Shown: piece after piece, positions 1 through 64,000 of the stretch
How positions within the stretch are numbered: the first letter of the stretch is position 1
How the letters are laid out: every line of letters starts with the position of its first letter
Origin: Bacillus pumilus
GTDB lineage: Bacteria > Bacillota > Bacilli > Bacillales > Bacillaceae
Direction: 5' to 3'
DNA length: 64,000 nt
NCBI RefSeq assembly: GCF_900186955.1
Contig: NZ_LT906438.1
Coordinates: 496,001-560,000, forward strand
Translations under genes and position numbers: made by a program
Notes under the pieces: generated by a model
Told to the model about the DNA's origin: nothing
The model's input: the letters and a program-made list of their open reading frames with translations, nothing else
Databases searched by the model: none

Positions 1-2
1 TA

Positions 3-1211
3 GGCACACACGTACAAGGCATTACATTATTTTTGTTATTAAAAGCTTTTTCATCTGGCTGTTCTGCTCTGACTGGAGTAGAAGCCATTTCAAATACGAT
101 TCCATCCTTTAAAAAACCAGCTGCACAAAACGCAGCGAGAACATTGTTGATGATGGGTGGATTGCTAGCTGTTTTATTTGTGGGAGTCACATTGCTTGCA
201 TTTGGTTTCGGCATCTCGCCAAAGCCAGAAGAAACGGTTGTATCACAAATTGCGTCAGACACTTTTGGACGTACGTTTTTCTATTACGTGATTCAGGCAG
301 TCACAGCGCTAATTCTAATATTAGCGGCAAATACCGGCTTTTCAGCCTTTCCGTTATTGGCTGTCAATTTAGCAAAGGATAAATATATGCCGCGTATGTT
401 TACTGTAAGAGGAGACCGGCTTGGTTACTCTAATGGCATTATCTTTCTAGGCGTAGCCTCTATGCTGCTCATCTGGTTGTTTGATGGAAAAACAGAACAT
501 CTTATACCGCTATATGCTGTCGGTGTGTTTATTCCATTTACCCTGTCGCAGACCGGCATGTGTGTGAAGTGGATTCGTGAAAAACCGCAGGGCTGGAAAA
601 CGAAAATGCCAATCAATATCGTCGGAGCACTGATTTCTTTTACAGTTTTTATGATTCTCATTTTGACCAAGTTCCATCTCGTATGGCCAATATTTGTTTT
701 CCTGCCTATTGTTTTATTTATCTTTCATTCCATTAAAAAGCATTATTTGTCTGTTGGAGAACAACTGCGTTTATTGAATGAAACAGAGCCTGTTGAGATT
801 AAAGGAAATGTGGTCATCGTACCTATAGCGGGTGTCACGCGTGTTGTCGAACAATCTGTTCAATATGCAAAGTCTTTGTCAGAGCAAGTCATAGCGGTTC
901 ATGTATCCTTTGATAAAGAAAAGGATAAGAAAATTGAAGAAGATTGGGAAAAACTCAATAGCGGTGTACGGCTTGTGATGCTGCATTCATCCTATCGAAG
1001 CCTCATTCACCCGCTAGATAAATTTCTTGAGACAGTTGAAACAAAAGCAAATGCCCATCAATATAAAGTGATGGTGCTTGTGCCACAATTTATACCGAAA
1101 AAAAGATGGCACACCATTTTGCATAATCAATCTGCCTTTTTATTAAGATTCCGCCTATTATGGAAGCGGGATATTGTGGTGGCAACCCTGCCCTATCATT
1201 TTAAAAAGTAG
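3..1211 (+). CDS. kimA: Potassium importer KimA, C-terminal part (5' end outside window)
   Basis: The reading frame is open through the left edge, so about the last 400 residues are present of a protein that is usually about 607 residues. It begins within the APC-type transmembrane domain (several hydrophobic helices up to about residue 240 of this fragment) and ends with a cytoplasmic USP-like domain of about 150 residues, the layout of KimA (formerly YdaO). KimA is a high-affinity proton-coupled K+ importer of the plasma membrane. In B. subtilis it is controlled by a c-di-AMP riboswitch in the leader and by c-di-AMP binding to the soluble domain; any leader here lies outside the window. The next gene is ydaP, as in B. 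subtilis but without the intervening mutT. Identification rests on fold order, length and synteny. Confidence 0.9.
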   Translation, partial: GTHVQGITLFLLLKAFSSGCSALTGVEAISNTIPSFKKPAAQNAARTLLMMGGLLAVLFVGVTLLAFGFGISPKPEETVVSQIASDTFGRTFFYYVIQAVTALILILAANTGFSAFPLLAVNLAKDKYMPRMFTVRGDRLGYSNGIIFLGVASMLLIWLFDGKTEHLIPLYAVGVFIPFTLSQTGMCVKWIREKPQGWKTKMPINIVGALISFTVFMILILTKFHLVWPIFVFLPIVLFIFHSIKKHYLSVGEQLRLLNETEPVEIKGNVVIVPIAGVTRVVEQSVQYAKSLSEQVIAVHVSFDKEKDKKIEEDWEKLNSGVRLVMLHSSYRSLIHPLDKFLETVETKANAHQYKVMVLVPQFIPKKRWHTILHNQSAFLLRFRLLWKRDIVVATLPYHFKK

Positions 1212-1281
1212 CAGAAGCAAGTTGAAACGTTTGATCAAAAGGATGCGGTGGTATGGAGTAAGAAAAAAGGAGTTTTCTCAC

Positions 1282-3003
1282 ATGCCGCAAAGAACCGCAG
1301 GAAAAGAAGTAACAGCGCTACTGGAAGAGTGGGGCGTGAAACATATTTATGGAATGCCCGGCGATAGTATAAACGAATTGATTGAAGAACTTAGGCATGA
1401 ATCAAGCCAAATAAAATTTATCCAAACGAGACATGAAGAAGTGGCAGCACTATCAGCGGCGGCTGATGCCAAACTAACAGGTAAACTTGGTGTCTGCTTA
1501 TCAATCGCTGGGCCGGGTGCTGTCCACTTATTAAATGGACTGTATGATGCAAAAGCAGATGGTGCACCAGTTTTAGCAATTGCAGGGCAGGTTGCTTCGG
1601 CCGAAGTAGGCAGAGATGCATTCCAAGAAATCAAATTGGAGCGAATGTTTGACGATGTCGCTGTCTTTAATCAGCAGGTACAGACAGCAGAGGCGCTGCC
1701 TGACTTATTGAATCAAGCCATCAAAGCAGCTTATACCCATAAAGGTGTGGCAGTTCTCACCGTATCGGATGACTTATTTTCTCAAAAAATAAAGCGTAAA
1801 CCCGTCTATACATCTCCTCTTTATGTTGAGGGAGAAGTACGGGCAAAGAAAGATCAATTGCTAAAGGCAGCTCAGCTGATTAACAATGCGAAGAAACCAG
1901 TCATCTTAGCAGGTAAAGGATTAAGACATGCAAAAGAAGAGCTTCTTTCATTTGCAGAAAAGGCAGCTGCTCCTATCGTCATCACGCTCCCTGCAAAAGG
2001 TATTGTGCCAGACAGGCATCCATACTTTTTAGGTAACTTAGGTCAAATTGGAACGAAGCCGGCATATGAAGCGATGGAAGAATGTGATCTCTTAATTATG
2101 CTTGGCACCTCCTTTCCATATAGAGACTACTTACCAGAGGACACGCCAGCCATTCAACTAGATATTAAACCAGATCAAATCGGCAAAAGGTATCCGGTAG
2201 ATGTGGGAATTGTGAGCGACAGCAAGAGTGGTTTGCATGAACTAACTTCCTACATTGAATATAAAGAACAGCGTGGCTTTCTTGAAGCTTGTACAGAACA
2301 TATGATGAAGTGGCGAGAAGAAATGGATAAAGAAAAATCTGTTGCTACTTCACCAATTAAACCACAGCAAGTCATTGCTAGACTAGAAGAAGCAGTCGAG
2401 GACAATGCCATTCTTTCAGTTGATGTTGGTAATGTCACGGTATGGATGGCACGTCATTTTGAAATGAAACAGCAGGATTTCATTATCTCCAGCTGGCTTG
2501 CCACAATGGGCTGCGGTTTACCTGGTGCGATTTCAGCTAAATTGAATGAACCGAACAGACAAGCCATTGCCGTCTGTGGTGATGGAGGCTTCACAATGGT
2601 CATGCAAGACTTTGTGACAGCTGTAAAGTATAAGCTGCCGATCGTTGTCGTAATCTTAAACAACAACAATTTAGGGATGATTGAATATGAACAACAGGTA
2701 AAAGGAAACATAAATTATGGTATAGAGCTGGAGGATATTGATTTTGTTAAGTTTGCAGAGGCGTGTGGCGGCAAAGGATTCTCTGTGTCATCACATGAAG
2801 AATTAGCTCCAGCCTTTGATACAGCCCTTCAATCCGATAAACCAGTCATTATTGATGTCGCTGTCGCCAATGAACCTCCGTTACCTGGGAAAATCACTTA
2901 CACCCAAGCAGCAGGCTTCAGTAAATATTTATTGAAAAAATTCTTTGAAAAAGGTGAGCTGGATATCCCTCCACTCAAGAAAAGCCTCAAACGCTTTTTC
3001 TAA
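1282..3003 (+). CDS. ydaP: Thiamine-diphosphate-dependent pyruvate oxidase-like enzyme YdaP
   Basis: 573 residues from the ATG at 1282, which has an AAAAAGGAG site 9-10 bases upstream; longer in-frame starts would run into the end of kimA. Three domains typical of the acetolactate synthase/pyruvate oxidase family are seen: an N-terminal TPP Pyr domain with the catalytic Glu in TRHEEVAAL, a central domain from about residue 190, and a C-terminal TPP-binding PP domain with GDGGF followed by NNNNLGM. It should be a cytoplasmic flavoprotein acting on pyruvate, but acetate- versus acetyl-phosphate-forming activity cannot be told from sequence. B. subtilis YdaP has nearly the same length and the same position after kimA, and is described there as a SigB-dependent general stress gene. 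Confidence 0.88.
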   Translation: MPQRTAGKEVTALLEEWGVKHIYGMPGDSINELIEELRHESSQIKFIQTRHEEVAALSAAADAKLTGKLGVCLSIAGPGAVHLLNGLYDAKADGAPVLAIAGQVASAEVGRDAFQEIKLERMFDDVAVFNQQVQTAEALPDLLNQAIKAAYTHKGVAVLTVSDDLFSQKIKRKPVYTSPLYVEGEVRAKKDQLLKAAQLINNAKKPVILAGKGLRHAKEELLSFAEKAAAPIVITLPAKGIVPDRHPYFLGNLGQIGTKPAYEAMEECDLLIMLGTSFPYRDYLPEDTPAIQLDIKPDQIGKRYPVDVGIVSDSKSGLHELTSYIEYKEQRGFLEACTEHMMKWREEMDKEKSVATSPIKPQQVIARLEEAVEDNAILSVDVGNVTVWMARHFEMKQQDFIISSWLATMGCGLPGAISAKLNEPNRQAIAVCGDGGFTMVMQDFVTAVKYKLPIVVVILNNNNLGMIEYEQQVKGNINYGIELEDIDFVKFAEACGGKGFSVSSHEELAPAFDTALQSDKPVIIDVAVANEPPLPGKITYTQAAGFSKYLLKKFFEKGELDIPPLKKSLKRFF

Positions 3004-3012
3004 ACACAAAGT

Positions 3013-3047
3013 AGTCGGTCTTCTGAAAAGAGGGCTGACTTTTTTTG
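3013..3047 (+). terminator. Intrinsic terminator after ydaP
   Basis: The inverted arms AGTCGGTCTTC and GAGGGCTGACT, with some G-U pairs, are followed by seven T residues just behind the ydaP stop codon. Confidence 0.8.
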
Positions 3048-3071
3048 TGATGATTAGGAAAAACATTTCAA

Positions 3072-3100
3072 TTGTCACTTGCCTTCATTTCTATTAAAAT
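3072..3100 (+). promoter_or_regulatory. Candidate SigA promoter of the LXG toxin gene
   Basis: TTGTCA at 3072-3077 and TAAAAT at 3095-3100 are separated by 17 bases. The site lies about 100 bases upstream of the toxin start, after the ydaP terminator. Prediction from consensus only. Confidence 0.5.
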
Positions 3101-3197
3101 ATTTGGAAATTATTTTTGTAACTTAAAGCCTATTTTTCCAATTCGCTGAGAAAGGTAAAATAGACTTTATGATCAATAATGGAGGGAGTGACTTCTT

Positions 3198-4796
3198 CTG
3201 GGCAAGATACTTGATGCAAAAGCACTAACAAGTGCCATGGATGCAAGGGCAAAACACTACCAGGAACTCCGTGAACAAATGGTAGATTTAAAAAAGGCAC
3301 TTCAAGGCGTGGCTAACCTCGGTGATGATTTCACTGGAAAAGGTGCCGATAACATTAAAAGCTTTTATAAAGAACTGGCTGGAAATGTAGATATGTTTAT
3401 CAGCTTCATTGATAAGCAAAAAGCCTTTCATGAAGGTGTTTCTGGGACACTAGATGATACAAACTTTGGCGGCGACACCTTTGTAGAAGAACACTTTTTA
3501 GACAACGCTGTACATATGGGCATCAAAAATGCCAAAAGCATTGTAAAGGATCAAAAAAAGGCCCTTAAAACGATTTTTCAAGACATCGACGACCTCATTT
3601 CTCTAGAGGTATTTGATAGTCAAACCTTTGATGAAAAAATTGCAGATGCGGAAGACGAGCGAAAAAAGACAGTGAAAGACCTAAGAGAGCTTGATCAAAA
3701 TGTAAAAGATGAATATGCTTTGTCAGAAACGGAGCAGCAAGCTACAATGGCATTGTACGTAGAAATGATCAATGCTACAAATGACGGAAAAGCCATTTCG
3801 CCTATGAATTTTGACAAGAAAGCGTATCAAAATAGTGAAATCTACAAGGCAAAAAGCGATATTGAGAAGCAAACTTCTGAATATCTGAAAATCAAAAAAG
3901 AACAAGAAGAGGCCCGCGAGATCGCAAAGGAACAAGAAGCGCTCGCCAACCGTCCTTGGTATGAAAAAGCACTCGATTATGGCGGGAATATTGTCAATGA
4001 ATTGACAGGCGTGAACGATGCAAAACGTGCCGCAACAGGTGTCGATCCGATCACAGGCGAAGAACTTACTGCAGGACAGCGCGTCGCCGCAGGCGGCATG
4101 GCAGCTGCAGGATATATCCCAATCGTCGGCTGGGCAGGACGCATTTTCAAAGGTGGTAAAGCCGTCTATAAAACAACTCAAGCCACATCAGCCGCAGTCA
4201 GAGCAGTCGACATTTACAAGACATCGCAAAAGTCTTTTGACGCCTTAAAAACATCTCAAAAAGGCTTATATGGTCTTACCGCCACCAACGGCTTCAGCGA
4301 AGCGATTACAGGGCGTGATATGTTTGGGAATAAGGTCTCGAAAGAACAGCAGGAAGCGAGTATGAATGCGGCGCTGGGAATGCTTTTGCCGTTTGGGGCG
4401 AAGGGGTTCAATGGGAAGATGGGGATTAAAGGTGGTACTGTTAAAAATGTGGATAATGGTACAGTGTGGAAGGATATAAAAGTTACTCAACCACTTTATG
4501 AAGGTACAAAAATCCCAAAATCTTTTGAATTAGCAACAGTTGATGGAAAGTTCTGGGTGCACCCTAATGGGACAAAACATATGGTTGAGTATATAACTAG
4601 AGATGCAACGACACATGGTATGCCGATAAATAGTCAAACTTTATTGTCGAGTTTCCAAAGCTCTGTTAACAATGCTGCCAAGCAAGGAATTAAATATGAA
4701 GAAATTATGAAGGTAGGTAATTGGGAATTAATATTTAGTAAACCTCGCGGAGACGGATTGCTACCAGTAATAAAGCATGCTGTGTATATGCCTTAA
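3198..4796 (+). CDS. LXG-domain polymorphic toxin
   Basis: The first ATG is at 3237, but the frame is open from 3192 and the upstream codons (LGKILDAKALTSA) continue the conserved LXG N-terminus. GGAGGG at 3181-3186 sits about 11 bases before a CTG at 3198, the likely start, giving 532 residues. Residues about 1-230 form the helical, coiled-coil-rich LXG domain used for export by the ESX/type VII (Yuk) system. Residues about 250-330 contain a pre-toxin segment with the ATGVDPITGEEL motif and a glycine/alanine-rich stretch. The last 110 residues are the variable toxin domain, with WVHPNGTKHM and a distal Lys-His; a nuclease of some kind is likely but I do not recognise the family. The coding DNA becomes clearly more AT-rich after about 4430, as expected for an exchanged toxin tip. 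The immunity gene follows after 14 bases. Confidence 0.85.
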   Translation: MGKILDAKALTSAMDARAKHYQELREQMVDLKKALQGVANLGDDFTGKGADNIKSFYKELAGNVDMFISFIDKQKAFHEGVSGTLDDTNFGGDTFVEEHFLDNAVHMGIKNAKSIVKDQKKALKTIFQDIDDLISLEVFDSQTFDEKIADAEDERKKTVKDLRELDQNVKDEYALSETEQQATMALYVEMINATNDGKAISPMNFDKKAYQNSEIYKAKSDIEKQTSEYLKIKKEQEEAREIAKEQEALANRPWYEKALDYGGNIVNELTGVNDAKRAATGVDPITGEELTAGQRVAAGGMAAAGYIPIVGWAGRIFKGGKAVYKTTQATSAAVRAVDIYKTSQKSFDALKTSQKGLYGLTATNGFSEAITGRDMFGNKVSKEQQEASMNAALGMLLPFGAKGFNGKMGIKGGTVKNVDNGTVWKDIKVTQPLYEGTKIPKSFELATVDGKFWVHPNGTKHMVEYITRDATTHGMPINSQTLLSSFQSSVNNAAKQGIKYEEIMKVGNWELIFSKPRGDGLLPVIKHAVYMP

Positions 4797-4810
4797 AAGG
4801 AGAAATGATG

Positions 4811-5320
4811 ATGTTAAAAGTAATAGAATATAAAGACAGTCAACCTATCAACATTGAATATGATCTTTATACACCGATTAATATAGAATTTGGTAGTTGG
4901 AATATATCAAAAGAGCCAACGATATATTGGAGAACTGGAGATTTCAAGAAATCTTTAATTGAAATAGGTTTAGGGAAATATACGGGTAATATTCGTTCAA
5001 TTACACTAACGTTAAGTGAAAATGTACACAAAATGGAAAGTTTGAAATTAGATATGGAAGATATAATTATGGTTAAAGGTGTACCGAGTTTTCAGATAGA
5101 AGAATCTAATAATAATACCTATATAGACGAAAAAGGTAAATTAGACGTGTATATAGGTAGGGATAAGGTATTCATTTCATTCTCAGAAAATGATGCAGTA
5201 TCTATTTTACAAAGTGATACAGTAGGATTTGCTTTGGATAAAGAAGAAGTAGTATGTGGTATTATCATAAGTGGTATGTTAGAACATGAAAAGAAAACAT
5301 TAGAAGATGCATTGAATTAG
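4811..5320 (+). CDS. Probable immunity protein for the LXG toxin
   Basis: 169 residues, very AT-rich, mostly predicted beta strands, no signal peptide or membrane segment. AAGGAG at 4797-4802 is 8 bases from the ATG at 4811, which is therefore preferred over the ATGs at 4805 and 4808. The gene follows the toxin stop by only 14 bases and is followed by a terminator, so toxin and immunity form one unit. I do not recognise the family. The role (binding the toxin domain in the producing cell's cytoplasm) is inferred from position, composition and the general architecture of LXG loci. A hypothetical cargo protein is the alternative. Confidence 0.7.
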   Translation: MLKVIEYKDSQPINIEYDLYTPINIEFGSWNISKEPTIYWRTGDFKKSLIEIGLGKYTGNIRSITLTLSENVHKMESLKLDMEDIIMVKGVPSFQIEESNNNTYIDEKGKLDVYIGRDKVFISFSENDAVSILQSDTVGFALDKEEVVCGIIISGMLEHEKKTLEDALN

Positions 5321-5335
5321 AGTATTATGAAATAC

Positions 5336-5372
5336 AAAAACCTTGATGACTAAATGTCTTAAAAGGTTTTTT
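5336..5372 (+). terminator. Intrinsic terminator after the toxin-immunity pair
   Basis: AAAAACCTT pairs with AAGGTTTTT across a loop of about 20 bases and ends in a T run. Confidence 0.6.
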
Positions 5373-5379
5373 GTGTTGA

Positions 5380-5472
5380 TCGGAGTTTAGAAAATTATTT
5401 GATAGTGATGAATATGGTGAAGGAATTTTTCATTATCAAGAAAGTGCTAGAAGCCACCTCATGAGCAAGTGA
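5380..5472 (+). pseudogene. 30-codon coding remnant between immunity genes
   Basis: An open frame without a start codon translates to a hydrophilic, protein-like tail (it includes FRKLFDSDEYGEG and FHYQESARSHL) and ends at TGA 5470-5472. It follows a stop at 5377-5379. It looks like the last residues of a lost toxin tip or cargo gene of the polymorphic-toxin locus; this is inference from composition and position. It could also be chance coding potential. Confidence 0.35.
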
Positions 5473-5545
5473 AAACGGATTATATAATTTTTTACAGCTG
5501 TTTTTTGTTTTGTTCAAACATAGAAACGGAAAGGGTTTTTAAATA

Positions 5546-5990
5546 TTGAATGATATATTGACAAAGAAGTTAGTTGTAGAAAGTGGTATTGAGTTTGAAA
5601 AGTCTCTAGAGTATGGGGGACCCTATGAACTAGCGATTGTAGAATATACTCAAGGAGGGAAAGAAAAACTATTTACGGGACTAGCCTATGATATGTACGA
5701 AAACGGACATGTTGAAAGTTATTTCTATGTAGAGAAAGGTATTAAACAGGGGAAGTACGTGGAGTTTTACCCAAATGGCAGTTTGAAAAAAAATAGGGTA
5801 TATGAGGAAGAACACTACAGAGGGATATCAAGTGGAGTTTTTTGAGAATGGAAATAAAAAGTATGAGTGTGAATGTATTGCTGGCCGAGAGATGACTTAC
5901 ATAAAATATGATAAAGATGGTCATGTGAAAGAGTATAAGGAAGAACCTAATGAATCAGATTTAATATATGCTGAAAAATTCAATGAATGA
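5546..5990 (+). pseudogene. Frameshifted YwqK-type (MORN-like) immunity/antitoxin gene
   Basis: Two overlapping frames together encode one protein of about 147 residues. The first runs from a TTG at 5546 (GGAAAGGG just upstream) to TGA at 5843-5845. The second enters near 5815 and ends at 5990. Both halves carry the short repeats of the YwqK/MORN-like family (YVEFYPNGSLKK, then YQVEFFENGNKK, then YIKYDKDGHVKEY). Removing one base near 5815-5820 (CACTACAGAGGGATATC) restores a continuous frame reading YRGYQVEFF. Members of this family act as immunity proteins or antitoxins next to polymorphic toxins, so this is probably an orphan immunity gene that has decayed. A sequencing error at the shift is the alternative. 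Confidence 0.7.
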
Positions 5991-6081
5991 TCAATGGTCA
6001 AATGAATTATCAGTTAAAAAAGCTTAAAATGAGAAGAAATCAAATAGAAGTCATTACAAATTGAAAAGGGGAATAACAACC

Positions 6082-6306
6082 ATGCTATGGATCCTCACAC
6101 AAAACCAACAAACTCTGATTCATGTCCAAGAAGTCTCAGTAAGCGGCAAAAAAATTGAAGGGATGATTTTGGGGAGTACTTCCTGGGCAAAGATGCTCGG
6201 CAAGTATGACTCAAATGATCGCGCAGCCGAGATCCTTCAAGACATGATGAAGACGATTGAAGAACATCCAAATGCCACAATGACATACCGAATGCCTCTT
6301 CAATAA
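6082..6306 (+). CDS. Small conserved-looking protein of unknown function
   Basis: 74 residues, soluble, no signal peptide. The ATG at 6082 has AAAGGGG at 6064-6070 about 11 bases upstream; an in-frame TTG at 6061 has no suitable ribosome binding site. The sequence mixes beta strands (LWILTQNQQTLIHV) with a C-terminal helix (RAAEILQDMMKTIEE). GC content is back to the genome level, unlike the toxin remnants before it. I do not recognise it. It is followed directly by a strong hairpin terminator shared with the convergent gene. Confidence 0.6.
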   Translation: MLWILTQNQQTLIHVQEVSVSGKKIEGMILGSTSWAKMLGKYDSNDRAAEILQDMMKTIEEHPNATMTYRMPLQ

Positions 6307-6310
6307 AAAG

Positions 6311-6343
6311 AAACCACCTTTCCATCGTGAAAAGGTGGTTTTT
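6311..6343. terminator. Bidirectional terminator between convergent small genes
   Basis: AAACCACCTTT pairs with AAAGGTGGTTT, with A/T runs on both sides, between the genes ending at 6306 (+) and 6346 (-). Confidence 0.75.
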
Positions 6344-6345
6344 GT

Positions 6346-6609
6346 TTAGGATGGTGTTTTTCCAAAGGCTAAGAATAAGGGAATGCCTGTGCCAACAAGG
6401 GTGGTGGCAAATAGGAACATACCGCAAATAAATAGAAAATGGCTGGCTGAAAAGACGAGTGCCAGAATGAGAAAAACGATGCTGAGTCCTATCATGCTAT
6501 AGGATGGGACAAAGCGGCGTTTGTAGGTGGCTTTCTTTGTTAGGAAGGAGAAGAAAATACCAAATAACAAAGGGACAATCCATAAGTAAAATAAAATAAT
6601 AAGAGACAT
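6346..6609 (-). CDS. Small integral membrane protein, unknown function
   Basis: 87 residues with three hydrophobic segments (about residues 3-22, 38-56 and 59-80) separated by a basic loop KKATYKRR. The ATG at 6609 follows AGG at 6620-6618 by 8 bases. It resembles short three-helix membrane proteins found throughout Bacillus, but I cannot name a family with confidence. It is transcribed toward the hairpin at 6311-6343. Confidence 0.6.
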   Translation of the reverse strand: MSLIILFYLWIVPLLFGIFFSFLTKKATYKRRFVPSYSMIGLSIVFLILALVFSASHFLFICGMFLFATTLVGTGIPLFLAFGKTPS

Positions 6610-6707
6610 ACATCATACCTCGATTTTTCCTTCTATTTTATCAGATGCCGATCACAACGGATACTACAAAGCTTCACTTTGTAAAATAATTCATGCAATC
6701 GACACAA

Positions 6708-7277
6708 TTAAGTGGGCTGATTCATCGAATGCGTTTTTTGTTTTATATATTCAGGCTGTAAAAGGGCGTACACACAATGATCGGTAAAGCGATTGCCCAG
6801 CCATTCACATTGTCTTAAAATTCCCTCAAGCGAAAAGGATAATCGCTCTGGGATGCGTCTGCTTTTCTGGTTATCGACAGCAGCCCTAATCTCAATACGA
6901 TGCAGCCCGCACTCTTCAAATAAATAGCGAATGACTGCTTGGCATGCTTTTGTCATGATGCCTTTTCCTTGATGGCCTTCTCCGAGCCAATAGCCGACTG
7001 AAACGGTTCTATTGATCCAATGAATTTGATGGGTGCCAATGATGCCGACAAGTTCTCCATGTGACCAAATGCCCGCTTGAAAACCGTTGTTCTGCATCGC
7101 TTGCTGCATCGCACCTTGGATAAACGCCATACTGTCTTCCTCTGTCTGTGTTGAATCCACCCAAAGCATCCATTCACGTAAATGCTCTCTCGACCGCTGG
7201 ATGAGCAAATACAGACTTCTTGCGTCTCTTGGCTCAAGCAGCCGCATGGATATCTCTTGATCCTGATAAACAAACAT
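6708..7277 (-). CDS. GNAT N-acetyltransferase of the RimJ/RimL type
   Basis: 189 residues. The N-terminal strand and helix (ISMRLLEPRDARSLYLLI) and REWMLWVD are typical of RimL-like acetyltransferases. The acetyl-CoA pyrophosphate loop reads GHQGKGIM at about residue 109, followed by the helix and the HRIEIRA strand, then NQKSRRIPERLSFSLEG, in which the usual Gly of the 'GF..EG' motif is replaced by Ser. It probably acetylates a protein N-terminus or an amino group of a small substrate in the cytoplasm. It is similar in plan to B. subtilis YdaF, but orthology is not established. Single-gene unit; no operator seen. Confidence 0.8.
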   Translation of the reverse strand: MFVYQDQEISMRLLEPRDARSLYLLIQRSREHLREWMLWVDSTQTEEDSMAFIQGAMQQAMQNNGFQAGIWSHGELVGIIGTHQIHWINRTVSVGYWLGEGHQGKGIMTKACQAVIRYLFEECGLHRIEIRAAVDNQKSRRIPERLSFSLEGILRQCEWLGNRFTDHCVYALLQPEYIKQKTHSMNQPT

Positions 7278-7323
7278 GTACCCACATCCTCTCAGGGGAA
7301 TTCTACCATAACCAAATGGAAAG

Positions 7324-7350
7324 AAAAAGACAGCTCAACACTGTCTTTTA
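7324..7350 (-). terminator. Terminator of mntH overlapping its stop codon
   Basis: On the minus strand AAAAGACAG and CTGTCTTTTT pair across a 7-base loop and continue into T residues. The left arm contains the mntH stop codon at 7348-7350. Confidence 0.7.
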
Positions 7351-8625
7351 CATAAACGTATCTACAATTAAGAAGAGATTAAGTGCTACAACAAGAGCTG
7401 CTATCACCCAAGATATTCCTGTCACCCAGCGGGCATTCGTTAATTCACCCATAATTCGTTTTTTACTTGTAAATAAAATGAGCGGAATTAAAGCAAAAGC
7501 AATCCCAAACGATAAGACGACCTGACTCATCACAAGCGCAGAGGTCGGATTCACTCCAGATGCAATAATCGCAATCGGAGGAATGATGGTAATCAGCCGG
7601 CGAACATACAGCGGGATCCGGTATTGAATAAAGCCCTGCATAATGATATCGCCTGACAATGTACCGACAGAAGAGCTGGATAGTCCGGCTACAAGCAGAC
7701 CTACACCAAATAAGATGGCTGATACAGGCCCTGCGAGTGTACCAAAATGCTGAAACGCAACATCCAAATCTTCAACAAAGAGACCATTTTTATAAAATAA
7801 AGCGGCTGCCACAATCAACATGCTGGCATTGATGGCCCCGGCGACGATCATCGCAATGAGGATATCTAAAAACTCAAAGCGAAAAATCTGCTTTTTCTCC
7901 TTTTCCGTTCTGCCGACGACTCTTCTTTGGGTTAAAGCTGAATGTAAGTAGATTGCGTGAGGCATCACAGTGGCACCTAAAATTCCAGCTGCAAGCAGCA
8001 CGCTGTCTGCGCCATCAAATTTTGGAATGAACAGTCCACCAGCGACACTTGCGATATCTGGTTTGGCGACAAAGGTTTGTACAGCGAAAGCGATCACGAC
8101 AACGAACAACATGCCTGTGATACCTGCTTCTAATGCTCGATATCCTCGTCTTTGCAGCTCCAATATCGCAAATGAACCGATAGCCGCGATAATGGATGCT
8201 TCAAGCAGCGGGATTCGAAAGAGCAAGTATAAACCAAGTGCCGCCCCGATAAACTCAGCTAAATCCGTGGCAATAATGACGAGCTCTCCCTGAATCCATA
8301 AACCGATCGAAACGGGCTTTGGAAACTCTTCACGTGCGATTTCAGGTAAGTTTTTGCCTGTCGCAATTCCAAGCTTTGCGGATAAAGACTGGATGAGCAA
8401 AGCCATGAGATTTGATATGAGAATGACCCATAAAAGGAGATATCCATATTTGGAGCCAGCCGCAATGTTGGTGGCGAAATTTCCTGGATCAATATAAGCA
8501 ATGGCTGCGATAAAAGCAGGACCGAGAAAAGGAAGGAGTCTTCTAAATCCCTTGACTTTTCCTTCAAGTGCACGCTCAGCTGCCTCTGACATGTGTGCCT
8601 GTGCCTCGATGTATTTGTTTGTCAT
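7348..8625 (-). CDS. mntH: Nramp-type Mn2+ transporter MntH
   Basis: 425 residues with about 11 membrane helices. The Nramp metal-site motif DPGN is at residues 46-49, and the matching MPHAIYLHSAL in helix 6 is at about residue 220. It imports Mn2+ (and other divalent metals) with protons across the plasma membrane. AGGTGAT lies 6 bases before the ATG. ydaS is the next gene upstream, as in B. subtilis. B. subtilis mntH is repressed by MntR with Mn2+; a candidate dyad lies at 8651-8668. Confidence 0.95.
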   Translation of the reverse strand: MTNKYIEAQAHMSEAAERALEGKVKGFRRLLPFLGPAFIAAIAYIDPGNFATNIAAGSKYGYLLLWVILISNLMALLIQSLSAKLGIATGKNLPEIAREEFPKPVSIGLWIQGELVIIATDLAEFIGAALGLYLLFRIPLLEASIIAAIGSFAILELQRRGYRALEAGITGMLFVVVIAFAVQTFVAKPDIASVAGGLFIPKFDGADSVLLAAGILGATVMPHAIYLHSALTQRRVVGRTEKEKKQIFRFEFLDILIAMIVAGAINASMLIVAAALFYKNGLFVEDLDVAFQHFGTLAGPVSAILFGVGLLVAGLSSSSVGTLSGDIIMQGFIQYRIPLYVRRLITIIPPIAIIASGVNPTSALVMSQVVLSFGIAFALIPLILFTSKKRIMGELTNARWVTGISWVIAALVVALNLFLIVDTFM

Positions 8626-8650
8626 ATGTCATCACCTAGATTCTACAAAG

Positions 8651-8668
8651 TTTTGCTTGGGCACAAAA
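8651..8668 (-). promoter_or_regulatory. Candidate MntR operator upstream of mntH
   Basis: TTTTGCTTGGGCACAAAA is an imperfect dyad (TTTTG-N8-CAAAA) 26 bases upstream of the mntH start and resembles the TTTGC-rich MntR sites. No clear promoter could be placed with it. Confidence 0.4.
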
Positions 8669-8792
8669 TGTTTCCTTGATGCAATTTTTAATCATCATAT
8701 GCCCATCTTCATGAAAAGTCAACTATCTGAACTAATAGGTTTGTTTATCATATGTAAGTGAAAAAAATAGATACCTTGTCAATCCAACACAT

Positions 8793-8820
8793 AAAAAACA
8801 CCGCCTTTATAGACGGTGTC
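8793..8820 (-). terminator. Terminator of ydaS
   Basis: On the minus strand ACACCG and CGGTGT flank an 11-base loop and are followed by six T residues. Confidence 0.7.
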
Positions 8821-8848
8821 CCTACTGCTTCCTCTGTTATTTGTTTTT

Positions 8849-9109
8849 TTAAGATACCCTTGATCCCACACTACGGAAGATCAGGCTTAAGATGATGACA
8901 AAGATCGCTGCACCTAAGATTGCTGGAATGATCGCAAAGCCTGCCAAACTAGGACCCCACGTTCCAAGTAATCCATGACCAATCCAAGCACCTGCAAGTC
9001 CTGCAATCATTGAACCGATCCATCCTCCTGGTACACTACCTCCAGCGAGTGCACTGCCAATAAGGCCGATGACAATCGCCACAACTAATGAAATCAGAAA
9101 TCCTAACAT
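8849..9109 (-). CDS. ydaS: GlsB/YeaQ/YmgE-family small membrane protein YdaS
   Basis: 86 residues, almost entirely hydrophobic and glycine/alanine-rich, with three membrane segments and the GGWIGSMIAGLAGAWIG pattern of the transglycosylase-associated (GlsB/YeaQ) family. The ATG at 9109 is preferred over 9145 because GAGGAG is 9 bases upstream of it and the promoter core at 9145-9170 would overlap the longer start. The function is unknown; family members are general-stress membrane proteins. B. subtilis YdaS has the same size and neighbours and belongs to the SigB regulon, which agrees with the promoter seen here. Confidence 0.88.
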   Translation of the reverse strand: MLGFLISLVVAIVIGLIGSALAGGSVPGGWIGSMIAGLAGAWIGHGLLGTWGPSLAGFAIIPAILGAAIFVIILSLIFRSVGSRVS

Positions 9110-9144
9110 GTTGATCACTCCTCTTTTTGTTTGTGTATTAAGCA

Positions 9145-9170
9145 ATAACCGTTTTGAAAAAGTTTCAAAC
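9145..9170 (-). promoter_or_regulatory. SigB promoter of ydaS
   Basis: On the minus strand GTTTGA (9170-9165) and GGTTAT (9150-9145) are spaced by 14 bases, close to the SigB consensus GTTTAA-N12-15-GGGTAT, 36 bases upstream of the start. Confidence 0.75.
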
Positions 9171-9266
9171 CTTTCGAAACCGATTCAATGTTCTATACGT
9201 ATGATGGAAAAGGATTGTGTATAATAACAAACAAATACTTCAGCAGCATCTAAGGAGGAAAAAGGC

Positions 9267-10097
9267 ATGGAGGAAAGAGAGTGGCTAAAAGCACAATTAA
9301 AGCAGATTGAACAGTGGGAGAAAGATCAGCAAAAGGTATGGTTTTGGGAGAAACTCAGCCGCCTGCCATTTCAAATGCTGGACAAGCTGACGCCTGCCTT
9401 TATCCAGAAAAAAATCGGTGTGCTGCTAGATGAAATGGGGCATTACATTCAATCAGGCGGTGCCTATTTGACATCAGAAAAAGGCATCATCCATCAATTT
9501 CAAAAGAAATGTGCCGACGAATCGATTCAGCGTATAGAAGATATAGAAAAAGCTCCAATTGAAATCATGGATGCCATTAGTGAACATATGGGGAAAAATA
9601 GGACGAATCTCGCCACGGTACAAGGGGCGACAACGGGTGTCGGTGGTATGTTTACACTGGCTGCAGATATTCCTGCGGTACTTGGTCTCTCCCTTAAAAC
9701 ATTACAGGATATTGCCGTCACCTATGGCTATGATCCTAAAAACAAGGAAGAGCGGGTCTTCATCATAAAATGCTTACAGTTGACCTCTGCTGATGTGGTT
9801 GGGAAGAAATCGATATTAAAAGAACTCAGGAGCTATCATGCTTCCGAAGGGAAACACGAAAACATGTTCTCACAAATCCAAGGATGGCGTGAGGTAGTCT
9901 ATAATTACCGAGATTCATTTGGCTGGAAGAAACTGTTTCAGCTTGTTCCAGTAGCAGGGATTTTATTTGGCGCAGTTTCCAACCGCTCACAACTAAAAAG
10001 TATTGCCGAAACAGGCATGATGCAATACCGAAAGCGAAGAATTGTCTCAAGATTAGAAGAGCTCACGCAGCAAGGACAGAGTGAATCTGGTGCATAA
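9267..10097 (+). CDS. ydbA: EcsC-family protein YdbA
   Basis: 276 residues. It has the EcsC-family pattern: an amphipathic N-terminal helical part, a central glycine-rich hydrophobic stretch around residues 118-140 (TTGVGGMFTLAADIPAVLG), and a second hydrophobic segment near residue 235 (LVPVAGILFGAVSN). The biochemical role of the family is not known. AAGGAGG is 8-10 bases before the ATG. The gene sits between ydaS and the dct genes, as in B. subtilis, where gsiB and other genes intervene; those are absent here. It ends at a bidirectional hairpin. Confidence 0.8.
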   Translation: MEEREWLKAQLKQIEQWEKDQQKVWFWEKLSRLPFQMLDKLTPAFIQKKIGVLLDEMGHYIQSGGAYLTSEKGIIHQFQKKCADESIQRIEDIEKAPIEIMDAISEHMGKNRTNLATVQGATTGVGGMFTLAADIPAVLGLSLKTLQDIAVTYGYDPKNKEERVFIIKCLQLTSADVVGKKSILKELRSYHASEGKHENMFSQIQGWREVVYNYRDSFGWKKLFQLVPVAGILFGAVSNRSQLKSIAETGMMQYRKRRIVSRLEELTQQGQSESGA

Positions 10098-10124
10098 AAA
10101 ATCCCTTTCTCAAAGGGATTTTTT
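10096..10124. terminator. Bidirectional terminator between ydbA and dctB
   Basis: AAAAAATCCCTTT pairs with AAAGGGATTTTTT across a short loop, between convergent genes. Confidence 0.8.
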
Positions 10125-11220
10125 ATTTGGTCTGATCCTCTTCTTGAAAAGCATGGATCGGAGAATGTTCATAACGCGCACGCAGCTCACGAATCTGTTT
10201 GATTAGGGTAGAACCAATAGTTTTTTCGGCTTCCTCATACAAAGGATCGAGGGCTTTCATCCATTTTTGTCTTTCTGCTGGCGTCAATTCATGAATGGCA
10301 ATCTGCGATTCCCGTTTAATGTCCTCCAGCTGATCTTTGTTCATCTGTTCTGCATGTTTTTCATTCCAAGCTGTTGTTTCTTCCATCGCTTCAAGTAAAA
10401 TTCGTTTCGTTTCAGGTGTCTGGCGATCAAAGAAGGATTGATCTGTTAAGACCACATAGCCTAAATACCCGTGATTACTGATCGTCATATAGTCTTGTAT
10501 ATGATAGAATTTTTTTGAATAAATATTTGAAATGGTATTTTCTTCACCATCTACTTTTTTTGTTTCTAATAGCTGAAACGTCGAATTAAACGATTCCTGA
10601 TAGGGCTTTGCGCCAAGAAGTTTGAATTGTTTTTCAATCATGTCGCTTTGCATAATGCGGAGAGATTGGTTTTTTAAATCACTAGGCTGTTTGATTGGAC
10701 CTTTATTAGAGGTGATTTGCTTAAAGTCATTTGTCCAATACGCCATTCCCTTTAGCCCGTCTTTTTGCAGGGTGCCAAACAATCTTTGTCCAATTGCACC
10801 GTGCAAGCCTTCCTGAACCGCATCATAATTAGAAAAAGCAAAAGGAAGGTCAAGTGCCAGCCACTCAGAGGATAGCATGCCGAGCTTCGAGGTAGATGGT
10901 GCGATAAATTGAACTTGATTCTCTTTGAGTGCATTAATTTCTTCTATATCAGAATAAAGACTTCCGTTGGAGAAAATTTGAATGGTGATCTTCCCATCGG
11001 ATTTTTCGTGCACAAGCTCAGCAAATTTCTTTGCGGCAAGTCCTTTTGGTGTATTATCTGCCACGACATGGCTAAATTTGAACACAAGCTGATCCTTCAG
11101 CCCTGTCTGTTCATCGTCAAAGGTCGTCGCTGCTTTTGGCATCATATGATAGAAACCAAAGTATAAAGCGGTTACAAAACCGATCAAGAGCAATAGTGTA
11201 TAGGCGAGTAAATTCTTCAT
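10123..11220 (-). CDS. dctB: C4-dicarboxylate-binding protein DctB (TRAP DctP-type fold)
   Basis: 365 residues from the ATG at 11220 (AAGGGGG 9 bases upstream; the ATG at 11247 lacks a site). An N-terminal hydrophobic segment (about residues 5-25, no lipobox) anchors or exports the protein. The rest is a DctP-type TRAP solute-binding domain: FSHVVADNTPKGLAAKKFAELV near the start, then the core with the WLALDLPF and RIMQSDM segments. No TRAP permease genes lie nearby. In B. subtilis DctB works with the DctS/DctR two-component system as an extracellular sensor for fumarate and succinate, and its position next to dctS here fits. It is transcribed divergently from dctS. Confidence 0.88.
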   Translation of the reverse strand: MKNLLAYTLLLLIGFVTALYFGFYHMMPKAATTFDDEQTGLKDQLVFKFSHVVADNTPKGLAAKKFAELVHEKSDGKITIQIFSNGSLYSDIEEINALKENQVQFIAPSTSKLGMLSSEWLALDLPFAFSNYDAVQEGLHGAIGQRLFGTLQKDGLKGMAYWTNDFKQITSNKGPIKQPSDLKNQSLRIMQSDMIEKQFKLLGAKPYQESFNSTFQLLETKKVDGEENTISNIYSKKFYHIQDYMTISNHGYLGYVVLTDQSFFDRQTPETKRILLEAMEETTAWNEKHAEQMNKDQLEDIKRESQIAIHELTPAERQKWMKALDPLYEEAEKTIGSTLIKQIRELRARYEHSPIHAFQEEDQTK

Positions 11221-11288
11221 GCGTCCGATCCCCCTTATGTCAAGCATACTTGACCGAGGAAGAATTCGTAAAGATACAGGTGAAAAAA

Positions 11289-12908
11289 ATGATGAGAAAT
11301 CGATTGAAATTACAACAATTATCTATTAGATGGAAGCTCACCATCCTCACATATTTCGTTGTCATTTTCGCCCTTTTAATCGGAGGAATTGTCCTTGTTG
11401 GGGGAATCCAGCAAACAGAGGAACGAGAGCTTCGAAAAAGGCTCATGAACACAGCGAGAACAGTTGCGGAGATGAATGAGGTAAAGCAGGCGTTAGCTGA
11501 TCAAACAAAGAAACGTGACCGATTACAGCATGCCATCGAAGAGATTCGGATTATTCAAGACGCTGACTACATTGTCGTCATGGATATGGAGCATGTGAGA
11601 TTAACGCATCCAGTGAAAGCAAGGATTGGCCAGCGTTCGGAGGGGACAGATGAAGAGCCTGCTTTTGCCGAGCATATTTATTTCTCAGAAGCAGAGGGAG
11701 AGCTTGGGACCGCCATCAGAGCCTTTTATCCAGTGAAGGATGATCAATTTAATCAAACAGGGGTCGTCCTTGTAGGGAGAACGCTGCCAAGTATGATCGA
11801 TATATTAGGAGAAATGAAGAGGGATATCCTCATGATCCTTTTGCTGACGCTCAGCTTTGGGCTTGTAGGTTCATTTTTACTCGCTCGTCATATTAAACAG
11901 CAAATGTTTAAGCTGGAGCCGCATGAGATTGTCAGAATGCTAGAGGAGCGCACCGCAACCTTTCACTCTATTAATGAAGGGGTCATCGCCATTGATAATC
12001 AGCACATGATCACCATTTTTAATGAAAAGGCGAAGCAAATCTTTGGCGTGACAGGGGATGTCGTAGGCCGGAATATTTGGGATGTGCTGTCTGACACAAG
12101 ACTTCCAGAGATCATTGATCGTGCTGAGCCTGTCTATAATGAAGAAATTCATATGAGCGGAAAGCGGATTATGAGCAGCCGGATTCCGATTGTCATGAAA
12201 AAGAAAATTATTGGAGCGGTCGCCATTTTTCAGGACCGGACAGAAGCGGCAAAATTAGCAGAGGAGTTAACTGGAGTCAAAAACTTTGTTGATGGTCTAC
12301 GGGTGCAAAATCATGAGCATATGAATAAGCTTCATACGATTGCCGGGCTGATTCAGCTTGGTAAAGCCGATCAGGCACTCGATCTAGCCTTTCAAACGAC
12401 GGAAGAACAGGAACATGTGCTGGACTTTCTTCACCGTGTCATACAGCATGATGCCGTTGCGGGATTATTGATGAGCAAAATCAGAAGGGGCAAGGAGCTA
12501 GGCATAAAGGTCGAAGTAGACGAACATAGCTGTCTGTGTGATTTCCCTGAGCGTCTAGATCAACATGATATGACGAAGCTGCTTGGCAACCTGATCGAGA
12601 ACGCCTTTGCTTCGTATGATACTGTAGAAAGAGACACAAAATGCATTTCGATTAGTATTGATCAAACCGAGGATGTCCTCGCGATTTTAATTGAAGACAA
12701 TGGCTCCGGGATTGAAGAGGAAATGATTCCTTATATTTTCGATAAAGGCTTCACACACGGCAAAGAAGGCGGAACAGGCTATGGCCTGTATATTGTAAAA
12801 ACGATTATCGACAAAGGGGTGGGAAATGTAGAAGTCACATCAAGCATCGGCATTGGTACCACCTTCTCAATCGAATTCCCAATGATCATAGAGGAGAGAG
12901 ACAGATGA
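11289..12908 (+). CDS. dctS: Sensor histidine kinase DctS
   Basis: 539 residues from the ATG at 11289 (AGGTG 6 bases upstream; the GTG at 11280 and ATG at 11292 are possible). A transmembrane helix (about 15-38), an extracytoplasmic sensor domain, a second helix (about 177-197), a cytoplasmic PAS domain (about 210-320), a dimerisation helix with the phospho-acceptor His at about residue 342 (HEHMNKLH), and a C-terminal HATPase with the N box (GNLIENAF) and DNGSGI/GTGYGL boxes. This is the CitA/DcuS family layout. It senses C4-dicarboxylates at the membrane and phosphorylates DctR, whose gene overlaps by 4 bases (ATGA). Confidence 0.92.
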   Translation: MMRNRLKLQQLSIRWKLTILTYFVVIFALLIGGIVLVGGIQQTEERELRKRLMNTARTVAEMNEVKQALADQTKKRDRLQHAIEEIRIIQDADYIVVMDMEHVRLTHPVKARIGQRSEGTDEEPAFAEHIYFSEAEGELGTAIRAFYPVKDDQFNQTGVVLVGRTLPSMIDILGEMKRDILMILLLTLSFGLVGSFLLARHIKQQMFKLEPHEIVRMLEERTATFHSINEGVIAIDNQHMITIFNEKAKQIFGVTGDVVGRNIWDVLSDTRLPEIIDRAEPVYNEEIHMSGKRIMSSRIPIVMKKKIIGAVAIFQDRTEAAKLAEELTGVKNFVDGLRVQNHEHMNKLHTIAGLIQLGKADQALDLAFQTTEEQEHVLDFLHRVIQHDAVAGLLMSKIRRGKELGIKVEVDEHSCLCDFPERLDQHDMTKLLGNLIENAFASYDTVERDTKCISISIDQTEDVLAILIEDNGSGIEEEMIPYIFDKGFTHGKEGGTGYGLYIVKTIIDKGVGNVEVTSSIGIGTTFSIEFPMIIEERDR

Positions 12909-13588
12909 CTCAGATTAAGGTGCTATTAATTGAAGATGATCCGATGGTGCAAGAAGTGAATAAGGAGTTCATTAAGAGTGTTCCTGGCTTTCAAGTGGCG
13001 GCAATCGCAGGTAATGGGGAGCAGGGCATCCAGCTCATCAAAGAAATTCGTCCAGACCTTGTTGTCCTCGATGTATATATGCCAAAAAAAGATGGCGTAA
13101 AGACGCTTCAAGACATTAGAAAGCAAAAGATACAGGTGGACGTGATCGTTATTTCTGCGGCAAAGGACAAAGAGACGATTGGCACCATGCTTCAAAATGG
13201 TGCACGAGATTATATCATCAAGCCATTTAAGTTCGAACGTATGAAAGAATCACTTGAAAGCTATAAAGCGTTTAAATCTAAAATTCGCACAGCAGCAGAA
13301 TTTTCTCAGGAGATGCTGGATGATATCATACGAAAGCCTGCTGTTAAGCAGGAAGATACTTGGCTCCCTAAGGGGCTGAATGTGCATACGATGAATGAAA
13401 TTAAAGCCTATATGGGCATGCAGGAAGGTCCGCAGTCTGCAGAGGAAGTTGCCAATGCACTCGGCATTGCACGTGTCACGGCACGCCGGTATTTAGACTT
13501 CTTAGTGAAAGAAGGCGAGCTGAAATTAGATATGCAATATGGCGGGGTAGGCCGGCCTGTCAATAAATATATCGTACATTCTGACTAA
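12905..13588 (+). CDS. dctR: Response regulator DctR
   Basis: 227 residues. An N-terminal receiver domain with acidic pair Asp11/Asp12, phospho-acceptor Asp56 (VVLDVYMP) and a conserved Lys in IIKPFKFERM. A C-terminal winged or CitB-type helix-turn-helix is seen at about residues 175-215 (SAEEVANALGIARVTARRYLDFL). It activates dctP in B. subtilis in response to C4-dicarboxylates. The start overlaps the dctS stop, so the two are translationally coupled. The stop codon lies inside a 12-base inverted repeat (13569-13617) that extends into the dctP leader region. Confidence 0.92.
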   Translation: MTQIKVLLIEDDPMVQEVNKEFIKSVPGFQVAAIAGNGEQGIQLIKEIRPDLVVLDVYMPKKDGVKTLQDIRKQKIQVDVIVISAAKDKETIGTMLQNGARDYIIKPFKFERMKESLESYKAFKSKIRTAAEFSQEMLDDIIRKPAVKQEDTWLPKGLNVHTMNEIKAYMGMQEGPQSAEEVANALGIARVTARRYLDFLVKEGELKLDMQYGGVGRPVNKYIVHSD

Positions 13589-13617
13589 GAGACCAAAAAG
13601 ACCAAAATGTACGATAT
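13569..13617. repeat. 12-bp perfect inverted repeat spanning the dctR stop, with tandem GACCAAAA
   Basis: ATATCGTACATT (13569-13580) and AATGTACGATAT (13606-13617) are exact reverse complements around a 25-base centre. The centre holds the dctR stop codon and the direct repeat GACCAAAAAGACCAAAA. There is no T run behind it, so it is not an ordinary terminator. It could act as an operator or a processing structure between dctR and dctP. Confidence 0.7.
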
Positions 13618-13641
13618 GTTCATAAGCTTCACAGCCTTTGA

Positions 13642-13655
13642 TGAAATCGCTATCA
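13642..13655. promoter_or_regulatory. CcpA cre site upstream of dctP
   Basis: TGAAATCGCTATCA matches the consensus TGWNANCGNTNWCA at every defined position. It lies 58 bases upstream of dctP. Carbon catabolite repression of dctP through CcpA is described in B. subtilis. Confidence 0.75.
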
Positions 13656-13672
13656 TTTAGCTACAGATAACA

Positions 13673-13686
13673 GTTAAGCGTTTACA
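13673..13686. promoter_or_regulatory. Second cre-like site upstream of dctP
   Basis: GTTAAGCGTTTACA matches the cre consensus except for its first two bases. Its centre is 31 bases (about three helical turns) from the first site, so both could be bound on the same face of the DNA. Confidence 0.4.
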
Positions 13687-13712
13687 TCAAAGGGTGAGGG
13701 AGTTGATTTTTT

Positions 13713-14981
13713 ATGAAGAGGCTTTTGAAGAACCTGACATTTCAGGTGATTGCAGCTGTCATTATCGGGATCATTGTCGGGATGGTTTGGCCAAACGTCG
13801 GAAAAGAAATGAAGCCGCTTGGTGACACCTTTATCAATGCCGTTAAAATGGTCATCGCACCAATTATTTTCTTAACCATTGTTCTTGGTATTGCCAAGAT
13901 GGGGGATATGAAAAAGGTTGGAAAAGTTGGGGGAAAAGCATTTATTTATTTTGAAGTCGTCACGACGCTTGCTTTGGTCATCGGTCTTTTTGTCGTCAAT
14001 ATCATGAAGCCAGGTGCAGGTCTGGACTATAGCAAGCTTGAAAAAGGGGATGTTTCACAGTATACCCAAAACGGGGGACAGGGTATCGACTGGATGGAAT
14101 TTGTCACACACATTGTGCCATCTAACATGGTAGATGCTTTTGCAAAGGGTGATATTTTACAGGTCTTATTCTTCTCTATTTTATTCGGTGTTGCGCTTGC
14201 TGCACTTGGCGAGAAGGGGAAAGGAATCATTGAGTGGCTTGATAAGCTGTCACTTGTTTTCTTTAAAATCATTGGATATATCATGCGTGCTGCGCCGCTT
14301 GGTGCATTTGGGGCAATGGCCTATACAATCGGTCACTTTGGTTTGGCATCGATTAAACCGCTCGCAAGTCTGATGCTCTCCGTTTATTTGACTATGTTCC
14401 TGTTCATCTTCGTTGTGCTGAATATCATTTGTAAAATGTATGGCTTCAGCCTGTTTGGTTACCTGCGATTTATCAAGGATGAAATTTTAATTGTTCTTGG
14501 CACAAGCTCATCAGAATCCGTGCTGCCAAGAATGATGGATAAAATGGAACGCTACGGGTGCTCTAAGTCTGTTGTGGGTCTTGTCATCCCAACAGGGTAT
14601 TCCTTTAACTTAGATGGAACCTCGATCTACTTATCGATGGCTGTGGTCTTCTTAGCGCAAGTGTTTGGTGTAGACTTGTCTATCGGCCAGCAAATTACCA
14701 TTATCCTTGTTCTAATGCTCACATCAAAGGGAGCGGCTGGGGTGACAGGAAGCGGATTTATCGTGCTGGCTTCTACACTCGCTGCACTACAGGTCATTCC
14801 GCTAGAGGGGCTTGCACTTCTGCTTGGTGTAGATCGATTCATGAGCGAAGGAAGAGCCATCACAAACCTCATTGGAAATGGAATCGCGACAATTGTTGTG
14901 GCGAAAAGTGAAGGTGAATTTGACGAAGCGAAGAGCAAAACAGCCCTTCAAGAAATGCGCAATATAAAGCAAGCTGTATAG
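13713..14981 (+). CDS. dctP: C4-dicarboxylate carrier DctP (DAACS family)
   Basis: 422 residues, a sodium- or proton-coupled dicarboxylate/amino acid symporter of the plasma membrane with the family's eight helices and two hairpins. The hairpin-1 serine motif is LGTSSSESVLP, the TM7 motif GYSFNLDGTSIYL, and the TM8 region VDRFMSEGRAITNLIGNGIAT, where the Asp/Arg pattern fits C4-dicarboxylate carriers (DctA-type). GAGGGAG is 10 bases before the ATG. It lies behind dctSR and the cre and inverted-repeat elements, and is expected to take up fumarate, succinate and malate under DctR activation and CcpA repression. Confidence 0.93.
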   Translation: MKRLLKNLTFQVIAAVIIGIIVGMVWPNVGKEMKPLGDTFINAVKMVIAPIIFLTIVLGIAKMGDMKKVGKVGGKAFIYFEVVTTLALVIGLFVVNIMKPGAGLDYSKLEKGDVSQYTQNGGQGIDWMEFVTHIVPSNMVDAFAKGDILQVLFFSILFGVALAALGEKGKGIIEWLDKLSLVFFKIIGYIMRAAPLGAFGAMAYTIGHFGLASIKPLASLMLSVYLTMFLFIFVVLNIICKMYGFSLFGYLRFIKDEILIVLGTSSSESVLPRMMDKMERYGCSKSVVGLVIPTGYSFNLDGTSIYLSMAVVFLAQVFGVDLSIGQQITIILVLMLTSKGAAGVTGSGFIVLASTLAALQVIPLEGLALLLGVDRFMSEGRAITNLIGNGIATIVVAKSEGEFDEAKSKTALQEMRNIKQAV

Positions 14982-14995
14982 TATAAAAACAACCC

Positions 14996-15034
14996 AAAAC
15001 CGAAACCTTATGTCTACATGGGGTTCGGTTTTTT
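14996..15034 (+). terminator. Terminator of dctP
   Basis: AAAACCGAAACC pairs with GGGGTTCGGTTTT and is followed by T residues. Confidence 0.8.
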
Positions 15035-15191
15035 CTTGTGTAAAAAAAGAAAAAACATGAAAGCTTGATAAATTTAGTGCGAATCGTAAGACCTCATTGA
15101 CCTTTTGTTATATAATTTACAGAAAGATCCGATATAATGTATATCAGATCCAATGAAAAATAGACTTTAGTCCTGGCAGGTGTATAACGAA

Positions 15192-16214
15192 ATGGCAGCA
15201 TTTTTAAAATTGTTCGAAAAACCCGGTGTTAAGCGGTTTTCTGTATTTGTAGTATTAGCCACAGCCTTATATTTATTAAGAGGAATGATGAATTTAATTC
15301 TCTTGACCTTCATATTCACCTTTTTGATGAATCGGTTAGAAGAGGTCATTAGAGGCTTTTTAAGTCGCTTCCTTAAAATAGGGCAGAAATCGGTTATTAC
15401 CATTTTGTATATTCTTTTGGCTGGTGGATTGACGGTTGGCGGATTCGTGTTTGTGCCAATCATCGCCAAACAGGTGGAGCAGCTATTTCATTTAGGAAAG
15501 AAAATTGCAGATCATCCACAAGATTTACCCTTCATTGATGTCATCACGAACGTATTCGGAGATTTTAAAATATCAGCTTACTTTGAGAAAGGGTTTAATT
15601 TCCTCTATACATACTTAACTGATTTCAGTACGTTCAGTATCCAGGTCATTATGTCCTTAATATTAAGCATGTTCTTCCTGTTCGAAAAGGAACGCCTCAT
15701 TCAATTCATGAACAAGTTCAAAACGAGTAAAATCTCTGTGTTCTATAACGAAATCGCCTTCTTTGGACGTAAATTTTCCAGAACGTTCGGAAAGGTACTC
15801 GAAGCACAGTTTATTATTGCAACTGTTAACTGTGTTTTAACAACCATTGCGCTAGGTATTATGGGATTCCCGCAATTATTTGGATTAGCGGTCATGGTCT
15901 TTTTGCTAGGCTTAATCCCTGTGGCAGGTGTGGTTATCTCACTTATTCCACTCAGCATCATTGCGTATACGCTTGGAGGCGGCATGTATGTCCTGTATAT
16001 CGTGCTTGTGATCGTCATCATCCATGCCATTGAAGCCTATTTCCTAAACCCGAAGCTCATGTCAGCAAAAACAGAACTCCCTATCTTCTTCACATTTGTT
16101 GTGCTGATCTTCTCTGAACACTACATCGGCATTTGGGGACTGATTATTGGTATCCCGATCTTTGTGTTCATTTTAGATATTTTGGAGGTCACGAATAAGG
16201 AAGAAAGTAATTAA
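15192..16214 (+). CDS. ydbI: AI-2E-type membrane protein YdbI
   Basis: 340 residues from the ATG at 15192 (AGGTG 9 bases upstream; a GTG at 15180 is possible). About seven or eight membrane helices: two near the N-terminus, a long amphipathic middle section (about 90-150), and a compact C-terminal set with LGLIPVAGVVISLIP and the closing WGLIIGIPIFVFI. This is the PF01594 AI-2E/UPF0118 family. Members range from putative exporters to Na+/H+ antiporters, so the substrate is unknown. It occupies the same place after dctP as in B. subtilis. Confidence 0.85.
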   Translation: MAAFLKLFEKPGVKRFSVFVVLATALYLLRGMMNLILLTFIFTFLMNRLEEVIRGFLSRFLKIGQKSVITILYILLAGGLTVGGFVFVPIIAKQVEQLFHLGKKIADHPQDLPFIDVITNVFGDFKISAYFEKGFNFLYTYLTDFSTFSIQVIMSLILSMFFLFEKERLIQFMNKFKTSKISVFYNEIAFFGRKFSRTFGKVLEAQFIIATVNCVLTTIALGIMGFPQLFGLAVMVFLLGLIPVAGVVISLIPLSIIAYTLGGGMYVLYIVLVIVIIHAIEAYFLNPKLMSAKTELPIFFTFVVLIFSEHYIGIWGLIIGIPIFVFILDILEVTNKEESN

Positions 16215-16232
16215 AAAGTTCATATGAACCTG

Positions 16233-16261
16233 TTTACAATTTTCCGAAAATAAGGTATAAA
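16233..16261 (+). promoter_or_regulatory. SigA promoter of the riboswitch transcript
   Basis: TTTACA (16233-16238) and TATAAA (16256-16261) are separated by 17 bases and lie about 22 bases before the riboswitch core. Confidence 0.65.
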
Positions 16262-16282
16262 TAGTATGAAAATATCATATTA

Positions 16283-16406
16283 CCACACGCTTAATCCTTC
16301 TAAAGGAATGGGGGACCCATGTTTTTGGGGTGAATTTTTCTCTGTGAGAAAAAAGGACATCTCTTCGTCCTAACCCGTCAGCTAACCTCATCGGCGTGAA
16401 GAGAGT
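16283..16406 (+). promoter_or_regulatory. c-di-AMP riboswitch (ydaO-yuaA type)
   Basis: The leader contains the conserved blocks of the ydaO-type aptamer in order: CGCTTAATCC, then GGGGGACCCA, GGGGTGAAT, then GTCCTAACCCGTCAGCTAACC and GGCGTGA at the 3' end. CACGC (16286-16290) pairs with GCGTG (16394-16398) to close the outer stem. An intrinsic terminator follows at 16431-16467. Just behind the outer stem, AAGAGAGT (16399-16406) is the exact complement of ACTCTCTT (16447-16454) within the terminator, a plausible antiterminator. Known members are genetic OFF switches: ligand binding favours termination. The downstream gene is a DAACS carrier, not a K+ transporter. Confidence 0.9.
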
Positions 16407-16430
16407 AAACAGTGGTACGTGTATGGAAAC

Positions 16431-16467
16431 AAAGACCCACGAGAAAACTCTCTTGTGGGTCTTTTTT
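16431..16467 (+). terminator. Riboswitch expression-platform terminator
   Basis: AAAGACCCAC and GTGGGTCTTT, with inner GAGA/TCTC pairing, form a strong hairpin followed by six T residues, 22 bases before the start of the carrier gene. Confidence 0.9.
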
Positions 16468-16488
16468 GATGAGGAAGGGGAGATTTTA

Positions 16489-17730
16489 TTGAAGCTAGCG
16501 ACGAAAATTATTATTGCCTTGTTTGTAGGTGCAATCACAGGACTATTGCTTAACATTTTTGCTCCAAATGTATTCAAAGTGTTAGACCCTTATCTATTTA
16601 CGCCTCTAGGTCAAATCTTCTTAAACCTGATTAAAATGTTAGTGGTGCCGATCGTATTCTTTTCCATCACACTAGGTGTAGCAGGTCTAGGTGATCCGAA
16701 AAAGCTTGGCAGAATCGGCGTAAAAACCATTACTTATTTCCTGCTTACTACTACTTTTGCCATCATCATTGGCATTTCATTAGCCTTATTAATCAAGCCG
16801 GGAGCATTCGGTCATTTTGATACGAAAGCAGCTGATTATTCCGCAGAGGAAGCCCCATCAATGGCAGAAACACTACTCAACATCATCCCAACCAATCCAG
16901 TCCAATCTTTAGTTGAAGGAAACATGCTTCAAATCATCGTCTTTTGTGTATTTTTAGGTCTTGGCATTGCCATGCTTGGGAAGAAGACGGAAGGTTTGCT
17001 AAAGCTGTTTGAACAAGGAAATGAATTAATGATGTACCTTGTCGGCATAGTGATGAAGTTCGCACCGTACGGAACATTCGGTTTGATCGCAACTGCCATT
17101 GGCAGTCAGGGATTTGATGCGATGAAAGCGATGGGCCTTTATTTCTCGGTCGTGTTAGTTGCGCTCGTGCTGCATTTCTTCCTAACTTATGGGTCAACTG
17201 TCGCCATTTTAGCGAAGCGAAATCCGATGGCATTTTTCAAAGGATTTTCTCCAGCAATGGTTGTCGCATTTAGTACGTCAAGTAGTAACGCAGTCCTCCC
17301 AGTCTCGATGGAAACAGCCCAGAAACGTTTGAAGGTGCCGGAGCCGATTTCAAGCTTTGTACAGCCGCTTGGTGCAACCATTAATATGGATGGCACAGCG
17401 ATTATGCAAGGGGTCGCGACTATTTTTATCGCGCAAGTGTATGGAGTTGAACTGACGCTTGTCCAAATGCTGACGGTTGTCTTAACGGCTGTCTTAGCAA
17501 GTATCGGTACAGCGGGTGTGCCAGGAGTTGGGCTCATTATGCTCGCTATGGTACTGAACTCTGTGAATCTGCCGGTTGAAGGCATTGCGCTCATCCTTGG
17601 CATAGACCGCTTATTAGATATGGCAAGAACCGTTGTCAATATTACAGGTGACGCCGCATGTGCGGTGATTGTGACAGAAACGGAGAAAAAACACGAGACA
17701 GACGCAGCATCACCGAACCTATCCATGTAA
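16489..17730 (+). CDS. Dicarboxylate/amino acid:cation symporter (DAACS, glutamate/aspartate-type)
   Basis: 413 residues from the TTG at 16489, which has GGAAGGGGAG 6-7 bases upstream. The in-frame ATG at 16396 lies inside the riboswitch and terminator and is rejected. The DAACS signatures are present: hairpin-1 AFSTSSSNAVLPVSM, the TM7 motif NMDGTAI, hairpin-2 GTAGVPGVG, and TM8 DRLLDMARTVVNITGDA. The Asp and Arg in TM8 match carriers of acidic amino acids such as GltT/GltP, so glutamate or aspartate uptake with Na+ or H+ is the best guess. B. subtilis has no such gene between ydbI and ydbJ. Control by the c-di-AMP riboswitch suggests it is switched off when c-di-AMP is high. Confidence 0.88.
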   Translation: MKLATKIIIALFVGAITGLLLNIFAPNVFKVLDPYLFTPLGQIFLNLIKMLVVPIVFFSITLGVAGLGDPKKLGRIGVKTITYFLLTTTFAIIIGISLALLIKPGAFGHFDTKAADYSAEEAPSMAETLLNIIPTNPVQSLVEGNMLQIIVFCVFLGLGIAMLGKKTEGLLKLFEQGNELMMYLVGIVMKFAPYGTFGLIATAIGSQGFDAMKAMGLYFSVVLVALVLHFFLTYGSTVAILAKRNPMAFFKGFSPAMVVAFSTSSSNAVLPVSMETAQKRLKVPEPISSFVQPLGATINMDGTAIMQGVATIFIAQVYGVELTLVQMLTVVLTAVLASIGTAGVPGVGLIMLAMVLNSVNLPVEGIALILGIDRLLDMARTVVNITGDAACAVIVTETEKKHETDAASPNLSM

Positions 17731-17738
17731 TGTAAAAG

Positions 17739-17766
17739 AAGGGCTGACTCGATCAGCCCTTTTTTT
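17739..17766 (+). terminator. Terminator of the riboswitch-controlled symporter
   Basis: AGGGCTGA and TCAGCCCT flank a short loop and are followed by T residues. Confidence 0.85.
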
Positions 17767-17857
17767 CATGGAGTCCCTTGTCTTGCGTGATATACTTTTA
17801 ACAGAATGAGCGGTCTTATTTGCCGCTTTAGGTTTTACATCAGAAGGAGGAACCACG

Positions 17858-18784
17858 TTGGAATCTGCTGTTCTAAAAGTAGAGAAAGTCGATAAACGAA
17901 TTGGCCGGAAAATGATCTTACAAGATATATCTATAGAAATAGGGAAAGGGGAAATCGTCGGCTTACTAGGACCAAATGGGTCTGGAAAAACAACCTTGAT
18001 TCGTTTGATCGTTGGCTTGATGAAAAAAAACAATGGCCGAATCATGATCAATGGATATTCACAGGATGAGGATTTCCTACAAGCGATGTCATCTGTTGGT
18101 GCAATCATAGAAAATCCCGAATTTTATTCTTATTTAACAGGCTTCGAAAACCTTGAACTGTATGCGGCGATGCACGATGGAGTGACAGAGGAACGAATGC
18201 AGGAAGTGGTGAAAAGAGTTCGTCTGGAGCACGCCATTCATCAGAAGGTGAAGACATATTCACTGGGGATGAAACAAAGGCTTGGGATTGCACAAGCCAT
18301 ATTACATCAGCCGAACCTGCTCATTTTAGACGAACCGACAAATGGACTTGATCCTGCAGGTATGAAGGAATTCAGGGAGCACTTGCAAACGCTAGTAAGA
18401 GAAGAAGGAACATCCGTATTATTCGCCACACATTTATTGCATGAGGTTGAAGAGCTATGTGACCGCATGATCATCATTCAAAAAGGACAGATCAAAGCCA
18501 GTGCCATGCTTCGAGACATAGAGGGGAAAGAACAGATGCTCATGAATATTCAGCCAGTGGAAAAGGCGGCTGCGTGGCTTGATACACATGCCTATACATA
18601 TGAACGAAACGGAGCGCATGTATTACTTCAATTGAACAAAGACCAAGTGCCTGAGCTGAACAAACAGCTTGTTCTGGCTGGGTTTGCTGTACTTGAAATG
18701 ACGCCTCAAAAGCCATCAATTGAAGAGGCATTTATGAAATGGACGGAAGGCGGGACGGCAGATGCTTCAACTCATCAAGAATGA
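17858..18784 (+). CDS. ydbJ: ABC transporter ATP-binding protein YdbJ
   Basis: 308 residues from a TTG with AAGGAGG 7 bases upstream. Walker A GPNGSGKTT at about residue 40, signature YSLGMKQRLGIAQA, Walker B LLILDEPTNGLDPAG, and H-loop ATHLLHE. The ~80-residue C-terminal extension is typical of ATPases of ABC-2 exporters. It forms the cytoplasmic motor of a transporter with YdbK, whose start lies inside the end of this gene. The exported substrate is unknown. Confidence 0.9.
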   Translation: MESAVLKVEKVDKRIGRKMILQDISIEIGKGEIVGLLGPNGSGKTTLIRLIVGLMKKNNGRIMINGYSQDEDFLQAMSSVGAIIENPEFYSYLTGFENLELYAAMHDGVTEERMQEVVKRVRLEHAIHQKVKTYSLGMKQRLGIAQAILHQPNLLILDEPTNGLDPAGMKEFREHLQTLVREEGTSVLFATHLLHEVEELCDRMIIIQKGQIKASAMLRDIEGKEQMLMNIQPVEKAAAWLDTHAYTYERNGAHVLLQLNKDQVPELNKQLVLAGFAVLEMTPQKPSIEEAFMKWTEGGTADASTHQE

Positions 18785-19529
18785 GCATAAGAAAATTACG
18801 AGGAAAAAGATCACGTTCATTGCACTTGGATTGATTGTTGTGTTTCAATTGGCGATGGCTCTAGCGTTGAAACGAGTCATCTCCAGCTTTGGTGGACAAG
18901 ACACTGTCGCCAACTATTTTGCTTATTCCACAAACGTCGTGTTTATTTTACAGGTGCTCGCGGTTGTCATTGGCGCGACCTTGATCTCAACAGAATTTCA
19001 AAAAAGAACGATCAAGTTTTTATTGATACGGCCCAAAACAAGGCTGCAAATTTTCCTGTCAAAATACATCACTCTTGTGCTTATGGTCATTTATTTGTTT
19101 GTTTTTTATTATGTCATTGCTTTCCTATTTGGCTTTATTTTCTTTGGTACTGCATTTGACGAAAGTACGGGACGATTATTTCAGCATACATTTGCTGTGA
19201 TCGGATCTCAGTGGGTGGAAGTGTTGATGATGGCAAGCTTCGCTTTTATGTGTTCCAGCTTGTTTAGGAACAGCCTCGTTGCGCTTGTGACCTCGTTTTT
19301 TGTTTTATATGCAGCTAAATCACTTGTGCCTATTATGTCTCTTTTAGAAAATCAGTGGGGGAAAATCCTGCTTTTTGCTAATACAGACTTTACTCAGTAC
19401 AGCTTTCAAGGACCACCGCCCTTCCAAGGCATGAGCCCTTTGTTTTCTCTATTTATGGTAGGGGCGCATTTTGTTTTCTTTGTTGGCACGGCTTGGGTTC
19501 TTTTTTGGAAGCGTGATGTAAATGTGTAA
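18762..19529 (+). CDS. ydbK: ABC-2 type permease YdbK
   Basis: 255 residues with six hydrophobic helices (about 18-40, 55-77, 105-130, 140-165, 170-190 and 230-248) after a basic cytoplasmic N-terminus (KNEHKKITRKK). The TEFQKRTIKFLLIRPKTR loop between helices 2 and 3 is characteristic of ABC-2 family permeases. It overlaps ydbJ by 23 bases, so the two are coupled and form one exporter. Substrate unknown. Confidence 0.88.
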   Translation: MLQLIKNEHKKITRKKITFIALGLIVVFQLAMALALKRVISSFGGQDTVANYFAYSTNVVFILQVLAVVIGATLISTEFQKRTIKFLLIRPKTRLQIFLSKYITLVLMVIYLFVFYYVIAFLFGFIFFGTAFDESTGRLFQHTFAVIGSQWVEVLMMASFAFMCSSLFRNSLVALVTSFFVLYAAKSLVPIMSLLENQWGKILLFANTDFTQYSFQGPPPFQGMSPLFSLFMVGAHFVFFVGTAWVLFWKRDVNV

Positions 19530-19646
19530 AAATTGTGTCAAATAACAAGAAAAATTCGTGACATCTTTGTGAAAACGAGTCTGCATTTCACGATAACCGG
19601 CTGATTTTGTCTTATAATAAGAGGGAGTCTTGGAGGTGGCACTATC

Positions 19647-19982
19647 GTGAAAAATTTCATTACGGCTTTACCCATTTTGTTGCTGCTGTCGTTTTCGTTT
19701 GTGTCTTTTGCCTTCCAGTTTGATCATCTTATTTATTTCAGACTAGCGCTGGGGATCTTTTCGTTAGCGGGTCTTTTCTTTCTGTATACACTTAAAAGAA
19801 ACATGAAATGGTTCATGGTTTATTTATATGCGAGCTGGATCATACTTGCAGCTGTCACAACATTTGAGGAGCCTGTCTTTTCTCAGTTCTTCTTCGGTGG
19901 TTTAACAATGACTATGGGTTATCTCACATATATGCTCATTTATTTAGGAATGAAGCAGGACCGCGTAGCGAAATCACATTAA
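19647..19982 (+). CDS. ydbL: Small membrane protein YdbL
   Basis: 111 residues from a GTG with TGGAGGTGG about 7 bases upstream. Four hydrophobic segments (about residues 3-22, 26-45, 52-70 and 80-100) leave short loops. It is a membrane protein of unknown function, placed after ydbK as in B. subtilis but with its own upstream gap of 117 bases containing TATAAT at 19613-19618. It ends at a strong terminator. Confidence 0.75.
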   Translation: MKNFITALPILLLLSFSFVSFAFQFDHLIYFRLALGIFSLAGLFFLYTLKRNMKWFMVYLYASWIILAAVTTFEEPVFSQFFFGGLTMTMGYLTYMLIYLGMKQDRVAKSH

Positions 19983-19985
19983 AAC

Positions 19986-20028
19986 AAAAGCCGATAAAAT
20001 CACAGCATAGATTTTATCGGCTTTTTTT
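19986..20028 (+). terminator. Terminator of ydbL
   Basis: AAAAGCCGATAAAAT and ATTTTATCGGCTTTT form a long stem followed by T residues. Confidence 0.85.
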
Positions 20029-20042
20029 GTTGAAAAAGGCAA

Positions 20043-20075
20043 AAGAGAGGAGCAGCCAGCTTTGACTGCTCCCCT
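20043..20075 (-). terminator. Probable terminator of fbpB
   Basis: On the minus strand GGAGCAG and CTGCTCC pair across a 10-base loop and run into a CTCTCTTTT tail, just behind the fbpB stop codon. Confidence 0.5.
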
Positions 20076-20081
20076 TTATGT

Positions 20082-20231
20082 TTATGATTCACGTCCAGCA
20101 GCTGCAAGCTGCTTCTGATGCTTTTTGTCGATGGTTTCGTATATACTTTCCATCATTTTAGGATCGCGCATGATGGCTTTCTTGTTTTCTTCAATCAATT
20201 GCTGATACGTTTTGATTTTCTTCTTAGACAT
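20082..20231 (-). CDS. fbpB: Fur-regulated small basic protein FbpB
   Basis: 49 residues, basic and helical: SKKKIKTYQQLIEENKKAIM and a C-terminal KKHQKQLAAAGRES. The ATG at 20231 is 11 bases from AAGGAG; the ATG three codons upstream is too close to that site. In B. subtilis FbpB (YdbN), found in this same place, helps the FsrA small RNA silence iron-using enzymes when iron is scarce. A promoter with a near-perfect Fur box lies upstream (20289-20344), supporting the assignment. Identification relies on size, context and the Fur box as much as on sequence. Confidence 0.75.
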   Translation of the reverse strand: MSKKKIKTYQQLIEENKKAIMRDPKMMESIYETIDKKHQKQLAAAGRES

Positions 20232-20288
20232 GTGACTCATCGCTCCTTTATAAGAATAGACGTCTATAGGATTCCACATAGATGAAAT

Positions 20289-20303
20289 TGATAATCATTT
20301 TCA
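20289..20303 (-). promoter_or_regulatory. Fur box upstream of fbpB
   Basis: TGATAATCATTTTCA matches the 15-base Fur consensus TGATAATNATTATCA with one mismatch. It lies just downstream of the -10 element. Confidence 0.8.
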
Positions 20304-20315
20304 ATTAGCACCTCT

Positions 20316-20344
20316 ATTATACAAAGCACAATGCCGGAAGTAAA
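20316..20344 (-). promoter_or_regulatory. SigA promoter of fbpB
   Basis: On the minus strand TTTACT (20344-20339) and TATAAT (20321-20316) are 17 bases apart, immediately upstream of the Fur box. Confidence 0.65.
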
Positions 20345-20530
20345 GATTATATTCAGAAAATTCACGTAATCGACAAATTCGAAGCCTAGTCGACGCTCAT
20401 TCTTTCCCAGGAAATAATTTCTGTCATTTCTTGTCGTAAGAGAAGCATCTATATAAAACATTCTTTCGCTCATTGAAACGTTTTGACTGAACAATTCGTC
20501 TTATGAAGAGATTTGATGTAAGAGGTGGAG
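20345..20530. other. Non-coding stretch between fbpB and ydbP
   Basis: No gene with a ribosome binding site is seen. A 76-codon frame on the minus strand crosses the fbpB promoter and Fur box and has no family resemblance, so it is left out. ydbM and ydbO, present nearby in B. subtilis, are absent. Confidence 0.4.
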
Positions 20531-20564
20531 AAAAAAAGACACCAGCAAGTGTTTGCTGATGTCC
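20531..20564 (-). terminator. Terminator of ydbP
   Basis: On the minus strand GACATCAGCAA and TTGCTGGTGTC pair, followed by seven T residues. Confidence 0.8.
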
Positions 20565-20577
20565 TTCGTTTCACGAT

Positions 20578-20898
20578 TTAAGAAACGTGCCCTTGAAGAA
20601 ACTCTGTCACTTCTTCAGGAGATTTTGCGTTTGCACTGTGTAAATGACCTGTTTTTTCGCCATTTTTGAAAATTAACAGGCTTGGAATACCCATGACCTG
20701 ATACGCTTCTGCTAATTCAGGGAAATCATCTTTGTTTATTTCAAACCATTCATGGTGAGCATACGCCTCTAAGATGTCTGGAATGAACATGTCCATTCTT
20801 GTACAGTCAGGACACCATGTTGCAAAGAATTTAACGATGACTTCTTTGTCAGATTGAATGATTTCATTGAATTGTTCAGTACTTGTGATTTTTTTCAA
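20578..20898 (-). CDS. ydbP: Thioredoxin-like protein YdbP
   Basis: 106 residues from a TTG with AAAGGAG about 10 bases upstream; the longer ATG-started frame adds 31 unrelated residues. It has a thioredoxin fold with active site WCPDC (Cys29, Cys32) and the cis-proline loop MGIPSLLIFKNG. It is cytoplasmic (no signal peptide) and probably reduces disulfides or a specific partner. B. subtilis YdbP has the same length, the same CPDC motif and the same location upstream of ddl. Confidence 0.88.
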   Translation of the reverse strand: MKKITSTEQFNEIIQSDKEVIVKFFATWCPDCTRMDMFIPDILEAYAHHEWFEINKDDFPELAEAYQVMGIPSLLIFKNGEKTGHLHSANAKSPEEVTEFLQGHVS

Positions 20899-21081
20899 TT
20901 TGTCACAACTCCTTTTCAATGTCATTTTAATATAAAATAAAAGCGAATGACATACAAATGCTCGGGAGGCGCTTACAACTTTACAAATCATTTCAATTCC
21001 GTAACAACAAAAATTAATTAGAGCATTTTTGCTTGAAAGTGATAAGATAGTAAAGATGAATTTTAGTGGGGGGAGTATCCA

Positions 21082-22164
21082 TTGAAAATAAGTTTAGGAT
21101 TGATTTACGGCGGAAAGTCAGCCGAACATAATGTATCACTGCAAACAGCCCTTGCAGTTACAAAAGCACTTAACACTGAGAAGTTCGATATACATCCAAT
21201 TTATATTACAGAAGAGGGCGAATGGCTAAGAGGAGAAAAACTCACTGAACCAGTATCAAACGTCAGAATGCTTCAATTTGAACAGAGCGCAAAGACGTTT
21301 TTACCAACTTCTTTAAATGAGAGCATGTTTCCACAGCCTGCATCCGCTGATGAGAAGATTGATGTTGTCTTCCCATTATTACACGGGCCAAATGGTGAAG
21401 ATGGAACGATGCAAGGATTACTTGAACTGCTAAATATCCCGTATGTCGGCAACGGCGTTCTTGCTTCTGCCGCGGGTATGGATAAAGTCATGATGAAAGA
21501 TGTTTTTGCTCAAGCAGGACTTGCACAAGCAAAGCACCTTTCCTTCAATAAAAAAGACTATGAGAAAGCCACAGCAGACAGCTTAGAACAGGTAGAACAA
21601 GTACTTGGCTATCCATGCTTTGTGAAACCTGCCAACATGGGATCAAGTGTTGGAATAAGCAAATGCCGCAGCAAAGAAGAGCTGCAAACCGCATTCGACT
21701 TGGCTTTCCAATATGATCGTCGTGTGGTCGTAGAAGAAGGCGTCGTAGGAAGAGAACTCGAGATAGGTGTATTAGGAAATGACGAGCCGAAGTGCTCTGT
21801 CGTTGGTGAAATTGCACCTAAAACAGATTTTTATGACTACAAAGCAAAATATGAAGATGGCGATACAGATTTGATCATTCCTGCGAGTGTGTCAGAAGAT
21901 GAATACAAGACGATTCATGATATGGCGATTAAGGCATTTAAATCCCTAGATGGTTCTGGTCTTGTACGTGCAGACTTCTTCCTCACAGAAAAAGGCGAAG
22001 TGTTGATCAATGAAGTGAATACAATGCCTGGATTCACACCATTCAGTATGTTCCCGCTTCTTTGGAAGCACACTGGTGTAGAGTATCCAGAGCTAATTGA
22101 AAAGCTAGTGTCACTTGCAATTGAACGCCATCAAGAAAAACAAACCATTAAAACGACTTTTTAA
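21082..22164 (+). CDS. ddl: D-alanine--D-alanine ligase
   Basis: 360 residues from a TTG with GGGGGGAG 7 bases upstream. The N-terminal [15 protein letters not shown] motif, the [17 protein letters not shown] loop, and an ATP-grasp core with [22 protein letters not shown] and the metal-binding residues of the family. It joins two D-alanines in the cytoplasm for peptidoglycan precursors. murF follows after a short hairpin, and alr, which makes the D-alanine, lies 9 kb downstream. Confidence 0.96.
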
Positions 22165-22178
22165 TGTGAGCAACAAGC

Positions 22179-22207
22179 AGACACTATCCTTAGGTAGTGT
22201 CTCTTTT
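22179..22207 (+). terminator. Weak hairpin between ddl and murF
   Basis: AGACACTA and TAGTGTCT flank an 8-base loop and are followed by CTTTT; it may terminate only part of the ddl transcripts. Confidence 0.5.
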
Positions 22208-22245
22208 CCTTCAAACGTGAAATGAGAAAGAGAGGCGAAAAAATT

Positions 22246-23610
22246 ATGATCAAACGTACAGTGAATCAAATCGCCCAAATGGCTGGTGGGACACTATCTA
22301 ATCAAGCTTTTGGCGAAGAGCAAATTTACGGAGTGACGACAGATACACGAAAAGTATCAAAAGGTGCATTGTTTATCCCCTTAATTGGAGAACATTTTAA
22401 CGGTCACACATTTGCTTCTAAAGCAGTGGAGCTTGGAGCCGCAGCCGTTCTTTGGAATCAAAAAGAAGCCAATCCACCGTTCGGTGTACCTGTCATTCTT
22501 GTCGACGATACACTGGCAGCACTGCAGCAATTGGCAAAATCATATTTAAAAGAAGAAAACCCTCGTGTTGTCGGTATTACAGGAAGTAACGGGAAAACGA
22601 CAACGAAAGATATGATTCATTCCGTCTTACAAACAACGTATCAAGTTCATAAAACAGACGGTAACTTTAATAATCATATTGGTCTTCCGCTCACTATTCT
22701 TGCGATGCCAGAAGGTACAGAGATAGCTGTCTTGGAGATGGGCATGAGTGCAAAAGGCGAGATCGAGTTCTTGTCAAACCTAGCTGAGCCTGAAACAGCA
22801 GTCATCACCAATATCGGAGAATCTCATATGCAAGATTTAGGATCAAGAGAAGCCATTGCTGATGCAAAATGTGAGATCACAAAAGGGCTAAAAAAGGATG
22901 GTACCTTTTATTATTTAGGAGATGAACCTTTGATCCGCGACAGAGCGACTGCACTTTCGCAGCAAGTGAAAACCTTTGGAGAAGCAGAGGACTGTGATAT
23001 CAAGGTAACGCATATCAACCAGCTTGCAGAAGGAACTGAATTTCAGGTCGAAGGGTATGCCCAGGGGTTTCTCATTCCTGTATTAGGGAAACATAATGTA
23101 AAGAATGCCCTTGCTGCCATTGCCATAGGCCAGCATTTCGGACTGAATGAAAGACAAATCGCCCAAGGACTCATGCAAACAAAGTTGACAGGGATGCGTC
23201 TTGAACTGTTTAAAACGGAAAAAGGAATCACTGTTATCAATGATGCATATAATGCAAGCCCTACTTCCATGAAAGCTGCCATTGATCTTGTAGGAGATAT
23301 GGACGGCTTTGCAAATAGGATTCTTGTACTTGGAGACATGCTTGAGATGGGCAGCGAGGAAGAAACGTATCATTATGAACTAGGCCGCTACATCAAGCCT
23401 GAATTCATTGATCATGTGATGACGTATGGCCGCCTAGGTGCATTCATCGCTGAAGGAGCAAAGAAATCATTCGGTGATGCGCGCGTGTTCTCATTTATGG
23501 ACAAAGAGGAACTGAAGAAAAAACTTGCTGATGTAGCAGGTCCTGACGATGTTGTTCTCGTCAAAGCCTCACGCGGCATGAGATTAGAAGAAGTCATTAC
23601 TGCGCTATAA
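22246..23610 (+). CDS. murF: UDP-MurNAc-tripeptide--D-alanyl-D-alanine ligase MurF
   Basis: 454 residues from the ATG at 22246; the upstream in-frame ATG at 22222 has no site. The Mur-ligase P-loop GITGSNGKTTT is at residues 110-120, the carbamylated-Lys/metal region (LEMGMSAKGEIEFLS) follows, and the C-terminal domain carries NDAYNASPTSM. It adds D-Ala-D-Ala, the product of Ddl, to UDP-MurNAc-tripeptide in the cytoplasm. The ddl-murF order is conserved in Bacillus. Confidence 0.95.
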   Translation: MIKRTVNQIAQMAGGTLSNQAFGEEQIYGVTTDTRKVSKGALFIPLIGEHFNGHTFASKAVELGAAAVLWNQKEANPPFGVPVILVDDTLAALQQLAKSYLKEENPRVVGITGSNGKTTTKDMIHSVLQTTYQVHKTDGNFNNHIGLPLTILAMPEGTEIAVLEMGMSAKGEIEFLSNLAEPETAVITNIGESHMQDLGSREAIADAKCEITKGLKKDGTFYYLGDEPLIRDRATALSQQVKTFGEAEDCDIKVTHINQLAEGTEFQVEGYAQGFLIPVLGKHNVKNALAAIAIGQHFGLNERQIAQGLMQTKLTGMRLELFKTEKGITVINDAYNASPTSMKAAIDLVGDMDGFANRILVLGDMLEMGSEEETYHYELGRYIKPEFIDHVMTYGRLGAFIAEGAKKSFGDARVFSFMDKEELKKKLADVAGPDDVVLVKASRGMRLEEVITAL

Positions 23611-23637
23611 AAAGTGAGCGGCAAAGAAGGTGACAGA

Positions 23638-24330
23638 ATGATTGGCTGTCTATGTATACATGGATTCACTGGCGCCCCCTATGAAGTGGAACCGCTAGCG
23701 CAATATTTAAAGCAGAAGACAGATTGGAACGTTCAGTCTGTCACGCTTCCGGGACATGGAGATGAACTTCAGCTAAAAGGTATTCTCTATCAAGAATGGA
23801 TTGCGACAGCTGAATTAGAACTTCTTTCTCTTTACCGAACATGTGATACCATTTTTTTGATCGGGTTTTCCATGGGAGGAATGATTGCTTCTTATCTTGC
23901 AGCGAAGTATCCAGTTGCTCGTCTCGTCCTTTTAAGTGCTGCGGCGAAATATGTGAATCCAAAACAAATGATTCAAGACACAAGGCAGTTGGTGAAAGAA
24001 TCATTGTCTGGGCTGATTGATACGAACCCTTTGTATGATAGATACCGTCATAAGCTAACGAGCACACCGCTGTCAGCCGCTGTTGAATTTATGAAGCTGG
24101 TGAAGCAAACGAAGAGCTCCCTTGAGAAACTACACCTCCCTGTGTTAATTGTTCAAGGGGAAAGCGATGGGATTGTGCCAGCTTCAAGTGCACAATTTAT
24201 TGATCATAAAATCCCGTCTCGTCAGAAAGAAGTGTTTTATTTACCTGACTGTAAACATCATGTTTGTCACGAGCCGTGTGCACAGCAATTGTTTGAAAAA
24301 GTAGAGCAATTTCTAAAAAAAACAATTTAA
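23638..24330 (+). CDS. Carboxylesterase/monoacylglycerol lipase-like alpha/beta hydrolase
   Basis: 230 residues from the ATG at 23638 (GAAGGTGA 6 bases upstream; a GTG at 23614 is less likely). The HGFTGAP oxyanion loop is at residues 8-14, the nucleophile elbow GFSMGG at about 78-83, an acidic residue in GESDGIVP, and the catalytic His in CKHHVCHE. It closely resembles the small Bacillus esterases of the Est30/YvaK type, which hydrolyse short-chain esters. B. subtilis has no gene at this position between murF and cshA. The frame starts 27 bases behind murF and is probably cotranscribed with it. Confidence 0.85.
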   Translation: MIGCLCIHGFTGAPYEVEPLAQYLKQKTDWNVQSVTLPGHGDELQLKGILYQEWIATAELELLSLYRTCDTIFLIGFSMGGMIASYLAAKYPVARLVLLSAAAKYVNPKQMIQDTRQLVKESLSGLIDTNPLYDRYRHKLTSTPLSAAVEFMKLVKQTKSSLEKLHLPVLIVQGESDGIVPASSAQFIDHKIPSRQKEVFYLPDCKHHVCHEPCAQQLFEKVEQFLKKTI

Positions 24331-24457
24331 TCTATAGAAAAGCGAAAATGTGGCTAAACTAATATAAATTGAATCCCACTTGTTAAAAATTGCATCATTT
24401 TTGTCGAATGAGTGACAAGCCTATGGTACAATAGGAAAGAAAAGGTGGCTGATTCGG

Positions 24458-24796
24458 TTGTTTCAATACGACGGAAAAACCTTTGTCCCGCAGTCTAATT
24501 CGAGTAACGGAGAAGTATCGGCAGGCACCATATTTCAATATCGTCAGGACGGGAATATATTAACGGGCACATATCAAGGCGGCAGTATTGTATCTGGTGT
24601 ACTTGTAGGAACTGTAAATGAGGATGGAACACTTCATTTTAGGTACCACCATGTCAGCAAAGACGGCAGCATGAGAAGCGGGTCTTGCAATTCTACACCT
24701 AAGCAGTTGGATAACGGAAAAATTCAACTGTTCGAAAAGTGGAAATGGATGGATGGCGATCAAAGTGATGGTGAATCTGTCATTGTGGAACAGTAG
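24458..24796 (+). CDS. Small beta-rich protein of unknown function
   Basis: 112 residues from a TTG with AGGTGG about 8 bases upstream. It is a soluble protein with repeating beta-strand pattern: GTIFQYRQDGNILTGTYQGGSIVSG, then GTLHFRYHHV. Related proteins are often labelled 'n-acetylglutamate synthase' in databases, but no GNAT or kinase motif is visible, so I do not use that name. It is not present between murF and cshA in B. subtilis. Confidence 0.7.
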   Translation: MFQYDGKTFVPQSNSSNGEVSAGTIFQYRQDGNILTGTYQGGSIVSGVLVGTVNEDGTLHFRYHHVSKDGSMRSGSCNSTPKQLDNGKIQLFEKWKWMDGDQSDGESVIVEQ

Positions 24797-24872
24797 ATAT
24801 ATCCATTTCTGTCTTGTTGAAAAACAAATAGTGTAATGGTAAGATATAAGGTAGGGTAATTCGGGCTTTGTA

Positions 24873-24909
24873 TATAATGGACCTGTCCTTTCGGGTAAGG
24901 GCAGTTTTT
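24873..24909 (+). promoter_or_regulatory. -10 element and terminator-like leader hairpin of cshA
   Basis: TATAAT (24873-24878) is followed within six bases by CTGTCCTT (24883-24890), TCGGGT, AAGGGCAG (24897-24904) and five T residues. No good -35 was found. The hairpin would sit at the very 5' end of the cshA mRNA, or terminate transcripts coming from upstream. Confidence 0.5.
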
Positions 24910-24961
24910 AATGATCATTCACGAGATTACTGAAACAGCAATTAGAAGGAGTTTGAATAAT

Positions 24962-26452
24962 TTGACTATAACGTTTCAAGATTTTCAATTAAGCGAAAGT
25001 CTCATGAAAGCTATTAACCGCATGGGATTTGAAGAAGCAACACCGATTCAAGCGGAAACAATTCCTCTCGGTCTTCAGAATAAAGATGTCATTGGACAAG
25101 CACAAACAGGAACAGGAAAAACTGCAGCGTTTGGTATTCCTCTTGTAGAAAAAATTGACCCAGCGTCTCCAAATATCCAAGCGATTATCATTGCGCCAAC
25201 AAGAGAATTAGCGATTCAAGTATCTGAAGAGCTATACAAAATTGGACAAGACAAGCGTGCGCGTGTACTTCCGATTTACGGTGGACAAGATATCGGTCGC
25301 CAAATCCGTTCGCTCAAGAAAAATCCTCATATCATCGTAGGGACTCCAGGACGTTTACTCGATCACATTAACCGTCGTACAATGCGTCTTCAAAATGTTG
25401 AAACTGTTGTGCTTGATGAAGCAGACGAAATGCTAAACATGGGTTTCATCGAAGACATTGAATCGATCCTTTCAAATGTACCAAGTGAACACCAAACACT
25501 TTTATTCTCTGCGACAATGCCTGCACCAATTAAGCGCATTGCAGAACGTTTCATGACAAACCCAGAACACGTAAAAGTAAAAGCGAAAGAAATGACTGTC
25601 TCTAACATCCAACAGTTCTACTTGGATATCCATGAGCGTAAGAAGTTTGATACATTGACTCGTCTTCTTGACATTCAATCACCTGAGCTTTCAATTGTCT
25701 TCGGCCGTACGAAACGCCGCGTTGACGAATTGACTGAAGCACTTAACCTTAGAGGTTATACAGCTGAAGGAATTCATGGTGACTTGACTCAAGCGAAACG
25801 TATGGTTGCGCTTCGTAAATTCAAAGAAGGTTCAATCGATGTGCTTGTAGCAACAGACGTTGCAGCACGTGGACTTGATATCTCAGGCGTAACACACGTG
25901 TATAACTTTGACGTACCACAAGATCCAGAAAGCTACGTACACCGTATTGGACGTACTGGACGTGCTGGACGTACAGGTATGGCGGTGACATTTATCACAC
26001 CGCGTGAAAAAGATATGCTTCGTGCGATCGAGCAAACAACTAAACGTAAAATGGATCGTATGAAAGAACCAACACTAGATGAGGCAATCGAAGGACAACA
26101 ACAAGTAACCATTGATCGTCTGCGCACAATCATCAGTGAAAACAACTTAAACTTCTACATGACAGCTGCTGCTGAATTGCTAGAAGATCATGATTCTGTC
26201 ACAGTGGTTGCGGCTGCCATCAAAATGATGACAAAAGAGCCAGATGCAACGCCTGTTCGTTTGACAGATGAAGCACCAATGGTTTCAAAACGCAATCGTA
26301 ACAACCGCAGCTCTTCTAAACGTAGAGACGGTGGCGGCGGAGGCGGCTATCGCGGAAAAAGTCGTTCATCTTACGGTGATAAAAAGCGTTCTTCAAATGA
26401 CCGCAATCGTTCTTCTAGCGATCGCCGTCAAAAGAAATCTTATAATAGCTAA
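24962..26452 (+). CDS. cshA: DEAD-box RNA helicase CshA
   Basis: 496 residues from the TTG at 24962 (AGAAGGAG 10 bases upstream; an ATG at 24911 lies within 7 bases of the leader hairpin). The Q motif FEEATPIQ, motif I AQTGTGKT (about 48-55), DEAD box [11 protein letters not shown], and motif [13 protein letters not shown] are all present. The C-terminal 70 residues are low-complexity and rich in Arg, Ser and Gly ([19 protein letters not shown]), typical of CshA. It unwinds structured RNA and is part of the RNA degradosome in B. subtilis. The gene follows murF in synteny, with two inserted genes. Confidence 0.95.
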
Positions 26453-26456
26453 TTCA

Positions 26457-26483
26457 AAAGCGAATCCTTTGCAGGATTCGCTT
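26457..26483 (+). repeat. Terminator hairpin, first copy of a 27-bp direct repeat
   Basis: The 27-base unit AAAGCGAATCC...GGATTCGCTT forms the hairpin behind cshA but is not followed by T residues. An identical copy lies at 26658-26684. Confidence 0.8.
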
Positions 26484-26657
26484 CAGTGTGTAGACAAACC
26501 CTCGCATTCGTTGTCAGGTCTGCGCGCTGGTGCTCACGAATGTTCAATTCGCTCCGCGCCAGTGCTCGCCCTTCCTAGACTTCAAAGGTTTTCTATCACG
26601 CTGAAAAGAAGACAAAGTGCTAAAATCAACATCATTTTAGCACTTTGTCAACAATCT
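26484..26657. repeat. Candidate inserted element between duplicated terminators
   Basis: 174 bases without a convincing gene. It contains a 16-base perfect inverted repeat (26611-26626 with 26634-26649, GACAAAGTGCTAAAAT). It also has a GC-rich stretch with opposed GCGCGCTGG and CCGCGCCAG blocks. A 155-codon plus-strand frame crosses it but has no ribosome binding site and is rejected. Size, structure and flanking repeats suggest a small intergenic repeat element. Confidence 0.5.
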
Positions 26658-26690
26658 AAAGCGAATCCTTTGCAGGATTCGCTTTTTTTA
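26658..26690 (+). terminator. Terminator hairpin, second copy, with T run
   Basis: This is the second copy of the 27-base unit. Here the stem is followed by seven T residues, so this copy is a complete intrinsic terminator. Confidence 0.85.
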
Positions 26691-26763
26691 ACAGGTTTAC
26701 TGAAACTTTTTAGGCTTTCTTTCGTAATATATTGATAGAAAAGTAAGAGAATGGGGGAAGAAT

Positions 26764-27243
26764 GTGAGAAAACAGCCGCAACGTCAAATTAGTTTAAATG
26801 GTTTAAAGGTATGGCGTCTTCAAAATGGAATTATCTCATTGATTTTCTTACTCATCATCATTGGGGTATTTGTTGCTAGTTATTATCTTCAATGGCCATA
26901 TTGGATTGGCGCCATCCTCGCCGGTTTATGGGTCTTGCAGGTTATTTTTGGCATCTGGCTTATACCGAAAATACGTCATCGCATCTGGCGCTACGAAGTA
27001 TTCGAAAATGAAATTGAAATTCAGCATGGACTCATTCGCGTTACACGTGTGATTGTACCGATGGTGCGTGTCCAGCATGTCGATACATCACAAGGGCCGC
27101 TCTTAAGGCGCTACCGTTTGGCATCTGTTCAAATATCGACTGCTGCCACAGTTCATGATATACCTGCGCTAGAATTAGAAGAAGCAGATGAGCTTCGTGA
27201 TTACATATCTCGTTTAGCAAGGGTGACGGAAGATGATGTCTGA
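26764..27243 (+). CDS. ydbS: PH-domain membrane protein YdbS
   Basis: 159 residues from a GTG with GGGGGA 5 bases upstream. Two adjacent hydrophobic helices (about 20-42 and 45-65) are followed by a bacterial PH-like (bPH2) domain with the YEVFENEIEIQHGLIRV and MVRVQHVDTSQGPLLRRY motifs. Its partner YdbT overlaps by 11 bases. In B. subtilis, ydbS and ydbT increase resistance to amyloliquecidin-type compounds; the exact mechanism is unknown. Confidence 0.85.
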   Translation: MRKQPQRQISLNGLKVWRLQNGIISLIFLLIIIGVFVASYYLQWPYWIGAILAGLWVLQVIFGIWLIPKIRHRIWRYEVFENEIEIQHGLIRVTRVIVPMVRVQHVDTSQGPLLRRYRLASVQISTAATVHDIPALELEEADELRDYISRLARVTEDDV

Positions 27244-28729
27244 ACCAAAACGTGTACATCCAATCTCGATGTTCATTGATTTTATATCAGATGCCGTATC
27301 CATGATTAAAAACTTCATTATCCCTTTTTTCGTGCTTATTTTTGTGAACTCGAATTCGAGCATTCGTTTTTATGCATTTATCTTTCTTGGTGTGCTTCTT
27401 TTATGGAAAGCTGTTTCAACCGTTTTAGCATGGAGACGATTTACCTACCGGATGGAAGAGGATGAATTTCGCGTGGAATCGGGCGTCATCACAAAAAAGA
27501 AAAAATATATTTCGTTAGAGCGAATTCAAACGGTGAATACAAGTGAAGGTATCTTCCAACGGATTTTTGGTTTGGTGCGGGTCCAAATCGAAACAGCTGG
27601 CGGAACAGACGGTCCGGAAGTGAGTCTGACGGCGATTACAAAAGCAGAAGCGGAACAATTAAAGCAATCGATTTTCAACCGGAAGAAAAGCTTGCAGCAA
27701 GAAGAAGTGGATGAAAATGGGGATGTCCCGCATGATCCTCTGACAGCGCAGCAACCTGTAGAAAAAGAAATCAATGTTTCCTACCGAATGGGTGTACCAG
27801 AGCTGCTTTTGGCTGCGACCACTTCCAGCGGGATCGGAGTCATTATTTCTGGGTGCCTCGCCATTTACACACAAATAGATGAAATTCTTCCTTTGGACGG
27901 TTTCCTCAAGCGGTTTTCTTTTTTAAGTCATGCGAGTGTTGAGATTTATGCGATTCTCATATTTATTGCCGTATTGATTGCTTGGATTCTTAGTGTTGGG
28001 GTAACAGCCCTTCAATATGCGAATTTTACCGCAAAACGAAAAGGGAAAGACATCATCATCACAAGAGGGCTCATTGAGAGGCATCAAATGACCATTCCGC
28101 TTGCGAGAATTCAAGCAGTGAAAATCAAAGAAAATATTCTTCGTGAACCCTTTGGCTTTGCGACGGTGATGCTTGTGAGTGCAGGAGGTTCTATTACAGA
28201 AAAAGAAACCTCTTCCGTCTTATTTCCACTGATTCGGAAGAAAAAAATCAACGAACTGCTCTCTCAATTCACAGATGATTATCATTTGGCGCCAGAAGCT
28301 GAACTGAAAAAGGTGCCAAAGCGTTCACTCAAGCGCTACCTGATCTCTTTCGGCTTTGTGCCATTACTTGTCGGCGTAATCCTATCTGTCCGTTTCCCGC
28401 CATGGGGGTATTTGGCACTCATTCCGCTGCCTATTGCTTTGTTTTTTGGTTATTTAGCTTATAAACAATCAGGCTATACGATCAAAGATCCATTGATTCA
28501 ACTGACATCAAGAGGCATTGGCAAAACCACTGGCATTGTCTTGAGAAAACGAATGCAAAACTATACGATGACGCAATCTTTCTTCCAAAAGAAAGGCCGA
28601 GTGGCGAGTATTCACACCTTTGTGAAATCCTCTGCGCTGCTTGATTCCTTTGGTGTGCATCACCTTGAGGAAGAAGATGCAGCACGTGTAATGGATTGGT
28701 ATTCGTATGAAAAAAATAAATCTTCTTAA
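27233..28729 (+). CDS. ydbT: Multi-PH-domain membrane protein YdbT
   Basis: 498 residues. Three bPH2 modules alternate with paired membrane helices: the first PH domain has FRVESGVITKKKKYISLERIQTV, the second IIITRGLIERHQMTIPLARIQAV, and the third (about 395-490) has QLTSRGIGKTTGIVLRKRMQNY. Helix pairs lie at about 20-60, 190-260 and 355-395. The start at 27233 or 27236 lies inside the end of ydbS, so the proteins are likely made together and may form one complex. A shared hairpin with ydcA follows. Confidence 0.88.
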   Translation: MMSEPKRVHPISMFIDFISDAVSMIKNFIIPFFVLIFVNSNSSIRFYAFIFLGVLLLWKAVSTVLAWRRFTYRMEEDEFRVESGVITKKKKYISLERIQTVNTSEGIFQRIFGLVRVQIETAGGTDGPEVSLTAITKAEAEQLKQSIFNRKKSLQQEEVDENGDVPHDPLTAQQPVEKEINVSYRMGVPELLLAATTSSGIGVIISGCLAIYTQIDEILPLDGFLKRFSFLSHASVEIYAILIFIAVLIAWILSVGVTALQYANFTAKRKGKDIIITRGLIERHQMTIPLARIQAVKIKENILREPFGFATVMLVSAGGSITEKETSSVLFPLIRKKKINELLSQFTDDYHLAPEAELKKVPKRSLKRYLISFGFVPLLVGVILSVRFPPWGYLALIPLPIALFFGYLAYKQSGYTIKDPLIQLTSRGIGKTTGIVLRKRMQNYTMTQSFFQKKGRVASIHTFVKSSALLDSFGVHHLEEEDAARVMDWYSYEKNKSS

Positions 28730-28731
28730 AC

Positions 28732-28779
28732 AAAAAATGTCGATCCGCTTCCTGTTAATAGGAGTGATCGACATTTTTT
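28732..28779. terminator. Bidirectional terminator between ydbT and ydcA
   Basis: AAAAAATGTCGATC pairs with GATCGACATTTTTT. Confidence 0.85.
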
Positions 28780-28785
28780 ATGAGG

Positions 28786-29391
28786 TTAGTAGCGTCTTTT
28801 TTTTGAATGGAAAAATAGCGTAAGAGGTGCTAGGAGCATGCCGCCGATTAATCCAAATAAGTGAGCCATGATATTGATGTTCGAGTTGACGAACGTCATG
28901 ATGACAGAGACGGCAAGAATCGTTAAGATCACCTGAGAATTGCCGCGGTCCATCATATGCGGTTTAAATAGAACAAGGTATAAATAAACGCCAAACAAAC
29001 CGAAGATCGCACCAGACGCGCCGACATGTACATACTCTAAAGGCTCCACCCAATAGGTTCCGAGATTGCCAATGAACCCTGCACCAAGATAGATAATGAG
29101 AAATCGAACCTTCCCAAGCAAATGCTCAAGCGCTGGAGCGAATAAGAACAAAGACATAGAATTGAACAAAATATGGGTCAGACTTCCGTGAAGGAAAATA
29201 GGTGTGACGAGCCGCCACCATTCTCCAGTAGCTACACCATAATTGAAACCGACGAGATGGTCGTGACCAAGCTGTATAAGAGGGATAGGAAGCGCAAATA
29301 GAAGCCATAGACCAAATTGCAAAGCAAGGATCGTTGTGACGATTGGATACGATCTAATAAATTGTTGAAAGCTCTCCGTTCGAATAAACAT
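28786..29391 (-). CDS. ydcA: Rhomboid-family intramembrane serine protease YdcA
   Basis: 201 residues with six membrane helices. The catalytic Ser126 lies in GASG (124-127) and the paired His177 in NINIMAHLFGLIGG. HGSLTHILFNS at 68-78 is the conserved His/Asn motif in helix 2. These features fit an active rhomboid protease that cleaves membrane-spanning substrates; the substrate is not known. Located between ydbT and acpS as in B. subtilis. Confidence 0.9.
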   Translation of the reverse strand: MFIRTESFQQFIRSYPIVTTILALQFGLWLLFALPIPLIQLGHDHLVGFNYGVATGEWWRLVTPIFLHGSLTHILFNSMSLFLFAPALEHLLGKVRFLIIYLGAGFIGNLGTYWVEPLEYVHVGASGAIFGLFGVYLYLVLFKPHMMDRGNSQVILTILAVSVIMTFVNSNINIMAHLFGLIGGMLLAPLTLFFHSKKRRY

Positions 29392-29485
29392 AACAAACCC
29401 CTTTTGACTAGATAATGGTAAGTTTATAGTAACACGTTTATGAAGAGAACATCCAAATTAGTACGAGTCTCATAGGAGGTACCTC

Positions 29486-29851
29486 ATGATCAAAGGAATA
29501 GGTATTGATATAGTAGAGATCAACCGGCTCGCGCGCGTGCTTAGTAGACAGCCTCGTTTACCAGAACGGATTTTAACGTTAAGTGAACAAGACATCTTTC
29601 ACACACTCAGTGAAAAGAGGCAGCTGGAATTTTTGGCAGGACGTTTTGCAGCAAAGGAAGCTTTCGCTAAAGCATACGGAACGGGAATCAGCCGGCATTT
29701 AAGCTTTCATGATATGGAGATCCAGAAAGACGAACTTGGAAAACCTTTCATCAAAAGCGAAAAGACGAAGGGTGACCAGGTTCACGTGTCCATCACTCAC
29801 ACGAAAGAATATGCTGCTGCACAAGTTTTAATTGAAAGGTTGTCAAGCTAG
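29486..29851 (+). CDS. acpS: Holo-[acyl-carrier-protein] synthase AcpS
   Basis: 121 residues. The Mg2+/CoA-binding Asp8 lies in GIGIDIVEI and Glu58 in FAAKEAFAK, the two diagnostic motifs of the AcpS group of phosphopantetheinyl transferases. It moves 4'-phosphopantetheine from CoA to a serine of ACP in the cytoplasm, activating fatty acid synthesis. AGGAGGT is 7-8 bases before the ATG. Confidence 0.95.
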   Translation: MIKGIGIDIVEINRLARVLSRQPRLPERILTLSEQDIFHTLSEKRQLEFLAGRFAAKEAFAKAYGTGISRHLSFHDMEIQKDELGKPFIKSEKTKGDQVHVSITHTKEYAAAQVLIERLSS

Positions 29852-30020
29852 TCTGCATATTGTTTGTCCCCCCTTCATATATTGGGTAGTGCGATAAGGA
29901 AGGGCGAGTTGCTAACAGGCTTTGATGGTTCGCGGTACGCAGTTAACTCTTGAGGCGTACTGTTAAAGTCAAACAAGCGGTTTCTTCCTTTTAACACAAT
30001 TAACGAAGGGGTTGAAAAGG

Positions 30021-31028
30021 GTGAGAAAAAGCTTTGTTTTGCTTGTAACGGGAATCCTTTTTGTACTGATTCTCTCCGCATGCGGTCAAAAATCTCAGCA
30101 GGATATCGTTGGAGATTTAAACAAAAAGGCAGGGGAAATGACATCATACAAAGCCAAAGCAAAAATGACCATTGAGACAGGAAATGACCCGCAGGAGTAT
30201 CAAGTAGAAATTTGGTACAAGAAGCCGGAACTTTACCGTGTCTATTTAGAAAATCCGAAAAAGGATCAGAGTCAAGTCATTTTAAGAAATGGCAATGGTG
30301 TGTTTGTGCTGACACCTTCATTGAACAAGAGCTTCCGTTTCCACAGTGATTGGCCAAATAATAGCAGTCAGGTCTACTTATTTGAGTCACTCGTGAAGGA
30401 CATTAAAAATGACAGTGCCGCTCAGTTCAAAGCGAAAGATTCAAAGTATGTGTTTGAAACCAAAACCAATTATCAGCACAACCAAATGCTGCCTACCCAA
30501 GAGATTACCTTTCATAAAAAAACAATGGCGCCTGCCAGTGTGAAAGTACTGGATAGCGACAAAAAGCCAATGGTGAAAGTGGAATTCTCTCACTTTGAAT
30601 TCAATAAATCCTTTGACAAAGATGCATTTGATGAGAAGAAAAACATGACACTCTCTCAAATGGATGTTGCCACAAGTGCAGACCCATCTGACAGCTTTAC
30701 GGTGAAAACACCAGTTGACATGCCAGAGGGTGTGAAGAAGATGGAAGAGAAAGAAATGATGACAGATGCAGGTAAGCGTTATGTCATGACGTATGGCGGA
30801 AAGAAATCCTTCACACTCATTCAGGAAAAAGCGAGAGTCGCTGAAGCATCTACGCCTGTGACAATGAACGGTGAGCCAGTCGACCTTGGCATGACAGTTG
30901 GGGTTCTCACAGATCAATCCCTTTCATGGACATCTGACGGAGTGGACTACTTGATTTCTTCAAGTGATCTATCGAAGGAAGAGCTCTTGATGGTTGCAAA
31001 GAGTGTAGAAGGCCAGTCAGCTAAATAA
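30021..31028 (+). CDS. ydcC: LolA-like lipoprotein YdcC
   Basis: 335 residues from a GTG with GAAGGGG 9 bases upstream; the in-frame TTG at 30012 directly touches that site. A signal peptide ends in the lipobox LSAC (Cys at about residue 21), so it is membrane-anchored on the outer face. The body is a LolA/LppX-type beta fold with DLNKKAGEMTSYKAKAKMTI near the start and a C-terminal SSDLSKEELLMVAKSV. B. subtilis YdcC is a SigE-dependent sporulation-expressed relative. The ligand is not known. Confidence 0.88.
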   Translation: MRKSFVLLVTGILFVLILSACGQKSQQDIVGDLNKKAGEMTSYKAKAKMTIETGNDPQEYQVEIWYKKPELYRVYLENPKKDQSQVILRNGNGVFVLTPSLNKSFRFHSDWPNNSSQVYLFESLVKDIKNDSAAQFKAKDSKYVFETKTNYQHNQMLPTQEITFHKKTMAPASVKVLDSDKKPMVKVEFSHFEFNKSFDKDAFDEKKNMTLSQMDVATSADPSDSFTVKTPVDMPEGVKKMEEKEMMTDAGKRYVMTYGGKKSFTLIQEKARVAEASTPVTMNGEPVDLGMTVGVLTDQSLSWTSDGVDYLISSSDLSKEELLMVAKSVEGQSAK

Positions 31029-31059
31029 ATACCTCAGGCGAGAGCCTTAGAAATGAAAC

Positions 31060-31088
31060 ATCAGCCCTATGCATGGGCTGATTTTCTT
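31060..31088 (+). terminator. Terminator of ydcC
   Basis: ATCAGCCC and GGGCTGAT flank a 7-base loop and are followed by a short T-rich tail. Confidence 0.65.
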
Positions 31089-31163
31089 TGATTTGTTTCA
31101 CATTATTCTTGATTTTTAGTATCATATGAGGGGATTGAATCATTCAATAGGGAAGTGTGACGG

Positions 31164-32345
31164 ATGGACACAAATGCCTTTTATAGAGACACATGGGCAG
31201 AAATTAATTTATCAGCAATCAAGCATAATGTTTCACATATGAAAGATCATATCGGTCAAAGTGTTCAACTGATGGCTGTGGTGAAAGCCAATGCATATGG
31301 ACATGGAGATATAGAAGTGGCGAGAGCTGCTCTCAAAGCAGGAGCAGACGTATTAGCCGTCGCCTTTTTAGATGAGGCGGTTTCTTTAAGAAATAAAGGC
31401 ATCAAAGCACCAATACTTGTACTCGGCGCAGTACCGCCGGAATATGTCAAAGTCGCCGTTCGTTACAATGTCATCATGACCGCTTACTCCATCGATTGGC
31501 TGAGAGACGTCACCAAAATGGTGAAAGGGCAGATGGGACAACCGATACGTTTTCATTTGAAAATAGACAGCGGAATGAACCGATTAGGTGTGAAAACGAT
31601 AGAGCAAGTGAACGAAGTGAAAAAGCTTGTCAGCGAGCACTCTTATTTACAACTGGAAGGCGTATTTACTCACTTTGCGACAGCAGATGAAAAGGATGAG
31701 GCTTACTTTGATCGGCAGGTCGACACCTTTCAAACACTGCTTGAGCCGCTTCATACGGACAAGCTGCTCGTTCATTGCGCCAACAGTGCTGCAGGTTTAA
31801 GGTTTAAAGACGTTTTGTTTAATATGGTTCGCTTCGGCATCAGTATGTACGGGCTGTCACCGTCTGAAGAAATCAAAGATGAATTGCCTTTCAAGCTCGA
31901 AGAAGCCATGTCTCTTCATACAAAGCTTGCCCATGTAAAGCATATTCAAGAGGGTGAGAGTGTCAGCTATGGGGCGACGTATACAGCCAATCAAGATACG
32001 TGGATCGGCACGGTTCCAGTCGGCTATGCAGATGGGTGGATCAGGAAGCTGGCAGCAACGGAAGTGCTTGTTGGCGGAAAACGCCGGAAGATCGCAGGAA
32101 GGGTTTGTATGGATCAATTCATGATTGAACTGAAAGACAAGCTTCCAGTAGGCGAGCCGGTCGTTTTGATTGGTAAGCAAGGAGAAGACATGGTATCAGT
32201 CGATGAAATCGCCAAAAGGCTTGAAACCATTAACTATGAAGTCACTTGCTCGATTGGCCACCGCGTCCCAAGAGTATATTTAGAGGACGGCGAAAGAGTG
32301 CATGTGCGGAATCCGCTCCTTCAAGGCGGGCCAAATTTTTTATAA
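31164..32345 (+). CDS. alr: Alanine racemase Alr
   Basis: 393 residues. The PLP-binding Lys41 lies in VVKANAYGHG, and the second catalytic base Tyr in VSYGATYTA at about residue 270. It interconverts L- and D-alanine for cell-wall synthesis, supplying Ddl. It is placed between ydcC and the ndo operon, as in B. subtilis where the gene is also called dal. Confidence 0.96.
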   Translation: MDTNAFYRDTWAEINLSAIKHNVSHMKDHIGQSVQLMAVVKANAYGHGDIEVARAALKAGADVLAVAFLDEAVSLRNKGIKAPILVLGAVPPEYVKVAVRYNVIMTAYSIDWLRDVTKMVKGQMGQPIRFHLKIDSGMNRLGVKTIEQVNEVKKLVSEHSYLQLEGVFTHFATADEKDEAYFDRQVDTFQTLLEPLHTDKLLVHCANSAAGLRFKDVLFNMVRFGISMYGLSPSEEIKDELPFKLEEAMSLHTKLAHVKHIQEGESVSYGATYTANQDTWIGTVPVGYADGWIRKLAATEVLVGGKRRKIAGRVCMDQFMIELKDKLPVGEPVVLIGKQGEDMVSVDEIAKRLETINYEVTCSIGHRVPRVYLEDGERVHVRNPLLQGGPNFL

Positions 32346-32355
32346 ACAACATTCA

Positions 32356-32390
32356 AAAGAACGATAGTCAAACTGACTTCGTTCTTTTTT
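32356..32390 (+). terminator. Terminator of alr
   Basis: AAGAACGA and TCGTTCTT, with inner AGTC/GACT pairing, are followed by six T residues. Confidence 0.75.
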
Positions 32391-32638
32391 ATTCGACAAA
32401 AGTAGGGTAAACATTCTCCCTTTTTTAGAGATTTTGGAAATACCGTATGATTTTCGGAAAAAAGCGTATAATGGGAAAGAGGAACTCCATTATCATCTTG
32501 ATTTACGGGTGGCGAGCCGCTTCATGTTCTAATAAGAATTCATGAAAAAACAGCTTTGCTTGTGCATTGAATAATGGTATGATTAGTCTTGGAATGGATC
32601 GATACGGTATCCGTAAGTTTTGTGGAGGTGTATGTTTT

Positions 32639-32920
32639 TTGTCTGAATCCAGCGCAACAAATGAAATGAAGATTCGACTGCCGGAGGCTTTAATGTCTGA
32701 GATCGAACGAGTAGCAGAGCAGGATAAGGTAACAAGAAATGAATTGATCTACCGAGCGACAAAAACGTATATTCGTGAACGTAATATTCGACAAAATCGT
32801 GAATCGATGAGACGCGGCTACATGGAGATGGCGAAAATTAATCTGAATATCTCTTCAGAGGCACAATACGCAGAGTTTGAGGCTGAGAATACAGTTGAGC
32901 GATTAGTCAGCGGGGGTTAA
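32639..32920 (+). CDS. ndoAI: Antitoxin NdoAI (EndoAI, MazE-type)
   Basis: 93 residues from a TTG with GGAGGTG 8 bases upstream, exactly the length of B. subtilis EndoAI; the ATG-started longer frame is rejected. It has a ribbon-helix-helix DNA-binding N-terminus ([19 protein letters not shown]) and a C-terminal tail rich in acidic residues ending ERLVSGG that wraps around the toxin. It neutralises NdoA and probably represses its own operon. It sits directly before ndoA. Confidence 0.93.
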
Positions 32921-32924
32921 ACAT

Positions 32925-33275
32925 TTGATTGTTAAACGCGGTGATGTTTACTTTGCTGATTTATCTCCTGTTGTTGGCTCCGAGCAGGGCGGGGTTCGCC
33001 CGGTATTGGTGATTCAAAATGACATTGGAAATCGCTTTAGCCCGACTGCTATCGTTGCAGCCATAACAGCCCAAATACAAAAAGCGAAATTACCGACTCA
33101 CGTCGAAATTAATGCAAAGCGCTACGGCTTTGAACGAGATTCTGTCATTCTTTTGGAACAGATTCGTACAATTGATAAACAAAGATTGACAGATAAAATC
33201 ACACATCTTGATGATGAGATGATGGAGAAGGTTGATGAAGCCTTACAAGTTAGTTTGGCTCTTATTGATTTTTAA
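32925..33275 (+). CDS. ndoA: mRNA endoribonuclease NdoA (EndoA, MazF-type toxin)
   Basis: 116 residues from a TTG four bases after the antitoxin stop. The MazF/PemK fold is evident, with [11 protein letters not shown], the active-site Arg in [12 protein letters not shown] and a Thr/Ser in the THVEI segment. It cleaves RNA at UACAU sites in B. subtilis. Sequence is almost unchanged relative to B. subtilis EndoA. The rsb-sigB operon follows after a terminator. Confidence 0.95.
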
Positions 33276-33289
33276 TATGGTGAGATATG

Positions 33290-33316
33290 GTTGCTCTACT
33301 GGGAGCAACTTTTTTT
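33290..33316 (+). terminator. Terminator of ndoAI-ndoA
   Basis: GTTGCTC and GAGCAAC flank a short loop and are followed by seven T residues. Confidence 0.8.
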
Positions 33317-33343
33317 GTGTTCAATTTTTATTAACGTTATAAT
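33315..33343 (+). promoter_or_regulatory. SigA promoter of the rsbRA-sigB operon
   Basis: TTGTGT (33315-33320) and TATAAT (33338-33343) are 17 bases apart, directly behind the ndoA terminator and 47 bases before rsbRA. Confidence 0.65.
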
Positions 33344-33389
33344 GAAGACAGACTAAAGAAGAGTTTTAAATGTAAGTAGGGGGTAAAAC

Positions 33390-34220
33390 ATGTCGAATCA
33401 TATCGTGTTAGCTTTTGCAAGAAAGCATCAAAAGGAATTAGAAAATGAGTGGACGGACATTTTAAAACGACTCGGAGAAAAAGAAACGGACATGATGCTG
33501 AACGACAAAATGTATGAAACCATCTGTTCGGAATATGTTCAACTGATCATTACATCTCTTTCAGAGGGGTATAGTGAGGATTTTGAAGAAAAAGTGCAAA
33601 ATTTTGCTTTAAAAATTGTTCAAATGGGTATATCACTTAAGTTACTGGCAAACGGTCTAACGGAAATCCGTACACATTTATATGAAAAAATGAACGATGA
33701 CAAAGATACAACACAAGAAAGTCATGACCTCATTTGGCAAATCGATCGATTCATCACACCCATCCATAACGAGATCTTAAACCAGTACTCCATCTCATGG
33801 GAAAAAACCGTCAGCCTTCAAAAAATGGCGCTACAGGAACTTTCTGCCCCGCTTATTCCTGTATTTGAGCACATCACCGTCATGCCACTTGTTGGAACAA
33901 TTGATACAGATCGTGCGAAAAAAATTATGGAGAATCTGCTCAATGGTGTCGTCAAACATCGCTCACAGGTCGTCTTGATTGATATCACGGGGGTACCTGT
34001 CGTGGATACAATGGTGGCCCACCATATCATTCAAGCGTCAGAGGCTGTAAGATTAGTAGGAGCGAAGTGTTTACTTGTCGGTATTCGCCCAGAAATAGCC
34101 CAAACGATCGTTAACCTTGGAATTGATTTATCTCAGGTTACAACAAAGAATACCCTTCAAAAAGGAATTCAAACTGCTTTGGAAATGACAAATCGAAAAA
34201 TTGTTTCATTGGAGGGATAA
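33390..34220 (+). CDS. rsbRA: Stressosome co-antagonist RsbRA
   Basis: 276 residues. The N-terminal non-haem globin-like sensor domain (1-130) is joined by a helical linker to a C-terminal STAS domain. The phosphorylated threonines correspond to Thr173 (in GTIDTDRA) and Thr207 (in VVDTMVAHH). RsbRA forms the stressosome with RsbS and holds RsbT until stress. First gene of the eight-gene sigB operon; overlaps none. Confidence 0.95.
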
Positions 34221-34224
34221 CCAA

Positions 34225-34593
34225 TTGAGAAATCACCCGAAGATTCCAATCTTAAAATTATATAATTGTCTTCTGATCTCAATACAGTGGGAGCTTGATG
34301 ATCAAACAGCTCTTCACTTTCAAGAAGACTTACTGAATAAAATTCATGAAACAGGAGCAAACGGTGTTGTCATTGACTTAACATCCGTCGATATGATTGA
34401 TTCATTTATCGCAAAGGTATTAGGCGATGTGATCACCATGTCCAAGCTCATGGGGGCAAAAGTTGTATTAACAGGAATACAGCCGGCAGTCGCTGTGACG
34501 CTTATTGAACTTGGTATATCGCTGGAAGAAATTCAAACAGCACTAGATCTTGAACAAGGGCTTGAGACACTGAAGCGGGAATTGGGGGAATAG
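34225..34593 (+). CDS. rsbS: Stressosome antagonist RsbS
   Basis: 122 residues from a TTG with GGAGGG 8 bases upstream, four bases after rsbRA. It is a single STAS domain; the serine phosphorylated by RsbT is Ser60 in [11 protein letters not shown]. Together with RsbRA it forms the core of the stressosome. The start given by an upstream ATG (34201) lies inside rsbRA and is rejected. Confidence 0.95.
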
Positions 34594-34595
34594 AT

Positions 34596-34997
34596 ATGAA
34601 AGACCAATCCTGTGTGAAAATATTGACGGAATGGGATATAGTCGCAGCAAGACAATTGGGGCGCAATGTTGCAAAAGAACTTGGTTTTGGAACAGTTGAC
34701 CAAGCAAGAATTACGACGGCCATTTCAGAATTAGCTCGAAACATCTATTTATACGCTGGTAAAGGTCAGATTTGTATAGAAGAAGTGATGGAGCGCGGAA
34801 AGCGTGGACTCAAAGTCATCGCAGCCGATGAGGGGCCTGGCATCATGGATATACGTAAAGTGATGGAAGACGGATTTTCTACATCAGGCGGACTCGGAGC
34901 AGGCTTGCCGGGCGTCAGAAGACTGATGGATGAATTTAAATTAGATTCTGCACCAGAACAAGGAACGGAGATACAAGCTGTTAAGTGGCTTCGCTAG
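34596..34997 (+). CDS. rsbT: Serine/threonine kinase RsbT
   Basis: 133 residues of a GHKL-type kinase: the N box ISELARNIYLYAG, ADEGPGIMD and the glycine-rich GLGAGLPGVRR. It phosphorylates RsbS and RsbRA and, when released from the stressosome, activates RsbU. It begins two bases after the rsbS stop. Confidence 0.95.
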   Translation: MKDQSCVKILTEWDIVAARQLGRNVAKELGFGTVDQARITTAISELARNIYLYAGKGQICIEEVMERGKRGLKVIAADEGPGIMDIRKVMEDGFSTSGGLGAGLPGVRRLMDEFKLDSAPEQGTEIQAVKWLR

Positions 34998-35007
34998 GAG
35001 GGAAACC

Positions 35008-36015
35008 ATGGATTTTAAGGAGGTAATGGAGCAGCGGTACCATCAGCTGCTCAGTCGTTATATCAGTGATTTAACTGAAACATCGCTTTATCAAGCTCAA
35101 AAATTTAGCCGTAAAACCATTGAGCATCAAATACCTCCTGAAGAAATAGTGAGTGTTCACCGAAAAGTGATTCAGGAGCTTTACCCTGATTTGCCGGAAG
35201 ATGTTTTTCATTCACTAGACTTCTTAATTGAAGTCATGATTGGGTACGGACTTGCCTATCAGGAACATTTAACACTTAGAGGCATCCAGCAAGAAATTAA
35301 ATCTGAAATTGAAATTGCTGCAAATGTTCAGCAAACCCTTCTGGAAACGAAAATTCCAGAAGGAGATACGTTCGATATTGGGGCGATCAGTGTACCGGCA
35401 AAACAGATGAGTGGAGATTATTACCATTTTGTCACTGATCACGATACGATCAATATTGCGATCGCAGATGTCATTGGAAAGGGAATCCCAGCTGCGCTTT
35501 GTATGTCGATGATTAAATATGCGATGGATTCCTTGCCTGAGTCAGGGAGCGGTCCAACTAAAGTGCTGAAAACCCTTAATCGTGTTGTCGAGCAAAACGT
35601 AGACCCAAGTATGTTTATCACCATGTTTTATGGCAGTTATAATAAAGAAACGCATGAATTTAAATATGCATCGGCTGGTCATGAGCCGGGCTTTTTCTAT
35701 TGCAATAAAGAGAACAAATTTTACGATTTAGATGCAAAAGGGCTTGTACTTGGAATCGCACCAGATTTTGATTATAAGCAGTATGAGAAGCATTTGGACG
35801 TAGGAGATATGGTGATCTTATTCTCCGATGGTGTTACAGAATCTAAGTCGGAGGACGGCTTTTTAGAGCGGGAGGATATCAAAGCGCTTATAGCAGAGCA
35901 CCTACCCTACTCAGCTCAGGAAATGGTCGATGCCATCTATGCCAGCTTACTCAAGCTACAAGATTTTCAGCTTCACGATGACTTCACTTTACTTGTGCTC
36001 AAAAGAAAGGTTTAG
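35008..36015 (+). CDS. rsbU: PP2C phosphatase RsbU
   Basis: 335 residues. The N-terminal helical domain (about 1-85) binds RsbT. The C-terminal SpoIIE/PP2C domain carries AKQMSGDYYHF, IADVIGKGIPAAL and LFSDGVTES with the metal-binding Asp residues. It dephosphorylates RsbV during environmental stress. The SigB promoter of rsbV overlaps the stop codon of this gene. Confidence 0.95.
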   Translation: MDFKEVMEQRYHQLLSRYISDLTETSLYQAQKFSRKTIEHQIPPEEIVSVHRKVIQELYPDLPEDVFHSLDFLIEVMIGYGLAYQEHLTLRGIQQEIKSEIEIAANVQQTLLETKIPEGDTFDIGAISVPAKQMSGDYYHFVTDHDTINIAIADVIGKGIPAALCMSMIKYAMDSLPESGSGPTKVLKTLNRVVEQNVDPSMFITMFYGSYNKETHEFKYASAGHEPGFFYCNKENKFYDLDAKGLVLGIAPDFDYKQYEKHLDVGDMVILFSDGVTESKSEDGFLEREDIKALIAEHLPYSAQEMVDAIYASLLKLQDFQLHDDFTLLVLKRKV

Positions 36016-36034
36016 AAAGTGAAGATGCGGGTAT
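36010..36034 (+). promoter_or_regulatory. SigB promoter of rsbV-rsbW-sigB-rsbX
   Basis: GTTTAG (36010-36015) and GGGTAT (36029-36034) are spaced by 13 bases, a near-consensus SigB promoter. It overlaps the end of rsbU and provides the known autocatalytic loop of the operon. Confidence 0.9.
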
Positions 36035-36074
36035 ATAAAATTCTAGGAAACAAGAATTTCGAGGTGAATGCATA

Positions 36075-36404
36075 ATGAATATGACAGTGAAAGAGCATCA
36101 AATAGATCAAAAAACGAAAATTAGTGTCAGCGGAGAAATTGATGTGTACTCTGCTCCTCAGCTAAGAGAAACACTCATGCCTAAAGCCGAGGCGGGAGAG
36201 CATCTTGAGATCTGTTTGAAGGATGTTACGTATATGGATAGTACAGGATTAGGTGTATTTGTTGGGCTGTTTAAAGCGGCTCAAAAAGCAGGTGGAACAC
36301 TAAAGCTTGAGAACTTGTCAGATCGGCTTGTAAGGTTGTTTGAAATTACTGGACTAAAGGACATCATTGACATTTCTGCAAAGACAGAGGGTGGGGTACA
36401 ATGA
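36075..36404 (+). CDS. rsbV: Anti-anti-sigma factor RsbV
   Basis: 109 residues, a STAS domain with phospho-acceptor Ser56 in YMDSTGLGV. Unphosphorylated RsbV binds RsbW and frees SigB; RsbU and RsbP remove the phosphate. GAGGTG lies 9 bases before the ATG. The last codons overlap rsbW by 4 bases. Confidence 0.96.
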
Positions 36405-36889
36405 ACGAATCAGTAGATCTAATCGAGATGAAAATCCCAGCGAAACCAGAATACGTAGGCATCATCCGCCTGACTCTTTCAGGCGTAGCAAGTCGAATGG
36501 GTTATGCCTATGAAGAGATTGAGGACTTAAAAATTGCGGTCAGTGAGGCCTGTACAAATGCAGTTCAGCATGCCTACAAAGGTGAAAATGGCGAAGATGG
36601 AGAGGTAGCTGTTCGCTTTCTTGTCTACGAGGATCGTCTAGAAATCATTGTCGCGGACAAAGGCGGTAGCTTTGACTTTAAGCAAAAGCAGGAAGACCTA
36701 GGGCCGTATACATCTGCTCATACGGTGGATCAATTGGCAGAAGGAGGTCTTGGTTTATACTTAATGCAAACATTGATGGATGAAGTCGAGGTGCAAGCAA
36801 ACTCCGGAGTTACCGTTGCGATGACAAAGTTTTTAAACAGGGAGCGAGTTGACCATGACACAACCATCCAAAACTATGAAACTAACTAA
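36401..36889 (+). CDS. rsbW: Anti-sigma factor and kinase RsbW
   Basis: 162 residues, a GHKL kinase with the N box [17 protein letters not shown], the VADKGGSF box and the [16 protein letters not shown] box. It binds SigB and phosphorylates RsbV on Ser56. It overlaps rsbV by ATGA and the start of sigB by 35 bases, so the three are translationally coupled. Confidence 0.96.
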
Positions 36890-37643
36890 AGATGAAGTGG
36901 ATCGCCTTATCCAAAGCTATCAATCCAACCAAGATGAGCAGGCGCAGCTCACGCTGGTCGAATGCTATACAAACTTGGTTGATATGCTGGCAAAAAAATA
37001 TTCAAAAGGAAAAAGCTTTCATGAGGACCTCAGACAAGTTGGAATGATTGGTTTACTTGGCGCCATTAAGCGATACGATCCGCTAGTCGGTAAATCATTT
37101 GAAGCCTTTGCTATTCCAACCATCATCGGGGAAATCAAACGCTTTTTACGAGATAAAACATGGAGTGTCCATGTACCAAGGCGAATCAAAGAGCTTGGAC
37201 CAAGAATCAAGATGGCTGTTGATCATCTAACAACAGAGACGCAAAAATCACCGCAAGTCCAAGAAATTGCAGAATACCTAGATGTTACAGAGGAAGAAGT
37301 ACTGGAAACCATGGAGATGGGCAAAAGCTATCAAGCACTGTCTGTTGACCAAGGCGTAGAGGCTGATTCTGAAGGAAGCACAGTCACCATTTTAGACGTT
37401 GTTGGCTCACAGGAAGAGGGCTACGAACGTGTAAACCAAAAAATGATGCTTGAAAGTGTGCTTCATGTTCTGACAGACCGAGAAAAAGAGATTATCAATC
37501 TGACTTATTTGCAAAATAAGAGTCAAAAAGAAACAGGCGATTTACTAGGGATATCCCAAATGCATGTATCGAGACTGCAACGGAAGGCAGTTAAAAAGCT
37601 ACGAGATGCATTATCAGAAGATGCGTCTATGGAGCTAGGGTAA
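36855..37643 (+). CDS. sigB: General stress sigma factor SigB
   Basis: 262 residues from the ATG at 36855, in agreement with B. subtilis SigB (MTQPSKT start); an ATG two codons upstream is also in frame. Region 2 (LRQVGMIGLLGAIKRYDP, FEAFAIPTIIGEIKRFLRDKTWSVHVPRR) and region 4 helix-turn-helix (SQKETGDLLGISQMHVSRLQR) are intact. It directs the general stress regulon, including at least rsbV and ydaS promoters in this window. Confidence 0.97.
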   Translation: MTQPSKTMKLTKDEVDRLIQSYQSNQDEQAQLTLVECYTNLVDMLAKKYSKGKSFHEDLRQVGMIGLLGAIKRYDPLVGKSFEAFAIPTIIGEIKRFLRDKTWSVHVPRRIKELGPRIKMAVDHLTTETQKSPQVQEIAEYLDVTEEEVLETMEMGKSYQALSVDQGVEADSEGSTVTILDVVGSQEEGYERVNQKMMLESVLHVLTDREKEIINLTYLQNKSQKETGDLLGISQMHVSRLQRKAVKKLRDALSEDASMELG

Positions 37644-38242
37644 TGAAGCAGATTGAACAGCATGAGCATGTGAATGCCATTATCTATCAATCGAATAAAG
37701 AAGGGAAATCATGCTGCGGGGACAGTTTTTTTATTAAAGCAGATGATGAAGAACTAATTTGTGCTGTGGCAGACGGATTAGGCAGCGGTCAGTTCGCCAA
37801 TGAATCATCTTCTTTAGTCAGCGAAATTGTCGAAGAATATGGACATGAGGATATGACGACCCTCATCGACAGATGCAATCAGGCGATGAAAAATAAACGC
37901 GGAGCCACTGTAGCCATATTAAAGGTGAATTTTTCCCAGCAGCAGTTTACCTATTGTTCGGTTGGTAATATTCGGTTCATCTTGAATGCCCCTTCTGGCG
38001 ACTATATTTATCCACTTCCGACATCAGGATACTTATCAGGGAAACCTAGAAAATATAAAACATACACCTATTCCTACGAAAAAGGATCGACATTCATTAT
38101 GTATTCAGACGGACTGAATGTGCCAAACATGAGAATGTGTTTAAAGCATAGTCATTCAGTTGCAGACATTGCCAAACAGCTTGAAACATACACACAAGAC
38201 AAAAAGGACGATCTCACCTATGTACTTGGTCAGCTCACGTAA
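37643..38242 (+). CDS. rsbX: PP2C phosphatase RsbX
   Basis: 199 residues with a compact PP2C fold: CCGDSFFI, AVADGLGSG and MYSDGLN. It dephosphorylates RsbRA and RsbS, resetting the stressosome. The start codon shares its A with the stop of sigB (TAATG). The terminator overlaps its stop codon. Confidence 0.95.
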   Translation: MKQIEQHEHVNAIIYQSNKEGKSCCGDSFFIKADDEELICAVADGLGSGQFANESSSLVSEIVEEYGHEDMTTLIDRCNQAMKNKRGATVAILKVNFSQQQFTYCSVGNIRFILNAPSGDYIYPLPTSGYLSGKPRKYKTYTYSYEKGSTFIMYSDGLNVPNMRMCLKHSHSVADIAKQLETYTQDKKDDLTYVLGQLT

Positions 38243-38259
38243 AATAGCTGACCTTTTTT
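38228..38259 (+). terminator. Terminator of the sigB operon, overlapping the rsbX stop
   Basis: GGTCAGCT (38228-38235) lies within the last rsbX codons, AGCTGACC at 38246-38253, followed by six T residues. Confidence 0.8.
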
Positions 38260-38318
38260 CTGTTTTGCCGATTTTTTTGATACACTAAAAGAGAAGACAC
38301 AGTGAGGGGATGCAAAGT

Positions 38319-40478
38319 ATGAAGACATCTGACTTTTTATTGAAACAAATTGCAACAGAATTAAAGCTTTCAACAAAACAAATTGAAAGTGTCATCAAGC
38401 TCTTAGAGGATGGTAACACCGTCCCGTTTATTGCCCGTTACCGGAAAGAGCAGACAGGCTCTCTGGATGAGGTGCAAATTCAAACCATTTCAGAGCGCTA
38501 TACATATATCCAAAATGTCATGAACCGAAAAGAAGAAGTCATTCGCTTAATCGCAGAACAAGACAAACTGACAGATGAATTAAAACAAAAAATTGAACAA
38601 GCTCATAAACTGCAAGAGGTCGAAGATTTATACCGACCATTCAAACAAAAACGTAAAACAAAGGCGAATGTAGCCAAAGCAAAAGGGCTCGAGCCGCTGG
38701 CGGAATATGTACTCACGCTGCCAAGCGATGAGATCGAGAAGAAGGCCGCTTCTTTTATCAACGAAGAAAAAGAAGTAACAAGTGTAGAAGAGGCACTTGA
38801 AGGCGCGCAGCACATCATTGCTGAACAGCTGGCAGATGATCCTGATATGCGGAAATGGATTCGCAGCGAAACGTACCAAAAGGGAAGTCTGGTCACATCA
38901 GGAAAAGACATCGAGAGCGATGAGAAAAATGTCTATGAAATGTATTACGATTATCAAGAGCCCATCAAAAAGATAGTGCCTCACCGCGTACTAGCGGTCA
39001 ATCGTGGAGAGAAAGAAGGCATCTTAAAGGCAGCCATCGAGCCACCTGCTGAAAATATTCGTTTCTATCTCGACAAACAAGTCATAAAAGGCAAACAGAC
39101 GACGGCGAGACCGTTTATCGAAGCGGCAATTGACGATGCGTATAAACGCCTTATTCAGCCTTCCATCGAACGAGAAATACGCAAAGAGCTGACAGAAAAG
39201 GCAGAGGAACAAGCGATTCATATTTTTGCTGAAAACTTAAGAAAACTGCTGCTTCAGCCGCCGATGAAAGGGAAGCGTGTACTTGGAGTGGACCCTGCGT
39301 TTCGTACAGGCTGTAAATTAGCCGTCGTGGATGATACAGGAAAAGTCCATCATATAGGCGTCATTTACCCGCACCCGCCTGTACAGAAAAAAGCGGAAGC
39401 GAAACAAAAAGTGAAAGAGATCATTCAATCATCTAACATTGAAGTCATTGCGATTGGAAACGGAACAGCCTCAAGAGAGACCGAACAATTCATTGCAGAC
39501 CTCATTCAAGAGCTGGATCAGCCAGTCTCCTATTTGATTGTGAATGAAGCAGGAGCAAGTGTATACTCTGCGTCTGCACTGGCGCGAGAAGAGTTTCCAG
39601 ACCTGCAAGTCGAAGAACGAAGCGCCATATCCATTGCTCGAAGATTACAAGATCCTTTAGCAGAGCTCGTGAAAATTGATCCGAAGTCTGTCGGAGTGGG
39701 CCAATACCAGCATGACGTGAGCCAAAAACAATTAAACAGCTCGTTAACCTTCGTGGTAGAGACGGTCGTCAACCAAGTCGGTGTGAACGTCAATACGGCC
39801 TCACAGGCGCTGCTGCAATATGTGTCAGGTCTTTCAAAAGCTGTCGCAGGGAATATCATCAAGCGCCGCGAAGAGATTGGAAGATTCACAAGCAGAAAAG
39901 AGCTAAAGGACATTCCAAGACTTGGTGCTAAGACTTATGAGCAGTGTATCGGCTTCCTGCGCATCGCAGACGGACAAGATCCACTTGACCGGACAGGCAT
40001 TCACCCAGAGAGCTATAAAGAAACAAAACAGTTCTTACGCATGATCAAGATGACACCAAATGATCTTGGCACAGAGCAGTTAAAGAAGAAAATCGCAGAG
40101 GTCAAGCTGGACGAAGCAGCAGAGCAGCTTGATATTGGTATCATTACACTACAAGATATCGTCGATCAGCTGACAAGACCTGAGCGTGATCCGCGCGATG
40201 AAGTACCAAAACCTCTTTTAAAAACAGATGTGTTGAAATTAGAGGACTTGAAGCAAGGAATGGAGCTGCAAGGTACAGTGAGAAACGTTGTAGACTTCGG
40301 CGCATTCGTTGATATTGGTGTAAAACAGGACGGGCTTGTCCATATTTCCAAGCTCAGCAACCGCTTTGTGAAGCATCCGCTTGACGTTGTATCAGTTGGT
40401 GACATTGTGACTGTATGGGTGGACTCCGTTGACCAGGCAAAAGGCCGCGTTGCCCTCTCCATGCTGAAACCAGAGTAA
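38319..40478 (+). CDS. ydcI: RNA-binding transcription accessory protein Tex (YdcI)
   Basis: 719 residues from the ATG at 38319, 9 bases after GAGGGG; the ATG at 38310 touches that site. The Tex architecture is complete: N-terminal helical part with VPFIARYRKEQTGSLDE, the YqgF/RNase H-like domain (about 320-450, VLGVDPAFRTGCKLAVVD), helix-hairpin-helix motifs (about 490-560, GLSKAVAGNIIKRREEIGRF) and a C-terminal S1 RNA-binding domain (about 645-715, GTVRNVDFGAFVDIGVKQDGLVH). A cytoplasmic nucleic-acid-binding factor with a broad role in transcription. Confidence 0.95.
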   Translation: MKTSDFLLKQIATELKLSTKQIESVIKLLEDGNTVPFIARYRKEQTGSLDEVQIQTISERYTYIQNVMNRKEEVIRLIAEQDKLTDELKQKIEQAHKLQEVEDLYRPFKQKRKTKANVAKAKGLEPLAEYVLTLPSDEIEKKAASFINEEKEVTSVEEALEGAQHIIAEQLADDPDMRKWIRSETYQKGSLVTSGKDIESDEKNVYEMYYDYQEPIKKIVPHRVLAVNRGEKEGILKAAIEPPAENIRFYLDKQVIKGKQTTARPFIEAAIDDAYKRLIQPSIEREIRKELTEKAEEQAIHIFAENLRKLLLQPPMKGKRVLGVDPAFRTGCKLAVVDDTGKVHHIGVIYPHPPVQKKAEAKQKVKEIIQSSNIEVIAIGNGTASRETEQFIADLIQELDQPVSYLIVNEAGASVYSASALAREEFPDLQVEERSAISIARRLQDPLAELVKIDPKSVGVGQYQHDVSQKQLNSSLTFVVETVVNQVGVNVNTASQALLQYVSGLSKAVAGNIIKRREEIGRFTSRKELKDIPRLGAKTYEQCIGFLRIADGQDPLDRTGIHPESYKETKQFLRMIKMTPNDLGTEQLKKKIAEVKLDEAAEQLDIGIITLQDIVDQLTRPERDPRDEVPKPLLKTDVLKLEDLKQGMELQGTVRNVVDFGAFVDIGVKQDGLVHISKLSNRFVKHPLDVVSVGDIVTVWVDSVDQAKGRVALSMLKPE

Positions 40479-40479
40479 A

Positions 40480-40515
40480 CAAAAAACGAGGCGCACCTCA
40501 GGATGGGGTGTGCCT
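40480..40515 (-). terminator. Terminator of cmpA
   Basis: On the minus strand the arms GGCACACC and GGTGCGCC pair across a short loop and run into six T residues. The structure covers the cmpA stop codon. Confidence 0.65.
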
Positions 40516-40632
40516 TGATGCGACTGAATGTTTTTTTCTGTAGAAGTACCAGCATTGATTCAACAACTTGATTTGGTAATGATTTTTTTCGAAAAAAGCC
40601 TTCTGCATCTGATTTTTCAGCCAGTTGGGCAT
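40498..40632 (-). CDS. cmpA: Cortex morphogenetic protein CmpA
   Basis: 44 residues beginning MPNWLKNQMQKAFFEK, with the conserved NQCWYFYRKKHS. AAAGGAGGA is 8-9 bases before the ATG at 40632. B. subtilis CmpA is a tiny sporulation protein (37 residues) lying between ydcI and ydcK that controls cortex assembly by directing SpoIVA turnover. Here the protein extends seven residues past the usual end (VASRHTPS region). The gene is too short to be reported by most gene finders, and a longer frame on the same strand is a shadow of tex. Confidence 0.9.
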   Translation of the reverse strand: MPNWLKNQMQKAFFEKNHYQIKLLNQCWYFYRKKHSVASRHTPS

Positions 40633-40731
40633 CGCCCATTCCTCCTTTGATCGAAACAGTGGGTGTACCTTCAATGTATGCAAAGGGGAAATTGTCCCGT
40701 TCGATGTTTTTATAGAAAGGAACGATCTTGA

Positions 40732-41205
40732 TTGAAGGAGAGAGAGTTACAGCAGTTAACAGAGCATATTTCTGAGCAGTTCTTTGGTAAGGCATTCCGC
40801 CATCAGGCTGTTTTTAATGACCGTCTCAAAACGACAGGCGGGCGGTATCTACTTGGAACACACAATATCGAACTGAACCGCCGATACCTAGAGGAACATG
40901 GACGAGAAGAATTAATCGGGATCATCAAGCATGAGCTGTGTCATTATCATCTGCATCTTGAAGGAAAAGGCTATCAGCATCGTGACCGTTCCTTTAAAGA
41001 GTTATTAAAACAAGTAGGAGCCCCGCGTTTTTGTACACCGCTAAAGACCGTACAAAATAAACGGCGTGTACAGAAACGGCAAGAATATGTCTGCACAGGA
41101 TGCGGTCAGTATTTTATCAGGAAAAGGCGAGTTGATACCTCTCGTTATGTGTGCGGCGTCTGCAAAGGAAAATTAAAATGGCAGCGTACAATCGGTTCAG
41201 AGTGA
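40732..41205 (+). CDS. ydcK: SprT-like metalloprotease-type protein YdcK
   Basis: 157 residues from a TTG with AAAGGAA about 11 bases upstream. The HExxH zinc site is HELCH (in [14 protein letters not shown]), and a C-terminal zinc ribbon has paired cysteines (CTGCGQ and CGVCKG). This is the SprT-like family; E. coli SprT and human Spartan are relatives, but the substrate in Bacillus is unknown. It is transcribed divergently from cmpA, leaving about 100 bases between them. Confidence 0.9.
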
Positions 41206-41206
41206 T

Positions 41207-41234
41207 AAGCATTCCTTTATGGGATGCTTTTTTT
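41207..41234 (+). terminator. Terminator of ydcK
   Basis: AAGCATTCC and GGGATGCTT pair across 5 bases and are followed by T residues. Confidence 0.8.
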
Positions 41235-41255
41235 GTGAGATGAAGTAGACATATT

Positions 41256-41289
41256 GAGACAAATAGAGACGCAAGTCTCATTTTGTCTC
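41256..41289. promoter_or_regulatory. Inverted repeat, probable AcoR upstream activating site
   Basis: GAGACAAATAGAGAC and GTCTCATTTTGTCTC are inverted with 13 of 15 positions paired around GCAA. The centre is about 70 bases upstream of the -24 element, the distance used by sigma-54 activators. A T run after the right arm means it could also act as a second terminator of ydcK. Confidence 0.6.
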
Positions 41290-41342
41290 TTTTTTGATCG
41301 GTGTGAATCGCTCAAAAACCTAAGCTTTCAAGCGCCATGATG

Positions 41343-41360
41343 TTGGCACGCTTTTTGCTT
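41343..41360 (+). promoter_or_regulatory. Sigma-54 (SigL) promoter of acoABCL
   Basis: TTGGCAC (41343-41349), five bases, then TTGCTT (41355-41360): the -24 GG and -12 GC elements are at exactly the required spacing, 39 bases before acoA. Confidence 0.92.
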
Positions 41361-41398
41361 GTATAGAAGTGCAAGCAAAAAAGATAGGAGGTTTTATC

Positions 41399-42373
41399 AT
41401 GGAAATGGCACTCACAAAAGAAAAAGCCGTTTGGATGTATCAAAAAATGCAGGAAATCCGCCAATTTGAAGATCAAGTACACATGCTTTTTACAAAGGGG
41501 ATCTTGCCAGGTTTTGTCCATCTTTATGCTGGTGAAGAAGCTGTTGCTGTAGGAGTCTGCGCTCATCTGAATGAACAAGACAGTATTACAAGTACACACC
41601 GTGGCCACGGTCATTGTATCGCTAAGGGCTGTGATCTAAAAGGAATGATGGCAGAAATCTATGGAAAAGCCACAGGCCTTTGTAAAGGAAAAGGCGGATC
41701 TATGCACATTGCAGATTTTGATAAAGGAATGCTCGGTGCCAACGGAATTGTTGGAGGCGGCTTTCCACTTGCGTGCGGGGCAGCCCTCACGGCTAAATAT
41801 AAAAATACAGATAATGTAAGCGTTTGCTTTTTTGGGGATGGTGCTAACAATCAAGGGACTTTTCACGAAGGAATCAATCTCGCTGCCATCTGGAAACTGC
41901 CAGTCATTTTCATCGCAGAAAACAATGGTTACGGGGAAGCAACGCCATTTTCCTATGCTTCAAGCTGCAAATCGATTGTGGATCGAGCCGCCAGTTATGG
42001 TATTCCGGGTATTCAAGTAGATGGAAAAGATGTGACAGCTGTTTATCAAGCAGCAGAACAAGCGATAGAACGAGCAAAAAATGGAGAAGGTCCGACATTG
42101 ATTGAATGCATGACATATCGGAATTATGGTCATTTTGAAGGAGACGCCCAGCGCTACAAAACCAATCAAGAAAAAACCGAACATCAAGAAGAGAAAGATG
42201 CCATCACTCTTTTTAAAAATGAATTATTAAAGCAGCAGCTGCTAACGGATCAAGAGATATCAAGTATTGAAGCGACTGTAGCAGAAGCGATAGATCAAGC
42301 CGTGAGATTCAGTGAAGAAAGTGAATATCCAGATCATACTGAATTGCTGACTGATGTGTATGTTTCATATTAA
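41399..42373 (+). CDS. acoA: Acetoin dehydrogenase E1 alpha subunit AcoA
   Basis: 324 residues from the ATG at 41399, seven bases after ATAGGAGG. TPP-binding features of E1 alpha are present (GDGANNQGTFHEGIN, and the pyrimidine/active-site His region in STHRGHGHCIAKG). With AcoB it forms the heterotetrameric E1 that cleaves acetoin to acetaldehyde and an acetyl group. First gene of the aco operon, behind the sigma-54 promoter; absent from this position in B. subtilis, where acoABCL lies elsewhere. Confidence 0.93.
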   Translation: MEMALTKEKAVWMYQKMQEIRQFEDQVHMLFTKGILPGFVHLYAGEEAVAVGVCAHLNEQDSITSTHRGHGHCIAKGCDLKGMMAEIYGKATGLCKGKGGSMHIADFDKGMLGANGIVGGGFPLACGAALTAKYKNTDNVSVCFFGDGANNQGTFHEGINLAAIWKLPVIFIAENNGYGEATPFSYASSCKSIVDRAASYGIPGIQVDGKDVTAVYQAAEQAIERAKNGEGPTLIECMTYRNYGHFEGDAQRYKTNQEKTEHQEEKDAITLFKNELLKQQLLTDQEISSIEATVAEAIDQAVRFSEESEYPDHTELLTDVYVSY

Positions 42374-42396
42374 TAAACCTGAAAGGGGAGAGGGAA

Positions 42397-43434
42397 ATGA
42401 CAAGAGAAATCAGCATGTCTAGTGCTTTGAATGAAGCGATTAAACTGGCAATGAGAAGAGACGAAGATGTCATTTTAATGGGAGAAGATGTTGCGGGTGG
42501 CGCTCATGTAGATCACTTACAGGATGATGAAGCATGGGGCGGTGTTCTTGGTGTAACGAAAGGAATCGTTCAGGAGTTTGGACGTGAGCGTGTCCTTGAC
42601 ACGCCGATTAGTGAAGCTGGCTATGTAGGCGCGGCTATGGCAGCTGCTTCAACAGGGCTAAGACCAATTGCGGAGCTCATGTTTAATGATTTTATCGGTA
42701 CTTGTCTGGACCAAGTCCTGAATCAAGGCGCAAAATTCCGATACATGTTTGGCGGAAAAGCAGAGGTGCCAATCACGATTCGAACGACACATGGGGCGGG
42801 TTTTAGAGCAGCTGCCCAGCATTCACAAAGTTTGTATGCACTATTTACAAGCATCCCTGGATTGAAAGTAGTTGTGCCTTCTTCACCATATGATGCCAAA
42901 GGGCTGCTGCTGGCAGCCATCGAGGATCAGGACCCTGTCATCTTTTTTGAAGACAAGACGCTTTACAATATCACAGGAGATGTGCCGGAGAGGTATTACA
43001 CACTGCCGCTTGGTAAAGCAGATGTGAAGAGAGAAGGATCTGATGTAACCATCTTTGCAGTAGGCAAACAAGTGCATACAGCACTGGAAGCGGCAGAGCA
43101 ATTATCTGCTCAAGGTATTGAAGCGGAAGTGATTGATCCAAGAAGCTTGTCGCCGCTCGATGAAGAGGCCATTCTGACTTCAGTAGAAAAAACAAATCGA
43201 CTTGTCATTGTCGATGAAGCAAATCCAAGGTGCGGAATTGCCGCAGATATTTCTTCTTTGATTGCAGATAAAGGATTTGATTTACTTGACGCTCCAATCA
43301 AAAAAGTAACGGCTCCTCATACACCGGTACCATTTTCACCACCTCTTGAAGATATATATCTGCCAACACCTGATAAAGTTGTGAACACCGTATTAGAGCT
43401 GATTGGCAAGAGCCATGACAAGATCTTGAACTAG
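42397..43434 (+). CDS. acoB: Acetoin dehydrogenase E1 beta subunit AcoB
   Basis: 345 residues, beginning 23 bases after acoA with AAAGGGGAGAGG upstream. Typical transketolase-like E1 beta motifs: GEDVAGGAH, DTPISEAGYVGAA, RPIAELMFNDF and the C-terminal swivel domain (EVIDPRSLSPLDEE). It completes the TPP site of AcoA. Confidence 0.93.
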   Translation: MTREISMSSALNEAIKLAMRRDEDVILMGEDVAGGAHVDHLQDDEAWGGVLGVTKGIVQEFGRERVLDTPISEAGYVGAAMAAASTGLRPIAELMFNDFIGTCLDQVLNQGAKFRYMFGGKAEVPITIRTTHGAGFRAAAQHSQSLYALFTSIPGLKVVVPSSPYDAKGLLLAAIEDQDPVIFFEDKTLYNITGDVPERYYTLPLGKADVKREGSDVTIFAVGKQVHTALEAAEQLSAQGIEAEVIDPRSLSPLDEEAILTSVEKTNRLVIVDEANPRCGIAADISSLIADKGFDLLDAPIKKVTAPHTPVPFSPPLEDIYLPTPDKVVNTVLELIGKSHDKILN

Positions 43435-43451
43435 AGAAAGGAGAGAGGGAG

Positions 43452-44597
43452 ATGGCTGTCGAAGTTGTGATGCCTAAATTGGGCATGTCGATGAAAGAAG
43501 GAACGGTATCTGTCTGGAATAAGGAGGTCGGTGAGTCTGTAAATAAAGGGGAAAGCATTGCAAGCATCAACTCCGAAAAAATTGAAATGGAGATTGAATC
43601 ACCTGCTGAAGGAACCATATTGGATATAAAAGTATCTGAGGGAGAAGGTGTACCGCCTGGCACGGTCATCTGCTATATCGGTGAAGGAAATGAACCAGTG
43701 GAGGAAAAGAAAGCTAGAGACAACCAGTCAAAAACAAAGAAAGAGAGAAAGAAAATCTCACCTGTTGCCCGTAAAATGGCGAATAGCGCCAACCTAGACA
43801 TTGATACGCTCGTGGGGACAGGACCAGGTGGAAGAATTACGAAAGAGGATGTGCTTCATGCGCTTCCTGAACGGAAAGAGAAAAAACAAGAAGAGAAAAA
43901 ACAAAATGAGACAGAGCATCAGCCTATTAACATGATGCGGAAAACAATTGCCTCAAGAATGATGGAAAGCCTGCAAACAAGTGCACAATTAACCATTACG
44001 ATGAAAGCGGACGTGACAAAACTTACAAACTTACAACAACAGCTGAATGAAACAGCCATAGCACGTTACGATACAAAGTTGACCATCACCGATTTTGTAG
44101 CCAAAGCAGCGATCCTTTCGTTGTTAGAACATCCTGCGATGAACAGTCAATATCATAACGGAGTTGTGGAAACCTTTGAGAATGTTCATCTTGGCATTGC
44201 TGCTGCGTTAGATAACGGATTGGCTGTACCGGTCATTCGGCATGCGGAGCGGTTAACGCTGATAGAGCTGGCGAAGAGCATTAAATTGTATGGCCAAAAA
44301 GCACGTGAAGGAAAGCTTCTTCATGATGAAATTCAAGGTTCAACCTTTACATTGACCAATCTTGGAGCGTATGGTGTAGAGCATTTCACGCCAATTTTGA
44401 ATCCGCCGGAAGCGGGGATCCTTGGCGTCGGAACAATGTATGACACCCCTGTTTATCGAGAGGATGAATTGTGCAAAGGAACCATCCTGCCACTCAGTCT
44501 TACGTTTGATCACCGCGTACTGGACGGAGCACCGGCATCCGCATTTTTATCAACGGTCAAAGCACATTTAGAAGAACCAATATCCATTCTTTTATAG
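43452..44597 (+). CDS. acoC: Dihydrolipoamide acetyltransferase AcoC (E2)
   Basis: 381 residues. An N-terminal lipoyl domain carries Lys43 in INSEKIEMEIES, a Lys/Glu-rich linker and E3-binding domain (SPVARKMANSANLDID, about 99-135) follow, and the C-terminal catalytic domain has HRVLDG with the active-site His. It transfers the acetyl group from lipoamide to CoA. GAGAGGGAG is upstream; 17 bases after acoB. Confidence 0.93.
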   Translation: MAVEVVMPKLGMSMKEGTVSVWNKEVGESVNKGESIASINSEKIEMEIESPAEGTILDIKVSEGEGVPPGTVICYIGEGNEPVEEKKARDNQSKTKKERKKISPVARKMANSANLDIDTLVGTGPGGRITKEDVLHALPERKEKKQEEKKQNETEHQPINMMRKTIASRMMESLQTSAQLTITMKADVTKLTNLQQQLNETAIARYDTKLTITDFVAKAAILSLLEHPAMNSQYHNGVVETFENVHLGIAAALDNGLAVPVIRHAERLTLIELAKSIKLYGQKAREGKLLHDEIQGSTFTLTNLGAYGVEHFTPILNPPEAGILGVGTMYDTPVYREDELCKGTILPLSLTFDHRVLDGAPASAFLSTVKAHLEEPISILL

Positions 44598-44615
44598 GAA
44601 GAAGGTGAATGTACC

Positions 44616-45995
44616 ATGACACTGGTCATTATAGGAGGCGGACCAGCAGGTTATGTGGCGGCCATAACAGCCGCCCGTTTTGGCAGGGAGGTTGTGTTAA
44701 TTGATCAAGGTCAGCTGGGAGGTACCTGCCTCAATGAGGGCTGTATTCCAACCAAAGCTCTTTTGCAAAGCGCCGATATATATGAGCATGTGAAATCAGC
44801 TGTACATTTTGGAATTGAGCTTTCAGAACATGAGCCTACCATCCAATGGGATGCTGTCCAAAAACGGAAGCAGTCTGTCGTCAAGCAGCTCACTGATGGT
44901 GTTCGCTACTTGATGAATAAAAACAAAGTCACCGTGGTAAATGGGAAGGCTTCATTTCTATCAGCACATGAGTTATTGATAGAAAGTGAAGGAAAGTCTG
45001 AAATCATTCAAGCAAAACAAATCATTATTGCATCAGGGGCAGCGCCTGCTGCTTTACCGTTTGCACCTTTTGATGGCGAATGGATTATTCACAGCAAGGA
45101 TGCCATGTCACTTTCTTCAATACCAAATTCGCTTTGCATCATTGGGGGCGGGGTGATCGGCTGTGAGTTTGCGAGCATCTTTAGCAGAATGGGGACAAAG
45201 GTTGTCATGGTTGAGCGGGCGGTGCACATTTTGCCTGAAGAAGATCGTGATATTGCACAATGTCTTCACGAGCAGCTCGAAGAAACGGGTGTAGACATTT
45301 TGACGTCCGCCGCAGTCAAGCAGCTTGATTCCTCTTCAAGAAAAGTAGTGGTGGAGAATAATCAAGGCGAGCAGTGTGAAATCCAGTCGGATCTTTGCTT
45401 AGTGGCCATTGGCAGAACTCCGCGGCTTGGAGAGTTGAATCTTGATCAGGTTGGTATTGCATTTGATAGAAACGGTATCTACGTCAATGAACATATGCAA
45501 ACCAATCTCCCGCATATCTATGCGTGCGGTGATGTGACAGGTGGGGTCCAGCTTGCTCATACTGCCTTTCATGAAGGAACGGTTGCGGCATCCCATGCAT
45601 CAGGTGAGCATGTAAAGGTGAATGAGCAAGTAATTCCGAGATGCATCTACACCTCTCCAGAAATCGCCAGTGTTGGTTTAAATGAAGAGAGTGCTAGAAA
45701 ACAATATGAGGAGATTCGGATAGGGACATGTGCATTTTCTGCAAATGGAAAAGCATTAATCTTAAATCAACCAGCCGGTCACGTAAAGGTCATTGTAGAA
45801 CCGCAATATCAAGAAATATTAGGTGTTTCAATTATCGGACCGCATGCAACAGAACTGATTGGACAAGCGGCGGTGATGATGCATACAGAGCTGACCGCTG
45901 ATACATTAGAGCAGTTTATTGCGGCACATCCGACACTTTCAGAGGCGATACACGAAGCCTTGCTGCAAACCATTGGACGAGCGGTACACTGCTGA
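44616..45995 (+). CDS. acoL: Dihydrolipoamide dehydrogenase AcoL (E3)
   Basis: 459 residues. FAD-binding GGGPAGYVAA at residues 7-16, redox-active Cys38 and Cys43 in GGTCLNEGCIP, NAD-binding GGGVIGCEFA, and C-terminal dimer interface with the active-site His in AAHPTLSEA. It reoxidises dihydrolipoamide of AcoC and delivers electrons to NAD+. Last gene of the operon; no clear terminator follows before acoR. Confidence 0.93.
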   Translation: MTLVIIGGGPAGYVAAITAARFGREVVLIDQGQLGGTCLNEGCIPTKALLQSADIYEHVKSAVHFGIELSEHEPTIQWDAVQKRKQSVVKQLTDGVRYLMNKNKVTVVNGKASFLSAHELLIESEGKSEIIQAKQIIIASGAAPAALPFAPFDGEWIIHSKDAMSLSSIPNSLCIIGGGVIGCEFASIFSRMGTKVVMVERAVHILPEEDRDIAQCLHEQLEETGVDILTSAAVKQLDSSSRKVVVENNQGEQCEIQSDLCLVAIGRTPRLGELNLDQVGIAFDRNGIYVNEHMQTNLPHIYACGDVTGGVQLAHTAFHEGTVAASHASGEHVKVNEQVIPRCIYTSPEIASVGLNEESARKQYEEIRIGTCAFSANGKALILNQPAGHVKVIVEPQYQEILGVSIIGPHATELIGQAAVMMHTELTADTLEQFIAAHPTLSEAIHEALLQTIGRAVHC

Positions 45996-46044
45996 AAAAG
46001 GCTTCTTTTCTATCCGATTGACTTCTTGGGTTAGCTAATGATAA

Positions 46045-46073
46045 TTGAAAGCGCTTTTATAATTATCTATAAT
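46045..46073 (+). promoter_or_regulatory. SigA promoter of acoR
   Basis: TTGAAA (46045-46050) and TATAAT (46068-46073) are 17 bases apart, 31 bases before acoR. Confidence 0.75.
46046..46059. promoter_or_regulatory. CcpA cre site over the acoR -35 element
   Basis: TGAAAGCGCTTTTA matches the cre consensus with one mismatch (TA for CA at the end) and overlaps the -35 box, so CcpA would block RNA polymerase. CcpA control of acoR is known in B. subtilis. Confidence 0.75.
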
Positions 46074-46103
46074 GAATAAAAAGCCCCTAGAGGAGAGGAT
46101 GGA

Positions 46104-47951
46104 ATGAATCCGACGCCTTGTTATTTAAATACGTGGAAACGTTTTGTTCGTGAAGGTTTGCTTGATCAGTCTCGTCTGAATAAGAGAGTGGTAGAATCAT
46201 GGCACAGGTGTAAACAGGCAAATGTGAATCCGTATTTAGATAAAGGACAGTCGTTGTTAGAAAAGGAACGTTTCAGTGCCCAAAAAAAGAAATATTCATT
46301 ATTCCTAAATGCGGCTCTTCCTTACTTAAATAAAATCAGTCAGCAATTAAAAGAATCTGACATGCTGGCCTTACTCATCGATGCAGACGGTTATGTGCTA
46401 AGTCTGACAGGAAGCGAAAGAACGATGGTGGAAGCAAAAAGAATTAATTTTATGGAGGGTTCACGCTGGACTGAAACAGATGTAGGGACAAACGCGATCG
46501 GAACTGCACTCGTCATCGGAGAAGCGGTGACGATCAACGGAACTGAGCATTTTTCTATCGCCTCTCACCATTGGAGTTGTTCAGCCGCTCCTATTCGCGA
46601 TGCAGGTGGTACAATCATAGGGGTGATTGACATCTCTTGTATGACGGATAACAAGCACCCTTTTATGCTTGGAATGGCTTCAACGGTTGCTTATGCCATC
46701 GAGAGAGAAATTCAAGTCCAGCAAAAAAGGAGAGAGTTGGAGCTCATCACTCATTGTCTCCAGCAGGTGGAAACAGACGAACCGTATGTGGTCTGTAATG
46801 AAAAAAAGCAAATTGTTTCTGCCAGCAGGTCGATTAGAGAACGATTTTCAGACTGGTATGGAATGGATGTCGAGCGGCTTAAGGATTATCCATTTGTTAT
46901 CCGGGGAAAGCAGATCATTCAATCAGAGCAAGACGGAAAGATGCTAGGCATGTCCCTTTCCCTTGAAGAAGCAGCGAAAAGCAGCATCACCGTTTCTTTT
47001 GCTCAATTTCCCGGGGAATCAGGAACAAGTAAGGTATTTCAACAGACGCTCAGCGAAATGAAACGAGCGGCACAAACAGATGCAAATGTATATATTTGGG
47101 GAGAAACAGGTACAGGAAAGGAACTGACCGCTAGAGCCATTCACTCCGCCAGTGAAAGGCATAAAGGGCCGTTTATTGCTGTTAATTGCGGAGCCATTCC
47201 TGAAAGCCTGTTAGAAAGTGAGCTGTTTGGCTATGCTGAAGGGGCTTTTACAGGGGCAAAACGTCACGGAGCTAAAGGGAAATTTGAACAAGCTCATAAG
47301 GGAACACTCTTTTTAGACGAAATTGGTGAAATCCCATATGCGATGCAAGTAGCGCTTCTTCGGGTGATAGAAGAAAGGGCAGTCGTACCGCTCGGCGGGA
47401 CACACGAAATCCCTTTGGATATTCGAATCATTACAGCGACTCACCGTAATATGAACGAACTGCTGAAGGAAGGAAAAATACGAGAAGACTTGTATTACCG
47501 TCTTCATGTCTATCCGATCAACATTCCGCCGCTTAGAGAAAGAAAAGAAGACATTCATGATTTATATCGTTATTACCAAAAGAAGTACCACTGGAATGCG
47601 GCGTTTCCTGAATCATTTTTTCAGAAATTGCAAGAGTATCATTGGCCAGGAAACATACGAGAGCTTTTTAATCTGTTTGAACATCTAAGGGTCCTCTTTC
47701 CGAAAGGCGGATGGATTGGTGAATCGCAATACGCTTCAGTATTAGAGGCGGTTGATCAGAAAAAGCAGAAGCTGCATCCAGCAGAGTATACCGAGACTCC
47801 AAAAGAACTCACATTCAGGGAACGCATTCAAATGCAAACAGTGATAGACGCACTGCATAAAACGAAAGGTCATGTGTCAGAAGCAGCGAGGCTAGCAGGG
47901 GTGCCAAGAAGTACTTTTTATAAGTGGATGCGAAAGTTTCATCTGTCTTAA
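46104..47951 (+). CDS. acoR: Sigma-54-dependent activator AcoR
   Basis: 615 residues. An N-terminal GAF-type sensor region (about 60-215, including WTETDVGTNAIGTAL), a central AAA+ domain with Walker A GETGTGKE at about 332-339, the sigma-54 contact loop GAFTGA at about 381, Walker B LFLDEIGEI, and a C-terminal Fis-type helix-turn-helix (KTKGHVSEAARLAGVPRSTFYKWM). It activates the acoABCL sigma-54 promoter in response to acetoin and is the only sigma-54 activator visible in the window. Confidence 0.93.
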   Translation: MNPTPCYLNTWKRFVREGLLDQSRLNKRVVESWHRCKQANVNPYLDKGQSLLEKERFSAQKKKYSLFLNAALPYLNKISQQLKESDMLALLIDADGYVLSLTGSERTMVEAKRINFMEGSRWTETDVGTNAIGTALVIGEAVTINGTEHFSIASHHWSCSAAPIRDAGGTIIGVIDISCMTDNKHPFMLGMASTVAYAIEREIQVQQKRRELELITHCLQQVETDEPYVVCNEKKQIVSASRSIRERFSDWYGMDVERLKDYPFVIRGKQIIQSEQDGKMLGMSLSLEEAAKSSITVSFAQFPGESGTSKVFQQTLSEMKRAAQTDANVYIWGETGTGKELTARAIHSASERHKGPFIAVNCGAIPESLLESELFGYAEGAFTGAKRHGAKGKFEQAHKGTLFLDEIGEIPYAMQVALLRVIEERAVVPLGGTHEIPLDIRIITATHRNMNELLKEGKIREDLYYRLHVYPINIPPLRERKEDIHDLYRYYQKKYHWNAAFPESFFQKLQEYHWPGNIRELFNLFEHLRVLFPKGGWIGESQYASVLEAVDQKKQKLHPAEYTETPKELTFRERIQMQTVIDALHKTKGHVSEAARLAGVPRSTFYKWMRKFHLS

Positions 47952-47969
47952 TCTCATGGAAGGCTGTAT

Positions 47970-48005
47970 CAAGGCCCTTGGTCTACTTGAAGAGGTCGGG
48001 GGCTT
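47970..48005 (+). terminator. Weak hairpin after acoR
   Basis: GGCCCTTGGTC and GGTCGGGGGC can pair with several wobble positions and are followed by a short TTTC; the termination signal is uncertain. Confidence 0.35.
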
Positions 48006-48114
48006 TCTGCCAAGTTAAACAAATGGCATGGAAAAAGGCTTGACTGTTATATTAGTATATGTTAAATTATAAAAGCCGTCGCAAATGAAGCAGGATTGAA
48101 ACGCTTAAAAATTC

Positions 48115-48143
48115 TTGACACATTTTTCCGGCATATATATAAT
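48115..48143 (+). promoter_or_regulatory. Strong SigA promoter of the tRNA cluster
   Basis: TTGACA (48115-48120) and TATAAT (48138-48143) are 17 bases apart, 17 bases before the first tRNA. A weaker TTGACT at 48040-48045 with TTAAAT at 48062-48067 may be an additional start. Confidence 0.85.
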
Positions 48144-48160
48144 GAAACATGTCTTATTAT

Positions 48161-48235
48161 TCCGCAGTAGCTCAGTGGTAGAGCTATCGGCTGTTAACCG
48201 ATCGGTCGTAGGTTCGAGTCCTACCTGCGGAGCCA
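48161..48235 (+). tRNA. tRNA-Asn (GTT)
   Basis: 75 bases with encoded CCA. Acceptor TCCGCAG pairs with CTGCGGA; anticodon loop CTGTTAA gives GTT; T arm GGTTCGAGTCC. First of seven tRNAs in the order of B. subtilis trnS. Confidence 0.95.
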
Positions 48236-48238
48236 AAT

Positions 48239-48329
48239 GGAGAAGTACTCAAGTGGCTGAAGAGGCGCCCCTGCTAAGGGTGTAGGTCGCGCGAGCGGCG
48301 CGAGGGTTCAAATCCCTCCTTCTCCGCCA
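48239..48329 (+). tRNA. tRNA-Ser (GCT)
   Basis: 91 bases with a long variable arm and encoded CCA. Acceptor GGAGAAG pairs with CTTCTCC; anticodon GCT in CTGCTAA. Confidence 0.95.
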
Positions 48330-48336
48330 TTTATCT

Positions 48337-48408
48337 GGCCCGTTGGTCAAGCGGTTAAGACACCGCCCTTTCACGGCGGTAACACGGGTTCGAATCCCGT
48401 ACGGGTCA
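48337..48408 (+). tRNA. tRNA-Glu (TTC)
   Basis: 72 bases; anticodon TTC in CTTTCAC, T arm GGTTCGAATCC, acceptor GGCCCGT with ACGGGTC. CCA is not encoded. Confidence 0.95.
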
Positions 48409-48429
48409 TGTTTTGTTTTTTTCATTCGT

Positions 48430-48504
48430 TGGGCTATAGCCAAGCGGTAAGGCAACGGACTTTGACTCCGTCATGCGTTGGTTCGAATCCAGCTAGCCCA
48501 GCCA
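48430..48504 (+). tRNA. tRNA-Gln (TTG)
   Basis: 75 bases with encoded CCA. Acceptor TGGGCTA pairs with TAGCCCA; anticodon TTG in CTTTGAC. Confidence 0.95.
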
Positions 48505-48534
48505 TTTTTTTATATGTTTTTCTGCATAGCAGAT

Positions 48535-48610
48535 GAGCCATTAGCTCAGTTGGTAGAGCATCTGACTTTTAATCAGAGGGTCGAAGGTTCGAGTCCTTCA
48601 TGGCTCACCA
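48535..48610 (+). tRNA. tRNA-Lys (TTT)
   Basis: 76 bases with encoded CCA. Acceptor GAGCCAT pairs with ATGGCTC; anticodon TTT in CTTTTAA. Confidence 0.95.
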
Positions 48611-48617
48611 TTGTCAC

Positions 48618-48700
48618 GCGGGTGTGGCGGAATTGGCAGACGCGCTAGACTTAGGATCTAGTGTCTTTATGACGTGGGGGTTCAAGTCCCTTCACCCGCA
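48618..48700 (+). tRNA. tRNA-Leu (TAG)
   Basis: 83 bases, class II variable arm. Acceptor GCGGGTG pairs with CACCCGC; anticodon TAG in CTTAGGA. No CCA encoded. Confidence 0.95.
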
Positions 48701-48748
48701 TTGTTTTTTCAAACAGTGCACTTATGAATATATGAGCACATCATACAC

Positions 48749-48832
<84 letters not shown>

Positions 48833-48839
48833 TCTAAGA

Positions 48840-48868
48840 AACCAAAGGTGGTAAACCTTTGGTTTTTT
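48840..48868 (+). terminator. Terminator of the tRNA cluster
   Basis: AACCAAAGG and CCTTTGGTT pair across a 7-base loop, followed by T residues. Confidence 0.85.
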
Positions 48869-48894
48869 AATTTTTTATCACTTTTAAATGAATT

Positions 48895-48926
48895 TGTCCA
48901 TTTACCTTAAGTAAGTGGACTTTTTT
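48895..48926 (+). terminator. Second hairpin with T run
   Basis: GTCCATTTAC and GTAAGTGGAC pair around CTTAA and are followed by six T residues on the plus strand, just before the convergent gene ending at 48929. Confidence 0.55.
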
Positions 48927-48928
48927 AA

Positions 48929-49273
48929 TTATCGAGGTTCAACTGTAATCTTAAAAATGACGTAATTATCGTTTATATCATAGGCATAAACCAACGCCGT
49001 GCCCAGTGATGAGTAAGAAGATACGACACCACTAGAACTAATGCTAATAAGGTGACTGCCAGAGATGATTTCCCATCTTGTATAGCCATACAGCAATCCA
49101 ACGTTTGAGTTTCTTAGCATATGGAAATCGACCGTTCCAATTTCATTTGTAGGCTTTGCTATATTGTGAATTTTTGCAGGTTCTTGCGCAGAAGCTTGAT
49201 TTGTTAAAGCTGGAAGAGCTAATGAAGAAATTGATAATACTGAAACAATTAATCCCTTGTAAAGTTTATTCAT
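48929..49273 (-). CDS. Small secreted protein with Ig-like (BIG) fold
   Basis: 114 residues. A Sec signal peptide (MNKLYKGLIVSVLSISSLAL..., cleavage probably after ASA near residue 29) precedes about 80 residues whose ending GVVSSYSSLGTALVYAYDINDNY resembles bacterial Ig-like (BIG2-type) repeats. AGGGGGAAG is 5 bases before the ATG. It is expected outside the cell or on its surface; the function is unknown. AT-rich and located within the putative island behind tRNA-Leu. Confidence 0.65.
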   Translation of the reverse strand: MNKLYKGLIVSVLSISSLALPALTNQASAQEPAKIHNIAKPTNEIGTVDFHMLRNSNVGLLYGYTRWEIISGSHLISISSSGVVSSYSSLGTALVYAYDINDNYVIFKITVEPR

Positions 49274-49328
49274 AATACTTCCCCCTCAGTTTGGTTTTAT
49301 TACAAATTCATCATAACATGTAAAATAT

Positions 49329-49592
49329 TTGAATTGTATGGATGTCGAGTATATTTCGAAATTTAACATTCTTCAAGGTCTGTATTTAAAAGAAGATAAG
49401 CATTTGTTAGACCGATGTTTTGGGTTCTTAAAAAGTAGGAAAATGTATAGTGATATTGAAGACTTTGCATTAGAAGCAGCTGAATACTTTAGAAGAGCTG
49501 GAAGATTTGAAATGGCTACCAAGCATGTACCTCTTACAACAGAAAAATTGAATAATGTCATGTCATTTGATGGTTTATTTGTTATCAAGTAA
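49329..49592 (+). pseudogene. C-terminal fragment of a Rap-family phosphatase/regulator
   Basis: 87 codons that match only the last TPR repeats of Rap proteins: FNILQGLYLKEDKHLLDRCF, then KMYSDIEDFALEAAEYFRRAG. Complete Rap proteins have about 370-390 residues, so about three quarters are missing, and no ribosome binding site is seen. No phr gene follows. ICEBs1, which uses the matching tRNA-Leu site in B. subtilis, carries rapI-phrI near its right end, so this could be a relic of an ICEBs1-like element. It converges with the next gene and overlaps it by 18 bases. Confidence 0.7.
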
Positions 49593-50549
49593 ATTTATGA
49601 TACGTTTTCCTCGTCCACCTCCAGTTTCTAAGGAATGATGAGCTTTGGCAACATCAGATAAAAGATAAATGCTATCAACAACTGGTCTGACCTTGTTGGA
49701 ATCTACATAAGATGCTAATTCTTTTAAAAGTTCATTTTTGGGGTTTGCGCTGAATGTGCGAACTCTACGAGAACCGAAAGTAGTTGAAGCTAATATATAT
49801 ATGAAAGACGAAAAACTAGGAAATCCAATAGTAACCATTCTTCCGTTCTTTGTAAGCAGGCGCCTATAATGTTTGAGGTCAGTTCCAACTGTGTCCATGA
49901 CTACATCAAACTTTTTAAGATCAGTAGGATACGTCTTTTTATAATCAAGTACTTCGTCTGCACCTAGCTCTTGAAGAAAAGTGAGATGTTTTTCGTTTGC
50001 AAGAGCAGTTACATGAGCACCTAACATTTTTCCAATTTGAATCGCAATGCTTCCGACTCCTCCACTTGCACCACGTACAAGTAAATTTTCGCCTCTTCTA
50101 AGTTTAGCTTGATATTTTAAGGCAATAATTGCAGTAGCACCTACGCCAGGCAATGCCGCGGCTTGTATGAGATCAATCTTTGTAGGAGTTTTAGATATTT
50201 TCTCAGGTGATATAGCTACATATTCAGCGGCACTACCAATTTGGCTCCTGAGATTCATAGGAAGAACCCCCCACACTTTATCACCTAATTGATAACTTTT
50301 TACGTTCGATCCTACTTCAACAACCTCTCCAGAAAAATCTGCTCCTGTCCCTTTAGGGAATTGATTACCCGTTAATAGTTTCAACTTACCTGATCGAAAC
50401 AGTGTATCCATAGAGTTTACACTCGACCCATGTACACGAATGAGTACTTCTCCAGATTCTATAACAGGTTTTGATATAGAATCTTCAAAAAGAACATTCG
50501 GTGATCCATATTTAGAATATTGTGCAGCACGCATCTTTTCATTTTTCAT
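49575..50549 (-). CDS. MDR-family NADP-dependent oxidoreductase (quinone reductase-like)
   Basis: 324 residues of the medium-chain dehydrogenase/reductase superfamily without the zinc-binding cysteines. N-terminal GroES-like part with GTGADFSGEVVEVG, then a Rossmann domain with RGASGGVGSIAIQIGKMLGA at about 155-174. It resembles quinone reductase/alkenal reductase (QOR-like) enzymes of stress response. It stands divergent to an HxlR-type regulator 177 bases away, the usual arrangement for reductases induced by electrophiles. The exact substrate is not known. Confidence 0.85.
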   Translation of the reverse strand: MKNEKMRAAQYSKYGSPNVLFEDSISKPVIESGEVLIRVHGSSVNSMDTLFRSGKLKLLTGNQFPKGTGADFSGEVVEVGSNVKSYQLGDKVWGVLPMNLRSQIGSAAEYVAISPEKISKTPTKIDLIQAAALPGVGATAIIALKYQAKLRRGENLLVRGASGGVGSIAIQIGKMLGAHVTALANEKHLTFLQELGADEVLDYKKTYPTDLKKFDVVMDTVGTDLKHYRRLLTKNGRMVTIGFPSFSSFIYILASTTFGSRRVRTFSANPKNELLKELASYVDSNKVRPVVDSIYLLSDVAKAHHSLETGGGRGKRIINLLDNK

Positions 50550-50726
50550 TTACTCACTCCATCTCCTTGAAAAAGTATTAACTTGAAGGGTTTTATAATC
50601 AATTTTGCTCTCTATTACATGGATGACACGGTTTACATATTTGATTATAATAAATGGAATTGATTTAACAAGTACGCAATATAAACTGCTTAAGGAAGGA
50701 AAAACTGACTAAGGGGTGGATAAAAT

Positions 50727-51062
50727 ATGACTGAAAGTGAGCTGAATAAAGCGATAGCTCCAGCGAGTTATGCATTAAATATATTAGCGGGAAAATGGAA
50801 TTTGAAAATCTTAGCTGTACTATGTAGTTACAAGGAGATTCGATATAATGAGTTAAAGCGTAAAGTGTATGGAATTACAGGAACAATGCTCAATCAATCA
50901 TTAAAGGACCTGATTGAAAACGGAATTGTTCAACGAGTTCAGTATAATGAAGTTCCATCAAGAGTAGAATATTCATTGACTGGGGCAGGACTAGAGCTGA
51001 TCCCTATATTTGAACAACTTCTTTTATGGGGCGAAAACCAATTAAAAAAATCAAAGTCATAA
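50727..51062 (+). CDS. HxlR-family transcription regulator
   Basis: 111 residues of winged helix-turn-helix HxlR type: LAGKWNLKILAVLCSYKEIRYNELKR, then MLNQSLKDLIENGIVQR and YSLTGAGLELIPI. The Cys in AVLCSYKE may correspond to the sensing Cys of YodB/HypR-like members, which respond to quinones and hypochlorite; inference. It probably controls the divergent oxidoreductase. The start follows AAGGGGTGG by about 9 bases. Confidence 0.88.
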   Translation: MTESELNKAIAPASYALNILAGKWNLKILAVLCSYKEIRYNELKRKVYGITGTMLNQSLKDLIENGIVQRVQYNEVPSRVEYSLTGAGLELIPIFEQLLLWGENQLKKSKS

Positions 51063-51208
51063 TAAAATCCATCTACGTGAGAAGTTCGTTGGGGGAATCA
51101 TAGCATAGCTTCCTAACAAAGATTTTATTCACTTTAAGCTATGATGAAGAAAAACAACAAAAAATCTTGAGATTACTAGGGAAGCGCTAGAAAAGGGGAT
51201 GCAAATAC

Positions 51209-52009
51209 ATGTCAATTTACCATAAAGTCATTGGAGAAGGATATCCGATCTTAATATTGCATGGTTGGACACTTGACCATCAAGTGATGTTACATGCATT
51301 GGAACCGGTATTTGAAAAACAAAGCGGGTGGAAGAGAATATACATAGACTTACCGGGTATGGGACGTTCCGAGCCGCATCCATCTATTCAGAACTCTGAT
51401 GATATGTTAGAAGCGGTATTGCGTCTTTTGGACGAAATTATCCCTGATGAACAGTTTATTGTTTGTGGTTATTCGTATGGAGGGTACATAGCTAGAGGTA
51501 TTGTTCATTCACGCCTAGAAACCGTTCGTGGATTACTACTTGTGGCCCCAATGACTATACCTGTATTCGATCAAAGAGTCGTGCCAGAGAAGACCGTTCT
51601 AAAAAGTGACAGCAGCTTGATATCACAACTCTCTCCAGAGGAGACGGATGAATTTTGCTCCATGGCAGTTGTGCAAGGAAAACCGGAATGGGAGAGGTTT
51701 CGAGATGAAATTTACCTTCCTTCTAAACAAACAAATTATGAATTCATCAATAACATTCTTCAAAATGGATATGGCTATACCTTCGACATTTCATCTGAAT
51801 TTCAGTATCCCACGCTCATTATCACAGGGCGTCAAGACAATGTAGTTGGATATCACGATGCGTGGCGGCTGATCGAAGACTATCCAAGGGCAACCTTTGG
51901 AGTGCTTGATATGGCTGGCCACAACTTGCAAATCGAACAACCCGATGTATTTAACTCATTAGTTCATAACTGGTTAATCAGACTTGAGTCGGAAAATGTA
52001 AAGAAATAG
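51209..52009 (+). CDS. Alpha/beta hydrolase
   Basis: 266 residues. HGWTLDH oxyanion region at about residue 18, catalytic Ser in GYSYGGYIARG at about residue 95, Asp in GRQDNVVGYHDA, and His in MAGHNLQIE, giving a complete Ser-Asp-His triad. It belongs to the large epoxide hydrolase/peroxidase-like group; the substrate is unknown. AAAAGGGG is upstream of the ATG. It is the last gene of the putative island; the tRNA-Leu remnant begins 38 bases after its stop. Confidence 0.8.
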   Translation: MSIYHKVIGEGYPILILHGWTLDHQVMLHALEPVFEKQSGWKRIYIDLPGMGRSEPHPSIQNSDDMLEAVLRLLDEIIPDEQFIVCGYSYGGYIARGIVHSRLETVRGLLLVAPMTIPVFDQRVVPEKTVLKSDSSLISQLSPEETDEFCSMAVVQGKPEWERFRDEIYLPSKQTNYEFINNILQNGYGYTFDISSEFQYPTLIITGRQDNVVGYHDAWRLIEDYPRATFGVLDMAGHNLQIEQPDVFNSLVHNWLIRLESENVKK

Positions 52010-52047
52010 ATTAGGTTTTGTGCAAAATATGTGCAAATCGGAGTCAG

Positions 52048-52089
52048 GGGTGAATAACCCCGTGGAGGTTCAAGTCCTCTCGGGCATCT
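52048..52089 (+). pseudogene. 3' fragment of tRNA-Leu (att-like remnant)
   Basis: The last ~40 bases of the tRNA-Leu (GAG) gene are repeated here, with one inserted C (AACCCCG for AACCCG) and loss of two bases before GCATCT. Copies share 25 identical bases (52059-52083 with 48803-48827). The 5' two thirds of the tRNA are missing, as expected for the far end of an element that integrated in the tRNA 3' end. Confidence 0.85.
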
Positions 52090-52093
52090 CTAA

Positions 52094-52130
52094 AAAATAC
52101 CAAGGGTCGTGTACCATTGGTATTTTTTTT
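52094..52130 (+). terminator. Terminator-like hairpin behind the tRNA remnant
   Basis: AAATACCAA and TTGGTATTT pair, followed by a T run, in the same relative position as the tRNA cluster terminator; it may be a diverged copy of it. Confidence 0.7.
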
Positions 52131-52378
52131 GTGTGCTCTTTTATTAGAAAGAGATCACAAGATACATCGATTGTATGCTAGCTGTGAAATCTTAATTACT
52201 ATCCTCTAAAGAATAGTTGTCAGTCATGATGTGATTGTTGTCCATAAAAGAACTGAATAAGCTCTTTTATTCAGCTTTTAGTTTCCTTTCATCTTTCATA
52301 TTGTTAAATAAAGGTTATAATGAGATAATTTGATAAAAAGAAATTAAGTCGCATAAGATCAACCAAAGGAGTTATAAC
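52131..52378. other. Non-coding, AT-rich stretch
   Basis: No gene is seen. TATAAT-like sequences are frequent but no convincing promoter stands out. GGAG (52370-52373) serves the gene that starts at 52379. Confidence 0.4.
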
Positions 52379-52756
52379 ATGATAAAAAGGTTTTCTCTAG
52401 TTTTACTTACTCTCATGATGTCTATAGTTGTTTTGCTAGTGGCTGCCAAAAATTCCCCTGAGGATCATGTCATTTCATTTGATCAGCCTCACATCTTAAT
52501 AATATCAATTGTAATAATGGTATGTTTATTCATTCCTCCGTTAGTGATGTCCTTTTTCAGTCACTTGATTGTGAGAACTATATCTAGTGTATACCAATGT
52601 TTTATTGTTCTATCTTTTCTGGGGCTCATTCCAATAGGATTTCTTATTCCAGATTTTTTAACAATTGTTGTTTCTGTTGTAGGAACTTTAGCCAGCGTAG
52701 CTAGTCTTATAGTAACTTTAAGAATTGATAGGAATAAAGATGCTAACCTTAACTAA
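52379..52756 (+). CDS. Small membrane protein, unknown function
   Basis: 125 residues with four hydrophobic segments (about 4-22, 36-58, 63-85 and 90-115); the segment after the first is short and extracellular. CAAAGGAG is 8-9 bases before the ATG. Very AT-rich. No family is recognised. It lies just beyond the att-like remnant and may belong to the flank. Confidence 0.6.
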   Translation: MIKRFSLVLLTLMMSIVVLLVAAKNSPEDHVISFDQPHILIISIVIMVCLFIPPLVMSFFSHLIVRTISSVYQCFIVLSFLGLIPIGFLIPDFLTIVVSVVGTLASVASLIVTLRIDRNKDANLN

Positions 52757-52965
52757 AATAAAAATGACATCAATTTTCTAAGAGTACAGTAATGTTTCGT
52801 TATTCCTTACTTTTAAATAAAGCTGAAAGATGTCTGAAAAATGGATTGACGTTATAAACTTGTTTATTCCTTTCGGATTGAACACCCTTTTTGCAAAAAA
52901 ATAGTTTAAAGTCAGAGAAGAACAAAATTGAGTATGATCATGATTTTGCTCTTTTAAATCCTAAA
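52757..52965. other. Non-coding stretch before cspC promoter
   Basis: No gene or strong hairpin with a T run is seen. AT content is high. Confidence 0.4.
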
Positions 52966-52994
52966 TTGCAATTATTTCCGAATCATGTTACAAT
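52966..52994 (+). promoter_or_regulatory. SigA promoter of cspC
   Basis: TTGCAA (52966-52971) and TACAAT (52989-52994) are 17 bases apart. Transcription from here would give a leader of about 115 bases, as typical of cold-shock mRNAs. It contains the hairpin AAGACTTTTCGTCTT. A second TATAAT lies at about 53075-53080. Confidence 0.65.
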
Positions 52995-53102
52995 AAGATT
53001 AATTATTTTTGTTCGGCGTAAAGGATAGCATGAAGAAAGACTTTTCGTCTTGAGGATACTTTGGGCAAGGATAGTATAATACATTGTGTGATAACGCACT
53101 AG

Positions 53103-53318
<216 letters not shown>

Positions 53319-53330
53319 TCTTCATTTTTT

Positions 53331-53363
53331 AAAACAGGTTCTCTGTAGAGAGCCTGTTTTTTT
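53331..53363 (+). terminator. Terminator of cspC
   Basis: AAAACAGGTTCTCT and AGAGAGCCTGTTTT form a stem followed by T residues. Confidence 0.85.
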
Positions 53364-53386
53364 GTGTTTTCATTTATTTCTTCAAT

Positions 53387-53415
53387 AAAAAACCCTACTC
53401 AGCGTACAAGTAGGG
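53387..53415 (-). terminator. Terminator on the minus strand behind carD
   Basis: CCCTACT and AGTAGGG pair across 9 bases and run into six T residues on the minus strand, about 180 bases beyond the carD stop. Confidence 0.75.
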
Positions 53416-53460
53416 AGATGTTACAAGGTAATCGTAAAAAAATTCATGCTTCAAAGGTTT
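53387..53460 (-). ncRNA. Candidate small RNA downstream of carD
   Basis: On the minus strand TATACT (53473-53468) could start a transcript at about 53461. It would be about 75 bases long and end at the intrinsic terminator at 53387-53415 (CCCTACT...AGTAGGG plus T run). The body holds an eight-codon frame (MNFFTITL) without a good ribosome binding site. No -35 element was found, so it may simply be the carD 3' end. Confidence 0.25.
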
Positions 53461-53472
53461 ATCAACAGTATA

Positions 53473-53494
53473 GCATATTGGATTTACAATATGC
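53473..53494. repeat. 8-bp perfect inverted repeat in the carD 3' region
   Basis: GCATATTG (53473-53480) and CAATATGC (53487-53494) flank GATTTA. It has no T run and could be an operator or RNA hairpin. Confidence 0.55.
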
Positions 53495-53598
53495 GGAATT
53501 TGCCTAAATAAATTCTTTTTTCTTTCATTAATTGAAGGGTGGGTCAGAGAACTTGAATTCAAAAATGGTGAGGGATGCCCAAAAGAGCGGCAGAGTTC

Positions 53599-54060
53599 TT
53601 AACAGAAACTTTTGATTTGTTTTTCTGTAATCCCTTTGATGACCTCTAATTCACTTAGCAAAAATTCATGGGCGTCATCTAGCATTTTCTTTTCACTTGC
53701 ATTTAGTGCTTTCTCTTTTTTCATACGCATCAGGTCACGTACAACTTCAGCACCGTCTTGGATGCTACCCGTTTTTATTTTATTTGTATTAATTGTATGC
53801 CGTTCTTTCCATGTCGGTATTTGATCTGATTCGCCATGCTGGAAAATGTCCATCACATTGTTTAATGCCAGTATATCTGTAACAGGTCTAATGCGTGAAC
53901 CCGATATTTTCCGTGTTGGAATCATCACTTTCATATGACTGATTGACATATTAATCACATAATACTGTTGTTTTTCATCAGAAAATTCTTTTTCTTCTAT
54001 GGCTTCAATTATACCTGCTCCGTGCATTGGATAAACAATGTTATCACCAATTTGAAACAT
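53599..54060 (-). CDS. carD: CarD-family transcription regulator
   Basis: 153 residues from the ATG at 54060 (GGAGG 8 bases upstream; the ATG at 54075 lies on the site). It starts MFQIGDNIVYPMHGAG, the CarD/TRCF RNA polymerase interaction domain (1-60), followed by a helical domain (about 75-150) that binds DNA at the promoter. CarD proteins stabilise open complexes, often at rRNA promoters. B. subtilis YdeB, next to cspC, has the same length and place. Confidence 0.88.
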   Translation of the reverse strand: MFQIGDNIVYPMHGAGIIEAIEEKEFSDEKQQYYVINMSISHMKVMIPTRKISGSRIRPVTDILALNNVMDIFQHGESDQIPTWKERHTINTNKIKTGSIQDGAEVVRDLMRMKKEKALNASEKKMLDDAHEFLLSELEVIKGITEKQIKSFC

Positions 54061-54263
54061 ATCATCCGCCTCCATATCATGTATCTACTTTAAGGGTACC
54101 ACACTTAGAGCTAAAATAATCAAATTTTTAATAATAACATGTTTATTTATTTTTTGTCAATAAATTTAGTTCTAAAAAAAGAGATGATTTCATGAAAATG
54201 TTGGATGATTTTTGAACATATCCTCTAAAATCTCACTACAAGAAAAACAGGATATCCACCATT

Positions 54264-54293
54264 AAAAAAGACCAGCCATTGAGCTGGTCTTTC
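54264..54293 (-). terminator. Terminator of the alcohol dehydrogenase gene
   Basis: On the minus strand AAAGACCAGC and GCTGGTCTTT pair, followed by T residues. Confidence 0.8.
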
Positions 54294-54307
54294 CAGATAG
54301 AATCCGA

Positions 54308-55357
54308 TCATAATGTCGAAATATCAATGACAAACCGATAACGCACATCACTTTTCAGCACACGTTCATACGCTTCATCAACTTGACTTGCGTTAATCAC
54401 TTCAATTTGTGGTGCGATATGGTGAGCAGCTGCGAAATCGAGCATTTCTTGTGTTTCTTGGATGCCGCCAACGAGTGAACCAGCAATGCTACGGCGGCCG
54501 GAAATTAATGAAAAGACATGGAATTGATCTGGATTAGGCGGTGCACCGACATTCACTAAGGTTCCATCCACGCGAAGTAAGGATAAATAGGCGTCTACAT
54601 TGATATTGGCAGAGACTGTATTGAGAATGAGGTCATATTGACCGGCTAATGTTTTAAATGTATCGGGATCACTTGTGGCAAAATAGTCTTTTGCACCAAA
54701 TGACAGTGCCTCTTCTTTTTTATTCATAGAGCGGCTCAATACCGTGACTTCAGCGCCAAGTGCACGTGCGAATTGAATGGCCACATGACCGAGTCCACCC
54801 ATCCCGACGATGGCCACTTTTTTACCCGGGCCTGCCTTCCAGTGCTTTAACGGAGAATAAGTGGTAATGCCAGCGCAGAGAAGAGGACTTGCGGCATCAA
54901 GGGATAGTTGATCTGGAATGCTGACGACAAAGCGCTCTGTCACGACAATCTTCTGACTATAGCCGCCATAAGTTGGTTCTCCGTCATAATCAATGCTATT
55001 ATAGGTTTGGACGACTCCTTTCGTGCAATATTGCTCGTCTCCGTTTTGGCAATATTCACAGGTGCCGCAGGAATCAACAAAGCAGCCAACGCCTACACGG
55101 TCTCCAATCTGAAATTTCGTCACAGCATCACCGACAGCCGTAACAACGCCAGTAATCTCATGACCCGGAACCATTGGGAAAATACCACCGCCCCATTCAT
55201 CAAAGGCGCTGTGGATATCTGAATGACAGATCCCGCTAAATTGAATATCAATTAAAATATCATGTGGACGAAGCGCTCTTCGTTCAATGGTTGTCCGTTC
55301 AAAGTTCGCTTTTGCATGTGAAACACTTAAAACGTTTGATTGGTGCGTTTGACACAT
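54308..55357 (-). CDS. adhA: Zinc-dependent alcohol/aldehyde dehydrogenase (AdhA-like)
   Basis: 349 residues, MDR superfamily with zinc. Catalytic zinc residues in CHSDIH and GHEITG; structural zinc cysteines in [18 protein letters not shown](P)-binding [17 protein letters not shown] at about 184-200. It closely matches cinnamyl alcohol dehydrogenase/AdhA-type enzymes that reduce aldehydes. In B. subtilis adhA is activated by AdhR in response to formaldehyde and methylglyoxal. Here a MerR-type gene is divergent and the promoter has a matching 18-base dyad. Confidence 0.88.
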
Positions 55358-55400
55358 TCTAAATCATCCTTTCAAAAGTAAGATTCTGTTCTACTTCTAT

Positions 55401-55431
55401 ACTGTACGTCTTAAAGTGAACTCTAAGTCAA
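55401..55431 (-). promoter_or_regulatory. MerR-type promoter of adhA with AdhR-like dyad
   Basis: On the minus strand TTGACT (55431-55426) and TACAGT (55406-55401) have the long 19-base spacer used by MerR regulators. The spacer is occupied by the dyad CTTAGAGTTCACTTTAAG (55427-55410), with 7 of 8 paired positions. It resembles AdhR operators of B. subtilis. Confidence 0.8.
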
Positions 55432-55577
55432 TAGAGAACCCTCTTCAGGCTTTTCAACATCCTTAAATAAAGAATTGAGCCAAAAGCATCTTGCGTTCTC
55501 TATCAAATTGGAGATGATGAGAAGAAGGAATTTCATTTTTCATAAGGTGAGAGAAGAAGAAGAGAAGGGTGAAAACA

Positions 55578-55979
55578 ATGAAAATAGCACAAGCCGCCAA
55601 GAAACTCAATTTATCTACTGCTACGCTCAGATACTACGAGAATATTGGTTTAATTCGACCGATCCGTCGTGATGAAAACGGTGTTCGTGATTATGCAGAA
55701 GAGGATATTCAGTGGATTGAATTTATCAAATGTATGAGAAATGCGGGTCTCTCAATTGATGCACTTCGAGAATATACGGCTTTATTTATCGAGGGCGAGG
55801 ATCATACCCTGTCCTCGCGAAAAAGTATTTTGGTCAATGAGAGAGAAAGACTTGTAGAAAAGCAAAAGGAAATCGAAGAGACGATTAAGCGATTAGATTA
55901 CAAGATAGAAAGTTATGAAGATATTATTCACAGTTATGAACAAAAGCTAGTTCATCAACTAAAAACCAGCTCTATTTAA
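55578..55979 (+). CDS. adhR: MerR-family regulator, AdhR-like
   Basis: 133 residues from the ATG at 55578 (AAGGGTG about 7 bases upstream). N-terminal helix-turn-helix and wing: IAQAAKKLNLSTATLRYYENIGLI, then NGVRDYAEEDI. A long C-terminal coiled coil for dimerisation follows (about 85-125). The conserved Cys of AdhR appears in FIKCMRNAG at about residue 52. It probably activates adhA and itself in response to reactive aldehydes. Confidence 0.85.
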   Translation: MKIAQAAKKLNLSTATLRYYENIGLIRPIRRDENGVRDYAEEDIQWIEFIKCMRNAGLSIDALREYTALFIEGEDHTLSSRKSILVNERERLVEKQKEIEETIKRLDYKIESYEDIIHSYEQKLVHQLKTSSI

Positions 55980-55987
55980 AAATGAAG

Positions 55988-56014
55988 AAAAACCTGTGAC
56001 TTGTCACAGGTTTT
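55988..56014. terminator. Bidirectional terminator between adhR and bglS
   Basis: AAAAACCTGTGAC and GTCACAGGTTTT pair across 2 bases. Confidence 0.75.
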
Positions 56015-56023
56015 GTGATGTGG

Positions 56024-56755
56024 TTATCTTTTTGTGTAACGCACCCAGTTATAATGCGCGTGGAGTGGTGTAACACCGTTATAGGAGCCGAGCCATTCAT
56101 CGACACCTGCACCATTCCAGAGGTTCATCATAATCTTTCCTGGAGTTTGAGGGATTTGAGTAGTGGCAGTATGTTTTAATTGTCCGTCCACATACCATTT
56201 AATCGAGTTAGGCTGCCAGTCAAATGCATACGTGTGATAAGAGTTTGCTGCATCAAAACCAAGGTTGACGATCTTTTCATGATTTCCTACACCATTGGTA
56301 TAGTAGTTAAACTGAACCTTTGTCGTATCTTTTCCTAGAAATTCGATGTCAATTTCATCCCAAGGCGTACCATCAGTCGGTCCTGTATAAGTAAAGAACG
56401 AAGACACGATCCCAACATTTTTGGCTGGTTTCATACTGACTTCATAAAGCCCGTAGCCATATGTTTGAGTGGAACGGTTTTCTCCGCAGTCAAACTTATT
56501 ATAGGAAGGACTTGTGAGCGATAATCGCATTTCCCCTAACGACGTCATGGAGACATTATTTGCACGCCACGTACAGTTAAACATGTTTCCATTCGAGTAC
56601 CCATCGGCTTTTTGCCATAACCCCGTATTATAGTTGTTAAAAGGCTCATAAAACGATCCGCCTGTTTGGGCCGAGGCACCCGCAGTAAATGTGGATAAAC
56701 TCAAGACGATTCCAGTGACAAGCAGCATCAACATTCGTTTCACACGGTAAGACAT
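56024..56755 (-). CDS. bglS: Secreted endo-beta-1,3-1,4-glucanase (lichenase, GH16)
   Basis: 243 residues. A signal peptide with cleavage near ASA-Q (about residue 29) precedes a GH16 jelly-roll domain. The catalytic motif DEIDIEF has nucleophile Glu134, Asp136 and acid/base Glu138. Cys61 and Cys90 form the conserved disulfide. It hydrolyses mixed-linkage beta-glucans (lichenan, cereal glucan) outside the cell. A cre site lies 24 bases upstream of the start, consistent with the known catabolite repression of bglS. Confidence 0.95.
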   Translation of the reverse strand: MSYRVKRMLMLLVTGIVLSLSTFTAGASAQTGGSFYEPFNNYNTGLWQKADGYSNGNMFNCTWRANNVSMTSLGEMRLSLTSPSYNKFDCGENRSTQTYGYGLYEVSMKPAKNVGIVSSFFTYTGPTDGTPWDEIDIEFLGKDTTKVQFNYYTNGVGNHEKIVNLGFDAANSYHTYAFDWQPNSIKWYVDGQLKHTATTQIPQTPGKIMMNLWNGAGVDEWLGSYNGVTPLHAHYNWVRYTKR

Positions 56756-56778
56756 ATAGGCATTCCCCTCTCTTGTTT

Positions 56779-56792
56779 TGAAAGCGCTTTCT
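56779..56792. promoter_or_regulatory. CcpA cre site upstream of bglS
   Basis: TGAAAGCGCTTTCT matches the cre consensus except for the last base and is almost a perfect palindrome (GAAAGCGCTTTC). It lies in the leader or promoter region of bglS. Confidence 0.8.
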
Positions 56793-56935
56793 TAATTGAT
56801 CATACATGATTCTCTCGAAATGGAAAATCGGTCTAATATATGATATTAAAGAGGATTTTTTACTAGATTTTTCTCTTATTTCAAAGGAAGTTACGAAAGA
56901 AAATGATCTTTTTCAGGCTATTTACTAAAGAATGA

Positions 56936-56964
56936 TTGACAAAGCGGACAGTTGTCCGTAAGAT
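56936..56964 (+). promoter_or_regulatory. Promoter of the TetR/efflux genes with operator in the spacer
   Basis: TTGACA (56936-56941) and TAAGAT (56959-56964) are 17 bases apart, and the spacer is filled by the perfect palindrome CGGACAGTTGTCCG (56945-56958). A related half-matching site ACAATTGTCC follows at 56974-56983. Confidence 0.8.
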
Positions 56965-57060
56965 AATACCGGTACAATTGTCCTAATGAAAACCAAAAAG
57001 TTTTGATTTAACACATAGAGAGAAGTGCAATATGGATGAAGGTAAAGAAGGTGTAGCATC

Positions 57061-57639
57061 ATGGAAAAGGATATTGGGAAGGAAATTGAAGAGGTCGCTT
57101 TTACTTTGTTTCAGGAATTTGGCGTGGAAAATGTCAGCATGCATAAAATTGCCAAAACAGCTGGTGTTGGGCAGGGTACTCTTTATCGCCGTTATGCCAA
57201 TAAAAGTGATTTGTGCCTTTCTATCCTTGGAGAAAAATTTGAACAGCTGATCCCTGCTTTGCATCTTTACTTGAGCAAAATCAGTGACCAGTCGGTTCGT
57301 GAACGTTTGCGTTATGTGCTCGAAGAAATTCATCTCATTGTCGGTCATCATTTAGACTGGATTCGGATGCTTACGATATCTGGGAATTTAGAGCAGACAA
57401 GCAAAGTGTATGACTGTCATTACAGTCAATCGCTTAGACAAATGATTCGTGATTTGCTAGAAGAAGCAGATGAAAAAGGGGAAGCAAATATACAGGATAT
57501 TGAGCTGACGACACTGTGTATGTCCTCTCCGATGACGCCTGAACTAATGTTTTATATTCATGAATCTGGTTATTCAATTGAAAAAATCGCTCAATTCGCT
57601 GCAGAAAAACAGATTTTATCTGTTTTCAATAGACATTGA
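57061..57639 (+). CDS. TetR-family transcription repressor
   Basis: 192 residues. The N-terminal helix-turn-helix (MHKIAKTAGVGQGTLYRRYANKSDL) is typical of TetR proteins; the C-terminal helical ligand domain (about 60-190) is not recognisable. GAAGGTG is 7-8 bases before the ATG. It should repress its own promoter and the downstream efflux gene (71 bases further on) by binding the palindrome at 56945-56958, and be released by a drug or lipophilic ligand. Confidence 0.9.
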   Translation: MEKDIGKEIEEVAFTLFQEFGVENVSMHKIAKTAGVGQGTLYRRYANKSDLCLSILGEKFEQLIPALHLYLSKISDQSVRERLRYVLEEIHLIVGHHLDWIRMLTISGNLEQTSKVYDCHYSQSLRQMIRDLLEEADEKGEANIQDIELTTLCMSSPMTPELMFYIHESGYSIEKIAQFAAEKQILSVFNRH

Positions 57640-57710
57640 AGTGGCTCATTTCTAACCGTCCTCACTTCCTATGATTGATTTAAATTGAAAAAGAAAAGGA
57701 GCCAACTACT

Positions 57711-59150
57711 ATGAACAAACAGCAAGCAGCAGCTTCTCATATTCGAACGCTGCCCATTATTATCTCATTTATTACAGCCGGTTTTATTGGCCTGTTCAGT
57801 GAAACGGCACTAAATATGGCGCTGAGAAGCTTAACGTTAGACTTTGGAATTGAAGCGACGACAGCTCAGTGGCTAACAACAGGATATTTATTAACACTTG
57901 GTATTCTCGTACCAATTTCAGGACTCATTCTTCAGTGGTTTACAACAAGACAGCTTTTCATGACGTCGCTCGTCTTTTCGATCATTGGAACTTTTATCGC
58001 AGCAGTTGCACCAGTCTTTAGTATTTTAATGGTGGCACGTGTCGTACAGGCAGTCGGAACAGCGTTGCTTCTTCCGTTGATGTTCAATACGATTTTGGTG
58101 ATCATCCCGCCTCATAAACGAGGCAGATCTATGGGGATTATAGGTCTTGTGATCATGTTTGCACCAGCTGTTGGTCCAACAGTCTCTGGTCTTATTTTGA
58201 AATCGCTGACGTGGCATTGGATTTTCTGGATTTCACTTCCGTTATTAATAGCTGCACTCGTCTTTGGTTTTATCTTTATGCAAAATATCACAGAACCAAC
58301 AAGACCAAAAATCGACATCTTATCAATTGTGCTTTCAACCATTGGTTTCGGAGGAATTGTGTATGGCTTTAGTAGTGCCGGTGAAGGCGGCGGCTGGAGC
58401 AGTATGCATGTGATCGTTGCAATTGTAGTAGGTGTTATTGGGATTCTTGTATTCTCTCTCAGACAGTTGAATATGAAGGAACCGATGCTGAACTTAAGCC
58501 CGTTTAAATATCCGATGTTTGTCATTGGGTTACTGCTGATCTTAATTTGTATGATGGTCATGCTGTCTGCTATGATGATTTTGCCATTGTATCTGCAAAC
58601 ATCCTTGGCACTAACGACCTTTACAGCAGGTTTAATGCTATTGCCAGGTGGAATTATCAACGGTCTGCTATCTCCAATCATGGGTGGTTTATTCGATAAG
58701 TTTGGACCGAAATGGCTTGTGATTCCAGGGCTTGCGATCGTCGCAGTGACGATGTTAGGTTTTACCAATCTAAGTGTGAATACATCGATTGGATACATTG
58801 TGACCCTTCATATTACATTAATGGTCGGCATCGCGATGATCATGATGCCTGCACAAACAAATGGATTAAATCAGCTGCCGCCAGAGCTATATCCGCATGG
58901 TACAGCGATTATGAATACATTGCAGCAGGTGTCAGGAGCCATTGGTACTGCGGTTGGTATTTCGATCCTTTCATCAGGAACCCGCAGCTTTATGGAAAAT
59001 GTGGCTGATCCTGCAAATCCGATGAACAAGCTGCTCGCCTTTACAAATGGCGTCCAGCATGCATTTATCTTTGCTGTGATCATGACAGTCATTGGTTTGA
59101 TCATCGCTTTCTTCATTAAACGAGTGAAGGTAGAACAGCAAGTTTCATAA
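57711..59150 (+). CDS. DHA2-family multidrug:H+ antiporter
   Basis: 479 residues with about 14 membrane helices. The DHA2 motif in helix 5 is APAVGPTVSGLI (antiporter motif C), and LTTGYLLTLGILVPISG and PHKRGRSMG are typical of EmrB/QacA-type exporters; it resembles B. subtilis LmrB and MdtP. It should pump lipophilic compounds out of the cell in exchange for protons. AAAAGGAG is 8 bases before the ATG, in one unit with the TetR gene. Substrates are unknown. Confidence 0.88.
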   Translation: MNKQQAAASHIRTLPIIISFITAGFIGLFSETALNMALRSLTLDFGIEATTAQWLTTGYLLTLGILVPISGLILQWFTTRQLFMTSLVFSIIGTFIAAVAPVFSILMVARVVQAVGTALLLPLMFNTILVIIPPHKRGRSMGIIGLVIMFAPAVGPTVSGLILKSLTWHWIFWISLPLLIAALVFGFIFMQNITEPTRPKIDILSIVLSTIGFGGIVYGFSSAGEGGGWSSMHVIVAIVVGVIGILVFSLRQLNMKEPMLNLSPFKYPMFVIGLLLILICMMVMLSAMMILPLYLQTSLALTTFTAGLMLLPGGIINGLLSPIMGGLFDKFGPKWLVIPGLAIVAVTMLGFTNLSVNTSIGYIVTLHITLMVGIAMIMMPAQTNGLNQLPPELYPHGTAIMNTLQQVSGAIGTAVGISILSSGTRSFMENVADPANPMNKLLAFTNGVQHAFIFAVIMTVIGLIIAFFIKRVKVEQQVS

Positions 59151-59158
59151 AACAGATG

Positions 59159-59196
59159 AAAAGCACTGAGGACTTAGCGCCGCAGTGCTTTTTTCA
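59159..59196 (+). terminator. Terminator of the efflux gene
   Basis: AAAAGCACTG and CAGTGCTTTT pair and are followed by T residues. Confidence 0.8.
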
Positions 59197-59198
59197 AT

Positions 59199-59245
59199 AA
59201 AGTAGATCAAATTAAATGGGATACCAGCTCAAGTTGATCTACTTT
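59199..59245. repeat. 12-bp perfect inverted repeat after the efflux gene terminator
   Basis: AAAGTAGATCAA (59199-59210) and TTGATCTACTTT (59234-59245) are exact reverse complements around a 23-base loop. It could be a terminator for the convergent gene ending at 59341 or the remnant of an insertion. Confidence 0.6.
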
Positions 59246-59340
59246 ATTAGTTTTTTAAAGATCTATGAATCTGCATTTTAAAACAAAACAAAAGAACACG
59301 GTGCCTATCCTCTTGGAGCAAAACACAAGATGATATATTC

Positions 59341-60672
59341 TTAAATATTCGAAACGGCTTCTATTTTAAATTCTTTCTCAAATTGGTGTAGTGCCTTTTC
59401 TAATTTTGAAAGTCCATCGTCAATCTGTTCTTTTGTGACTGTCAGAGGAGGGATCATTCTAATCACTTCTCCTTCGTTACCGCATAAGTAAAAGAGAACT
59501 CCCTGCTCAAGGGCATAATCTAAAATCTTCATGACAGCGTTCCCGTCCGGTTTTTTTGTTTTTGGGTTTAACATTTCAATTCCAATCATTAAGCCTACTG
59601 AGCGTATCTCTCCAATGATCGGGTGATTTTTTTTCATTTTTTTTAGTTTTTCAGTAGCATATTGACCAACCACTTTTGCATTATCTAGTAACCTTTCTTC
59701 TTTCATGATTTCGAGAGTGGTTAACGCTACCGAACAGGCAATTGGATTTCCACCGAACGTTGTTCCATGACTTCCAGCAGGCCATTTGCTCATTAGTTCT
59801 TTTGAAGCTACTGTGGCACTTAAAGGTAGACCAGAAGCTATTCCTTTAGCAATCGCCATAATGTCTGGAGTGACTTCAAATGTCTGAGTAGCAAACCACT
59901 CTCCTGTGCGTCCAAAGCCAGTTTGTACTTCATCAAAAATAAGCAGTATACCATGCTGATCGCATATGTCGCGGATCTTTTTCAGCCACCCTTTAGGAGG
60001 GATGATGTAGCCGCCTTCTCCCAATACAGGTTCTAATATGACGCAGGCTACTTCTTCAGGTGTCACTTGGTGTTTAAATAATTCTTCAAAATGTTTTTCT
60101 AATTCGTTGATGCAGAAAGTTTCTGGGTCTTTACCTTCGGGGCACGCCTGCATATTAGCGTAAGGCAGATGATAAGTCAGGTGAGAAGGATTTACATATT
60201 TTCTATATTTACTTTTTGATGTCGATACGCTTAAAGCACCTAAAGAACGACCATGAAAGCACCCCGTAAAAGAAATAGCATAAGGTCTCTTTGTAGCATA
60301 TTTAGCCAATTTTAAAGCTCCTTCAATTGCTTCAGCGCCGCTATTGGCAAAGAAAAAACAATTTAAATCTCCTGGCAGAATTTCACCTAGAGATTTGGCC
60401 AGTTTTAAAATGGATTCATACATAATGACTCCCGAAGGGCCATGCATTAATTGATCTGCTGCATCCTTGATACTTTGTACAATTTTAGGATGGCGATGTC
60501 CTGTATTAGCTACTGCAATCCCGGAAGTAAAGTCTAAATAGGTTTTCCCATCTAGCCCGTAGTAATAACAACCTTCTGCTTTTACTACAGGTAAGTTTGG
60601 ATGATCTTTTGCCATGCTAGGTGCTAAATAATCACCCATGTTCTCAACTAAGGAACTCCAGCTGTTACTCAT
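59341..60672 (-). CDS. Class III aminotransferase (GabT/4-aminobutyrate-type)
   Basis: 443 residues of fold-type I class III. The PLP-phosphate glycines are in [19 protein letters not shown], the Asp in [12 protein letters not shown], and the PLP Lys in [16 protein letters not shown]. The N-terminus has [21 protein letters not shown]. Omega-amino acids such as 4-aminobutyrate, 5-aminovalerate or ornithine, or an arginine-derived amine, are plausible substrates. GGGAGAGG precedes the start. It stands apart from the next gene by 295 bases containing a bidirectional hairpin, so it probably has its own promoter. Confidence 0.85.
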
Positions 60673-60888
60673 AAAATCTTACCTCTCCCATCTTCTTGAG
60701 TATTGTTTAAGCTTGTTACATTCCACCTCTACCTTTCCTCTTTCATCTGTTGCAGATGTAGAATAACACGAAAATAATGAACTCAAAATTTGAACTTCTT
60801 TATGGTAACTATTGAAATGAATGATGTAAGATAATCCGACAAGATATTGCAATGTCTTTAGGGGTTTAAATATCCTGATTAACTTTAC

Positions 60889-60926
60889 AAAAAAACGAAC
60901 TAACCATTTGGCAGTTCGGTTTTTTG
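60889..60926. terminator. Bidirectional hairpin between the two aminotransferase genes
   Basis: AAAAAACGAACT and AGTTCGGTTTTTT pair across a short loop, with A and T runs on both sides. It would terminate the OCD-aminotransferase transcript. Confidence 0.8.
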
Positions 60927-60967
60927 TACGATTAGATTTTCCAAATATCTATCTTAATGGTTGTTCA

Positions 60968-62101
60968 TCAGCTGTTTACTTTAAGGGTACGCAGATATTC
61001 AGAGAATTTTTCAAGACCTGCTTTTAATACATCTGTTGAACATGCGTAACCGATACGAACATATCCTTCCATATCAAAGCAAGAACCGGGCGTTAAGAAT
61101 GTGCCATTCGTTTTAAATAGGTCAACGCAAAATTCTTCTGATGAAACAGGGTAATCGTATTTCAGCATAGATGTTGTGCCTGCGCGTGGCTTTACGTAGG
61201 AGATTGAAGGTTCGTTTTGAACCCACTCATCTAAAATAGCCAGGTTATCTTTGATAATTTTGCGGCTTCTCCCCAGGACTTTGTCATAATTTTTAAGAGC
61301 ATGAACGGCTAACATATCGTCAAGCACACCACAACTGATGGTTGTGTAATCACGGTGTTTTATGCATTCAGCGATCACATCACTTGGACCTGCAATCCAG
61401 CCAAGGCGCAAGCCGGCTAATGAAAATACTTTTGACATACTTGATGTACTGATTCCTTTTTCATATAAATCAGCAACAGATGGCACTACAAGGTTATCTT
61501 CCTGTAATAGGTTTCTGTATACTTCATCGCTCAGCAAGTAAGCATCACATGAGCGTGCAATGTCTACAATCTCTTCAAGCATTTCTCTCTCAATAATAGC
61601 ACCTGAAGGATTATTCGGATTGTTGATAATAATCAATTTTGTTTTTTCGTTAATCAGAGACTTTAATTCGTTTAGATCCGGCAGGAAGTTATTTTCTGGT
61701 CTCAATGGCAGCAGATCTACATCCGCGCCAAATGAAGCCGGCACATCATATAATTGCTGGTATGTTGGGTGTACAGCAATTACATGATCTCCTGGCTCAA
61801 TAAGAGAATAGAGCACTAAGAAGTTTGCACCGATTGCTCCATTCATGACAAGCACATTATCAGCTTCAACTGTCTCATACAGGCCAGATACTAAGCTTTT
61901 AAACTCTGGAGATCCTTCAATATGTCCGTATGTTAATTTTTTCTTTCCGACTTCATTGAAAAAGTCAGCTGGATTTGTGCCATCCATTCCAATCAACTCA
62001 TTTACAGTGAAAGATTCAACACATGTTTCCGCGATATTATAAACGGCCTCTTGCTCGTATAAATTCATCCAATGTTCTACAGCAAATGTTTTAATATTCA
62101 T
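60968..62101 (-). CDS. Class I/II aminotransferase (capreomycidine synthase-like group)
   Basis: 377 residues. PLP fold-type I with the substrate/PLP loops NNPNNPSGAII, SDEVYRNLL, and the PLP Lys in SSMSKVFSLAGLRLGW (about residue 228-233). The N-terminus (MNLYEQEAVYNIAETCVESF) resembles the unusual aminotransferase-fold enzymes related to capreomycidine/enduracididine synthases, which act on arginine derivatives; this is family-level inference. It may equally be an ordinary amino acid transaminase. It lies 62 bases behind the OCD gene and is probably cotranscribed with it. Confidence 0.75.
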   Translation of the reverse strand: MNIKTFAVEHWMNLYEQEAVYNIAETCVESFTVNELIGMDGTNPADFFNEVGKKKLTYGHIEGSPEFKSLVSGLYETVEADNVLVMNGAIGANFLVLYSLIEPGDHVIAVHPTYQQLYDVPASFGADVDLLPLRPENNFLPDLNELKSLINEKTKLIIINNPNNPSGAIIEREMLEEIVDIARSCDAYLLSDEVYRNLLQEDNLVVPSVADLYEKGISTSSMSKVFSLAGLRLGWIAGPSDVIAECIKHRDYTTISCGVLDDMLAVHALKNYDKVLGRSRKIIKDNLAILDEWVQNEPSISYVKPRAGTTSMLKYDYPVSSEEFCVDLFKTNGTFLTPGSCFDMEGYVRIGYACSTDVLKAGLEKFSEYLRTLKVNS

Positions 62102-62163
62102 CCTATTAACTCCTTTGTAAAGAATACTTTCTAAATCTGCTTATTTAAAAAGTTATCGATTCA

Positions 62164-63219
62164 TTACAGCTTTGTCGACATCCCAATTTGTTTTTCTTCT
62201 GCTTGTTCTAGAACATAGTTCGCTGTCAATAGATCTTGAAGAGAAATGCCTGTACTGTCAAAAACAGTGATGTCTTCTGGAGAAATGCGTCCTGGTGCTT
62301 GATTTGTAATCACCCCTCCAATTTCCGAAACGATGCTATTTTTTGTAATGATGCCTTTTTTGAATGCAGTTTCAAATTCTCCTACCGTAACAGACTGTTC
62401 AAGGTCATCAACGAATATGCGAGAATCAGTTAAAATATTTTCATCAATTTCCTGTTTTCCTGCCATGTCTGCACCCACACATGAAAAGTGAGTACCCGGC
62501 ATTACCCATTCTTTTTGAATAATTGGTTGGCGTGCTGGAGTAGCCGTAATAATAATATCTGCATTTCTCGTAGCTGTTTCAATATCATTAACTGGCGTAT
62601 ACTCAATCTCTATCTTTTGAAGCATTTCTTCATAAACTTCCGGGTTTTGCTCTTTAGTTTGAGCTAACAGCTCTTTTAACTTGCCTTTGATGTCTGCACA
62701 AAACTGACCAGCCTTGTCAAATGAATGGGCATTATACACTCGAACTCTTTTGATATGATTCATTGTCATTAAAACAGCTAAGATTTGATAAGCCGCAACA
62801 TGACCTGATCCTACCATCAGCAATTCTTCTGAATCTTTTCTTGCTAAATATTTAGCTCCAATTCCACCAGCTGCTCCGGTGCGCATCATGGTCATATACT
62901 CACCGCTCAAGATGCCGATCGGAAGACCTGTATGGCTGTCAAGAACTAAGACAGTACCAACAACAGCAGGAAGATCTTTAGAAGGGTTATCCCCGAACCA
63001 GGAAACAAGCTTTAAACCGAAAATGCCTACTCCTGACAATTCTCCTGATTTAATATCCATGTCCGCTTTACCAGGTTCGAACTCGTGAAATACCATTGGG
63101 AATAAAGAAGCTTCTTTATTTTCTTTTAACACGTAAGCTTTTTCTACGATATCAATTACATTTTTTATATCAAGTATAACTTTGATATCTTCATGATTTA
63201 ATACTTTAAATGGATACAT
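62164..63219 (-). CDS. Ornithine cyclodeaminase/mu-crystallin family enzyme
   Basis: 351 residues from the ATG at 63219 (AAAGGAAGG 8 bases upstream); the ATG at 63261 has no site. The NAD-binding domain is seen with MVGSGHVAAYQILAVL (about residues 135-150), ATRNADIIITATPARQPII and the HFSCVGADMAGKQEI loop. The family includes ornithine cyclodeaminase, alanine and arginine/lysine-type dehydrogenases, Delta1-pyrroline-2-carboxylate reductase and SbnB. With the aminotransferase it may form a small pathway for a basic or cyclic imino amino acid; the reaction is not determined. Confidence 0.85.
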   Translation of the reverse strand: MYPFKVLNHEDIKVILDIKNVIDIVEKAYVLKENKEASLFPMVFHEFEPGKADMDIKSGELSGVGIFGLKLVSWFGDNPSKDLPAVVGTVLVLDSHTGLPIGILSGEYMTMMRTGAAGGIGAKYLARKDSEELLMVGSGHVAAYQILAVLMTMNHIKRVRVYNAHSFDKAGQFCADIKGKLKELLAQTKEQNPEVYEEMLQKIEIEYTPVNDIETATRNADIIITATPARQPIIQKEWVMPGTHFSCVGADMAGKQEIDENILTDSRIFVDDLEQSVTVGEFETAFKKGIITKNSIVSEIGGVITNQAPGRISPEDITVFDSTGISLQDLLTANYVLEQAEEKQIGMSTKL

Positions 63220-63591
63220 AATAACCTTCCTTTCCCTTACCTCGTTCTGCTCTTTATCCAATCTATCACAGGATGAAAAAAGCTAAAAATTAATTAATTT
63301 AATAGTATGTATTAGAAAACTTTAGCGATATATTATAACTTTAAGAGTAAGGAGAAGATTTGATTTTTATTGGTATTTTATAGAAGCTAATCCATTTTTG
63401 TTTTATATACATTCGATAAACTGCTTTCCTACATCGTTAACATTTTTGATATAATGTTTTGAATGCTATTCTTTTCAGTGCATCTTGTCTATGGGGTTAT
63501 ATGGTTCACCTTATATCAGATGATTTTTTTATACTTTTGGTTAGTAGTTTTTGTAGGCTATAAAAAATATAGATAGTGAGATGAAGGTTAA
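63220..63591. other. AT-rich divergent intergenic region between OCD and LysR genes
   Basis: No further gene is seen. It is the likely regulatory region: TATAAT-like sequences (for example at about 63451-63456) and several T-N11-A motifs occur, but none is clear enough to place a promoter or LysR operator. Confidence 0.4.
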
Positions 63592-64000
63592 ATGGAACTC
63601 AGAAATCTAAAAACTTTTCAAGTAGTAGCCAATGAATTGAATATGACCAAAGCTGCAAAGATCTTAAAATATACTCAACCCACTATTACTTTACAAATTC
63701 AAGTATTAGAAAGGGAAATAAATCATTCTCTATTCACCCGTATTGGGAAAAAAACGTTTTTGACACCTGCTGGAAAAAAATTAAAGCAACATACAGATAG
63801 ATTATTTGAATTAATGGAATATATGGAAAGAGACATGGAAGAGTTAAATGGTCCTTCCGGAAGTCTAACTGTTACAGCTTCAGAATATTATTGTACGAAT
63901 CACCTATCCTTACTACTTAGTTCTTATACAAAATTGCATAAAAAAGTGAAGCTACGCCTTATGCCAGCGAACAGCCTTATAGCTGTCGATAAAATTTTAA
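63592..64000 (+). CDS. LysR-family regulator, N-terminal part (cut by window edge)
   Basis: The frame from ATG 63592 is open to the end of the window, giving 136 residues of a protein usually about 290-300 long. It begins MELRNLKTFQVVANELNMT, with the LysR helix-turn-helix KAAKILKYTQPTITLQIQVLE and TRIGKKTFLTPAGKKL, followed by the start of the effector domain (SGSLTVTASEYYCTNHLSL). AAGG is about 6 bases before the ATG. Divergent from the OCD gene, so it probably regulates the aminotransferase/OCD genes in response to their substrate. Confidence 0.9.
   Translation, partial: MELRNLKTFQVVANELNMTKAAKILKYTQPTITLQIQVLEREINHSLFTRIGKKTFLTPAGKKLKQHTDRLFELMEYMERDMEELNGPSGSLTVTASEYYCTNHLSLLLSSYTKLHKKVKLRLMPANSLIAVDKIL

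Follow-up and report, generated by a model that had tools for sequence, protein, structure and literature searches.

The riboswitch targets named for Bacillus subtilis are KtrAB and KimA (PMC7857571). The kimA (ydaO) and ktrAB (yuaA) riboswitches belong to the same aptamer family as the leader described here and, as here, have transporters as targets; those targets are K+ importers, whereas the target here is a carrier of the SDF family. A further close case is the kdpFABC riboswitch of Bacillus thuringiensis, in which the aptamer is followed by an intrinsic terminator, as in our leader. It is a proven OFF switch, with c-di-AMP promoting termination, but it controls a K+ ATPase operon and not an SDF carrier; in the same species, K+ limitation lowers c-di-AMP (PMC6488665). 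Amino-acid transporters have already been published as a class behind ydaO RNAs (PMC7266159, PMC9960051), and a wide variety of transporters has been mentioned for this riboswitch class (PMC3766115). Potassium and glutamate are both tied to the messenger. For example, B. subtilis without c-di-AMP tolerates potassium only at very low levels and, in minimal medium, tolerates no glutamate (PMC7857571), and in L. lactis c-di-AMP lowers the glutamate/aspartate counter-ion pools via K+ import (PMC8092236). A non-exhaustive reading of PMC7857571 shows no importer of glutamate that c-di-AMP controls directly. In the literature searched, an SDF carrier governed by a c-di-AMP riboswitch is not discussed, and a prior listing elsewhere is possible. 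The mechanism is already known; an acidic amino-acid importer is an unusual target.

One leader of the kind described here has been seen in transcripts. In B. licheniformis, BLi_r0356 is a ydaO-yuaA leader of BLi00536, transcribed by RNA-seq as a 225-nt 5'UTR (542296-542520), and the main text mentions BLi00536 a single time, in a table row without a function (PMC3871023). Among our genomes, G012 has a match to the Rfam family RF00379 at 542499-542640 and an SDF gene at 542715, so that the two leaders are the same locus by coordinates, with an offset of about 194. We infer that G012 is B. licheniformis and that BLi00536 is the ortholog of the SDF gene studied here.

That gene lies in the window, which is the whole 64,000-nt stretch analyzed (G000:C1:496001-560000, from a Bacillus pumilus genome of 3.86 Mb). 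The reading that we favor, with a probability of roughly 70%, is that its leader would be a transcriptional OFF riboswitch on a glutamate/aspartate importer, coupling uptake of the counter-ion to uptake of K+. The features on which this reading draws are as follows, with all coordinates in the window.

3-1211, + strand: kimA, 3' part (PDB match)
16233-16261, + strand: promoter, TTTACA at 16233-16238, 17 nt, TATAAA at 16256-16261 (sequence)
16278-16410, + strand: c-di-AMP (ydaO/yuaA) riboswitch aptamer (RF00379)
16360-16366, + strand: aptamer hairpin loop UCUCUUC, putative pseudoknot with the 3' tail at 16398-16404 (7-bp complement)
16398-16406, + strand: aptamer 3' tail GAAGAGAGU, the strand common to the loop pairing and the antiterminator
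16431-16465, + strand: intrinsic terminator of the expression platform, stem 16431-16464 plus T run (sequence and folding)
16447-16454, + strand: antiterminator 3' strand, in the terminator loop and 3' arm (complement of 16399-16406)
16475-16482, + strand: ribosome binding site AAGGGGAG (sequence)
16489-17730, + strand: SDF/DAACS symporter gene, 413 aa, TTG start, probable glutamate/aspartate importer (PF00375)
17739-17766, + strand: hairpin plus T run 3' of the SDF gene (sequence)

The leader and its predicted switch

A sequence-only reading of this DNA had placed the leader in the ydaO-type class, and a covariance search bears this out. RF00379 matches 16278-16410 on the + strand at 100 bits (gathering score 38 bits; E 1.5e-22) over the full length of the covariance model (positions 1-134). 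Only two RF00379 matches occur in the window's genome at E <= 0.001, one being this leader and the other the kimA leader. The promoter that had been pointed out is present as well, and it is largely conserved in 19 leaders examined from the same genus: all 19 have TTTACA followed by a 17-nt spacer, and the -10 box is TATAAA in 15, TATAAC in 3 and TTTAAT in 1. The claim of a strong terminator also stands, with a stem at 16431-16464 of about -21 kcal/mol and a T run. A simple consensus scan listed neither the leader promoter nor the leader terminator. In our view the scan was too stringent for either element, since it required the -10 box to end in T, and since the T run of this terminator pairs inside the stem.

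Translation of the SDF gene starts at TTG 16489-16491, downstream of AAGGGGAG, in agreement with the start and ribosome binding site proposed earlier. At the same position in 30 same-genus loci, the start codon is TTG in 15 and ATG in 15. The longest ORF begins at GTG 16396, a start that was rejected because it lies inside the aptamer tail and its ORF would cross the terminator; it is also disfavored by the KLA.KI-type start with TTG or ATG in 30/30 same-genus loci. The hairpin and T run that follow the gene, a hairpin that the scan lists on the - strand (17761-17739), indicate that the SDF gene probably stands alone.

How might such a leader switch? The 8-base antiterminator pairing noted in the sequence-only reading is an exact complement, between 16399-16406 (AAGAGAGT) and 16447-16454 (ACTCTCTT), so that sequence and predicted folding together give an expression platform with a terminator set against an antiterminator. 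When prefixes of the RNA are folded with ViennaRNA, the best structure contains the antiterminator when the RNA ends at 16454 or 16458, and the terminator wins from an end at 16462 onward. In the best fold of the RNA ending at 16454, the closing stem and the antiterminator stand side by side. Here the sequence-only reading needs correction: in the predicted prefix fold the closing stem does not by itself exclude the antiterminator, and the closing stem alone was rejected as the switch because the two coexist. It was this compatibility that prompted the proposal of a pairing between the aptamer loop and the 3' tail. In the whole-leader minimum-energy fold with no ligand, the terminator is already formed, and hence antitermination would have to be kinetic.

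The proposed loop-tail pairing joins UCUCUUC at 16360-16366 to GAAGAGA at 16398-16404, a 7-bp complement, and would compete with the antiterminator for the aptamer 3' tail. Across 20 leaders in the same register, 97.1% of the cells pair, a value reached by 0/500 shuffles. Three pairs among these leaders are changed on both sides, a number matched by 44/500 shuffles, and the covariation, UA to AU at two pairs in four rows of the Cytobacillus group, is in substance one clade's change. With all 33 leaders the proportion of pairing cells is 80.5%, because the register shifts, and 224/500 shuffles have as many two-sided changes. In 40 of 49 distinct leaders the longest complement between the tail and an upstream loop is at least 5 bp, the block being another one in some of them (for example, L011, L096, L260 and L272); shuffled tails equal the 7-bp complement blocks in about 2-8% of cases. 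The platform itself recurs. A terminator-like hairpin is found in 51/51 distinct leaders, a count without a chance control, and an antiterminator of at least 5 bp within the terminator loop or 3' arm in 49/51. Shuffles of single leaders often give pairings as long as the shorter antiterminator matches, at frequencies of up to about 0.6; it is therefore recurrence among related leaders that carries the weight.

Taken together with the family to which it belongs, the leader RNA would be expected to bind c-di-AMP. At low c-di-AMP, the aptamer 3' tail (16398-16406) would pair with 16447-16454, and this pairing of tail and terminator arm would let RNA polymerase read through into the SDF gene. High c-di-AMP would instead have the aptamer folded and its tail held in the loop pairing (16360-16366 with 16398-16404), the held tail would leave the terminator at 16431-16464 to form, and the SDF gene would be off. 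The OFF direction is presumed by analogy with the riboswitch family, in particular the kdpFABC riboswitch of B. thuringiensis.

The carrier and its probable substrate

The gene product matches PF00375 at 454.8 bits over residues 3-397 of 413, a full-length family match that upholds the earlier assignment to the DAACS carriers. Named relatives at 89-92% identity come from B. pumilus, B. altitudinis, B. safensis and other Bacillus species. Among PDB chains the best match is 9bgz (E 5.4e-122), titled "Aspartate transporter"; this chain is AncInt, a reconstructed transporter (PMC12668577). With sites numbered as in GltPh, and the numbering transferred by aligning the carrier to its PDB relatives, the equivalents of D394, R397, T398 and N401 are all present, as in an acidic amino-acid site. 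These positions are important for acidic substrates in SDF proteins. The site residues thus fit an acidic amino acid, and the substrate is probably glutamate and/or aspartate. The tyrosine at GltPh position 317 is replaced by M in the carrier and in 80/80 named relatives, so the specificity of the carrier may deviate. The NCBIfam models for GltP, DctA and SstT all match the carrier under their cut-offs; the GltP equivalog NF008440, for example, gives 306.2 bits against a cut-off of 638, and the carrier is not filed as GltP. We know of no member of the carrier's clade with a measured substrate. Staphylococcus GltT was considered as a characterized member and dropped, being 52% identical to B. 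subtilis GltT (PMC7299772), which is in the other clade; the name S. aureus is absent from the visible labels among the 120 rows listed.

Which ion is coupled to transport? The published signature of H+-coupled members is A, L, I, V, M or F at 92, L at 311 and N at 405 (and E at 279) (PMC12668577). The carrier has T92, M311, D405 and N279 and, judged by these residues, is not of the proton-coupled type. It resembles GltPh and AncInt in T92, M311, D405 and the absence of E279, and differs from them in F for Y89, M for Y317 and N for S279. Apart from F for Y89, Na+-site residues are largely retained. AncInt has all Na+ residues present yet binds its substrate without Na+ (PMC12668577), so the residues of the carrier do not prove Na+ coupling.

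The genome encodes four other SDF proteins. The proton signature is complete in DctP, L063 and L064; L065 shows I92, E279, C311 and H405. L063, at genome position 1042795, is presumably of the B. subtilis GltT type. It is also of the SDF family but falls on a separate side of the tree (100/100), has I92, E279, L311 and N405, unlike the riboswitch-led carrier, and has no RF00379 leader among the genome-wide matches at E <= 0.001. This GltT-like paralog bears the H+ signature, although B. subtilis GltT is called Na+-coupled (PMC7299772). The gene for DctP, a C4-dicarboxylate carrier, is a second SDF gene of the window (13713-14981) and is preceded by ORFs resembling a sensor kinase and a response regulator.

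Conservation, loss and potassium-gene neighbors

The pairing of the riboswitch with the SDF gene is real. At an ortholog threshold of E <= 1e-100, the SDF gene is found in 34 of 44 same-genus genomes and RF00379 in 44/44. All 34 orthologs have RF00379 directly upstream on the same strand (coordinates compared by eye), including G007, where the gene match is partial (residues 192-411), and the leaders of same-genus genomes with the gene score 80-108 bits. In other genomes of the same family, the ortholog occurs in 28/36, with RF00379 directly upstream in 14 of the 28. By genus, the leader is upstream in 7/7 for g2, 5/6 for g216, 1/1 for g217, 1/1 for g218 and 0/13 for g215. The SDF gene of G368 (g216) is preceded by a weak 51-bit leader (L272:2862-3003), whose tail is without the usual motif; this is perhaps a decaying leader. 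Of 80 named loci from relatives, 13 likewise have RF00379 directly upstream of the gene, among them those of Bacillus zhangzhouensis, B. sonorensis, B. haynesii, Cytobacillus oceanisediminis, Metabacillus mangrovi, Alkalihalobacterium chitinilyticum and Tepidibacillus decaturensis. The other 67 have no RF00379 match above the gathering score, two of them having less than 60 nt upstream. On a tree of 96 rows, 25 of which bear the riboswitch label, the label requires 6 changes, and supported branches make at least 4 of them unavoidable: the leader has been gained or lost several times.

A wider spread of the pair, across the phylum, is unsupported. In a non-random sample from 299 genomes, made up of 30 loci and 60 further down the same list, SDF was found in 0/89 ORFs downstream of riboswitches and in 0/90 loci by six-frame reading. 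The ORF taken was the longest starting within 750 nt, which may skip a short first gene, and L183 had no ORF.

Ten same-genus genomes are without the SDF gene at the threshold, and ydbI is present in 10/10. Three of these retain fragments of the SDF gene between ydbI and ydbJ: G024 has residues 1-63 and 350-413 together with a degraded leader, G032 has residues 355-400, and G035 has the 3' end only (84% DNA identity over 304 nt to L032). Searches of the other seven found no SDF remnant. G035 belongs to the B. subtilis group, to judge from its ydbI, which is 97% identical to a cluster labeled B. inaquosorum. Its RF00379 matches, at 486 kb and 3.19 Mb, presumably correspond to kimA and ktrAB as these are placed in strain 168. 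The simplest reading is that the genus has had the SDF gene for a long time and that the gene-less lines have lost it. A remnant in the B. subtilis group may be the reason that no targets other than kimA and ktrAB are known in that group.

The neighborhood of the gene points toward potassium. As the sequence-only reading had it, the window begins inside kimA, about 15 kb from the carrier: residues 1-402 of the partial protein match PDB 6s3k (potassium transporter KimA, E 1.2e-202), and kimA has its own RF00379 leader, outside the window at genome positions 495125-495272 and 17 kb from the SDF leader. KimA itself was long labeled an amino-acid transporter, which tempers the published placing of that class behind ydaO RNAs, and Pfam AA_permease_2 is still detected in it. 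Elsewhere in the family, ktrA is the recurring neighbor. KtrA adjoins the SDF gene in 13 of 28 family loci (flanks up to 1.5 kb), and RF00379 lies between the two in 11 of these 13, in genera g2, g215, g216 and g218. The SDF gene of g215, which is without its own leader, stands just before a riboswitch-ktrA unit in 7/13. In Metabacillus mangrovi (L072), the order is riboswitch, SDF, UptA, riboswitch, KtrA, with the undecaprenyl phosphate transporter UptA at L072:3867-4469 (NCBIfam 318.7 bits, cut-off 250); UptA relatives adjoin the SDF gene in several g216 loci. A single KtrA/C-type protein is encoded in the window's genome; it shares 51% identity with Metabacillus KtrA and is without an RF00379 leader. 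We take it to be KtrC, in which case kimA and the carrier look like the only riboswitch targets of the genome.

The earlier suggestion of one signal for anion and K+ uptake is supported by this conservation and by the riboswitch-led ktrA neighbors. If the SDF gene product is a cation-coupled importer of glutamate and/or aspartate, then, with kimA about 15 kb away under the same messenger, import of K+ and import of its acidic amino-acid counter-ion would go up and down in step, and the signal that limits K+ uptake may also limit uptake of the partner anion. This would be a direct transcriptional link between K+ and acidic amino-acid pools, present in the groups of B. pumilus and B. licheniformis as well as in several further genera, with K+ genes nearby, and in species that are tractable and non-pathogenic. 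A broader idea, which we put forward tentatively and at somewhat less than even odds, is that the Bacillaceae had an old c-di-AMP ion-pair module. In this module a K+ importer (kimA or ktrAB) and a dedicated non-proton acidic amino-acid importer would be co-set at transcription, and the B. subtilis group would have lost the anion half, leaving a scar between ydbI and ydbJ, so that the module was hidden in the model organism.

Competing explanations and other c-di-AMP riboswitch loci

What else could the pair be for? A counter-ion purpose seems the best fit, and two alternatives keep the riboswitch as described while changing its meaning. The carrier could move another organic anion or amino acid, such as a C4-dicarboxylate or a neutral one, in which case the link would be to nutrients or osmolytes. 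Its place under the cut-off of all specific NCBIfam models and the M at 317 across the whole clade examined lean this way, as does the encoding of DctP 1.5 kb upstream. That neighbor, however, has S and A at positions 394 and 398, where the carrier keeps the acidic-site residues, and scores 646.9 bits with the DctA model against 262.5 for the carrier, whose best solved relative is named an aspartate transporter; we regard a different substrate as unlikely. General turgor control is a more serious alternative, if still a rather doubtful one. It would make glutamate or aspartate one osmolyte among others, with import stopped when c-di-AMP signals excess turgor and with no special tie to K+. Osmolyte-transport and cell-wall genes are indeed found behind c-di-AMP riboswitches in the phylum sample (OpuAC in 2/89 ORFs, NLPC_P60 in 4/89, LysM in 3/89). 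Yet the neighbor that recurs beside the SDF gene is ktrA, in 13/28 loci and in a survey of neighbors that did not cover osmolyte importers, and kimA is present in the window's own genome.

The leader could instead be a decaying or ligand-independent remnant, leaving the SDF gene effectively constitutive. Patchy presence, the degraded leader beside a broken gene in G024 and the weak 51-bit leader of G368 are what such decay would produce, but within the genus the gene is always accompanied by a leader scoring 80-108 bits, and terminator and promoter are conserved, which makes this very improbable.

Other loci touched by the analysis gave minor observations. In the phylum sample (L157-L246), LAM_C, of the lysine 2,3-aminomutase family, is found in 29/89 ORFs after c-di-AMP riboswitches; these ORFs may, we assume, encode a glutamate 2,3-aminomutase making the osmolyte beta-glutamate. 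An octopine dehydrogenase domain is found in 8/89 ORFs of the same sample. In six places, two or three c-di-AMP riboswitches stand in tandem on the same strand, separated by about 30-85 nt (G345:C1:3357947-3358515, G341:C1:4401795-4402369, G360:C1:1079685-1080050, G236:C49:83916-84257, G370:C6:61525-61826 and G374:C34:24537-24861). Finally, seven tRNA genes are clustered at 48161-48832 of the window.
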